Part shown: one piece after another, positions 1 through 39,370 of the stretch
Numbering within the stretch: the first letter of the stretch is position 1
Layout of the letters: each line of letters opens with the position of its first letter
Source: an uncultured Pseudomonadota bacterium
Lineage (GTDB): Bacteria; Desulfobacterota; Desulfobulbia; Desulfobulbales; Desulfurivibrionaceae
DNA length: 39,370 nt
Reading direction: 5' to 3'
Assembly: GCA_937868185.1 (NCBI GenBank)
Contig: CALMMG010000088.1
Span: 1 to 39,370 of the forward strand
Notes under the pieces: model-generated
Seen by the model: the letters and a program-made list of their open reading frames with translations, nothing else
Database searches by the model: none
Told to the model about the DNA's origin: nothing
Position numbers and translations under genes: made by a program

Positions 1-596
1 GGATCAAACACCCCCATAACCTGGACATTGGCCCCGGCAGGATTGGTCAGAGGGCCAAGGATATTAAAGATCGTCCGAATCCCGATCTCGCGACGCGGAC
101 CGATGGCATGCTTCATCGCTCCATGCAGGGCGGGAGCAAACATGAAACCGATGCCGATCTCCCGAATAGATTGGCCTATCTGCTCGGCACTTAAACCTAG
201 ATCCACGCCCAAGGCCTCCAGTACATCGGCGCTGCCGCAATGGCTGGAAACGGAACGGTTGCCGTGCTTGGCCACCGGAACCCCGGCTGCGGCCACGACA
301 AAGGCGCTGGTGGTGGAAACATTGAAGGTGCCGGAGGCGTCGCCCCCTGTGCCGCAGGTATCGACAAGGATCTCGCCTTCCAAGACCGCATGCACTCTGG
401 TGGCCTTCGCCCGCATCACCTTGGCCGCCCCGGTGATTTCATCCACGGTTTCACCCTTGATTCGCAGGGCGGTGATAAAGGCGCCGATCTGAGCCTGGGT
501 AGCTTCGCCGCCCATGATGGTTTCCATCACCCCGACCATCTCCGCTTCGCTCAGATCGGTGCCCGCCACCACTTTGGCAATGGCCTCCTTCATCAT
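1..596 (-). CDS. trpD: Anthranilate phosphoribosyltransferase TrpD (partial, C-terminus beyond window)
   Basis: TrpD transfers phosphoribose from PRPP to anthranilate, the second committed step of tryptophan synthesis, in the cytoplasm. Translating the minus strand gives 198 codons starting [10 protein letters not shown]. The PRPP-binding glycine loop reads [14 protein letters not shown], followed by the family motifs KHGNRSVSS and GFMFAPALH and, near the cut end, [10 protein letters not shown]. Only the N-terminal part, somewhat more than half of a usual ~340-residue TrpD, is in the window; the gene runs off at base 1. The start ATG (596-594) overlaps the trpG stop in an ATGA arrangement, with an AGGAG eight bases upstream, so translation is probably coupled to trpG. 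A second ATG follows directly. Identity is certain; only the length is unknown. Confidence 0.97.
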
Positions 597-1201
597 GCGA
601 TCATCTCCTGACGTTGCTTGGCGAGAATTTCCGGATAGGCCGGATCAATAAAATTTTTCAACAACTGCACCCCGGCCGGGGTCATGATGGATTCGGGATG
701 AAATTGCACCCCTTCCACCGGCAGGGTCCGATGTCTGAGACCCATGAGTTCGCCCTGATCGGAACGGGCCGAAACCATCAGACAGGAAGGCAGGTCCGCT
801 TCCCTAACCACCAGGGAATGATAACGCATAGCCTCGAAAGGGTTGGGCAACCCGGTGAACACGCCAAACCCGTCGTGGCTGATGGGGCTTGTCTTACCAT
901 GCATCAGCCGCCCGGCCCGCACGGTTTGCCCGCCAAAGGCCTCGCCCAGGGATTGATGCCCCAGACAAACGCCCAGCACTGGAATTCTAGTACTGAAAAA
1001 GCGAATCGCCTCAATGGAGATACCCGCCTGGGCTGGAGAACAGGGGCCGGGGGAGATCAGTAGCCGATCGGGCGCAAGCCCGGCAATGAAGGAGATATCC
1101 ACCTCATCATTGCGGAAGATCTTCATCTCGGCACCCATCCCCCCGAGGGTTTGGACAATGTTGTAGGTAAAGGAGTCGTAATTGTCGATGATAACGATCA
1201 T
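593..1201 (-). CDS. trpG: Anthranilate synthase glutamine amidotransferase subunit TrpG
   Basis: This is the class I glutamine amidotransferase subunit that supplies ammonia to TrpE for anthranilate synthesis. The protein (202 aa) starts [14 protein letters not shown], the classical TrpG/PabA start. It has the oxyanion-loop motif [11 protein letters not shown], the nucleophile motif GVCLGHQ, and the His-Glu pair in VQFHPES near the C-terminus. A longer reading from a TTG at 1228 would add nine basic residues (MPRRRARKN), but the ATG at 1201 matches the family start. The gene lies 32 bases after trpE and overlaps trpD. A PabA-like second role in folate synthesis is possible, because many bacteria share one subunit; the sequence alone cannot separate the two. 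Confidence 0.96.
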
Positions 1202-1233
1202 GTTCTTTCTCGCACGCCGCCTGGGCAAGTCGG

Positions 1234-2739
1234 TTAAAATTCTTTCTCAGCCAGCTCCACCGCCCGCCGCAGCCCCATGGATTTGTTAATGGTTTCCTGA
1301 TATTCCAAGGCGGGCACCGAATCGGCAACAATCCCTGCACCGGCCTGCACCCAGAGATCGTCTCCCTGCATGACAAAGGTCCGGATAGTGATACAGAAAT
1401 CCATATTTCCGGAAAAACCAAAATAGCCAACAGAACCAGCATAGGGACCGCGCCGCTCAGGCTCAAGCTCTTCAATGATCTCCATGGCCCGGATCTTCGG
1501 AGCGCCACTCACCGTACCCGCGGGGAAGCAGGCACGCAGGACATCAAACTGATCCTTACCCGGCGCCAAAGTCCCATGCACCCCGGAAACCAGATGCATC
1601 ACATGGCTGTAACGCTCGACCACCACGAGATCACGGACCTCCACCGAGCCATATTGAGCAACCCGCCCCACATCGTTGCGGCCCAGATCAACGAGCATCA
1701 GATGTTCAGCCCGCTCCTTGGGGTCGGCCAGCAACTCCTGCTCAAGGGCTGCATCCTCTGCTTGGGTTTTCCCGCGCTTTCTCGTTCCGGCAATGGGGCG
1801 CAGTTCAATATCATCCTGCTCCAAGCGAACCAGGATTTCCGGGGAAGAACCGATCTGGACCAGATCACCAAGTTTGAGATAAAAGAGATAGGGACTGGGG
1901 TTGATATGGCGGAGGGCGCGGTAAAGCTTAAAGGGGGCAAGTTCTGTTTTGGTGTGAAACCGTTGCGACAAAACAACCTGGATGACATCGCCGGCCTGAA
2001 TATATTCCTTGGCCGCCTCCACCATTTTCTCAAAAGCTTCTTCGCTCATGTTGGAGGTGAAGGCGTGGGGCGTGGCGGCGGCCTTCAAGCCTTTGCCGCC
2101 GAGATACTCGGTAGGCATGGGCGCTTGGAGACGGACGATTACCTCCTCGATTTCGGCCTGCGCTTTCGCATACAGGGCCGGGATATCCCGCACCCCGGCG
2201 GTCTGTACCAGATTGACCACGGTAAGCAGTTGCCTGAGGTTATCGTAGATCAGAACGGTGCGCGGCACCATGAAAGAACTATCTGGAAATTGGGCAAGGG
2301 GTGGGTTGCTCTCGGGCAACCGCTCCATAAACCGTACCATGTCGTAGCCCAAAAAACCGACGGCCCCGCCAAAAAAACGCGGCAACAGCTCTGGGTCGCA
2401 ACCCATCTCTGCATTGCAGGCATTGAAGGATTTCAGCAGATTTTGCAGGGCCTCAAGCGGGTCGCCCTGTAGCTCATCCACCCTGCCTGCGCGGGTAATG
2501 GTGATCTGGGTGCCACGACTTGCAAAGGTGAGGATGGGGTCAAACCCGATAAAGGAATAACGTCCCCATTTCTCCCCACCCTCAAGGCTTTCAAAGAGGA
2601 AGGCGTGCGACTCCCCGCCCGCCACCTTGGCAAAGATGGTTAGCGGCGTATCGAGGTCAGCGACTATTTCCCGATAGATCGGCACCAGACCGGCATCAAC
2701 CGCCAGGTGTTCAAACTCCTGCAAGGAAGGTCGAAACAT
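1234..2739 (-). CDS. trpE: Anthranilate synthase component I TrpE
   Basis: TrpE converts chorismate plus ammonia (from TrpG) to anthranilate, the first step of tryptophan synthesis. The protein is 501 aa, normal for the family. The N-terminal regulatory region has FLFESLEGGEKWGRYSFIG, where the ES pair matches the tryptophan-binding LLES-type motif, so feedback inhibition is likely. The chorismate-binding domain follows (about residues 230-490), with RPIAGTRKRG, HLMLVDLGRND, FPAGTVSGAPK and GPYAGSVGYF. It is first in a trpE-trpG-trpD operon. The start is the ATG at 2739 with GAGGA a few bases upstream. An intrinsic terminator hairpin sits only 18 bases upstream of the start codon, which suggests control by premature termination. 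Confidence 0.97.
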   Translation of the reverse strand: MFRPSLQEFEHLAVDAGLVPIYREIVADLDTPLTIFAKVAGGESHAFLFESLEGGEKWGRYSFIGFDPILTFASRGTQITITRAGRVDELQGDPLEALQNLLKSFNACNAEMGCDPELLPRFFGGAVGFLGYDMVRFMERLPESNPPLAQFPDSSFMVPRTVLIYDNLRQLLTVVNLVQTAGVRDIPALYAKAQAEIEEVIVRLQAPMPTEYLGGKGLKAAATPHAFTSNMSEEAFEKMVEAAKEYIQAGDVIQVVLSQRFHTKTELAPFKLYRALRHINPSPYLFYLKLGDLVQIGSSPEILVRLEQDDIELRPIAGTRKRGKTQAEDAALEQELLADPKERAEHLMLVDLGRNDVGRVAQYGSVEVRDLVVVERYSHVMHLVSGVHGTLAPGKDQFDVLRACFPAGTVSGAPKIRAMEIIEELEPERRGPYAGSVGYFGFSGNMDFCITIRTFVMQGDDLWVQAGAGIVADSVPALEYQETINKSMGLRRAVELAEKEF

Positions 2740-2757
2740 GATGGGTCCTCAACTCAT

Positions 2758-2796
2758 AAAAAAAGCCATGGAACAGTGGCGTCCCATGGCTTTTTT
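2758..2796 (-). terminator. Intrinsic terminator in the trpE leader (possible attenuator)
   Basis: A 13-bp perfect stem is formed by 2758-2771 and 2784-2796, with a 12-base loop. The stem core is GCCATGG and both flanks are A/T runs, so it can terminate in either direction. On the minus strand it ends in a run of seven T just 18 bases before the trpE start. Transcripts entering trpE from upstream must cross it, so it either ends rpsT transcription, attenuates trpEGD, or does both. I see no Trp-codon-rich leader peptide and no obvious antiterminator pairing. Confidence 0.8.
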
Positions 2797-2890
2797 ATTT
2801 TTCTTCTCGCAGCGGAAAACTCTTCATAATGTACAGGTCTGATTCCTGCGCGCGGCGGAAGAGGAACAACCAGGCCAAAAACAAGAAGAG

Positions 2891-2920
2891 CCCCTAGAGC
2901 ACAGATCCTCCCGTTAGGGG
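2891..2920 (-). terminator. Weak hairpin downstream of rpsT, candidate first terminator
   Basis: CCCCTA at 2891-2896 pairs with TAGGGG at 2915-2920. On the minus strand the stem is followed by CTCTTCTTGTTTTT, an interrupted T-rich stretch. It lies 33 bases past the rpsT stop. The stem is short (6 bp plus a possible G-U) and the loop is long, so this is a weak call. It could also be part of a larger folded trpE leader. Confidence 0.3.
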
Positions 2921-2952
2921 GGAGAACAACCGCTACCGACTCTCTCGTTATA

Positions 2953-3225
2953 TTACACCGCGGCCAACATAGCATTTACCCGCTTGGTCAAACGGGAAAC
3001 CTTGCGGGAGGCATTCTTTTTGTGAATGGAACCTTTCACCGCTGTTTTTTCAATAATAGGGATCGCCAGCTTCAGTGCTTCTTGGGCCTGATCCCCAGCT
3101 TTCAGCTCAACGGCCTCAAGGACTTTCTTGACAACACCCTTCATCTTGCTCTTGTTGGAGCGATTGCGAAGCCGTTGCAACTGATTCTGACGATTCCTTT
3201 TCTCAGCGGACTTATGATTAGCCAA
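2953..3225 (-). CDS. rpsT: 30S ribosomal protein S20
   Basis: S20 is a primary 16S rRNA-binding protein of the small ribosomal subunit. The 90-residue product is highly basic and starts MANHKSAEKRNRQ, the signature S20 N-terminus, with the IHKKNASRKVSRL segment typical of the C-terminal half. The start codon is TTG (3225-3223), preceded by AGGAG seven bases upstream. No ATG in this frame would give the conserved N-terminus, so TTG is the true start. Escherichia coli rpsT also uses a UUG start, where it is tied to autoregulation; similar feedback here is inference. The gene has its own sigma-70-type promoter and is likely monocistronic, with possible read-through into trpE. Confidence 0.97.
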   Translation of the reverse strand: MANHKSAEKRNRQNQLQRLRNRSNKSKMKGVVKKVLEAVELKAGDQAQEALKLAIPIIEKTAVKGSIHKKNASRKVSRLTKRVNAMLAAV

Positions 3226-3612
3226 TTCTCAACTCCTGTTTACTGTATTGTTGATTGATTCAAGACACTCTGCCCACGTCCTTTAACGGTTGGCAGGTTT
3301 TCTGCCCGGCTGCCGTTCTCCGACAACACCGACAGAAATATGCTGGAAAATTTTACAAAGATAAATCAAATCGCCCACCTTGTCAAGCAACAACTGGGCA
3401 CACTATTTCGATATTTTCCAGAAACGCGCAAGGAGTCCTTCGTGAAAACCAGGTTTCTTTTCACCACACCATAACCGATCCCCTCAATTTTTTTAAAAAA
3501 ATCATTCATCCCCCTTGCCTGGCGCCCTGCTTTTCGTTTACTTTAAAAAATGACAATAACTAGTTGCAAAGCTTCCATCCCAGTTTTTCTTGATTAACGG
3601 ACCCAAACCCCG
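3226..3612. other. Intergenic region between divergent rpsT and cdaA
   Basis: This 387-base region holds the rpsT promoter (3358-3386) and, presumably, the promoter of the cdaA block on the plus strand. It is more AT-rich than its surroundings, with a TTTTTTTAAAAAAA palindrome near 3487-3500. I found no convincing plus-strand sigma-70 boxes. An open frame at 3255-3563 has no recognisable features and no good ribosome binding site, so I do not call it. Confidence 0.5.
3358..3386 (-). promoter_or_regulatory. Sigma-70-type promoter for rpsT
   Basis: On the minus strand TTGACA (3386-3381) and TATCTT (3363-3358) are separated by exactly 17 bases. Transcription would start near 3351 and give a leader of about 125 bases before the TTG start of rpsT. 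It is among the best sigma-70 matches I found in the window, as expected for a ribosomal protein gene. Confidence 0.7.
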
Positions 3613-4404
3613 ATGCTGGAATTTTTACATTCACTCCGCTGGCAAGATATATTTGATGTCCTGATCGTTTCGTTCATCATCTATCGTGTCATGCTTCTTA
3701 TCCGAGGGACCCGTGCCGTCCAGATACTGGGTGGCATCGTGGTTCTCGTCATGCTTTATTTTGCCGCGAGGGAACTCGAATTTCTGACCCTGTACTGGCT
3801 GCTAGGTACTTTTCTAAGCTCCATCTTTCTGGTTATCATCATCATCTTCCAGAGAGATATCCGGCGGGCCCTTGCCCAGGTCGGGCAAACCACCTTTTCC
3901 AAACCACCGGAAGACATGGTGCACATTCTCCTCGAGATTGTCAGGGCCGCCCAACAAATGGCCCAACGCAAAATCGGCGGCCTCATCGTCATCGAACGGG
4001 AAACCGGCCTCAATGAATATGTCGAGTCTGCTCACAGCCTGGACGCCATCGTCAGCAGGCAACTTCTGGTCACCATTTTTCAAACCACAGCCCCCCTCCA
4101 CGACGGGGCGGTGATCATCCATAATGGCCGGATCCGTTCGGCGGGCGCCCTGCTCCCCCTGACCAGAAATCCTTACATCAGCAAACAACTTGGCACCCGC
4201 CATCGCGCAGCTATCGGGCTTTCCGAGGAAACGGACGCAGTGGTCATCGTTATTTCGGAAGAAACCCAAAAGATATCCCTTGTCCAACACGGGGCCATGA
4301 CCTCCGACCTCGACGAAAACGCTCTCAGAAGCCGACTTGACGCAATCTTTGTTCCTAAGGAAAACACCACGCCTCTACTATGGAAAAACTGGCTAAACAA
4401 ATAA
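3613..4404 (+). CDS. cdaA: Diadenylate cyclase CdaA (membrane-bound c-di-AMP synthase)
   Basis: CdaA condenses two ATP into cyclic di-AMP at the inner membrane. The 263-residue protein has three N-terminal membrane segments (about residues 13-31, 35-52 and 58-79), then a coiled linker and a DAC domain (about 110-250). The catalytic DGA motif is at residues 164-166 in PLHDGAVII, and the second signature RHRAA is at 196-200. The membrane topology and the cdaR and glmM neighbours fit the CdaA type rather than DisA or CdaS. It overlaps cdaR by 25 bases. The ribosome binding site before the ATG is poor (ACGGA). In Firmicutes the same three genes couple c-di-AMP level to cell-wall precursor synthesis; applying this here is inference. 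Confidence 0.95.
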   Translation: MLEFLHSLRWQDIFDVLIVSFIIYRVMLLIRGTRAVQILGGIVVLVMLYFAARELEFLTLYWLLGTFLSSIFLVIIIIFQRDIRRALAQVGQTTFSKPPEDMVHILLEIVRAAQQMAQRKIGGLIVIERETGLNEYVESAHSLDAIVSRQLLVTIFQTTAPLHDGAVIIHNGRIRSAGALLPLTRNPYISKQLGTRHRAAIGLSEETDAVVIVISEETQKISLVQHGAMTSDLDENALRSRLDAIFVPKENTTPLLWKNWLNK

Positions 4405-5348
4405 TCCGGCGGATACCCACCCCCAATTTCCTTAACTGGCCGAACAATTGGGGGCTGAAGCTCATCTCCTTCATCTTCGCCCTCCTACTCTGGTATTTCG
4501 TGGTGGGCGAGGACAAGGTTGACACCACAATCTTCATCCCGGTGGAAATTGTCAATCTTCCCAGGGACCTGGTCATCTCCAACCAGTTCAAGAAACAACT
4601 TGAAGCCACGGTCAGCGGCCCACGCGGCCTGATCAGCAGCATCAATCGCCAGCGGATTACGAAAACCATCAACCTTGCCAAAGCCACCCCCGGCACCATT
4701 GTCATCCGCAACGAACCTGAAACAATCCAATTTCCGCGCGGCGTCACCGTCTCACGTATCCAGCCCACCCACATTACCCTGCTCATCGACGAACTGATCG
4801 AGAAGGAACTCCCGGTCCAGGCCAAGACAACAGGCGACCCGGCCAACGGCCACGAACTGGCAGGAATAATCTTCGAACCCCAACTCATCAAGATTTCCGG
4901 CCCCAAAGCCATTGTCGGACGGGAAAAACTCTTGACGTCAAAGCCCATCGACATCAGCGGGCTGAAAAGGCCGACAAGCATCCAGGTTCCTTTGGAATTG
5001 CGCCCCGCGCTTCTCGATCTCATGGGTGAAACAGTGGTCACCGCCAATGTGGTGATCCGTGAAAAAACCATGGAAAAGACAATCACAGATGTCCCAGTTC
5101 ACCTCTCCTCCGGCACCGACCCCACAAGAAAGGTAACCATCGAACCTGACACCATCAGCGTCCGCGCCATGCTGCCCCTAAGCGACAAAGGAAATCAGAC
5201 GAGGCTTTTCGAGGCCACGGTCTCTACAGAAGGACTGCCAGCCGGCGCCCACAGGCTTCCGGTTAAAATCACGGCGGCCGAGCAGATAAAAATCATCGAA
5301 GCCCACCCACCCACCGTCACCGTGAAAATCAGGAGCCCGGGCAAATGA
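4380..5348 (+). CDS. cdaR: YbbR-domain protein CdaR, regulator of CdaA
   Basis: CdaR-type proteins are membrane-anchored, with several YbbR domains outside the cytoplasm, and modulate the adjacent CdaA. The 322-residue product has a short cytoplasmic N-terminus, one membrane segment (about residues 26-42, KLISFIFALLLWYFVVG) and then repeated beta-rich YbbR units. Each carries the pattern of a P-x-V strand followed by an ITxxTVxV-like end (for example ITLLIDEL near 130 and PTVTVKI at the end). I count about three units, fewer than the four in Bacillus CdaR. The start overlaps the cdaA 3' end by 25 bases, implying co-translation. The family is clear; a direct CdaA interaction rests on family knowledge. 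Confidence 0.88.
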   Translation: MEKLAKQIIRRIPTPNFLNWPNNWGLKLISFIFALLLWYFVVGEDKVDTTIFIPVEIVNLPRDLVISNQFKKQLEATVSGPRGLISSINRQRITKTINLAKATPGTIVIRNEPETIQFPRGVTVSRIQPTHITLLIDELIEKELPVQAKTTGDPANGHELAGIIFEPQLIKISGPKAIVGREKLLTSKPIDISGLKRPTSIQVPLELRPALLDLMGETVVTANVVIREKTMEKTITDVPVHLSSGTDPTRKVTIEPDTISVRAMLPLSDKGNQTRLFEATVSTEGLPAGAHRLPVKITAAEQIKIIEAHPPTVTVKIRSPGK

Positions 5349-5456
5349 CCCAGGTCACCAGAGTGGTCGCTCCTCCCGCCACCCGGCAGACACAGATATC
5401 TTCCGCGGAAGATTCATTTACAGGTTCTCTTCTTTTATAAACCGCAGGGAAAGACC

Positions 5457-6815
5457 ATGAGAAAATTATTCGGCACCGATGGGGTGCGGGGGGTGGCGAA
5501 CACCTACCCCATGACCACCGAAATCGCCATGCAGATAGGCAGAGCCCTCGCCTTTTTGGTCAAGGACATGCGGCGTGGCCACCGAATCGTCATCGGCAAG
5601 GACACCCGTCTTTCCTGCTACATGATTGAAAACGCCTTGGCCGCTGGCATCTGCTCCATGGGAGTGGATGTCCTTTTGGTCGGGCCGCTGCCCACGCCGG
5701 GTATCGCCTTCATCACTACCAGCATGCGGGCCGACGCCGGGGTGGTGATCTCCGCCTCCCATAACCCCTTCCAGGACAATGGCATCAAGATTTTTGCCAG
5801 AAACGGCTTCAAGCTCCATGACGACTTGGAACTGGAGATCGAGGAGCTGGTTTTCTCCGAGAAGATGTCGGCCCTGCGGCCGGTGGCCGAGGAGGTGGGC
5901 CGCGCTACCCGGATTGACGACGCCAAGGGGCGCTACATCGTCTCCTTAAAAAACACCTTTCCCCAAGACTACACCCTGGACGCCTTTCACATCGTGCTGG
6001 ACTGCGCTAACGGAGCCACCTACGGGGTAGCGCCCCATGTTTTCGAGGAGCTAGGCGCCACCGTCACCACCCTCTCGGCAGAGCCGGACGGCACCAACAT
6101 AAACCGCGATTGCGGCGCCCTACACCCGGAACATATGGCCGCCAAGGTCCGGGAACTGGGGGCCGACATCGGCATCGCCCTGGACGGCGACGGCGACCGG
6201 ATCATCGTGGCGGACGAACACGGCAACATCGTGGACGGGGACCATATCATGGCCATCTGCGCCGGTGACCTGCTCAGCCGCAAGAAACTGAAGAAAAAAA
6301 CCCTGGTTGCCACGGTGATGAGCAATCTCGGTCTGGAGGTCGCCATGCAGCGCATGGGCGGCGCCATGATCCGCACCCAGGTGGGCGACCGCTATGTGGT
6401 GGAAGAGATGCGCAGGTCCGGCTACAATTTCGGCGGAGAGCAATCGGGGCATCTGGTGTTCCTAGAGCACAACACCACCGGCGACGGCATTCTCGCCGCA
6501 CTCCAGCTGCTGGCGGTGATGATCAAAAAACACAAGCCCCTGTCGGAACTGGCCACCATCATGGAAAGCTTTCCCCAGGTGCTGAAAAATGTCCGCACCG
6601 CCAAAAAGATCAACACCAGCAGCATCCCCGGTTTCGACAAAAAAATCACAGCCCTGGAAAAGAAATTGGGCAAGGATGGCCGCATCCTCGTCCGCCCCTC
6701 CGGCACTGAACCGGTTATCCGGGTCATGGTGGAGGGCAAGGACGCCGGGCTGATCAACACCATGGCCGACGAACTCTGCGAGATGATCCGCATGGCTGAC
6801 CCCGCCAAAGCGTAA
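5457..6815 (+). CDS. glmM: Phosphoglucosamine mutase GlmM
   Basis: GlmM interconverts glucosamine-6-phosphate and glucosamine-1-phosphate, the step before UDP-GlcNAc synthesis for peptidoglycan and LPS. The 452-residue length is standard. It starts [12 protein letters not shown], the GlmM signature. The phosphoserine loop ISASHNP places the active serine at residue 101. The metal-binding loop is DGDGDR, the sugar-binding loop GGEQSGH, and the phosphate-binding loop [11 protein letters not shown] near the C-terminus. An AGGGAAAG precedes the ATG. It follows cdaR by about 108 bases, giving the conserved cdaA-cdaR-glmM order. In Firmicutes GlmM binds CdaA and inhibits c-di-AMP synthesis; whether it does so here is untested. 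Confidence 0.98.
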
Positions 6816-6826
6816 CCAATCTCACC

Positions 6827-7564
6827 ATGAAAAGCCGACTCGACCAACTCCTGCTCTTGCATGGGTTGGCTCCCACCCTCGAAAAGGCCCGGGCCATCAT
6901 TGCTGCAGGCCAGGTGCTGGTGAACGACCAGCCGGCCGACAAAGTCGGCTCGCTCTTTGCTGAGGACTGCGAGATCCGGCTGAAAGGAAAGAGTTGCCCC
7001 TATGTGAGCCGGGGCGGGCTCAAACTGGCTGCTGGACTGGACTATTTTCAGATCGACCCCACCGGTCTGGTCTGCGCCGATATCGGCGCCTCCACCGGCG
7101 GCTTCACCGATTGCCTGTTGCAGCGCGGGGCCGCCAAGGTGTATGCGATCGATGTCGGTTATGGCCAGCTGGCCTGGAAACTGCGCCAGGACCCGAGGGT
7201 GGTGGTCATGGAGAGAACCAACGCCAGAAACCTGCAAATCGGCGATCTTACAGAGCCCCTTGATCTGGCGGTGATCGACGCCTCATTTATCTCCCTCAAA
7301 ACGCTGCTGCCGCCACTGCTCGTCTTTTTCTCGGGGACTATCCGGGTGCTGGCCCTGATCAAGCCGCAGTTCGAGGTCGGCAAAGGGAAGATCGGCACGG
7401 GCGGGGTCGTCCGCGACAGCGACCTCCACGAAACGGTGATTGAGGAAATCCGTGAATTTGCCGGCAAGCTGGGTCTCAGCCCGGTTGGCGTCAGCCCCTC
7501 CCCGATCCTTGGCCCAAAGGGCAACCGGGAGTTCTTGATCTATCTCGTTTCCGAGAGGCAATAG
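6827..7564 (+). CDS. tlyA: TlyA-family S4/FtsJ-type RNA 2'-O-methyltransferase
   Basis: TlyA proteins are SAM-dependent methyltransferases. In mycobacteria TlyA methylates ribose 2'-OH groups of 16S and 23S rRNA; some family members are called haemolysins. The 245-residue protein has an N-terminal S4 RNA-binding domain (about residues 1-60, including LEKARAIIAAGQVLVN). An FtsJ-like domain follows, with YVSRGGLKL, the SAM-binding motif DIGASTGGF at 85-93, and KPQFEVGKGKIGTGGVVRD. It follows glmM by 11 bases, so it probably belongs to the same transcript. Its last 25 bases overlap the 3' end of the convergent HD-GYP gene. The rRNA target is assumed from the family. Confidence 0.9.
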   Translation: MKSRLDQLLLLHGLAPTLEKARAIIAAGQVLVNDQPADKVGSLFAEDCEIRLKGKSCPYVSRGGLKLAAGLDYFQIDPTGLVCADIGASTGGFTDCLLQRGAAKVYAIDVGYGQLAWKLRQDPRVVVMERTNARNLQIGDLTEPLDLAVIDASFISLKTLLPPLLVFFSGTIRVLALIKPQFEVGKGKIGTGGVVRDSDLHETVIEEIREFAGKLGLSPVGVSPSPILGPKGNREFLIYLVSERQ

Positions 7565-9312
7565 CGCTTACCGCGCCAGAAGAAATCATCCCGCTGGCGT
7601 CCAGACAGGTCATGGGCAAAGCGGGCGATCAGACCGGAAGCAACAACCAGATCACAGAGATCCCCATCCAGATCCCCCCGGTCAACCATCCCCTCCAAAA
7701 TGGACATGGCTTCGGAGAGCATTTTCCCTTGTTTGTAAGGCCGATCCGCAGCGGTCAGCGCTTCCAGCACATCAGCCAAGGCCAACATTCTTGCGGGCAG
7801 GGGAATGGCGCCGCTTTCAAGCCCTCGGGGATAACCGCCGCCGTTCAATTTTTCATGATGCATGCCCGCATAGACCGGGACATTCCGAAGTTTTTTCGGA
7901 AACGGCAGTCCTTCCAGCATCCGGATGCTCATCTCCACATGGTGGTTCATCACCTTGCGTTCCGCTGCGGTCAAGGTGCCTCTCTGCACGCAGAGATTTT
8001 CAACCTCATCGGGGCCGAGAAGGGGTAAAACCATCCCATTCATGGCATAGGTGATCCCAGCGAGCCGCTGCACCTTCTCGATGCTGTCAGCAGGCAACCC
8101 CTCGCCCCCCAGATTAATGGTGTCGAGAAAATTGATAATTTCCTGCCACTCTTCCTCTTTTTCTCTCGGCAAAGAAACGGGGTGTCCCAACTCCCTTGGA
8201 CAGGGTTCGTTTTCCAGTCGGGTGATCGCATCATTTAATCTAAAAATTTCCACCCGATGCCGAATCAGTTCTATCCGATCGAAAATGGTCTCAAGCTTGG
8301 TCGCTTTGTCCATAAGATGCTCTGGCGTGGTGATCTTCCCCACGTCATGGAGCCAGGCCGCCATCCTGATCTCGGCAAGCTCGTCGACGCTGAAACTGAC
8401 CGAGGCGAACTTGCCGGTGGTGGCCTTATTCACCTCCAGAGCAATCTTCTCGGTAAGATTAGCAACCCTGAAGACGTGCCCGGCGGTGTAAGGGGATTTT
8501 TCATCGATGGCATCGCCGATTGTCCGCACAAAGGCGTCCAACAGATTTTCAAGCTCCCGAACCAGCCGCATCTTGGTAAGGGCAATGGCCGCCTGCGAGG
8601 CCAGGCTCATGACCATTCCCACCTCGTACTCGGGGAAAGGGGTAACCACCCCGGTTTCCCGATCCTTGGCATTAAGGAGCTGCAACACCCCGATAACCTC
8701 ATCCTCATGATCCCGCAGGGGAATCACCAGCATCGAACAGGAGCGATACCCCGTGGAGGCATCAAAATCACGGGTTCCCTGAAAATCAAACCCTTCGGCG
8801 TCATAGACATCGGAGATATTGACCGGCTTGCCGGTAAGGGCGCAGTGGGCAGAAACGTTCCGGTGATTCTCCTGATTGTCCTCAAGCCGCAGCGGCACCG
8901 GGGGCCAAGAAATGGCTTCCCCGCTTCCCCCCATGAACACCCCGAGGGAATCATTCTGGACAATGGAAAAATCAAGGGTCTCCCGCTCACTCGCCTTGAT
9001 GTACAGGGTTCCACCGTCGGCGTTGGTGAAGTGTCGGGCCTCCCGGACGATCCTTTCCAATAGCCGATCGATGTTCTTTTCCGAGGAAAGCCCCAGGCCG
9101 ATCTTTACCAGTTGGGCAAGATGATTTCCCTGACCTTCGCTAAACGCCCGGACCTCCTGGATAACCCGCTCGGCGAGCCCAGCGACCACCTCCGCCGAAA
9201 CCCCGGCCATTGCCTGTCCAGCATAATCTTCGATCCCCCGCACGACCTTCTGCATGAGCAGGTCCACCGCAGGTTGTCTGTGAGCCCGAGCCTTATCCGG
9301 AAGAGTATTCAT
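7540..9312 (-). CDS. GAF-domain HD-GYP protein, probable c-di-GMP phosphodiesterase
   Basis: HD-GYP proteins hydrolyse cyclic di-GMP. This 590-residue cytoplasmic protein has a GAF sensor domain (about residues 78-250) and then an HD-GYP domain: YTAGHVFRV near 275-283, the HD pair at 322-323 in WLHDVGK, HHEKLNGGGYP at 485-495, and DVLEALTAADRPYK at 514-527. All the usual metal ligands seem present. Between the HD pair and the second half (GTLTAAERKVMNHHVE, from about 445) lies an insertion of about 100 residues, whereas ordinary domains continue almost directly. The start ATG at 9312 has AGGGGAT upstream. It is convergent with tlyA and overlaps it by 25 bases. Substrate and activity are inferred. 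Confidence 0.9.
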   Translation of the reverse strand: MNTLPDKARAHRQPAVDLLMQKVVRGIEDYAGQAMAGVSAEVVAGLAERVIQEVRAFSEGQGNHLAQLVKIGLGLSSEKNIDRLLERIVREARHFTNADGGTLYIKASERETLDFSIVQNDSLGVFMGGSGEAISWPPVPLRLEDNQENHRNVSAHCALTGKPVNISDVYDAEGFDFQGTRDFDASTGYRSCSMLVIPLRDHEDEVIGVLQLLNAKDRETGVVTPFPEYEVGMVMSLASQAAIALTKMRLVRELENLLDAFVRTIGDAIDEKSPYTAGHVFRVANLTEKIALEVNKATTGKFASVSFSVDELAEIRMAAWLHDVGKITTPEHLMDKATKLETIFDRIELIRHRVEIFRLNDAITRLENEPCPRELGHPVSLPREKEEEWQEIINFLDTINLGGEGLPADSIEKVQRLAGITYAMNGMVLPLLGPDEVENLCVQRGTLTAAERKVMNHHVEMSIRMLEGLPFPKKLRNVPVYAGMHHEKLNGGGYPRGLESGAIPLPARMLALADVLEALTAADRPYKQGKMLSEAMSILEGMVDRGDLDGDLCDLVVASGLIARFAHDLSGRQRDDFFWRGKRYCLSETR

Positions 9313-9482
9313 GGCCTATCCCCTTGCCCAAGGCAGTAGTTTCCGATCTTCACATCTTCTCTGTCCGACGAGTGGCGGAACAAAGATTTTTCCATTATAA
9401 TACCGCTGCTCCGGAGGGATTTTCTTGAACCGCACCGTACCGGATGGATCATAACCCAGAAAAAAAATCAGGACCTTTGCCC

Positions 9483-10142
9483 ATGCCCCATATTAGCAGA
9501 TTTTTGCTCACGACAGCCTTTCTTGGCCTCACCCTCTCTGCTGCTGGCTCCAGCCCACGGGAACAGGTGCTGGACGATTACAAAAACGGCCTGGCGTCGG
9601 GGTGGGAAACCAAATCCTTTGCCGGACAGACCCATTATACGGCAGAACATAACGACAAGCAATTCTCCATTAAAGCGACAAGCACAGCAGCAGCCTCCGG
9701 TCTTTTCCATAAAATCGATTATGACCCCAAGGAACAGCCTATCCTCCGCTGGAGCTGGAAGATCGACCACACCCTCGCCAAGGGAGACGAACGCACCAAG
9801 GCCGGAGACGATTATGCGGCCAGGGTCTATGTAGTGTTCCCCTCGATACTCTTCTGGAAAACCAAGGCGCTCAACTATATCTGGGCCAACAAACTGCCCA
9901 AGGGCGAGGCCCTGCCCAACGCCTTCACCGCCAACGCCATCATGATCGCAGTGGAGAGCGGCAACGAACACGCCGGCCAATGGCTGAACGAGGAGCGCAA
10001 TATCCAGGCGGATTTCAAGAAATATTTCAAGACCGAGCCTCCCAGGGTGGGCGGCATTGCCATCATGACCGACACCGACAACACCGGCGAAAGCGCCATT
10101 GCCTGGTACGGCCCCATCATCATCGGCAGAGACAACCCATAG
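9483..10142 (+). CDS. DUF3047-like secreted protein
   Basis: The 219-residue product has an N-terminal signal peptide (about residues 1-24, MPHISRFLLTTAFLGLTLSA) and looks periplasmic. The mature part contains WSWKID, DYAARVYVVFP, LNYIWANKLP, GEALPNAFTANAIMIAVESG and VGGIAIMTDTDNTGESAIAWYG. These features match my memory of the DUF3047 family, whose function is unknown. I chose the ATG at 9483 because CAGGA lies upstream at a suitable distance and the signal peptide then begins at once. An upstream in-frame ATG at 9444 would add 13 polar residues. It is divergent from the HD-GYP gene, with about 170 bases between them. Confidence 0.75.
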   Translation: MPHISRFLLTTAFLGLTLSAAGSSPREQVLDDYKNGLASGWETKSFAGQTHYTAEHNDKQFSIKATSTAAASGLFHKIDYDPKEQPILRWSWKIDHTLAKGDERTKAGDDYAARVYVVFPSILFWKTKALNYIWANKLPKGEALPNAFTANAIMIAVESGNEHAGQWLNEERNIQADFKKYFKTEPPRVGGIAIMTDTDNTGESAIAWYGPIIIGRDNP

Positions 10143-10204
10143 CCAGACTGCTTATTCTAACCTCACCTAGCCATTACCCTTAAGGCAAAAGGACTTGGGG
10201 ACGG

Positions 10205-10233
10205 TTGACTTGCCGAAGTGAAAATGCTACCTT
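10205..10233 (+). promoter_or_regulatory. Candidate sigma-70 promoter for the SH3b gene
   Basis: TTGACT (10205-10210) and TACCTT (10228-10233) are 17 bases apart. Transcription would begin near 10240, about 85 bases before the SH3b ATG at 10324, and could also feed the two-component genes downstream. The -10 box is imperfect. Confidence 0.45.
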
Positions 10234-10323
10234 GGGTGCGATGCAATCCTCAGACCAGTTCAGCATTTCCCCTGCGCTCTGCTGACCAGACTATTCCCCA
10301 AGTTTCTTCAGGAGTTTACCCTC

Positions 10324-10869
10324 ATGACCAAGATATCATCCCTTTCCCGACCTTCCCTGATCCTCACCCTCACATGCGCTTTATGCCTCACGTTCGGGAT
10401 CACCGCCCACGCCGCACCCAAAAAGGCTCCGACCAAGGCCTCTTCTGAAAGAAACGCCAAAACGGCTCCAGAAAAAGCCACCGCCAGTAGTGCGGACCAC
10501 GTCAGTGTCCTGAAAAACGGGGCCAACATCCGCTCCGGCCCCGAAACAAGCAAAGAAATCCTCTGGACGGTATTCAAGGGTTTCCCGTTACAGGTAACCG
10601 AACGCAAGGGAAAATGGGCCCATGTAGTGGACTTCGAAGGCGACAAGGGCTGGATTACCACCGATCTGCTGGCAAAAGAGAAAACCGTCATTGTCAAGGC
10701 GGCCACCGCCAATCTGCGGGTTGGCGCAGGAAAAGACTACGAAATCACAGCTGAGGTCAAACACGGCGTGGTCTTCAAGACCTTGGCCACCGAAGGCGAC
10801 TGGGTCAAGGTCAAGCATGCGGACGGCACCACCGGTTGGATATTGAGCAAGCTCCTCTGGCCCAACTGA
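10324..10869 (+). CDS. Secreted protein with two bacterial SH3 domains
   Basis: This 181-residue protein has a signal peptide (about residues 1-31, ending AHA). A Lys/Ala/Thr-rich linker (about 32-57) follows, then two SH3b domains at about 58-112 and 118-180. Each has the typical NIRSGPxTS or NLRVGAGKDY start and ends in GWITTDLL or GWILSKLL. SH3b domains bind peptidoglycan or proteins in the periplasm, and no catalytic domain is present. It lies 16 bases before the sigma-54 response regulator gene and on the same strand, so they may share a transcript. The role is unknown; a cell-wall-binding or signalling adaptor is plausible. Confidence 0.85.
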   Translation: MTKISSLSRPSLILTLTCALCLTFGITAHAAPKKAPTKASSERNAKTAPEKATASSADHVSVLKNGANIRSGPETSKEILWTVFKGFPLQVTERKGKWAHVVDFEGDKGWITTDLLAKEKTVIVKAATANLRVGAGKDYEITAEVKHGVVFKTLATEGDWVKVKHADGTTGWILSKLLWPN

Positions 10870-10885
10870 GCGTAACGCCGACACC

Positions 10886-12313
10886 ATGGGAAAAAAAGTC
10901 CCCCCCCCATATCCGTTGCACCCCGTTCTTCTGGTTGACGACGAACTCCATACCCTTGCCAGTTTTGATATCGCCCTCCGCTCCCATGGCATCAACAACA
11001 CCATCCGTTGCCAGGACAGCCGACAGGTCGCTAGCATTCTCGACCATCAACCGGTGGAAATCATCCTCCTCGACCTGATGATGCCCCATGTTTCCGGGCA
11101 CGACATCCTCAAGGACGTCAGCCAGCGTTTTCCGGAACTGCCGGTCATCATCGTCACCGGGGTCAATGAGGTGGAAACCGCGGTTCGCTGCATCCAGCAA
11201 GGAGCCTTTGACTACGTGCTCAAGCCGGTGGAGATCGAACGCCTCCTGCCAAGCATCCGGCGGGCCCTTGAAGTCAGACAACTCCGGCGAGAAAACTCAC
11301 GCCTCGCCAACAGTTTCTTTGAAAAAGATCCCGCCCGCCCGGAGGTGTTTTGCGAAATCATCACGGGCAACGACACCATGAAAGCTCTGTTCCGCTATTG
11401 CGAGGCCATTGCCGAAGGGCGGCAGCCGGTGCTGATCACCGGAGAAACTGGGGTGGGCAAGGAGAGCATCGCCAGGGCCATCCATGACCTAAGCGGCAGG
11501 ACGGGAGAATACGTGGCGGTCAACGTGGCCGGCCTTGACGACCAAATCTTTGCCGACACCCTTTTTGGTCATGCCAAGGGGGCTTTCACCGGTGCGGACC
11601 GCAGCCGCTCCGGCCTGGTGGAAAAAGCTGCCGGAGGCTCCCTGTTCCTTGACGAGATCGGTGATCTCAGCGAGCCCTCCCAGGTCAAGCTCCTCCGTTT
11701 TCTTGAAGAGCGAGAATACTATCCCTTGGGCTCCGACCAGGTGAATCATTCGGACGCCAGGGTTATCGTCGCCACCCACCACGACCTGGAACAGCAACAC
11801 CAAAAAGGATTATTCCGCACCGACCTGTTTTACCGGCTACGCACCCACCGCATCCAGGTTCCTCCGCTGCGGGAACGCAAAGATGATCTTCCTGCCCTGC
11901 TGGATTTTTTTCTGGCCCAGGCCGCGGCAGAATTCAAAAAAGAAAAACCCAGCTACCCTGATGCGCTCATCCCCCTGCTTGCCGACTATGATTTCCCCGG
12001 CAACATCCGGGAGCTGCGGGCTCTGGCCTTTGATGCGGTAAGCCATCTCCGAAGCGCGACCCTCTCCCTATCCTTCTTTCACAAGGAACTCGGCGTACCC
12101 AACCCCTCGGAAAGTCCTTCTTCTCCCTTTACCAAGGTTCTTTCTCAAAAATCGTGGGCCGCCGCGCTTGACCGCCTACCCACCCTGAAAAATGCAGATC
12201 AAGAACTCATCACCGAAGCTCTCAGGCGCAGCAGCAACAACCAACGGGCCGCGGCACTCCTTTTGGGCATAACCCCGCAGGCTTTAAATCAGCGACTCAA
12301 GCGCCAAGCGTAA
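10886..12313 (+). CDS. Sigma-54-dependent response regulator (NtrC family)
   Basis: This 475-residue activator has three parts. The receiver domain (about residues 12-130) has acidic residues VDDE, the phospho-acceptor Asp63 in LLDLMMP and the conserved Lys113 in LKP. The AAA+ domain (about 158-400) has Walker A GETGVGKE at 186-193, the sigma-54-contacting loop GAFTGA at 232-237, Walker B LFLDEIGD at 253-260 and the arginine-finger segment FRTDLFYRL at 310-318. A Fis-type helix-turn-helix (about 438-473, NNQRAAALLLGITPQALNQRL) closes the protein. It should bind upstream activating sites and open sigma-54 promoters after phosphorylation. The histidine kinase gene begins nine bases after its stop and is the likely partner. 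Targets are unknown. Confidence 0.95.
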   Translation: MGKKVPPPYPLHPVLLVDDELHTLASFDIALRSHGINNTIRCQDSRQVASILDHQPVEIILLDLMMPHVSGHDILKDVSQRFPELPVIIVTGVNEVETAVRCIQQGAFDYVLKPVEIERLLPSIRRALEVRQLRRENSRLANSFFEKDPARPEVFCEIITGNDTMKALFRYCEAIAEGRQPVLITGETGVGKESIARAIHDLSGRTGEYVAVNVAGLDDQIFADTLFGHAKGAFTGADRSRSGLVEKAAGGSLFLDEIGDLSEPSQVKLLRFLEEREYYPLGSDQVNHSDARVIVATHHDLEQQHQKGLFRTDLFYRLRTHRIQVPPLRERKDDLPALLDFFLAQAAAEFKKEKPSYPDALIPLLADYDFPGNIRELRALAFDAVSHLRSATLSLSFFHKELGVPNPSESPSSPFTKVLSQKSWAAALDRLPTLKNADQELITEALRRSSNNQRAAALLLGITPQALNQRLKRQA

Positions 12314-12322
12314 CAACGGACC

Positions 12323-13642
12323 ATGACAAGCAAAGGGAAAATACTTGTTGTTGACGATGAGCCCATGGTCCTCAGGCTGCTCACCATGCAGGTGGAACGC
12401 CTCGGCTATACAGCAACCGCCGCACCCAACGGCCCGGATGCCTTGGCCCTTCTTAAAAAAGACCCCTTCCATCTCCTAATTACTGACGTGGTAATGCCAG
12501 ACATGGATGGCCTTTCCCTCATGCAGCATGCCATGACCATCCAACCGGACCTCGAATGCATCGTGGTTTCCGGCCAGGCGGATCTTGCCATCGCCGTAGA
12601 GGCCATGAAGATGGGGGCGATCAACTATATCCAAAAACCCATCTCCCTAATGGAACTGGAAGTCTCCCTGGCCAAGGGGATGGAGCGGCGGACCCTGCTG
12701 AAAACCCTCAAACAAAGCCAACTGGAACTGAGCCAACACCGTGACCAGTTGGAACAGCTGGTCGCCAAGCGGACCGCTGAACTCGCCCGCATCAACAAAC
12801 AACTCGAGGCGGATATCAAGGCCAGAAAAAAGGCGGAAAAAGAAGCGGAACAACGGCGGCGGCAGCTCATCGAGGCCGACAAAATGGTCTCCCTAGGCAT
12901 CCTGGTTGCCGGGGTGGCCCATGAAATCAACAATCCAAACAACTTCATCACCATGAACGCCCCCATCCTTCACCGCGCCTGGGAGGATTTCCTGCCTATA
13001 CTGGAAGAGCATTACCAAGAACAGGGCGATTTCCCCGTGGCAGGCATCCCCTTTTCCGAGATGCGCGAGCATATCCCCGAACTTTTTTCCGGCATCCTCG
13101 ATGGCTCGGAACGCATCCGCAAGATCGTCTTCAACCTGCGGGATTACGCGCGACAGGGCATCTCCGACATGGACCAGGACGTTGACCTCAACACCGCATT
13201 GCGCGCCGCTCTGGTCCTGCTTGCCAACCCGCTCAAAAAAGCAACCGACCACCTCTCCGTCCACTATGGCGAGGGGCTGCCTTTGGTGCGGGGCAATTTC
13301 CAGCGCACCGAGCAGGTCATCATCAACCTATTGCAAAACGCTTACCAGTCCTTGGCTTCGCCGCACCAACACCTGACGGTCTCCACCGGCTTGGATTCAA
13401 AGACCGACACGGTTTTTGTGGAAGTAGCAGACCAAGGCGGGGGGATTTCTCCCAAAAATCTCAAACGCATCTTGGACCCGTTTTTCACCACCAAGCGTGA
13501 TGGCGGCGGCAGCGGTCTCGGCCTCTCCATTTCCGCAGGGATCATGGAAGAGCATGGAGGTCGACTGGAATTCAGCTCACAGCCTGACAAGGGCACCATT
13601 GCCAGAGCGGTCTTTCCCATCACCACCAGCGAGGGCAAATAA
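12323..13642 (+). CDS. REC-histidine kinase, probable partner of the upstream sigma-54 regulator
   Basis: The 439-residue soluble protein starts with a receiver domain (about residues 5-120; Asp55 in LLITDVVMP, Lys105 in QKP). A predicted coiled coil (about 120-187, rich in Glu, Lys and Gln) follows, then a dimerisation/phospho-acceptor segment with His200 in GVAHEINNPNNF. The HATPase domain contains the N box QVIINLLQNAYQS, the G1 box DQGGGI and the G2 box GGGSGLGLS. No membrane segment or PAS domain is visible, so input probably arrives by phosphorylation of the receiver or through partner proteins. It is nine bases from the upstream regulator gene, consistent with an operon encoding a phosphorelay. 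Confidence 0.93.
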   Translation: MTSKGKILVVDDEPMVLRLLTMQVERLGYTATAAPNGPDALALLKKDPFHLLITDVVMPDMDGLSLMQHAMTIQPDLECIVVSGQADLAIAVEAMKMGAINYIQKPISLMELEVSLAKGMERRTLLKTLKQSQLELSQHRDQLEQLVAKRTAELARINKQLEADIKARKKAEKEAEQRRRQLIEADKMVSLGILVAGVAHEINNPNNFITMNAPILHRAWEDFLPILEEHYQEQGDFPVAGIPFSEMREHIPELFSGILDGSERIRKIVFNLRDYARQGISDMDQDVDLNTALRAALVLLANPLKKATDHLSVHYGEGLPLVRGNFQRTEQVIINLLQNAYQSLASPHQHLTVSTGLDSKTDTVFVEVADQGGGISPKNLKRILDPFFTTKRDGGGSGLGLSISAGIMEEHGGRLEFSSQPDKGTIARAVFPITTSEGK

Positions 13643-13761
13643 GCCGCCACCGCATCAATCTTTATTGACACGCATCAACTTTCATTCATTCCCGCCACAC
13701 TATAGGTTTTTCTCCCAAAACCCCACCCCACACATAAAGATATCTTAATCTTCACACGCCC

Positions 13762-13791
13762 TTGCTTTTCTATTACACATAGAAATATGTT
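13762..13791 (+). promoter_or_regulatory. Candidate promoter before the short cheW-like gene
   Basis: TTGCTT (13762-13767) and TATGTT (13786-13791) are 18 bases apart inside an AT-rich 267-base intergenic stretch (13643-13909). A second possible -10, TATACAAT, begins just after. The call rests on this weak match and on the sharp drop in GC. Confidence 0.3.
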
Positions 13792-13909
13792 ATACAATAT
13801 TAGTTAGTTAGATATATTCTCCCCCGCCTGGCACATTTCTTCCATATACAGAATACAACCTCCCGAAAAAACCACGGGATCGAATTCCACCTGACCAGGA
13901 GGGAAGACC

Positions 13910-14248
13910 ATGGGAACATCCGCAGTAAAACCCACGCTGGCAACGCTCATGCCTGACCGAGATGCATACGCCCACGGTTCGCTGCGAATCACCGCGATCC
14001 TCGGCATGATGGCGGCAACCGCTCTTCCCCTTGCCAACGACACGGTCATGGGCATCGTCAATTTCCGGGGCAGAACCGTTCCGGTCATTGATCTGCGGGT
14101 GAACCCCCTCCGCGGCCTCAGCGGCTTTGCCGAACAGATTTGCATCCTGTCAGCGGAAAGCACCCACCAGACCCAACCGCTTATCTTTGGCGCCTTGGTG
14201 GATTCGGAAGCGGACGCGTACGAATTGCTGTCCGGAAGCACCCACTAA
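13910..14248 (+). CDS. Short CheW-like protein (truncated or minimal)
   Basis: CheW couples chemoreceptors to the kinase CheA. This 112-residue product has the CheW core: ILGMMAATALPLANDTVMGIVNFRG-like sequence leading to the hallmark FRGRTVPVIDLR, and then LIFGALVDSEADAYEL. Normal CheW proteins are about 140-170 residues. Here the first strands, which usually carry a YAIDxxxVxEI-like segment, are shortened to AYAHGSLRITAILG. The last quarter after the VDS strand is missing, replaced by LLSGSTH and a stop. I looked for the missing end in the other frames downstream and saw nothing like it. The ribosome binding site AGGAGGGAAG is very strong, so it is probably translated. It may be a minimal coupling protein or a decaying gene. 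Confidence 0.65.
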   Translation: MGTSAVKPTLATLMPDRDAYAHGSLRITAILGMMAATALPLANDTVMGIVNFRGRTVPVIDLRVNPLRGLSGFAEQICILSAESTHQTQPLIFGALVDSEADAYELLSGSTH

Positions 14249-14321
14249 TAACGATTACAGGTCCGGCCGGGCCTGACACAAATAGCCGTTTGGATCGGTC
14301 CCCCCCCCTCGCCGGTCCAAG

Positions 14322-14359
14322 ACTTCCTGCCAAGTCTCTTCGGAGGCTTGGCAGGAAGT
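14322..14359 (+). terminator. Long hairpin after the cheW-like gene
   Basis: ACTTCCTGCCAAG (14322-14334) and CTTGGCAGGAAGT (14347-14359) form a perfect 13-bp stem with a 12-base loop. No T-run follows, so it is not a classical intrinsic terminator. It could be an mRNA 3' stabiliser, an inverted-repeat protein-binding site, or an imperfect terminator. It overlaps a possible sigma-54 promoter. Confidence 0.5.
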
Positions 14360-14364
14360 TGGCT
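14348..14364 (+). promoter_or_regulatory. Possible sigma-54 promoter upstream of the CheY-like gene
   Basis: TTGGCAGGAAGTTGGCT keeps the GG-N10-GC spacing required by sigma-54, with a near-consensus -24 element (TTGGCA). The -12 element is TGGC instead of TTGC. It lies about 150 bases before the receiver gene at 14511 and close to a sigma-54 activator gene. The same bases form one arm of the 13-bp hairpin, so the match could be coincidental. Confidence 0.3.
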
Positions 14365-14510
14365 TTCAGCTGGACGAGAAAATAACCGGGAGCACACCAT
14401 GAAACACGGCGAAACAGCGACGATTGCTGCCATTTCACAACCTCCCCCACAAGGCTGAATCCAGCCATGTTACCGACCGCGCATTACGCCCTGCTTGACC
14501 GCCACACATC

Positions 14511-14903
14511 ATGACCAGCCCACAGATCCTGATCGCGGAAGACGAGAAACACACCCGACTGGCACTACATCTTGTCCTCCGTCAGGCCGGGTTCAGCGTA
14601 ATTCTGGCAAGCAATGGGCGGGAAGCTTATGAAAAAATCCAGCAACAGCCAGCCAGCCGCCCCATCAGCCTGATCATCACCGATTTCAAGATGCCGGAAC
14701 TCGACGGCCTTGGCCTGATCGACAAACTGCAAGGGGCAGGGATTCCGACCCCCATCATGGTCATCACCGGCTATGGCGACAAAGAGCTCCTTCGACAACT
14801 GCACAAACGCGGCTGCGCCTCCTACATCGACAAACCGTTCATCCCCGCGGAAGTCCTGAACCGGATCGCCAGCGTCCTGCCACAAGCAGAAGCCTTAGCC
14901 TGA
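14511..14903 (+). CDS. CheY-like single-domain response regulator
   Basis: The 130-residue protein is a stand-alone receiver domain. It has the acidic pair in AEDE (residues 9-12), the phospho-acceptor Asp58 in LIITDFKMPELDG, the switch Thr86 in VITGYGD and the conserved Lys108 in YIDKPF. There is no output domain, so it must work by protein contact, for example with a kinase, the flagellar switch or another regulator. It stands 262 bases after the cheW-like gene and alone on its transcript as far as I can see. The nearby REC-kinase could phosphorylate it; this is inference. Confidence 0.9.
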   Translation: MTSPQILIAEDEKHTRLALHLVLRQAGFSVILASNGREAYEKIQQQPASRPISLIITDFKMPELDGLGLIDKLQGAGIPTPIMVITGYGDKELLRQLHKRGCASYIDKPFIPAEVLNRIASVLPQAEALA

Positions 14904-14996
14904 AAGCTTTCCGGCCAACCCACCCATCCCACCGCTTCATCCCCTCCCGCCCTGCCGCATCTCCGGTTTCCAGCAGGACCTCTCCGAGAAAAGCTA

Positions 14997-15025
14997 TTGA
15001 CCAGCCCTTACGAACACACTAAAAG
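14997..15025 (+). promoter_or_regulatory. Candidate sigma-70 promoter for the pheA-tyrA fusion gene
   Basis: TTGACC (14997-15002) and TAAAAG (15020-15025) are separated by 17 bases. Transcription would start near 15032, leaving a leader of about 55 bases before the ATG at 15086, too short for a leader-peptide attenuator. The AT-rich stretch right after the -10 supports the call. Confidence 0.45.
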
Positions 15026-15085
15026 AATAAATATCCCGCCAACATGGGCGCATAAAAATCAACCACACAACCAGCAGGTCATCAT

Positions 15086-16768
15086 ATGGTTTCCATAGCC
15101 ACCATCGGCCCGGAAGGCTCCCACGCCTGGCAGGCTGCCCGCCAGTTCAATCCAGACGCGACCATCAAGCTTTTCCCTAATTTGACCGCGGTGTTCAAGG
15201 CCTTTGCCGCCCAGGAGACCGATCTGGCCCTGGCACCGGTTTATAACACCCGCGAAGGGCAGGTTAAGGAGTACAGCCGCCTGGTCAAGGGGATGGACAA
15301 GGGGTTCTGGCTGGACAACATCGTCCTGCCGATCCATCTTTCCCTGGGCTCCCTTTCCGCCACCGAACCGATCACCATGCTCCTGGGCAAGAGCGGGGTG
15401 CTGCGGCAATGCGAGGACTACATCACCAGCGTCTATCCCGAGGCAACCCTCACCTCGGTGCATGATCTGGACGCAGCGGTGCGCGATATCAAGGCGCAGG
15501 GGCTTGTCGGCCATGGAGTCATCGAATCGGAAGAGGCGCTGCGCGCCTACGGCCTGACCATCCGCGCCCGAGAGATCGTGCCCCACAATCGAACCCGCTA
15601 CGCGGTGCTAGGCCAAGCCCCGGCCCCCCGCACCGGCTATGACGCGACAACCCTGGTCACCACCCCGATCAAGGACCGGGTAGGCATCCTGGCGGACATT
15701 CTAAACGAGTTCACCAAACGCAGCATCAACCTGATCGACATGCAGACGGAGACCGACCCCCAGAGCCAGAAGCTGCAATTCTTCATCGAGTTTGAAGGGC
15801 ATCTTGCCGACGAGCGGGTCCGGACAGCCATCGACCGCATTGAGCACCAGATCATCCAGGAGCCTGGCTCAGTAAGGGTATTGGGCAGCTTTCCCAGGGT
15901 GGACATGCGGATCAAGCACATCAAGACCTTTGGCTTTATCGGCAGCGGCGACATGAGCCTCTGGTTTGCCGAACGCTTGAAAAGCGAAGGCTACGAAACC
16001 ATAATCACCGGGAGAAAGAGTGCCCTCCGCCCCGAAGCAATGATTCCCCAGGTGGAGGTGGTGGTGATTTGTGTGCCCATCAGCGCCACCCCCGCAGCAA
16101 TCACCGAATATGGCCCCCTGCTGGCTAACAACCAGGGCCTGATCCTGCTGGCGGGCGAGGCGGAAAACGTGCTGCACACCGCTCTGACCCACACCAAGGA
16201 AGGGGTGGAGGTGCTACTGGTCCATAACCTGTGGGGGCCGCAGGCCGCCACGATGAAGGACAAAAACGCCTCGGTGGTCCGCACCGCGCGGAGCGGGGTG
16301 TTGAGCAGCGAGTTCGAGGCCTTCCTTTACAAGCACGGGGCCAAGATCTCCCTCGACGCGCCAGGCCAGCACGACCTGATGATGGGGGTGAGTCAAAAAC
16401 TGCCCACCTCCATCTCGGTGGCCCTGGCCATGGCCCTCAAAGACAACGGGATCCCTCCGGAGGATATCGGCAGCCACGCCACCCTGACCTCGCTCTACTC
16501 CATCCTCTCCATGGCCAGGGTGCATGGCCAGAACCCCAGAACCTATGCCGAGATTTTGGCCACCAGCGGCCAGGGGCGCCGCATCGTCCAGAGCTTTGCT
16601 GAGAACCTTGGCAAAATCACGAAGCTGGCAGAATCCGGCGATATCGAAACACTCTGCGCCATAATCGAGGAAAACCGGCAGTACCTCAGCGAACCTTTTC
16701 TTAAAGACAGAATGCAGCAGGCCCTGGCTGTGGATGCCACCCTGGGTCGGGTGCTCAGCCGCGACTGA
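15086..16768 (+). CDS. Bifunctional prephenate dehydratase-ACT-prephenate dehydrogenase
   Basis: This 560-residue protein fuses the two branches of Phe and Tyr synthesis. Residues 1-180 are a prephenate dehydratase domain, with GPEGSHA at the N-terminus and the catalytic TRF-type motif as TRY (170-172) in HNRTRYAVLG. Residues about 188-265 are an ACT domain (DRVGILADILNEF, SINLIDMQTE), the usual phenylalanine-sensing site. Residues about 280-535 are a TyrA-type dehydrogenase, with the nucleotide-binding motif FIGSGDMSLWFAERL and HNLWGP at 380-385 in place of the usual HPMFGP. No chorismate mutase domain is present, so prephenate must come from a separate enzyme. The ATG follows CAGGTCATC. The domain order is clear; activity of both halves is inferred. 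Confidence 0.9.
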   Translation: MVSIATIGPEGSHAWQAARQFNPDATIKLFPNLTAVFKAFAAQETDLALAPVYNTREGQVKEYSRLVKGMDKGFWLDNIVLPIHLSLGSLSATEPITMLLGKSGVLRQCEDYITSVYPEATLTSVHDLDAAVRDIKAQGLVGHGVIESEEALRAYGLTIRAREIVPHNRTRYAVLGQAPAPRTGYDATTLVTTPIKDRVGILADILNEFTKRSINLIDMQTETDPQSQKLQFFIEFEGHLADERVRTAIDRIEHQIIQEPGSVRVLGSFPRVDMRIKHIKTFGFIGSGDMSLWFAERLKSEGYETIITGRKSALRPEAMIPQVEVVVICVPISATPAAITEYGPLLANNQGLILLAGEAENVLHTALTHTKEGVEVLLVHNLWGPQAATMKDKNASVVRTARSGVLSSEFEAFLYKHGAKISLDAPGQHDLMMGVSQKLPTSISVALAMALKDNGIPPEDIGSHATLTSLYSILSMARVHGQNPRTYAEILATSGQGRRIVQSFAENLGKITKLAESGDIETLCAIIEENRQYLSEPFLKDRMQQALAVDATLGRVLSRD

Positions 16769-16806
16769 TTCCGGCAAAAAAACAACATCCCTTACGAAAA
16801 CAAGCC

Positions 16807-16836
16807 TTGACGTCATATGCGTTTTTTCTTTATGCT
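16807..16836 (+). promoter_or_regulatory. Candidate sigma-70 promoter for the chemoreceptor gene
   Basis: TTGACG (16807-16812) and TATGCT (16831-16836) are 18 bases apart in a T-rich context. Transcription would start near 16843, with a leader of about 57 bases. I saw no sigma-28 flagellar-type promoter instead. Confidence 0.5.
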
Positions 16837-16899
16837 GTAACGTATTCAAATCACTTCATTAAGCCTCACAATGATTAACCCGCTGCGCGGAGGAGACAA

Positions 16900-18510
16900 A
16901 TGGCCATAAAACAGGCAACAATAGGCAAAAAAATCGGCGGTGGATTTGCGGTGGTGCTCTTTCTGACCGCCCTGCTCACCGGCGTCTACCAGTTCGCCCT
17001 CAGCTCGGCCACCTCCACCTTCACCAACCTGCTCGAGGTGGATATGGCCATTGCCGTGCGGGCCAACTCCGCCTTAAACGACCTCAACAAGTGCCGCCGC
17101 TATGAGAAGGACTTCCTCCTCACCGGCAACGAAGGCAAAGCCAAGGAGCAAAAAGACAGTTATTTCAACCTGACTGACGAACTGGACACCATCGAGGCTA
17201 TGGCCAAGAAGGCGAACAAACTGAAGATGATCGAAAATATCGGGACAGTTCGCACCCAAGTGGATATCTATCAGAAAAACTTTGAACTCATCGTCACTGC
17301 CCCTGAATATGAGCGGATGTCCATCGAGCCAAAACTCCGGGAGGCCGCCAAGGCAGCAGAGCCGGTCCTGGAAGAACTTTACAAAAACGTGCAGGACGAG
17401 GCAAACCAGGGCACCGTTACCGCCAAGGAGCGGGCCAAATTTCTCGGCTTGCTGGCCTTGGGCTTAAGTGCCATCGCCTTGATCTCTGGCACGGTGCTGG
17501 CCTTTTTCCTGGGCAAGGGGATTTCTACCACCCTCAAGCAGGTTAGCCGGACCTTAAACGAGGGAGCGGAGCAGGTGGCCGCAGCGGCGGGCGAGGTATC
17601 ATCCTCCAGCCAGACCCTGGCGGAAGGAGCTTCCCAGCAGGCAGCATCGGTGGAAGAAACCTCCGCCTCCCTGGAAGAGGTCGGGGCCATGGTCAAGCAG
17701 GATGCCGAGCATGCCCGGCAGGCCGATGAGCTGATGAAGGAGGCCAACACGGTGATCCTGAGCGCCGATGAATCCATGAAAAAGCTCACCACCTCCATGC
17801 AAGAAATCTCGGCGGCCAGCGCCCAAACCCAGAAGATTGTCAAAACCATCGACGAAATCGCCTTCCAGACCAATCTGCTGGCCTTAAACGCTGCGGTAGA
17901 GGCAGCCAGAGCCGGCGAGGCCGGGGCCGGATTTGCGGTAGTTGCCGACGAGGTTCGTAACCTGGCCATGCGGGCTGCGGAAGCGGCGAAAAACACCTCC
18001 AACCTCATCGAGGGCACGGTACAGAAGGTCAACACCGGCAGCGCCCTGGTCAAGGAAACCAGCGAATCCTTCAATACCGCGGCCGAATCCACCACCCGGA
18101 TCGGCACGATCATCAGCGAGATAGCCGGATCGGCAAGCCAACAGGCCAACGCCGTCACCCAAGTCACCAAGGCCATCCATGAGATTGACACTATAACCCA
18201 GAGCAACGCGGCCGCAGCGGAAGAATCGGCTTCTGCCTCCGAAGAGCTCAACGCCCAAGCAGAAATGATGAAAGGCTCGGTAGGGGATCTGCTGGAAATG
18301 GTGGGCGGAGCGGAAGGTGCAACACAAGCTCAGCCAGATAGCAAAAGGTTGAGACGCCCCCCAACCCCGTCGCAGACCAGCGCCAAAAAACTTACCGCCC
18401 CGGCGAGAAAGGCTCTTCCCCCAGCCCCAAAGAAACAGGCTGCCCTTCCGGCAAGAGGGACAAAGCCCGAGGATATCATCCCTATGGGCGATGACTTTGA
18501 AGATTTTTAA
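16900..18510 (+). CDS. Methyl-accepting chemotaxis protein
   Basis: A 536-residue transmembrane chemoreceptor. Membrane segments lie at about residues 13-33 and 182-204 and enclose a periplasmic, mostly helical ligand-binding region (about 35-180) of the four-helix type, with [14 protein letters not shown]. The cytoplasmic part is one long coiled coil. The strictly conserved hairpin tip is around residues 315-355 ([23 protein letters not shown]). Gln/Glu-rich heptads such as [12 protein letters not shown] are likely methylation sites. A Lys/Pro/Ala-rich flexible tail (about 475-525) ends in DDFEDF, which may be a tether for CheR or CheB. GGAGGA precedes the ATG, and a strong terminator follows at 18660. 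The ligand is unknown. Confidence 0.95.
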
Positions 18511-18659
18511 TTCTCTTTAAAAGAATGGGAACTTTTACAGCGAGAGGAATGTCTTAATATTACAAGCAACGTGAAAACCAAAAGAAATCTCCTCCCCTTG
18601 GTTTCTTTTTCACCTTGTTTCTTCATCCCTCTCTCCTCCTTGCCGCTACACGCGGCACT

Positions 18660-18703
18660 CAGAGGCCATTTCCGCCCCTCCGGAAATGGCCTCTGTTTTT
18701 TTT
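18660..18703 (+). terminator. Intrinsic terminator of the chemoreceptor gene
   Basis: CAGAGGCCATTTCCG (18660-18674) pairs perfectly with CGGAAATGGCCTCTG (18681-18695) across a six-base loop, and eight T follow. This is a textbook rho-independent terminator, 150 bases after the chemoreceptor stop. Confidence 0.93.
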
Positions 18704-18764
18704 ATAAACAAGCTCTTGCGCCTTTTCCCCAATGTTGGCCGTCGCCAGAAAAAACTTTTTATAC

Positions 18765-18794
18765 TTGATAAATATTCCCACAACGTACTATTTT
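18765..18794 (+). promoter_or_regulatory. Candidate promoter for the bacteriohemerythrin gene
   Basis: TTGATA (18765-18770) and TATTTT (18789-18794) are 18 bases apart, downstream of the preceding terminator. Transcription would begin near 18801, about 50 bases before the ATG. The ferredoxin gene could be on the same transcript. Confidence 0.5.
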
Positions 18795-18850
18795 GAATAA
18801 AAATACATTTTTATTCTTTACGACAACAACCACTCGAACAGGAGGAAACA

Positions 18851-19258
18851 ATGGCGCTTTTGACCTGGCAGGACAAGTATTCCGTGGGCATCAAGCAAAT
18901 CGATGACCAGCACAAACAGCTCTTCACCATGATCAACGACTTAAACGATGCTATGCTCGTAGGCAAGGGTAAGGACGCCCTCATGCCGATATTAAACAAG
19001 CTGGCCAGCTACTGCATAAGCCATTTTGCCGTGGAAGAAAAACTTTTTGACACCCACGGATACCCAGAAACCGCTGACCACAAAGAGAAACACTACAAAA
19101 TGAATGCCAAGGTCAAGTCGCTCATCGGAGATGTGCAAAGCGGCAAAAGTACAGTCAGCATCGAGGTGATGAATTTCCTCAAAAACTGGCTGGACAAACA
19201 TATCATGGAAACGGATCAGAAATACGCCCCCTACCTGCAGAGCAAGGGCGTCAAGTAA
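18851..19258 (+). CDS. Bacteriohemerythrin
   Basis: Bacteriohemerythrins bind O2 reversibly at a non-haem di-iron site and serve in oxygen sensing, storage or delivery. The 135-residue protein is a single four-helix domain with every iron ligand visible: His21 (DDQHKQLF), His58 and Glu62 (HFAVEEKLF), His77 and His81 (DHKEKH), and His117 and Asp122 (HIMETD). There is no attached chemoreceptor or GGDEF domain, so it is the stand-alone soluble type. A perfect AGGAGG-like site precedes the ATG. In anaerobes such proteins are often linked to oxygen protection or microaerophilic behaviour. The neighbouring chemoreceptor makes aerotaxis conceivable, but nothing in the sequence shows it. Confidence 0.95.
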   Translation: MALLTWQDKYSVGIKQIDDQHKQLFTMINDLNDAMLVGKGKDALMPILNKLASYCISHFAVEEKLFDTHGYPETADHKEKHYKMNAKVKSLIGDVQSGKSTVSIEVMNFLKNWLDKHIMETDQKYAPYLQSKGVK

Positions 19259-19336
19259 GCGATCCCAGCACAGGGCCGGAGGAGCCAGCCAGCTTCACTC
19301 CCCAGTCCCCTCTCCTCTTACATCTCAGGGGCCCCC

Positions 19337-19534
19337 ATGAACTGCCGGGTAAACATAGATACATACCGCTGCAACAGCTGTGAAACCTGCGTGGTCATCT
19401 GCCCCGAGGTATTTCGGATGAACTCGGCGCTAGAAAAAGCAGAATCCGCCTCCGACACCGTGGCGTGCAGTGAGGCTCTGGACCGGGCTGCAGCCATGTG
19501 CCCAGAAAAATGCATCGAGATTGAACCGGCCTGA
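19337..19534 (+). CDS. Small [4Fe-4S] ferredoxin
   Basis: A 65-residue electron carrier. The cysteines are at 12, 15, 18 and 22 (CNSCETCVVICPEVF), 44, 55 (AAMCPEKC) and 59. In single-cluster ferredoxins of this length the cluster is held by the three Cys of CxxCxxC plus the late CP cysteine, which fits Cys12, 15, 18 and 55. Cys22 and Cys44 match the positions that can form a disulfide in known monocluster ferredoxins. The second half is acidic and has lost a second CxxCxxC. It follows the bacteriohemerythrin gene by 78 bases, possibly on one transcript, and ends at a bidirectional terminator. Its partner enzyme is unknown. Confidence 0.9.
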   Translation: MNCRVNIDTYRCNSCETCVVICPEVFRMNSALEKAESASDTVACSEALDRAAAMCPEKCIEIEPA

Positions 19535-19603
19535 GTCACTGCTGCAGAGGATTTCCTGTATACTCCAGCGTGCTTACCACACAACACCGCCGTTGCGCCA
19601 AAC

Positions 19604-19636
19604 ACAAAAGGCCATCCGGAACGGATGGCCTTTTGT
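19604..19636. terminator. Bidirectional terminator between ferredoxin and hsp20
   Basis: A perfect 15-bp stem is formed by ACAAAAGGCCATCCG (19604-19618) and CGGATGGCCTTTTGT (19622-19636) with a three-base loop. The A/T ends give a short T-run in both directions, fitting the convergent ferredoxin (plus) and hsp20 (minus) genes it separates. Confidence 0.88.
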
Positions 19637-19663
19637 TCATAATCAGACGTCCCAAGGCTTGGT

Positions 19664-20065
19664 TCAGATACCCCGCACTTCAATCCTGCGCGGCTTGGCA
19701 GGCGCGACCTTGGGCAGAACCAGGGTAAGCACCCCATCGGCCATGGTGGCTTGAATCTTTTCCTGATCAATGGTTTCAGCCACTGTGAACTTGCGCAGAT
19801 AATGGCCGGGCTCGAATTCCCGCAAGAGAATGGTTTCTCCTTCGCAGGCAGGGACAGCCATAACACCGCGGATGGTCAGGGTTTCATTTTCCAGCTCTAT
19901 TTCGACCCCTTCCTTGGCAACCCCCGGCATCTCCGCGAGAACATTAACCGCCTCCGCAGTTTCAAAGATATCCACTGCAGGCACATACTGTTTTTCCGGC
20001 TTGGTGGATTCACCTGCCTGCTGCACTTCCTGCTTCTGCTGAACCTGCATTTCTTTTTCCGTCAT
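19664..20065 (-). CDS. Small heat-shock protein (Hsp20/alpha-crystallin)
   Basis: Small heat-shock proteins hold unfolding proteins in solution for refolding by DnaK/ClpB. The 133-residue product has a Gln/Glu/Lys-rich N-terminal arm (about residues 1-27). An alpha-crystallin domain follows, with YVPAVDIFETAEAVNVLAEMPGV, LTIRG and the core motif GVLTLVLPK, and then a short basic tail ending RRIEVRG. I chose the ATG at 20065 because AAAGGAG precedes it; a longer frame back to 20125 runs into the upstream hsp20 gene. It lies 49 bases after the other hsp20 gene and is probably on the same transcript. The tail lacks a clear IxI motif of the usual form (it has IEV), so oligomer contacts may differ. 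Confidence 0.92.
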   Translation of the reverse strand: MTEKEMQVQQKQEVQQAGESTKPEKQYVPAVDIFETAEAVNVLAEMPGVAKEGVEIELENETLTIRGVMAVPACEGETILLREFEPGHYLRKFTVAETIDQEKIQATMADGVLTLVLPKVAPAKPRRIEVRGI

Positions 20066-20114
20066 AATACGTACTCCTTTAAGAAAGCCAGCACATAGCT
20101 GAGTCGAGACTCCC

Positions 20115-20573
20115 TCATCCCACATTGACCTTGATCTGCTTCGGCTTTACCGTCTCTGCCTTGGGAAGAGTTATCGTGATAATTCCCTCTGCAGCCTGTG
20201 CCTCGACCTTGTCCACCTGAACCTTGGTGGGCAAGGTAATGGAACGACTAAACCTTCCGCACTCAAGCTCCCGGCGATGATAGGAGTGTTTTTCATCCGC
20301 CGCACAGGTTTTCCGTTCTCCCCGGATGGTCAAGGTATCACCCTCGATGGCAACCTCCACTTCACTGGCCGGCACTCCGGGAATCTCGGCCCGCACATAA
20401 ATGTGGCTGCTGTCTTCCGAGACGTTCAAGGCAGGAAAAACCGTACCCCCAAAACGTCCACCGGATTCCGGCCCTCCTCCCTGAAAAAGCGCGTCCAACT
20501 CCCTCCGCATCCTTTCAAAATCGGCCCAGGGATTTCTAAACAATTTCTGATCAGCAAATCGTACTATCGCCAT
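20115..20573 (-). CDS. Small heat-shock protein (Hsp20/alpha-crystallin)
   Basis: This is the upstream member of a tandem hsp20 pair. The 152-residue protein starts MAIVRFADQ and has an N-terminal region with NPWADFERMRRELDALF, a common bacterial class-A style start. A glycine-rich linker follows, then the alpha-crystallin domain (PALNVSEDSSHIYVRAEIPGV, LTIRGERK, YHRRELECGRFSRSITLP, GIITITLPK) and a tail ending KQIKVNVG with an IKV motif. The ATG at 20573 has GGGAGGTG upstream; the longer open frame to 20639 adds unrelated residues. Two paralogous Hsp20s in tandem often co-assemble. A promoter-like element and an inverted repeat precede it. Confidence 0.93.
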   Translation of the reverse strand: MAIVRFADQKLFRNPWADFERMRRELDALFQGGGPESGGRFGGTVFPALNVSEDSSHIYVRAEIPGVPASEVEVAIEGDTLTIRGERKTCAADEKHSYHRRELECGRFSRSITLPTKVQVDKVEAQAAEGIITITLPKAETVKPKQIKVNVG

Positions 20574-20639
20574 ATGCACCTCCCTTGAGAAAATGATATA
20601 TAACAACCCGACTTTACACAGCTTATCAGATTTAGCCAC

Positions 20640-20677
20640 AAAATAAGAATCGTTGTCCGCTTGTCAAGGCCGGACAA
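20640..20677 (-). promoter_or_regulatory. Promoter and overlapping inverted repeat upstream of the hsp20 pair
   Basis: On the minus strand TTGACA (20667-20662) and TATTTT (20645-20640) are 16 bases apart, placing the start about 60 bases before the first hsp20. An inverted repeat, TTGTCCG (20653-20659) and CGGACAA (20671-20677), straddles the -35 box and could be a repressor operator. It does not match CIRCE, and I see no CCCCAT-type sigma-32 -10 box. Confidence 0.45.
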
Positions 20678-20743
20678 AATTTTCCACTTAGCCCAGGCGA
20701 GCAGGTCTTGCCCAACCACATCTTACCACAGAGGAAATCATCT

Positions 20744-20772
20744 TTGCGAAACAACGATGATTCTGCTACCAT
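20744..20772 (+). promoter_or_regulatory. Candidate promoter for adk
   Basis: TTGCGA (20744-20749) and TACCAT (20767-20772) are 17 bases apart on the plus strand, about 130 bases before the adk ATG at 20903. It shares the 329-base divergent region 20574-20902 with the hsp20 promoter. The match is modest. Confidence 0.3.
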
Positions 20773-20902
20773 CCCAAACAAAAATCGGGTATATTTGCGA
20801 CCCGGATTCGTGCCGAGACCAGTGGCGTTCCGGCGCCCACCCCCCATTGCGGCCTCATGCCGTCTGTTGCGGGCATACATTCATCGAAACAGGAGAAACA
20901 AC

Positions 20903-21550
20903 ATGAAACTTATTCTTTTAGGCGCACCCGGCGCCGGTAAAGGTACTGTAGCAAAACTGCTCACCGCCATCGACGGCTCGGTACAGATTTCCACCGGCGA
21001 CATTCTCCGCGGCGCGGTTCAGGCCGGCACCCCGCTGGGCAAAGAAGCGGAAGGCTACATGAATCGTGGCGACTTGGTTCCCGACTCGCTGATCATGGGT
21101 ATCATGGAAAATCGCCTCCAGGAGCCCGATTGTGCCAAGGGCTTTTTGCTGGATGGCTTCCCGCGCACCATTCCCCAGGCCGAAGCCTTGACCGCGCTGT
21201 TACAGAAACTCAACATCAAATTGGACATGGTTGCCTCCATCGACGTACCCCGCGATGTGATCTTCGACCGACTCTGCACGAGAAGGACCTGCACCAACCC
21301 TTCTTGTCAGGCGATCTACAACACCAAGAGCAACCCGACCAAGGTAGAAGGCATCTGCGACAAGTGCGGCAGCCCGGCAATCCAACGCGAAGACGAAACC
21401 CAAGAAGCCATCGCCCACCGCTTGGACACTTACAACGAGAAGACCGCACCTCTGGCCGGTTTTTACGAGAAGTCCGGGTTGCTGAAATCCATCGTCGGCA
21501 CCTCCAGCGACGTGGTGGTTGATGCCATCAAGAAACAGCTTGGCCTCTAA
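20903..21550 (+). CDS. adk: Adenylate kinase (zinc-LID type)
   Basis: Adenylate kinase interconverts ATP plus AMP and two ADP. The 215-residue enzyme has the P-loop GAPGAGKGT (residues 7-15), the AMP-binding region ISTGDILR, the FLLDGFPRT motif and a long LID domain. The LID carries four cysteines (Cys130, Cys135, Cys152, Cys155) arranged as C-x4-C and C-x2-C, so it should bind zinc structurally. The first pair is spaced one wider than my recollection of the common form. I chose the ATG at 20903, preceded by CAGGAGA, because the open frame further upstream adds 65 residues unlike any Adk. The 3' end overlaps trmFO. Confidence 0.97.
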
Positions 21551-22874
21551 AATTCCGAAGATTACCATCATCGGCGGCGGCCTCGCGGGAAGCGAGGCCG
21601 CCTGGCAAGCCGCCCAGCGCGGTTGCCAGGTAACGCTGCACGAAATGAAACCGGTACGCTTCAGCCCGGCCCATGAGTTGCCGCAGTTGGCGGAACTGGT
21701 TTGCAGCAACTCCCTGCGCTCCGCCGATGTCTCTTCCGCCGTGGGTTTGCTTAAAGAAGAGATGCGCCGCCTGGGCTCCCTGATCATGACCGCCGCCGAC
21801 CAGACCCAGGTTCCGGCCGGCCGAGCCCTGGCCGTGGACCGCGAACTTTTTGCCAAGTTTGTCACCGAAAAAATCGAAAGCCATCCGGCCATCACCGTGG
21901 TCCGAGAGGAAGTCACCGAACTTCCCCCTGCCGGGAACTGGCCGCTCATCCTAGCCTCCGGCCCGCTCACCTCGGCACCGCTTGCCGCAGCTCTGGCCCA
22001 ACTCACTGGGGAAGAGCATCTGGCCTTTTACGACGCCATCGCCCCCATCGTTGCCGCCGACTCCCTGGACATGTCCATCATCTACCGGGCCTCCCGCTAT
22101 GATGACGGGCCGGGCGACTATCTGAACTGCCCCATGAACCGCGACGAATACGCAACCTTTATCGAGGCCATGCGTTCCGCAGACAAGGTGCCGCTCAAGG
22201 AATTCGAGGAACAAAAATACTTTGAAGGGTGTCTTCCCATCGAGGTTATGATGGAACGCGGCGAGAATACCCTCCGCTTCGGCCCCATGAAACCGGTGGG
22301 ATTGCCCGACCCGCGTACCGGCCGCGATCCGTACGCCGTGGTCCAGCTTCGCATGGAGAAGAAAGATGGTCTGCTCTACAACTTGGTGGGCTTTCAGACC
22401 AAGCTGACCTACAAAGCCCAGCAGGAAGTGTTCCGGTTGATTCCGGGCATGGCCCAGGCAGAATTCGCCCGGCTCGGCAGCATTCACCGCAACACCTTTG
22501 TTTGCGGACCCAAGGTGCTGCTCCCCAGCCTGCAAGTAAAAAAACGACCCGATCTCCTGCTGGCCGGGCAAATAACCGGAGTGGAGGGGTATGTGGAGTC
22601 CACGGCCATGGGTTTACTGGCCGGGATCAACGCGGTGCGTCTGGCCCATGAACAACCGGCTCTTGACCTACCCAACAATACCGCCATGGGCGCTTTAGTC
22701 GGTCACCTGACCAACACCGACCCCAAACATTTCCAGCCCTCCAACATCAACTTCGGCCTTTTCCCGGCCTGGGAGACGAAGCTCCCCAAAAAACTGCGAG
22801 GACAACACCGTGCAGAAACAGCCCTGGCTTCCCTCAAACAGTTCTGCGACGCAGAAAAGCTGGAACCGGCTTAA
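21522..22874 (+). CDS. trmFO: tRNA (uracil-5-)-methyltransferase TrmFO (folate/FAD-dependent)
   Basis: TrmFO makes 5-methyluridine at position 54 of tRNA with methylenetetrahydrofolate and FADH2, unlike the SAM enzyme TrmA. The protein is about 450 residues. The N-terminal FAD-binding motif is [16 protein letters not shown], followed by the family signatures [10 protein letters not shown] and [14 protein letters not shown] (the latter holding the Cys implicated in catalysis in Bacillus) and, near the end, the second nucleotide-binding segment [18 protein letters not shown] place the start at the ATG 21522, which overlaps adk by 29 bases. A TTG three codons later in the KIPK context or one codon earlier is possible, and no clear ribosome binding site decides it. 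Confidence 0.95.
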
Positions 22875-25800
22875 GTATGACCGGCCCCTGCTTTGCCTTC
22901 TCCTGCTCCTCGGCCTGCTGATCCTCCCCGTGGCCCAGTCTTCCGCCGCCCCACGCCTCCCCCTGCAGCAGCTCGACATCGCCTTTGATCTTGTTGGCCA
23001 CCGGCTCACCGGCACATCACGCATCACCATCCCTGCCCAAACCGCAATCACCATCTCTCTGGCAGAGTTAGAGATCACAAAACTAGAGCTGGACGGCGCC
23101 CCGCTCCAGGCCATAGAGCAAGTGATTATCCCAACAACACCACGAGAGCAGCAGGTGGCCATCAGTTTTCACAAGACTGTGACAAACAATCAGACAGACG
23201 GACTCATCGACAAGACTGGCATCGCTCTCACCGGAACCTGGCATCCACGACTGGACACCGACTGCCTCCATGAGTTGACCGCCACCATTCCCAAACAATT
23301 TGAGGCCATCTCCGAGGCCGAGGAGATCAGCAGCACAGTCGCCGGAAATATTCGCACCGTCCGCTTCCGCTTCAACCATCCCGCAGACAACCTCAACTTC
23401 GTGGCCGGACCCTACGCGGTGGAGCAGCAGCCCATCGGCCCCGGCCAGACCCTGTATTCCTATTTCTTTGCAGAAGACCGGGAACTGGCGGCGGAATACC
23501 GCAAAAAAACGCTTGGGTACCTCAAGCGCTACCAGGAGCTGCTCGGTCCCTATCCCTACAAGCGTTTCAGCATCGTGGAAAACCGGCTCCCCACCGGCTA
23601 CGCCATGCCCACCTTCACCCTGCTCGGCCAAGCCGTGGTCCGGCTGCCCTTTATCACCGAGACCTCCCTTGGCCATGAGGTGCTACACAGCTGGTTTGGC
23701 AACGCGGTTGGCGTGGAAGGGAGCCAGGGCAATTGGTGCGAGGGGCTAACCACCTACCTGGCCGATCAATCTTTTGCCGCGGACAAAGGGAGCGATGCTG
23801 GATTCAGAAAGCAACAGCTTATCACCTACCAAAGCTATGTGGGGCAGGACAACACCTTGACCCTCAAGGATTTCAGCGGGGCAGACAGCCATCTTACTTC
23901 TGGCAACAAAGCGGCGCGGGCAGTGGGCTACGACAAGGGGAGTATGCTCTTCCACATGCTGTTTCGGGAAATCGGCGACGCGCCCTTTTACGCCGGGCTG
24001 CGGGATTTTTACGCCCGCTTCCGGAATCAACAGGCGAGCTGGCAAGATCTGGCCGCAAGTTTCAACACAAGCTCCCACCAGAATCTTGAACCGTTTTTCC
24101 GCCAATGGCTCAGCCGCGCCGATCTGCCCCGCCTGGAAATCACCACAGGCAGCCTTAAGGAAAAAGAGGGCCAGATCGAACTTGGTCTCACCATCAAGCA
24201 GCTCCAGGAAAAACCCTACCGCCTGAGATTGCCCCTGGATATCGTCACCATCAAGGGCAAGGAACGACGCGAAGTAACCCTTTCCGAATCCGAGACCAAA
24301 CTGAACATCAGCCTGCAGGATTATCCCTCGCAGGTGACTGCTGATCCGGACTACGATCTGATGCGGACCCTGGCCCCCGAAGAACTGCCGCCCACCTGGT
24401 CGCGCTTCCTCGGGGCTCGCGAAAGGCTGGCCATTGTCCCGGAAGGAGACGACCGGCAGCTCTATACGCCGTTCATCGAACTCCTCGCCTCCATGGGTTG
24501 CCCGGTCAAGACCGCCAGCGAGGCGACAGACAAGGATCTGGCGGGCAAGAGTGTGCTTTTCCTCGGCACCGACAGCCAATTGGCCCGCTCCATCTTTGCC
24601 GGCCAGCCCCAGCCCGCCCCAGGCTTTATTCTAGAAGTGCGAGAAAACCCCTTAGCGCCAGACCAGGTTGCGGTGCTGATCGCTTCCGCCAGCGCTCCGG
24701 AAACAGCGGCGGCTACGCCCAAGCTCGCCCATTATGGCAAATACAGTACGCTGCATTTCAACCTGGGCCGGGTGGACCGAAAAACCATCACCGATACCGC
24801 GCAGGGCATACACCTGACCATCGACACCCCGCCCATGGGCATCGCCCTGCCCCAGGCCCTCTCCTTTGCCGCGATCATGGAACAGATAGCTGACAAGCGG
24901 GTGGTGTATGTGGGGGAAAGCCACACCCGCAATGAGGACCATCTCCTGCAACTTCGGGTGATCCGGGCACTGTTCGCCCAGAACCCCAACCTTGCCATCG
25001 GCATGGAGATGTTCAGCCGCGAGGCGCAGCCCGTTCTTGACCGGTATGTGGCCGGGGAGCTGAGCGAGAAAGAATTCCTGAAGCAATCGGGATATTTTTC
25101 CAAGTGGAGCTTTGATTACCGGCTGTACCGGGAGATCATCAACTTTGCCCGCAGCCACCATCTGCCCATCGTGGCCCTCAACCAGGAAAAGGAGCTTGTC
25201 AGCAAGGTCTTCAAGGAGGGGGCTGCCGCCCTGACCGCCGAGGAACTTGCCAAGATTCCACCCGACCGCGATCTGACCATCCCCGGCTATCGGGAGCGGA
25301 TCACCGAGGTCTTTGCCATGCACGGTGAGCACGGCGGGCCGGAACAGATCAACGGCTTTTTCCAAGCCCAGGCCATTTGGGACGAAACCATGGCCGAATC
25401 CGTAACCACATTCCTCAATGCCCACCCAGAACGCCGGATGGTGGTACTGGCCGGACAGGGGCATACCGACAGAAGGACCGCTATTCCGCCCCGAGTCGCC
25501 CGCCGCCTGCCGACCATCCGCCAGGCCGTTATCCTGAACAGCGAAAACGAGGCGCTTGACCAGACCGAGGCAGACTACCTGATCTTTTCCAAACCCGTCG
25601 AGCTACCCCCAGCTGCGGTGCTCGGGGTGATGCTGGCCAACACCGCCGATGGGCCACGGGTGGAAGGATTGTCCGAAAAGTCCAAGGCCGGAACGGCAGG
25701 CATCCGGGAGAAAGATGTGATCCTTGCCCTGGATGATGAACCGGTGGCCACCATTGACGACCTAAAGATCATCCTGCTCGGCACAGAAACCGGCAAACCG

Positions 25801-25878
25801 GTGACGGTGCAGATCAAGCGGAAATCAGGGAGATGGTTCAAGCAGGAGACGGTTCTTTCCATTCCGGTTGTGTTGTAG
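22810..25878 (+). CDS. M1-type peptidase/ChaN-like/PDZ fusion protein
   Basis: A 1022-residue exported or membrane-anchored protein combining three modules. After an N-terminal hydrophobic segment (about residues 27-47) comes an M1-type metallopeptidase region (about 50-440). Its zinc site HEVLH is at 289-293, with Glu311 in NWCEG and Tyr374 in GYDKG. The aminopeptidase GAMEN motif is replaced by TGYAMPTF (262-269). Residues about 530-660 form an unassigned alpha/beta linker domain. Residues about 683-910 match the ChaN/haem-binding-uptake family ([39 protein letters not shown]). A PDZ domain (about 932-1015) closes the protein. The start is a GTG inside trmFO with GAGG upstream; no other in-frame start precedes the hydrophobic segment. 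Function is unknown; peptide or haem/metal handling at the membrane is a guess. Confidence 0.85.
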
Positions 25879-26233
25879 CAGGGCTTGCTAAAATCACTTT
25901 GATTCCCAAGCAGTTTCAGCAGCCAGATGAATACGCTACTCTTCTGTTCATTTCTTTGCTTGCCCAAAGAAACGAACCAAAGAAAAGGCCCCCTGTGTCT
26001 CTTGTCCCGCCGTTGGCGGGATGCCCTGCGCTCCTCGATGCTGCCGGGGCTTTGCAAACTCGCTGCGCTCAAACAGTGCAAAGCCCTTTTTCGGCCGCCT
26101 CTCCGGTGCTCGGCGGCGGGCCAATGGGATTTTAACAAAGGCCTTCGTTGCGCTTGCTTACTAACCAGAGAAATCTTTTCTTTTGGCCTTACCCCTGCTC
26201 CGGGCTATAATGGGCAAAAATCAAGGACCACCC
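25879..26233. other. Intergenic region after the M1-ChaN-PDZ gene
   Basis: This 355-base stretch is dominated by three consecutive hairpins (25951-26091), entered separately as a repeat. The last ends in a T-run and could terminate the preceding gene. Open frames that cross it (25927-26625 and others) show no protein features. The final bases before 26234 carry AAGGA, the ribosome binding site of the next gene. Confidence 0.6.
25951..26091 (+). repeat. Hairpin-rich intergenic element, probably a dispersed repeat
   Basis: Three stems follow each other. TTTCTTTG (25951-25958) pairs with CAAAGAAA (25965-25972). TCCCGCC (26005-26011) pairs with GGCGGGA (26015-26021). GGGCTTTGCA (26047-26056) pairs with TGCAAAGCCC (26077-26086), and TTTTT follows. 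The sequence around the first stem (TTTCTTTGCTTGCCCAAAGA) resembles an element I recall from intergenic regions of many proteobacteria; this is from memory and needs a search. Only one copy is in this window. The last stem can also act as a terminator. Confidence 0.6.
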
Positions 26234-27046
26234 ATGACAACGCCCGACGAAAACTACACTACAATCCCACCGATTCCCGCGCAGGCCGCCCTGGAATTTC
26301 TCCAAGACGTCAGGCAGCTTGTTGCCTTCCACCAGGCAATCGGCATCGAAGGCTACCCATGCACCCCGGAGCTTGCGCGGTTTCTTGCCGTTCAGCAGCA
26401 ACCTGCGACACCGGCCCAAACACAGTCAAAATCCCCTTCCAAGCCGGAGACGCCCAGAACCCCATCAGCCCGGCACCAGACCGCGAGCGCAGTCATGCCG
26501 GAGACCACTCTCCTCGACCTCTATGCCGAGATACAGGGCTGCCAGCGCTGCCAGCGGCACCAAAGCCGGAGCAAGGCAATCCCCGGAGAAGGCACAACCG
26601 GAGTCAAGCTCTTGATCATCGGTGATGCACCCTCTGCCGAGGACGATTTTTCTGGTCTGCCCATGAGTGGGGAACCGGGGATGCTCCTCGACAAGATGCT
26701 GGCCGCCATCGGCTTGAGCCGGGCCATGGTCCACCTGAGCCTGACTACCAGATGCCATGCGCCAGAGCAGCCGGACAAAGAGTCGGTGGACGCCTGCCTG
26801 CCCTTCCTACTCAAAGAAATCCTGCTCGTCGCCCCCAAGATCATCTGCACCATGGGACCGCTCACCGCCCAGAAACTGCTCCATACCAACAAACCCCTCA
26901 GCCAGCTGCGCGGCAGATTCCACGATTTCCAGGGCATTCCGCTCATACCCACCTTCTCGCCAGAATTTCTTTTGAAGAACCCGGAGATGAAAAAGGCGAC
27001 CTGGTTGGATCTACAGCTGATCCAAAAAAAATGTGCTGGGAAATAG
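26234..27046 (+). CDS. Uracil-DNA glycosylase family 4-like protein, divergent
   Basis: Family 4 UDGs remove uracil from DNA and carry a [4Fe-4S] cluster. The 270-residue product has a Pro/Thr-rich N-terminal extension (about residues 1-95), then a UDG domain. The cysteines are at 103 and 106 (CQRC), 174 and 188, which fit the cluster pattern. Motif I is GDAPSAEDDFSGLPMSG (from 130), compared with the usual GEAPGxxED. Motif II is TFSPEFLLKNP (240-250), where the usual His of the HPxxLLRNP motif is Ser242. These changes may lower or abolish uracil excision. The ATG at 26234 has AAGGA upstream; earlier in-frame ATGs are less well placed. The diguanylate cyclase gene starts three bases after its stop. 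Confidence 0.82.
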   Translation: MTTPDENYTTIPPIPAQAALEFLQDVRQLVAFHQAIGIEGYPCTPELARFLAVQQQPATPAQTQSKSPSKPETPRTPSARHQTASAVMPETTLLDLYAEIQGCQRCQRHQSRSKAIPGEGTTGVKLLIIGDAPSAEDDFSGLPMSGEPGMLLDKMLAAIGLSRAMVHLSLTTRCHAPEQPDKESVDACLPFLLKEILLVAPKIICTMGPLTAQKLLHTNKPLSQLRGRFHDFQGIPLIPTFSPEFLLKNPEMKKATWLDLQLIQKKCAGK

Positions 27047-27049
27047 CCG

Positions 27050-29101
27050 ATGAAGACCTTACTCTCCAGGCCCGAGAGGGCAGATTATCTGCCAGCCCTG
27101 CTCAAACGCTTCCTCCTCACCTACCTGCCGCTGCTCCTAATCCTGCTTGCCATTGCCAGCGCTTTGTATACCACCGATCAGCAGGCCCGCCGCCGGACCT
27201 TTGGGCAGCAGGAAATCCTCAGCATCAACCAGCAACATAAGATAATCACCAACGATATCAAGGGGATCAGCAGCGATGTGCAGGTGCTGGCGGGTTACTA
27301 TCCTCTTCATGCCGCCCACAATGAGTTGGCTGCTGTTACCGACGAATTCCGCATCTTTGCCCTCCACAAGAAAATCTATGACCAGGTACGCTTTCTGGAT
27401 GCAAACGGCATGGAAAAAATCCGGATCAACTACAAGGCGGGCAGCCCATCCATAGTGCCGCCTGAAGCATTGCAGGACAAAAGCAGGCGCTATTATTTTA
27501 AAGACTCCATTTCTCTGGGGCCTAACGAGATATTTGTCTCCCCCTGCGACCTCAATATCGAACAGGGCATCATTGAACAGCCCCTGAAGCCCATGATCCG
27601 CTTCGGCGCTCCGGTCTTTGCCCAGGACGGCAGCCGCCTTGGCATCGTGATGCTCAACTACCTGGCCCAGGAAATCCTGGATGATATTAAAGGACTGAAG
27701 GGAAACGCCGTCGACCGGATCATGCTGGTCAACCGTGAAGGTTACTGGCTCAAGGCCCCCTCCCCGGAGGACGAGTGGGGCTTTATGTTCCCTGAAAAAA
27801 AAGAACGCAGCTTTGCCCTCCGTTTTCCGCAGGCCTGGCAGAAGATTTCCGCCAATGATTCAGGCCAGTTCATCGAAGAGGCGGGCATGTTCACCTTTAC
27901 CACGATCAGACCGCTCAACCAAGGTCTGCTCTCCAGTACCGGTTCTGCCGAGGCGTTCGCCGCAAGCAGCAAACGCCTCCGTGCCGATGAATACTCGTGG
28001 AAAATTATCTCCTTTGTTCCGACCGGGGAACTGGCGCACCAACTCCAGCCATACAAAACAGCCTCCCTGCTGGTTAGCCTTATCCTTTCCCTGCTGCTCG
28101 GCCTTGGCTGCTGGATTGCCGCCGAAAGCAACCTGAAACGGACCATGGCCGAGGCCGCCCTCAAGGAAAATGAAGAAAAGTTCCGAACCGTGGCCGAGTT
28201 CACCTACGACTGGGAAACTTGGCTGGGGCCGGAAGGCTACTACCTGTATACCTCCCCGTCCTGCGAACGTATTACCGGATTTCCGGCCAAGGAATTTTAT
28301 GCAGACCCCGGCCTGTATCTTTCCCTCGTTCATCCGGAAGACAGGGAACTTTTCCGCAACCACCTGCGAGATGACATTGACTCGGATAGGGTCTGCGAGA
28401 TGGATTTTCGCATCATCACCAAAAGCGGCCAGGTAAAATGGATTGCCCACAACTGCCGCCCGGTTTTCGCGGAAACCGGACAACAGTTAGGCCGACGCTC
28501 CAGCAACCGGGATGTCACGCAACGGGCTATGGCGGAACTGCGCCTCAAGGAGATGGCCAGCCACGACACCCTAACCGGGCTGCCCAACCGAAATCTCCTC
28601 CTTGACCGACTGACGCAGGGCCTGGCCAGGGCAAAACGTGGCAACACCAGAATGGCCGTCCTCTTCCTCGATCTTGACCACTTTAAGGAGATCAACGATA
28701 GTCTGGGGCATGACGCTGGAGACCAGGTTTTGCAGACCACGGCCAAGCGGATGAGCGCGCAGTTGCGGGAAGAAGATACCGTGGCCAGGATGGGGGGCGA
28801 CGAGTTCGTCATCATTATTCAGGATCTGCGGGAAGGAAAGGAAGCAACCGCTATCGCGGAAAAACTCCTCACCGCCATCCGGGAACCGATCCGCATTGTG
28901 ATTGACGGCGCAGACTTGAAACGGGTCGTGGGGTCCAGCATTGGGATCAGCATCTTTCCCGAAGACGGCACCGATGCGAACACCCTGCTCAGCAAGGCGG
29001 ACAGCGCCATGTACCAGCACAAACAGGCGGGCCGAAACAAGAGTACAGCAGCAAGAGCCGAGGAGAACGGTGGTCCGCAGGATCCCTCCAGCCAAAGATG
29101 A
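27050..29101 (+). CDS. Diguanylate cyclase with Cache-like sensor and PAS domain
   Basis: This makes cyclic di-GMP from two GTP at the inner membrane. The 683-residue protein has a membrane segment at about residues 19-40, a large periplasmic sensor region of the double-Cache type (about 42-335, with VRFLDANGMEKIRINY) and a second membrane segment (about 338-357). A PAS domain (about 372-490) and a GGDEF domain (about 503-665) follow. The catalytic GGDEF is intact at 582-586, and the inhibitory I-site RxxD (R573-D576) lies five residues before it, so product inhibition is likely. It starts three bases after the UDG gene and ends five bases before the convergent epmA. The ligand is unknown. 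Confidence 0.93.
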   Translation: MKTLLSRPERADYLPALLKRFLLTYLPLLLILLAIASALYTTDQQARRRTFGQQEILSINQQHKIITNDIKGISSDVQVLAGYYPLHAAHNELAAVTDEFRIFALHKKIYDQVRFLDANGMEKIRINYKAGSPSIVPPEALQDKSRRYYFKDSISLGPNEIFVSPCDLNIEQGIIEQPLKPMIRFGAPVFAQDGSRLGIVMLNYLAQEILDDIKGLKGNAVDRIMLVNREGYWLKAPSPEDEWGFMFPEKKERSFALRFPQAWQKISANDSGQFIEEAGMFTFTTIRPLNQGLLSSTGSAEAFAASSKRLRADEYSWKIISFVPTGELAHQLQPYKTASLLVSLILSLLLGLGCWIAAESNLKRTMAEAALKENEEKFRTVAEFTYDWETWLGPEGYYLYTSPSCERITGFPAKEFYADPGLYLSLVHPEDRELFRNHLRDDIDSDRVCEMDFRIITKSGQVKWIAHNCRPVFAETGQQLGRRSSNRDVTQRAMAELRLKEMASHDTLTGLPNRNLLLDRLTQGLARAKRGNTRMAVLFLDLDHFKEINDSLGHDAGDQVLQTTAKRMSAQLREEDTVARMGGDEFVIIIQDLREGKEATAIAEKLLTAIREPIRIVIDGADLKRVVGSSIGISIFPEDGTDANTLLSKADSAMYQHKQAGRNKSTAARAEENGGPQDPSSQR

Positions 29102-29106
29102 CAGGG

Positions 29107-30009
29107 CTATAGAGACTCCGGCGGAAAAGCCACCACCTGATCAATATTGTCCGCCCCACCAAAGAGCATAACCAGCCGGTCCACCCCTAAGGCGATGCCC
29201 GCAGCCGGGGGCATGTTTGCAAGAGTATCAAGAAACAGCTCCGGCATGGGGCCAAGGTTGCGGCCCTGCAGCCGGATCATCTCCTGCTCCGCCAGAAACC
29301 TGGCCCGCTGCTCCGCAGGATCGACCAACTCGGAAAAACCGTTGGCCAACTCCAAGCCGGCCACATACAGTTCGAAGCGCTCGGCCACCGCTGGATCGGT
29401 CGAAGAGAGCCGGGCAAGCGCCCCCAATATGGCAGGGTAATCGTAGAGAAAAGTGGGGGTGGCCATGCCCAGATGCGGCTCCACATACTCCACCAGCATC
29501 TCATCGAATCGGTCCTGACTGAGCGCCTCCTCCACCGTGCAGGGCGCGTAGCGGCGGAAGGCCTCGGCCACGGTAATCCGCTCCCATGCCGGGGCAAGAT
29601 CGATCCTGCACCCCTGCCATGCCAGCATCCCGTTCTTGCCCATGGCCGCAGCCAGATGACGCAGCAGCGCCTCGCAATCTGCCATCAGATCGCGGTAGTC
29701 GCTGCCAGCCCCGTACCACTCCAGCATGGTGAACTCGGGCAGGTGACGGTCGCCGCGCTCAGCCTTACGGAAGCATTTGCAGAGCTGGAAAATCTTGGGG
29801 ATGCCTGCGGCCAGCAGCCGTTTCATGCAGAGCTCCGGCGAGGTTTGCAGAAACCAACCCTCGCTGGTCAGGGGCACGATATGGGCTTCCGGGGCAGGGG
29901 CAGGGATACGGATGGGGGTTTCGACCTCAAGGTAATCTCGGTCGACAAAGAAGGTGCGCAGAGCTTGAATGAGAACGGCCCGCAATTGCAGGCCGTGAAT
30001 GGGAATCAT
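29107..30009 (-). CDS. epmA: EF-P lysine ligase EpmA (GenX/YjeA/PoxA family)
   Basis: EpmA activates (R)-beta-lysine and attaches it to a conserved lysine of elongation factor P. The 300-residue protein is a class II aminoacyl-tRNA-synthetase catalytic domain without the tRNA-binding domain of LysRS. Visible motifs are motif 1 (FVDRDYLEVETPI), motif 2 (FQLCKCFRKAERGDRHLPEFTMLEWY) and motif 3 (GIALGVDRLVMLFGG). It directly follows efp on the same strand, 59 bases away, and that neighbour supports the assignment. EpmB, the lysine 2,3-aminomutase that makes beta-lysine, is not in the window. The gene is tightly convergent with the diguanylate cyclase gene (five bases between the stops). Confidence 0.95.
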   Translation of the reverse strand: MIPIHGLQLRAVLIQALRTFFVDRDYLEVETPIRIPAPAPEAHIVPLTSEGWFLQTSPELCMKRLLAAGIPKIFQLCKCFRKAERGDRHLPEFTMLEWYGAGSDYRDLMADCEALLRHLAAAMGKNGMLAWQGCRIDLAPAWERITVAEAFRRYAPCTVEEALSQDRFDEMLVEYVEPHLGMATPTFLYDYPAILGALARLSSTDPAVAERFELYVAGLELANGFSELVDPAEQRARFLAEQEMIRLQGRNLGPMPELFLDTLANMPPAAGIALGVDRLVMLFGGADNIDQVVAFPPESL

Positions 30010-30068
30010 AGTAGTTGTCGATGCGGCATCAGGGAGATCCCCCTAATTAGTGTCCGTCAGAAAACGAA

Positions 30069-30632
30069 TCACTCTTTTACCCGGGTTACATACACCCCGG
30101 TGCGGGTGTCGATCTGCAGCTTGTCCCCTTCTTCGATAAAGGGCGGCACCTGGACCACATACCCGGTTTCCAGGGTTACGGGCTTTGAGTCGCTGCCACT
30201 GGTATCGCCCTTGACCCACGGGTCAGACTGGGTGACCTTGAGGTTGACAAAGTTGGGCAGGGTAACGCCGATGGGACGGCCATTGTACTGGAGCACCTCC
30301 ACATCCATGTTGTCGGTGAGAAAGCTAACGGCATCGCCCAGCTGCGCCTTGGACATCTCCAGCTGCTCAAAGGAGACGTTATCCATAAAGAAATATTCAT
30401 CCCCCTGCTTGTAGAGGAACTGCATGGTCCGTTCCTCAAGAGCGGCCTTTTCCAGCTTGTCGTTGGAGCGGAAGGTCTTTTCAAAGGCGTTACCGGTGAT
30501 CATATTCCGCAGACGAGCGCGGTACAGGGCCTGGCCCTTGCCGGGTTTGGAAAAGGAAAAATCCGTCATAATATACGGTTCGCCATCGATCTGAACCTTT
30601 AAGCCTTTCCGAAAATCAGAAGCGGAATACAT
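30069..30632 (-). CDS. efp: Elongation factor P
   Basis: EF-P helps the ribosome through polyproline stretches. The 187-residue protein has the standard three beta-barrel domains. The modification loop is SKPGKGQA with Lys32 at the tip, the lysine type that EpmA modifies, rather than the arginine type of EarP systems. The C-terminal end ITD-like segment reads DKLQIDTRTGVYVTRVKE. An AGGGAGAAA lies upstream of the ATG at 30632. A promoter-like pair is found just upstream (30684-30712), so efp-epmA is probably its own operon, although the moaE-like gene lies 89 bases upstream on the same strand. Confidence 0.98.
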   Translation of the reverse strand: MYSASDFRKGLKVQIDGEPYIMTDFSFSKPGKGQALYRARLRNMITGNAFEKTFRSNDKLEKAALEERTMQFLYKQGDEYFFMDNVSFEQLEMSKAQLGDAVSFLTDNMDVEVLQYNGRPIGVTLPNFVNLKVTQSDPWVKGDTSGSDSKPVTLETGYVVQVPPFIEEGDKLQIDTRTGVYVTRVKE

Positions 30633-30683
30633 ACTCGTTTTCTCCCTGTATCAGTCAAGTCAAAAAAAACACTGTGCGGCCCC

Positions 30684-30712
30684 TTACTAACCGGATTCCC
30701 GCATTTTTGCAA
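30684..30712 (-). promoter_or_regulatory. Promoter for efp-epmA
   Basis: On the minus strand TTGCAA (30712-30707) and TAGTAA (30689-30684) are separated by 17 bases. Transcription would start near 30677, about 45 bases before the efp ATG. The element begins ten bases after the moaE-like stop, which makes an independent efp-epmA transcript likely. Confidence 0.5.
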
Positions 30713-30721
30713 GGGTGAAGT

Positions 30722-31087
30722 TCAGGCCAACATCACTTCCCTTTTGCCGATGGCCTCGGACTTGATGCGGTCTAAAAGCTCACCCAACACCGGCTTCACA
30801 TTCTCCCGGATATCGCCGGCCACAATGATGAACAGCAGATCGTCACCGGGCTGGAAGCTGCCGCTCTTGGCCTCGATAACGATGTCGAAGATGCCGGGCT
30901 TTTGCAGAAACTCCTGCCGAATCGCCTCGATTTTCGCCTGATCGGGGGTGACCTCAAGGGAGGTAACCCCTTCCCTGGTCTTGCGCGACCAGGCCCGGAC
31001 CACCCCGTTATGCACCAAGACCATGCCGACGTTTTCGGCAAAGGCGGGATTTTTTTTCATTTCGGCAATCGTTTTTGAAATATCCAT
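30722..31087 (-). CDS. MoaE-like molybdopterin synthase large-subunit homologue
   Basis: MoaE is the catalytic subunit that inserts sulfur into precursor Z to form molybdopterin. This 121-residue protein has the MoaE-fold order: VGMVLVHNGVVRAWSR, then VTPDQAKIEAIRQEF, the strand IFDIVIEAKSG, FQPGDDLLFIIVAGDIREN and the end segment DRIKSEAIGKREV. That end corresponds to the two lysines of the MoaE active site (K-x7-KRE in E. coli, one residue shorter here). The HRxGxL-type loop of normal MoaE is changed to EAKSGSF. It is shorter than typical MoaE, and no moaD is in the window. The ATG at 31087 follows AGAGGTG. It could act in another sulfur-transfer role. Confidence 0.75.
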   Translation of the reverse strand: MDISKTIAEMKKNPAFAENVGMVLVHNGVVRAWSRKTREGVTSLEVTPDQAKIEAIRQEFLQKPGIFDIVIEAKSGSFQPGDDLLFIIVAGDIRENVKPVLGELLDRIKSEAIGKREVMLA

Positions 31088-31125
31088 GCGCACACCTCTT
31101 TGTCTGTTGATCAAAAAATCCGGGT

Positions 31126-33765
31126 TCACCCCAAGCTTTTGCTCACCACCTCGTACACATCACGGGACAACGAGGGGCTGGCTCCAATTCGCTCAAGCTG
31201 GGATCGCATCAGGCCACGCCTGGTCGCATCGTAACGTGCTCCCCTTCCGAGTCGTGCCGCCAGACGGGCGGCAATCTGCGGATTGAGGGAGTCAAGGGCA
31301 AGAACCTGCTCGGTCAAAAAATGATAGCCCCGGCCGGACAGTTCGTGGAAACAAAGCGGGTTACTTGCGGCAAAGGAGCCCACCAGGGCACGAACCTTAT
31401 TGGGATTCTTCAACTGAAAGGCCGGATGATGCATAAGCGCTTGCACCTCGGCCAGGGTTTCCGGTAGCGGGGCGGTGGCCTGTACCGCAAACCACTTGTC
31501 CAGGACCAGGGAATCCCCCTGCCATTGGTGATAAAAATCACCAATAACCTGCTGCCGCTCCGGCCGGGCGGAATGGACCAGGGCGACAAAGGCGGCCATC
31601 TGGTCGGTCATGTTGTCGGCCCCGCGAAACTGGGCCAGAGCGAGCTGGATAGCCGCATCGTCTTCAAGGCTGACGAGATAGGTAAGACAAAGATTGCGAA
31701 ACGCTCTCTGCCCTGCCAGCTCAGGCGCATAGCGGTATGGGCCGCTGACCCGGTTGGCCTGATACCCTTGCTCCCACAGGGGTCGCAGGGAATGGGCCAG
31801 GGCCTGCCGGGCAAAGGTGCGGGCAGCATGAATCGCCTCGACATCCACCACCTCCATCTGCTCGGCCAGGTACTCCTCCGAGGGCAGGGTGAGCAGCAGG
31901 GCGAGGAAGGCTTTGTCGCCTCCGGTTTCTTCGCCAAGCAAGCGACCGCAAGCCGCGACAAACCTTTGGTCAAACTGCAGAGGACGGCTATGCCTGAAAT
32001 CCTCCACCAGCCCCAAAAGCAAGCGGCTGGCCAGACACTGCCCCGCCTCCCATCGGTTGAAGGGATCCTGGTCATGGCGGAAAAGAAAGAGCAGCTCTTC
32101 CTCGTCACAGGCATAATCAACCTTCAGCGGCGCGGAGAAATTACGCAGGATCGAGAGACGCGGTTGTTCCTTCACCGCGCTGAAGCGGATGGTTTCCTCG
32201 GACCCGCGCAGCTCAAAGAGGCCGCGTTCCGCTTCCCTCTGCCGCTCCGCACAGGTCAGCACCATCTCGTTGCCCTGGCCATCGAGCAAACCAAGGGACA
32301 CCGGGATATGAAGCGGTTCCTTTTCCAACTGCCCAGGAGTCGGTGGCGTGCTTTGCCCCAGGCTCAGGGTATAGGTCTGAGTCTGGCCGTCATACACCCC
32401 CCGCACCATAAGACGAGGGGTGCCAGCTTGGGTGTACCACCGCTTGAACTGGGTCAGATCACGGCCGGAGACCTCAGCCATGGCCTGGACAAAATCATCG
32501 GTGGTGGCAGCCTGGCCGTCATAGCGCGTAAGATACAAGGCCAGCCCCTGGCGGAACAACTCCCCACCCAACAGGATGTGCAGCATCCGGATGATCTCGG
32601 CCCCTTTCTCATAGATGGTGACGGTGTAGAAGTTGTTGATCTCCATGAAGGAATCGGGCCGCACCGGATGGGCCATGGGGCCGTTGTCCTCGGGAAACTG
32701 CACGTTGCGCAGGAGCCGGACATCGTGGATACGCTTGACTGCGGCCGACACCTGATCTCCGGTGAACTGCTGGTCGCGGAATACGGTGAGACCTTCCTTG
32801 AGGCTCAACTGAAACCAGTCCCTACAGGTGACCCGGTTACCGGTCCAGTTATGGAAATACTCGTGGGCAATGACCGCCTCGATCCCCTCGTAATCAGCAT
32901 CCGTGGCAGTATCGGGCCGGGCCAGCACATACTTGGAGTTGAAGACATTGAGCCCCTTGTTCTCCATGGCGCCCATGTTGAAATCGTCCACCGCCACAAT
33001 CATGTACTGGTCGAGATCGTATTCCAGGCCAAAGGTCTCCTCATCCCAACGCATGGCCTTGATGAGCGAAGCCATGGCATGCGCGCATTTGTCCCGGTTA
33101 TGGGCCTGCACATAGATCTCCAGAGCAACCGGACGACCGGAACGGGTGATAAAGGTATCCGCGATCTTGACCAGATTGCCGGCAACCATGGCAAAGAGAT
33201 AGGAGGGTTTGGGAAAGGGGTCCTGCCAACGGGCGTAATGGCGACCTTCGGGTAGCGGGCCAGCCTCGATCAGGTTGCCGTTGGCCAGGAGTACCGGATA
33301 GCGCTCTTGCTCTGCGCTGATGGTGACCTCGTAGCGGGCCAGCACATCGGGCCGGTCGAGAAAATAGGTGATCTTGCGGAACCCCTCGGCCTCGCACTGG
33401 GTGCAGAAATTGGAGCTGGAACGGTATAACCCATCGAGAGAGGTATTGCTTTGGGGATAGAGTTCGGTTTCGATCACAAGCACGAACCGCTCCGGCACCG
33501 TCGGGATGGTGAGGGTTTCCTCGTCGAGCCGATACTGGTCCGGGGTGAGGGCAACAGAGTCCAGGGTGATACCCTTGAGCACCAGCATCCTCCCGTGGAG
33601 GACAAGAGGGGCCGCAACCGCGTCCTGGTCATTCCGGCGGCAAAGCAGGCGGGAGCAGACCCGGGCCCGCTCCTCGAAGAGATCCACCGCAAGCGCCACC
33701 TCTTCAATCACATAAGCCGGCGGGCGGTAATCCTTGAGCAGGATGGTTTTGGGCTGGGCGTCCAT
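31126..33765 (-). CDS. pepN: Aminopeptidase N (M1 family)
   Basis: PepN removes N-terminal residues from peptides in the cytoplasm. The 879-residue protein is of normal length for the gammaproteobacterial-type PepN. The N-terminal beta domain begins at once (no signal peptide). The exopeptidase motif GAMEN is at 265-269. The zinc motif HEYFHNWTGN starts at 301, with the third ligand Glu324 in LSLKEGLTV. A helical C-terminal domain follows (about 550-879). The stop of the MltD-like gene lies 14 bases upstream of its ATG, implying one transcript. A clear ribosome binding site is lacking, perhaps because of translational coupling. It is the second M1-type protein in this window. Confidence 0.97.
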   Translation of the reverse strand: MDAQPKTILLKDYRPPAYVIEEVALAVDLFEERARVCSRLLCRRNDQDAVAAPLVLHGRMLVLKGITLDSVALTPDQYRLDEETLTIPTVPERFVLVIETELYPQSNTSLDGLYRSSSNFCTQCEAEGFRKITYFLDRPDVLARYEVTISAEQERYPVLLANGNLIEAGPLPEGRHYARWQDPFPKPSYLFAMVAGNLVKIADTFITRSGRPVALEIYVQAHNRDKCAHAMASLIKAMRWDEETFGLEYDLDQYMIVAVDDFNMGAMENKGLNVFNSKYVLARPDTATDADYEGIEAVIAHEYFHNWTGNRVTCRDWFQLSLKEGLTVFRDQQFTGDQVSAAVKRIHDVRLLRNVQFPEDNGPMAHPVRPDSFMEINNFYTVTIYEKGAEIIRMLHILLGGELFRQGLALYLTRYDGQAATTDDFVQAMAEVSGRDLTQFKRWYTQAGTPRLMVRGVYDGQTQTYTLSLGQSTPPTPGQLEKEPLHIPVSLGLLDGQGNEMVLTCAERQREAERGLFELRGSEETIRFSAVKEQPRLSILRNFSAPLKVDYACDEEELLFLFRHDQDPFNRWEAGQCLASRLLLGLVEDFRHSRPLQFDQRFVAACGRLLGEETGGDKAFLALLLTLPSEEYLAEQMEVVDVEAIHAARTFARQALAHSLRPLWEQGYQANRVSGPYRYAPELAGQRAFRNLCLTYLVSLEDDAAIQLALAQFRGADNMTDQMAAFVALVHSARPERQQVIGDFYHQWQGDSLVLDKWFAVQATAPLPETLAEVQALMHHPAFQLKNPNKVRALVGSFAASNPLCFHELSGRGYHFLTEQVLALDSLNPQIAARLAARLGRGARYDATRRGLMRSQLERIGASPSLSRDVYEVVSKSLG

Positions 33766-33779
33766 GGGATCAGTCCGAG

Positions 33780-35831
33780 CTATCCGCGGATCGATTCAAC
33801 ACGGGGCACCACCAGGTGCAGACCCGGTTTCAGCTGGGTGAAGTCCACGGAGGGATTGTATTTTTTGATCAGCCAAAAAGGCAGTTCGAATTCGCTCTGA
33901 CACAAGGACCAGATCGTATCGCCCGGCTTCACTCGGTAGGTGCGGGTGCCTTCCACCAGCCGGTAGGCGGCGAAGAAATCCTCCACCATCTCCTTGTGGA
34001 ACTCATAACGCTGGGCTTCAAACCGCTCCTTGCTCCCCTTGGCAAGGGGAATTTTGACCTGTTGGTTCACCGCCAAGGCTTGTTCGTAGCGCAAGTTGTT
34101 GAAGTGGCGCAGATCCCAGGCTCGAACACCGAGCCAACGGGCGTAATGGCCCAGAGTTTCCTCGGCTTCCACCCGAACGACGCCATAGGTCTTGCCCTGC
34201 TTTTTGACCACCTCCACCCCGAGATTGCCCAAAACCTTGGCCGGAGTCAGGGACGGGCACTGGGCGCCCTTGATTTTGGCCGAATCCGGCGCTTTCGTCG
34301 TAACAGCTTCAGGCAACGAGACTGTCTTCACCGGCTGCGCCGGAGAGGATGAACCAGACGCACCCACCAATTTCACCAGGGACACCACCTCGCCCCCGGC
34401 CGGCGGGGTCGGCTTTTCCGCGGAGACCACCGGAATCAGACCGGCTGGGCGCTGGGGCTCCGCTTTTTTCCCAACCATGGCGCTCAATGCCCCCCGTTCA
34501 CCCGGCCCTGGGATGCGCAGGTTTTGACCAGGGCAGATCACCGCCTGCTCATCCAGGCCATTGCCCCGCAGGAGATTCGCCACCGTAATCCCATGCGTCA
34601 GGGCGATGGAATAGGCGGTATCTCCCTGACGTACCTGATACATGGTGGTTTGCGCCTGATCCTCCTTAAGAATCTCCGGCGGGATATTATCCGCTAGACG
34701 GACAATCTTGCCCTGTTGCGGCACCCGGACCTCGTAGCCCTTGGGAATCAGTTTCTGGCCAAGGTACACCGGTTCGCGCAGGCCAAGATTCAAGGCCTTG
34801 AAGGTTTCCAGATCAACCTTGAGATGCTTGACCAGATCGCCGACCAAGGCATAGTTGGGCAGAACCACGGCCTTGCTGTTGATCGGCGGCTCAATGGGGA
34901 GCGGGCCAAAATAGGTCTTGTAGTTTTTGGCAACCTCCCGGGCAGCAAGAAACTCCGAATAGAAATTGCGCGAGGCAAACTTGAACAACTCGCTTTCATG
35001 CTCCTGGAAGATTCGTTCATAATCCCCCTTGGACGCCTTGGCCCGCATCATGCCATTGAGCCCATGATTATAGGCCGTCACCGCCAGGGGCCAGGTGCCG
35101 AGCAATTCATAATTATGCCGCAGCATTTTTGCCGCCGCATGCGTAGCCTTGATCGGATCGCGCCGCTCGTCAATGGCATAGTCCACGTCCAAATTGAACT
35201 GCTTGCCCGAGGATTCGGTAAACTGCCAGATACCAGCGGCGCCGAATTTACTGTATGCCTTGTAGTTGAAGGATGATTCCACATGGGGGAGATAGGCGAG
35301 ATCCTCAGGCACGCCGTAGCTCGCCATGATCTGCTTGATCTCTTCCAAATAGGAACCAGAGCGGATCAAGCCCGCGCGGAAATTATCCTTCTGCCCGGCC
35401 TGGAAACGGATATTGTCCTGGGCCAGACGAAAATCCTCCGGTGTGGCCCTGGCACCGAAAAGTCCGGCCACCCGCTTTTCCTCCTTGTTCTGGGGGGGAA
35501 TGCCTGCGGCCAGAGCTTTAAGGATTTCCAGATATCTTTCCTTGGCCCTTTCTATCTTCTGTCGGTCCCGTTCCTTGGCGCCTGGCTCCCAAACGCCCTC
35601 GACATCCAGCACCTCATAGATAACATTCAAGTTCCGCTTGTCGTGGAGCACCCCCTGGGTGGAAGGATACTTGCCATAGATATCACACCAGAAAGCCACA
35701 TTGGGTGTGACGCAGTCGTAGAGGGGAAAGGGGTCTTGCGCAGCCCGGGCCGAGGAAACACTTGTAGCGGTCAAACAAAAAAACAGCGTTGTCGCAACGA
35801 ACAAACGAAGATGTACCATAACAGCTCTCAT
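33780..35831 (-). CDS. mltD: Lytic transglycosylase MltD-like with LysM repeats
   Basis: This protein cleaves peptidoglycan glycan chains in the periplasm. The 683-residue product has a signal peptide (about residues 1-30, ending ARA). An SLT domain (about 155-290) follows, with catalytic Glu185 in LPHVESSFN, then FGAAGIWQF and AVTAYNHG. The C-terminal half carries clear LysM repeats: MYQVRQGDTAYSIALTHG (about 440), a degenerate one with VRVEAEETLGHYARWLGV (about 570), and YRVKPGDTIWSLCQ (about 640). I place the start at the ATG 35831, where the signal peptide begins; a second ATG at 35819 is also possible, and the frame further upstream is not protein-like. It lies upstream of pepN, 14 bases away. 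Confidence 0.92.
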   Translation of the reverse strand: MRAVMVHLRLFVATTLFFCLTATSVSSARAAQDPFPLYDCVTPNVAFWCDIYGKYPSTQGVLHDKRNLNVIYEVLDVEGVWEPGAKERDRQKIERAKERYLEILKALAAGIPPQNKEEKRVAGLFGARATPEDFRLAQDNIRFQAGQKDNFRAGLIRSGSYLEEIKQIMASYGVPEDLAYLPHVESSFNYKAYSKFGAAGIWQFTESSGKQFNLDVDYAIDERRDPIKATHAAAKMLRHNYELLGTWPLAVTAYNHGLNGMMRAKASKGDYERIFQEHESELFKFASRNFYSEFLAAREVAKNYKTYFGPLPIEPPINSKAVVLPNYALVGDLVKHLKVDLETFKALNLGLREPVYLGQKLIPKGYEVRVPQQGKIVRLADNIPPEILKEDQAQTTMYQVRQGDTAYSIALTHGITVANLLRGNGLDEQAVICPGQNLRIPGPGERGALSAMVGKKAEPQRPAGLIPVVSAEKPTPPAGGEVVSLVKLVGASGSSSPAQPVKTVSLPEAVTTKAPDSAKIKGAQCPSLTPAKVLGNLGVEVVKKQGKTYGVVRVEAEETLGHYARWLGVRAWDLRHFNNLRYEQALAVNQQVKIPLAKGSKERFEAQRYEFHKEMVEDFFAAYRLVEGTRTYRVKPGDTIWSLCQSEFELPFWLIKKYNPSVDFTQLKPGLHLVVPRVESIRG

Positions 35832-35976
35832 GAATTTCTTTATTGTATCCGGCAGAGATAAGGAATTAAGGATTTTATTATACTCTCTCCTGCCGCGATT
35901 CGCCGCTAAAATCACCGGGCATACGCCGACGAACCGGCCGGAGGAACAAGCCCACCGCCTGAATCAATCCCACGAA

Positions 35977-37458
35977 TCAACCGACAAGAGTGCTGAACTT
36001 GTCCTCAAGATAAGCAAGGAAAGGCTTGGCGGAAAGCGGTGCGCCCGTTACCCGCACCAGCAGATCCTGGGGCAGATAGACGCTGCCATGGGCATGAATT
36101 TCCCTACCCAACCACTCCTTAACCTTTTCCAGATTGCCGGCGGCAAGGGTCTGACGAAAACCAGGGTCATCCTGCTTATAGGCCTCCCAAATCTGGGCTG
36201 CGGCCAGATTGCCAATGGTGTAGGTGGGGAAATAGCCGAAGCTGCCGTGGGCCCAATGGATATCCTGCAAGACCCCGTCGGCATCGGATTCAACCTCCAC
36301 CCCGAGATACTGGCGGTATTTCTCCCGCCAGACCCGAGGCAGCGCAGCAACCTCCAGGCTCCCCTCGATCAGACCCTTCTCAATCTCGAACCGAATCAGG
36401 ACATGGAGGTTGTAGGTCACCTCATCAGCATCCACTCGGATCAGACCCGGAGTAACTGCATTGATGCCTCTAACAAAAGCATCGAACTCTGTGTGGGCAA
36501 ACTGGCCCGGAAAAGATTGTTGCAGCTCCGGAAAAAACCGCTGCCAGAATGGTCGGCCCCGACCCACGATATTTTCCCAGAAACGGGATTGCGACTCATG
36601 GATACCAAGAGAAACCCCATCATCAAGGTGACTGTTGGCCAGCCCCTCAGCGATCCCCTGCTCGTAGAGGGCGTGGCCGCCCTCGTGCAAGGCCCCAAAG
36701 ATAAAATCCAAGCTCTTGGGGGCATAGCGATTAGTGATCCGCCGGTCGTGGTGCCCCAGGGTGGTGGTGAAGGGATGGGGGGAACGGGCCAGACAGCCCC
36801 GGGCAAAATCAAAACCCATGGCGACCAGAAGATGTTCGGCAAACTGCTCCTGACCAGACAGGGCAAATGGCTCGTTAAAAGACAAGGGAGCCAGGCGGCC
36901 GGCAAACCTTTTGACCATAGCAACCAGGGGCGCTTGCAGCTCGACAAACATGCTTTCGACCTGGGCAGTGGTGAGCCCTTCCTCGTAGAGATCCAGAAGC
37001 GCGTCATAGGGATGGGCCACGTAGCCCAGGTATTCGGCCTGTTGCCGGGACATGACCACCAGCCGCTCCAGGGAGGGTTGAAAAATGGCAAAATCGGCCT
37101 GTTCCCGGGCCGCAAGCCAGCTCATCTGGGCCTGGGAGGTAAGGCGGGAAAACTCGGCGACAAACTCCTCGGGCAGACGGGTGTTCTGGTCGTAACTCCG
37201 CCGCATGACCCGCACCAGGGCCAGATCCTCCACAGAGAGGCTCGCCTTTTGCGCCTCGGCTTCTGCCAGCAGGGCGCCAAGCTCCGGGGCAACCTCCCGC
37301 CGGTGCACCAGCCCGCTCAGGGTGGCAAACTGCCCAGCCCGCCCTTCTGCAGCCCGGCGGGGCATCCGCACCTCTTGATCCCACTGCATCAGGGCCAGGA
37401 TATGGTGCAGGTCAACCAGTTCGGCGGAATATTTTTTTAGCTGCGTGAGCGTTTCCAT
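35977..37458 (-). CDS. Carboxypeptidase, M32 family (Taq-type)
   Basis: M32 carboxypeptidases are cytoplasmic metallopeptidases that remove C-terminal residues from peptides. The 493-residue length is typical. The zinc motif HEGGH is at residues 258-262, and the third ligand lies in HESQSRFWEN (Glu288), both diagnostic. Other family segments are LMQWDQEVRMP near the N-terminus, SPHPFTTTLGHHDRRITNRY just before the zinc site and EVTYNLHVLIRFEIE. AAGGGGAG precedes the ATG at 37458. It is 33 bases from the TauE-like gene and 145 bases upstream of mltD. With PepN and the transglycosylase it forms a peptide and cell-wall turnover neighbourhood; this link is inference. Confidence 0.96.
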   Translation of the reverse strand: METLTQLKKYSAELVDLHHILALMQWDQEVRMPRRAAEGRAGQFATLSGLVHRREVAPELGALLAEAEAQKASLSVEDLALVRVMRRSYDQNTRLPEEFVAEFSRLTSQAQMSWLAAREQADFAIFQPSLERLVVMSRQQAEYLGYVAHPYDALLDLYEEGLTTAQVESMFVELQAPLVAMVKRFAGRLAPLSFNEPFALSGQEQFAEHLLVAMGFDFARGCLARSPHPFTTTLGHHDRRITNRYAPKSLDFIFGALHEGGHALYEQGIAEGLANSHLDDGVSLGIHESQSRFWENIVGRGRPFWQRFFPELQQSFPGQFAHTEFDAFVRGINAVTPGLIRVDADEVTYNLHVLIRFEIEKGLIEGSLEVAALPRVWREKYRQYLGVEVESDADGVLQDIHWAHGSFGYFPTYTIGNLAAAQIWEAYKQDDPGFRQTLAAGNLEKVKEWLGREIHAHGSVYLPQDLLVRVTGAPLSAKPFLAYLEDKFSTLVG

Positions 37459-37491
37459 TGCATCTCCCCTTGGTTCATGCCGGAATCCCGG

Positions 37492-38238
37492 TCAGATCGT
37501 AAACGCCTTCACCAGCAGAGCAATACCGCTGCCCAACAAAATAATACTTACCAGACGCACAAAGACTGCATGGCTGATCCGCAGATGCACCCGCCCGCCA
37601 AGCCAAAGGGCGAAGGCACCAAGAGGAACAATCCCCGCGCCGAGTGCCAGGATGCGCAGGGTATAAAAGCCGCTTAGGGAGAACCCCACGATCCGGCAGA
37701 GACCATCGATCACGAAAACCGTGGCGATGGTGGTGCGGAATTCCGTTTTGTCCAGCTTCCGCAGGGTCAGGTAGATCACATAAAACGGCCCCCCAGTGCC
37801 GAAAAGAGCGCCCACCATGCCCCCCAACAAACCGGCAGGCCCGGCCAGCCAACGTCCGCCATGCAAGGGCGGAAATGGCAGCAGAGCATAGACCGCATAG
37901 AGCAAGATAAAGATGGAAAGGGCAAGGAGCAGGCTGCCCGGCGCCAGAACCGTATGCAGATAAAGGCCTGAGGAAACGCCCAACACGGTAAAGGGCAAAA
38001 GCGGCAGCAGATCGGGCCAGCGGATGAGCCGCCGGTTGGGCAGACCCTGGCTGACCGAGGCCAGCCAATCCAGCAACCCGACCAGGGGTACCACCTGGGA
38101 CACAGGAAAAAAAAGTGCCAGCAGGGGCACAGAAATCAGCGCCGAACCAAACCCGGCGATGCCGCGGATGAAATAAGCAAAAAACAGCACGCCAGCGGCA
38201 AAAAGAATCTCGGGTTGCACCATCGGATTCGTCATCAT
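37492..38238 (-). CDS. TauE/SafE-family membrane permease (probable anion exporter)
   Basis: TauE/SafE proteins move sulfite, sulfoacetate and similar anions across the inner membrane. The 248-residue product is almost entirely hydrophobic, with about seven or eight membrane segments. It has the family's duplicated glycine-rich re-entrant motifs: IRGIAGFGSALISVPLLALF near the N-terminus and GLLGGMVGALFGTGGPFYVIYL in the middle. I placed the start at the ATG at 38238; an adjacent second ATG makes the exact start uncertain. It lies 50 bases after the low-molecular-weight sulfite reductase gene on the same strand, which makes sulfite a plausible substrate, but the family is broad. Confidence 0.88.
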   Translation of the reverse strand: MMTNPMVQPEILFAAGVLFFAYFIRGIAGFGSALISVPLLALFFPVSQVVPLVGLLDWLASVSQGLPNRRLIRWPDLLPLLPFTVLGVSSGLYLHTVLAPGSLLLALSIFILLYAVYALLPFPPLHGGRWLAGPAGLLGGMVGALFGTGGPFYVIYLTLRKLDKTEFRTTIATVFVIDGLCRIVGFSLSGFYTLRILALGAGIVPLGAFALWLGGRVHLRISHAVFVRLVSIILLGSGIALLVKAFTI

Positions 38239-38288
38239 GCCTGGTCAACACCCCTTTTATGACCGCCTAAAAAATTCCGAAGCGAAAC

Positions 38289-38912
38289 CTACACCGCCTC
38301 TTTGTACGGAAAATCCGGATGATCCAGCAGCTTCACCATGCGCTGCTTGGTCTCGGTATGGGCATCGTGAAACTCCACCAGCTCCGCCACCACAGCCACC
38401 ACCCCCTGCTCGTCGAGATCCCTCAGAATCCTGCGACCAACCTTGGGGCTAGGACCGCCTTTCCCGCCTACATACAAGTCAAAGCCCTTACGGGTGGCCA
38501 TAATGCCAATGTCCGTGGTCAGCACCCCAGAACAACCGAGGGTGCAGCCAGAGATGGCAATCTTGAACTTCTGCTTGGTTTTCTCCCGGCCCTTAAACTT
38601 CGCCAGGATCAATGCGGAGATCCGCTCCGGGTCGCCAATGCCCATGGAGCAGTCGCGCACCCCGATGCAGACCCGGGGGATCGGAAACTTGCCTGGCCCC
38701 TTAAACTGGGCACCCAGCGCGGCCAATTCCTCACGGATCACGGGCAAATCCTCCTCCCGGATGCCCATGAGCCGCAAATTCTGGGCCGTGCTCAGGTAGA
38801 GTTCCAGCTGGTATTTTTTGGCCAGCTCATTGGCCTTATCCATAATTGCCAAAGGCAAACGGCCCGCTGGCAGCAGGATAGTCAGACGGGTTGTCGCGAT
38901 AGTATTTGTCAT
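38289..38912 (-). CDS. Low-molecular-weight siroheme sulfite/nitrite reductase-like protein
   Basis: This 207-residue protein contains one copy of the ferredoxin-like and siroheme/[4Fe-4S] modules of the sulfite/nitrite reductase family. The four cluster cysteines are Cys82 and Cys88 (VCIGVRDCSMG, CX5C) and Cys123 and Cys127 (SGCTLGCSG, CX3C), the canonical arrangement. The N-terminal ferredoxin-like half includes YLSTAQNLRLMGIREED. Its size matches the assimilatory-type low-spin sulfite reductase described from Desulfovibrio, so I favour sulfite reduction, although nitrite or an oxygen-defence role cannot be excluded. A GAGGTAAG lies before the ATG at 38912. The TauE-like gene follows on the same strand. 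Confidence 0.87.
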   Translation of the reverse strand: MTNTIATTRLTILLPAGRLPLAIMDKANELAKKYQLELYLSTAQNLRLMGIREEDLPVIREELAALGAQFKGPGKFPIPRVCIGVRDCSMGIGDPERISALILAKFKGREKTKQKFKIAISGCTLGCSGVLTTDIGIMATRKGFDLYVGGKGGPSPKVGRRILRDLDEQGVVAVVAELVEFHDAHTETKQRMVKLLDHPDFPYKEAV

Positions 38913-38995
38913 CTCTTACCTCAATATTATATAAGAAAATCAGCGTCCAGCGCTGAAAAGGAACAAGCATGTTTTCGCTGTTTCATAAAACATTT

Positions 38996-39024
38996 TTGCC
39001 CGAATGCAAGACTTCTCTTATATT
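38996..39024 (+). promoter_or_regulatory. Candidate promoter for the partial gene at 39111
   Basis: TTGCCC (38996-39001) and TATATT (39019-39024) are 17 bases apart in an AT-rich divergent region. Transcription would start near 39031, about 80 bases before the ATG. Confidence 0.4.
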
Positions 39025-39110
39025 TACCCTTTCCCTTTATGTAATTTTCCGTTATTTAACTAAAATTCATCCAAAAATAATATTCGACACAAGCGCGGGA
39101 GAAAAGAGAA

Positions 39111-39370
39111 ATGGGCAGCCACAGCAGACCTCACAACGACACGGCAGGTGGAGCAATCGACCGCAAACGCGAGCGGGAACGGCGCTACATGATGCAGCTG
39201 CTCTACAAAAACGCCGATGAGCTGGCAACCAAGATGGTACAGCGGTTGCTGGACAAAAAGATTCTCGAGATCACCGACGAAACTGCGATCCGCAAGGTCT
39301 TCAACGAGCTGTTTGAAAAGCTCTCCAACATGGAAGAGTTTGACATGCTGTACAAGATCGCCCCGCTACG
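39111..39370 (+). CDS. Hypothetical protein, N-terminal 86 residues (cut by window end)
   Basis: An open frame starts at the ATG 39111, with AAAGAGAA just upstream, and remains open to the last base. The translation begins MGSHSRPHNDTAGGAIDRKR. It then has a charged, helical-looking stretch: RERERRYMMQLLYKNADELATKMV and so on (residues 20-43), QRLLDKKILEITDETAIRKVF and ELFEKLSNMEEFDMLYKIAPL. No signal peptide, membrane segment or known motif is visible, and I do not recognise the family. The gene is divergent from the sulfite reductase-like gene with about 198 bases between. The remainder lies outside the window. Confidence 0.7.
   Translation, partial: MGSHSRPHNDTAGGAIDRKRERERRYMMQLLYKNADELATKMVQRLLDKKILEITDETAIRKVFNELFEKLSNMEEFDMLYKIAPL

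Follow-up and report, generated by a model that had tools for sequence, protein, structure and literature searches.

A gene on the forward strand of the window (the whole stretch of 39,370 nucleotides analysed here), at positions 22810-25878, codes for a single protein of 1022 residues in which M1 domains I-III are followed by an alpha/beta domain, a ChaN domain (PF04187) and a C-terminal PDZ domain, as delineated by Pfam, AlphaFold2 and Foldseek. This M1-ChaN-PDZ architecture is confirmed as real and is no local oddity. We know of no activity for any member of the family, and the remark of an earlier note on this DNA that no characterised protein has this combination agrees with the literature searched, where we found no description of it. 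We give an even chance to the reading that the protein is a periplasmic two-site metallohydrolase of predicted activity, in which an M1 zinc peptidase and a hydrolytic, Tiki-type ChaN domain would act with the assistance of the PDZ domain. Beyond what the earlier note had seen, we found the M1 module fused to M28 peptidases, M1 and ChaN genes lying side by side, and a minority lineage with Gate and cation-efflux (CDF) transporter genes around the fusion.

The fusion and its distribution

The gene starts with GTG, seven bases after a GAGGA (22798-22802, forward strand) that reads directly as a likely ribosome-binding site, and its 1022 codons and stop overlap at the 5' end the last 65 bases of trmFO, whose stop codon ends at 22874. 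Residues 1-47 (22810-22950) resemble a signal sequence, judged by eye: a basic stretch leads to a hydrophobic run and then to an Ala-rich segment. In the AlphaFold2 model of the protein (mean pLDDT 89.5, pTM 0.83; a further model reached a pLDDT of 92.7), pLDDT is low at residues 1-26 and 39-45. A regular expression for the lipobox gave no hit in any of 72 homologues. The signal-like N-terminus and the missing lipobox suggest that the protein is exported through Sec to the periplasm in soluble form, consistent with its earlier description as an exported protein.

The proposal that M1, ChaN and PDZ modules are fused in one protein stood up to the Pfam search named as its check, since all three (Peptidase_M1, Cofac_haem_bdg/ChaN and PDZ_2) exceed the Pfam cut-off within a single open frame. 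The three-module picture itself had overlooked a fourth, alpha/beta domain (about residues 525-680; 24382-24849), which AlphaFold2 places between M1 and ChaN; it has no Pfam match over cut-off, and Foldseek with the model of residues 525-930 gave no clear PDB fold match for it. The PDZ domain (residues 937-1006; 25618-25827) matches PDZ_2 with an E of 2.2e-8 and 34.7 bits against a cut-off of 27, and may recruit substrates by presenting their C-termini or exposed segments.

Whole-length, stop-free matches were present in 11 of 16 genomes of the same genus, with fragments in three and none in two, and a profile scan kept 80 loci, in 76 of which the matched span lies in one frame (L077, L104 and L124 start within the gene). 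A fusion made by sequencing is therefore very unlikely, and a frameshift or an assembly artefact was rejected because of this single frame across many genomes. The assembly of the window genome is fragmented (205 contigs, completeness 85.75, contamination 5.79); the fusion is present in the named strains Desulfopila aestuarii DSM 18488, Desulfopila sp. IMCC35008 (complete chromosome) and Desulforhopalus sp. IMCC35007. The survey of taxa advised in the earlier note shows, with these 80 loci, an architecture common in some phyla. Conservation was read from a 72-row alignment, which omits nine of the 80 loci (the interrupted L072, L078, L079 and L103, the three that start inside the gene, and L091 and L119, cut at the 3' end) and in which the homologues share 33-80% identity with the window protein; trees used every fifth row of it, duplicates and short hits being excluded. 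A phage origin was rejected as well: PHROGs yielded just two matches, with the M1 part (4.6e-10) and with the PDZ part (0.0004), and a viral fold search at E < 0.001 yielded three, namely an M1-like protein from Tupanvirus, an M61-like one from Indivirus and a third that is unnamed.

Two conserved residue sets

The M1 module consists of an N-terminal beta domain I (residues 50-220; 22957-23469), which in the AlphaFold2 model is matched by Foldseek to M1 aminopeptidases at E about 1e-25, a catalytic domain (residues 221-445; 23470-24144) and a beta domain III (residues 446-512; 24145-24345), the last two also delimited by AlphaFold2 and Foldseek. Peptidase_M1 (PF01433) covers residues 288-433 with an E of 6.2e-15 and 55.8 bits against a gathering cut-off of 27.7, and in many of the 50 Foldseek matches listed the alignment with an M1 aminopeptidase runs for about 500-560 columns. 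The zinc site is formed by HEVLH at 289-293 (23674-23688), with the ligands H289 and H293 plus E290, and by the third ligand E311 (23740-23742). This HExxH-x18-E set is kept in 71/72 homologues, and Y374 (23929-23931), which aligns with the Tyr of a PepN-like protein, is kept in all 72. The one exception, L133, lacks the entire zinc site. At the position of the GAMEN motif of M1 aminopeptidases the protein has TGYAMP (262-267; 23593-23610); GAMEN was not found, TGYAMP or PTFTL standing in its place, and Glu is absent at 263, 265-268 and 270 in the 72 homologues. The M1-type zinc site and the missing GAMEN, both reported in the earlier note, were thus recovered, and every motif position it had given (also GESH at 702-705 and AGQGH ending at H885) proved right.

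In aminopeptidase N, a helical domain IV forms a lid over the active site. The predicted structure lacks this domain, and domain III is followed directly by the alpha/beta, ChaN and PDZ domains. Since both the GAMEN Glu and domain IV are absent, the M1 part, a putative zinc peptidase, is less likely to be an aminopeptidase than an endopeptidase with an open cleft or a peptidase of another specificity. An ordinary aminopeptidase N was rejected, with scores far under the NCBIfam equivalog cut-offs (40.4 bits against 718.2 for TIGR02414; 37.4 against 591.2 for TIGR02412), with GAMEN absent, and with a separate PepN-like gene in the window; this gene, which does carry GAMEN, lies at 31126-33765 on the minus strand. 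An M61-PDZ peptidase was rejected too, no M61 Pfam model being matched at E up to 0.1.

The ChaN domain, of the Tiki/Ere superfamily, spans residues 689-896 (24874-25497) and matches PF04187 with an E of 4.8e-66 and 223.2 bits. Its Foldseek matches include ChaN, EreC, BcR135, RRSP, HopBA1 and PMT. E703-S-H705 (24916-24924), E733 (25006-25008), which follows E703 by 30 residues, and H885 of the AGQGH motif (25462-25464) are all present in 72/72 homologues and correspond to the catalytic 2Glu/2His residues of Tiki-superfamily hydrolases, a correspondence drawn from motif, order and Glu spacing and not from superposed atoms. In the Tiki-family endopeptidase RRSP, four residues of the same kinds are each required for cleavage and the spacing of the two Glu is again 30 residues, while PMT, of the same superfamily, is without the set (PMC6254334). 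The report that RRSP is independent of metal (PMC6254334) makes a role of metal in the ChaN domain less likely.

The nearest structure is the ChaN of Campylobacter (2g5g), matched at an E of 5.1e-13 (TM 0.75 by target) by Foldseek and of 8.5e-18 by a profile search, in which it was the sole solved relative found. Its title describes it as haem-binding, and in the profile alignment it shares the GExH, the Glu and the His, so that the 2Glu/2His set alone is no proof of catalysis. This likeness favours another reading, rather unlikely in our estimate, of haem or iron acquisition and salvage, in which M1 would clip haemoproteins, ChaN would take the freed haem, the PDZ domain would recruit partly unfolded cytochromes and transporters would move the iron. 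The report that, in a strain of Bacteroides, a ChaN-like lipoprotein decreases along with proteins of haem import (PMC10102347) points the same way. Yet the lipobox is absent from the family, and haem binding has no obvious need for a 2Glu/2His set that is invariant in 72 homologues.

The exchange of ChaN against another peptidase also bears on this question. At nine loci the fusion partner of the M1 module, which again lacks GAMEN, is an M28 peptidase in the slot of ChaN-PDZ, and seven of the nine have a C-terminal PDZ domain. Another 29 loci carry a stand-alone M1 module, directly adjoined by a ChaN gene in eight; no such gene adjoins it in the other 21 stretches retrieved, some of which end at contig ends. 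These counts (nine M28 fusions and 8/29) come from profile matches whose regions were retrieved, with L146/L177 and L139/L190, the same place twice, counted once and the contig-end fragment L192 excluded from the 29; L175 and L186, cut by contig ends, may be M28 fusions. The alignments show the five M1 residues complete in all 29 stand-alone and nine M28-fused modules, 2Glu/2His complete in the nine adjacent ChaN genes at the eight loci, and the second His present in every uncut, unsplit ChaN domain (L049 and L159 are cut or split). A 4-base overlap joins a ChaN-PDZ gene to an M1 gene in Azoarcus sp. KH32C, and both residue sets are complete there. ChaN is thereby linked to the zinc-peptidase module in three ways: the two are fused, they lie in neighbouring genes, or the module carries an M28 peptidase where ChaN would otherwise stand.

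Because the full 2Glu/2His set is kept and an M28 peptidase takes the place of ChaN in some relatives, the domain is not best read as a mere haem or metal binder. The earlier note was right about the ChaN domain with its GESH and AGQGH motifs, and what calls for revision is the reading of this domain solely as a binder of haem or metal. To judge from its residues, it is probably catalytic, and a role as a second peptidase or as a hydrolase of esterase type is more likely than one as a passive carrier of haem.

Both catalytic-looking domains could instead be inert structural relics in a periplasmic chaperone or adaptor that works through its PDZ domain. Besides L133, ChaN with PDZ is retained at L143/L154 and L148/L195 while the M1 catalytic domain is unrecognisable or incomplete, so that the M1 site appears dispensable in places; a gene cluster of peptidyl-prolyl isomerases (one representative identified) lies near 5/80 loci. 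We consider this very doubtful: against it stands the near-invariance of the two residue sets among homologues that are as little as 33% identical to the window protein.

Gene neighbourhood and transporters

Clustering of the neighbours at the 80 loci, made with a simple ORF picker and with some of the clusters identified, gave no context common to the whole family; the largest non-family cluster occurs at 15/80 loci. In a minority lineage the gene is flanked by a Gate-type permease and a CDF transporter. Seven of the 297 genomes sampled hold this CDF subfamily, at a threshold of 1e-60 fixed before the search and with a single query itself taken from a Gate/CDF-type operon, and in 7/7 its gene lies directly downstream of the M1-ChaN-PDZ gene or is fused to it. 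Eight of the nine best Gate matches (E < 1e-88, a cut-off picked after viewing the list) lie directly upstream of the gene and one is near a contig end; judged by eye, none of the weaker Gate matches is close to any of the M1 or ChaN matches listed, a list that does not cover all places. The operon remains a minority context, Gate occurring at 5/70 and CDF at 3/65 of the loci whose flank was long enough, with one further CDF that is partial. Neither this Gate nor this CDF subfamily was matched in the window genome at the thresholds used, and no metal gene is among the identified neighbours of the window gene.

If the protein is a two-site hydrolase, its loading in the periplasm would rely, in these lineages, on a divalent metal exported by the CDF transporter, and uptake of a product or of the metal would fall to the Gate permease. 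The same close linkage could argue for metal homeostasis, with a protein that senses or processes the two transporters or buffers periplasmic zinc or iron, its hydrolase folds serving as metal sites; we judge this unlikely, as the operon is absent from most loci examined and the identified neighbours of the window gene include no metal gene. Haem salvage also draws on the transporters of this subset of loci and on a cytochrome c3/c7-type gene that ends 4 bases upstream at one locus, L119; it is disfavoured by the lack of any recurrent TonB receptor or haem gene among the identified neighbour clusters, many others being unnamed. A wider and improbable proposal makes the hydrolase part of a periplasmic protein-dismantling machine of cytochrome-rich anaerobes, with capture by PDZ, cleavage by M1 and the Tiki-type domain, haem or metal recovery via ChaN, and purpose-built Gate and CDF transporters. 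If this were true, the ChaN family would include metal-loaded proteases and not haem carriers alone.

Relation to known systems

Among the structures and the parts of the literature examined, the haem-uptake label of ChaN domains rests on one Campylobacter structure, and erythromycin esterases and Tiki-family endopeptidases have the fold of these domains and residues of the same catalytic type. The ties of ChaN to a zinc-peptidase partner, and in one lineage also to a cation transporter, make the question of haem carrier or hydrolase directly testable, with a soluble protein and cultivable bacteria. A widespread uncharacterised system is thereby defined in phyla rich in sulfur and iron cyclers.

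With M1 metallopeptidases such as aminopeptidase N and LTA4 hydrolase (PF01433), the window protein shares the fold of domains I-III, HExxH-x18-E and the position of the Tyr, and differs by the absence of the GAMEN Glu and helical domain IV and by its fusion to ChaN and PDZ. The ChaN of Campylobacter jejuni (2g5g; PF04187) is a single-domain lipoprotein; fold and motifs are alike, whereas here the domain sits inside a soluble four-domain protein with no lipobox. The hydrolases EreC, BcR135, RRSP and HopBA1 of the Tiki/Ere superfamily resemble it by fold and, as read from sequence, by the complete 2Glu/2His set, and have other partners. The M61 glycyl aminopeptidase has, like our protein, a zinc site of M1-like type and a PDZ domain at its C-terminus; our protein has no M61 match, and in it ChaN and alpha/beta domains lie between the two. 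PM61 appears in a legend of a survey of bacterial PDZ proteins (PMC6411480), which also lists ChaN-PDZ ('Haem-binding uptake') and M28-PDZ families and terms both uncharacterised. These join ChaN or M28 to PDZ as in the present family; they differ in that no M1 module is mentioned in the passages on them, and the terms 'peptidase M1' and 'peptidase family M1' are absent from the main text of that survey.

Architecture and conserved sites of the fusion protein

The earlier note had described M1-peptidase, ChaN-like and PDZ modules fused in one protein, and this observation was confirmed: searching the 1022-residue product of the fusion gene (22810-25878, forward strand) against Pfam finds, in one frame and each above its curated cut-off, Peptidase_M1 (residues 288-433), ChaN/Cofac_haem_bdg (689-896) and PDZ_2 (937-1006), and every motif that had been named was found at the residues given. 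The gene starts with a GTG codon, preceded by GAGGA and located within the final 65 bases of trmFO. In the AlphaFold2 model obtained from a 72-sequence alignment (pLDDT 89.5, pTM 0.83), the N-terminal part resembles M1 aminopeptidases (Foldseek, best E 1e-26; judged by title, all 50 matches listed are M1-family peptidases). The predicted structure also contains an alpha/beta domain at residues 525-680, for which neither a Pfam match above cut-off nor a clear PDB match by Foldseek was found. Modelled separately, residues 525-930 (pLDDT 92.7) gave ChaN 2g5g as first Foldseek match (E 5.1e-13, TM 0.75 by target), followed by EreC, BcR135, RRSP, HopBA1 and PMT. After the fusion gene the window carries an interspersed repeat (25954-25988; five genome copies with at most three mismatches, reversed control 0), a GGDEF/PAS sensor protein (27050-29101, forward strand) and an EpmA-type EF-P lysine aminoacylase (29107-30009, reverse strand).

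The fusion gene is present as a single copy in its own genome. The whole protein was found in 11 of 16 same-genus genomes, fragments in three and nothing in two; across the phylum sample, a match spanning the M1 to the PDZ part (beginning at query residue 138 or before and ending at 1004 or beyond) was obtained in 20 of 297 genomes, that of the window counted. When named genome contigs were scanned with a profile, at least 581 stretches encoding a relative were found, and the best 80 of these constitute our locus set; going by record titles, most come from Deltaproteobacteria or Desulfobulbaceae and from Nitrospirae, and a small number from other groups (Thiotrichaceae, Parabeggiatoa, Spirochaetes, Aquificota). 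The matched span is a single open frame in 76 of these 80, the others being L072, L078, L079 and L103. The neighbour cluster to which a cyclophilin-FKBP double peptidyl-prolyl isomerase gene (L105:11290-12318) belongs is represented on the downstream side of the fusion gene at five of the same 80 loci.

Conservation was followed in 72 full-length rows, namely the window protein and 71 of the 80 loci. The zinc-site residues H289, E290, H293 and E311 are each kept in 71 rows, Y374 in all 72, and so are the four residues E703, H705, E733 and H885 of the ChaN domain (2Glu/2His). The sole exception, L133 (301-3282), has lost all four M1 zinc-site residues and despite this keeps its ChaN set. The absence of the exopeptidase motif GAMEN also held: profile alignment with the PepN-like protein of the window places GAMEN opposite PTFTL, pairing by distance to HExxH could align it with TGYAM, and neither contains a Glu; in the family this position is mostly occupied by an 11-residue sequence without Glu. 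That PepN-like M1 protein (31126-33765, reverse strand) itself carries GAMEN and HEYFH.

Domain exchange among relatives

The phylum-sample matches also include M1 modules without ChaN. We scanned 60 regions around these matches, plus four earlier loci, with profiles built from the alignment. At nine loci (L145, L146, L149, L150, L173, L176, L183, L187 and L188) an M28 peptidase, confirmed as such by Pfam for three, is fused to the same GAMEN-less M1 module, with a C-terminal PDZ in seven of the nine. The M1 module stands alone at 29 loci, eight of them with a directly adjoining ChaN gene; on one Azoarcus plasmid, an M1 gene and a ChaN-PDZ gene share a 4-base overlap. None of the 38 stand-alone and M28-fused modules lacks any of the M1 residues, and all nine ChaN genes adjoining stand-alone M1 genes have the full 2Glu/2His set. 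In the M1-domain tree (64 rows), whose bootstrap had not settled, eight of the nine M28-fused modules and five stand-alone ones form one clade (100/100), and 25 ChaN-fused, three stand-alone and one adjacent form another (99/97). The ChaN-domain tree (36 rows) splits adjacent-gene ChaNs from the others (97/85). Together, the two trees and the M28 fusions show that the M1-ChaN link is present in two ChaN groups and that the ChaN slot can be occupied by a peptidase. Members of the window protein's own family without a whole M1 catalytic domain count against a simple story: L143 and L154 keep ChaN-PDZ with most or all of that domain gone, and in L148 (2832-5660) and L195 (3411-6248) no recognisable M1 catalytic domain was found and the ChaN residue set is kept.

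Association with permease and cation-efflux genes

A minority of loci present a Gate-type permease gene directly upstream and a PF01545 cation-efflux (CDF) gene directly downstream; the window gene, with trmFO, adk and a UDG-type gene as neighbours, is outside this operon. The permease matches PF07670 Gate weakly, under the Pfam cut-off (E 0.0016 and 0.0004). Among those of the 80 loci with enough flanking sequence, Gate lies upstream in five of 70 and CDF downstream in three of 65, plus one partial. Of the nine best Gate matches in the phylum sample (E up to 3.6e-88), eight are directly upstream and the ninth is near a contig end. At E up to 1e-60, the CDF subfamily is present in seven of the 297 genomes, and in all seven it is directly downstream of the fusion gene or, in genome G065, fused to the PDZ end, joined where its own start methionine would be. 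The N-terminus of CDF proteins is cytoplasmic, so that a periplasmic PDZ leading into it is topologically odd and a sequencing error is possible. The frame L147:4013-7948 (the L045 gene), which runs from the PDZ domain on into an entire cation-efflux transporter, is topologically odd, and either the four parts are genuinely fused or the sequence contains an error. By eye, a small response-regulator-like gene follows CDF in three genomes (L157:7337-7708, L158:3918-4274, L161:3852-4208) and an Hsp20-like gene precedes Gate in two (L147:9320-9760, L159:1113-1553).

Proposed function and known systems

In open-licence literature, where absence is weak evidence, we found no description of an M1-ChaN-PDZ protein, nor any account of M1/M28/ChaN/Tiki fusions or of the Gate/CDF/M1 combination; PMC6411480 includes ChaN-PDZ and M28-PDZ, both without M1, among PDZ families that it calls uncharacterised.

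From architecture, conservation, domain swaps and gene linkage, we infer that the window protein is a periplasmic hydrolase with two sites. Without the domain IV lid and with no anchor for the N-terminus, the M1 site would favour endopeptidase or other cleavage, and the PDZ domain may recruit the substrate. Catalysis is probable at the ChaN site, since its residue set is kept in full and M28 can fill its slot. The interpretation in the earlier note, of an unusual M1 enzyme with a haem- or metal-binding ChaN domain, is partly supported: the GAMEN Glu is indeed absent, and the ChaN domain is better read as probably catalytic. The residues have a counterpart in RRSP, a Tiki-family endopeptidase in which 2Glu/2His is required, as reported from mutation in PMC6254334; the set follows the same order, with the two Glu 30 residues apart in both, and PMC7979712 describes the Ere fold as common to ChaN. 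The aligned positions of Campylobacter ChaN carry Glu and His as well, so 2Glu/2His alone cannot tell a hydrolase from a haem carrier; haem salvage is a less likely, though plausible, role of the fusion protein. For such a two-site hydrolase the CDF transporter could provide metal, by analogy with animals, where ZnT transporters provide zinc to secreted zinc enzymes.
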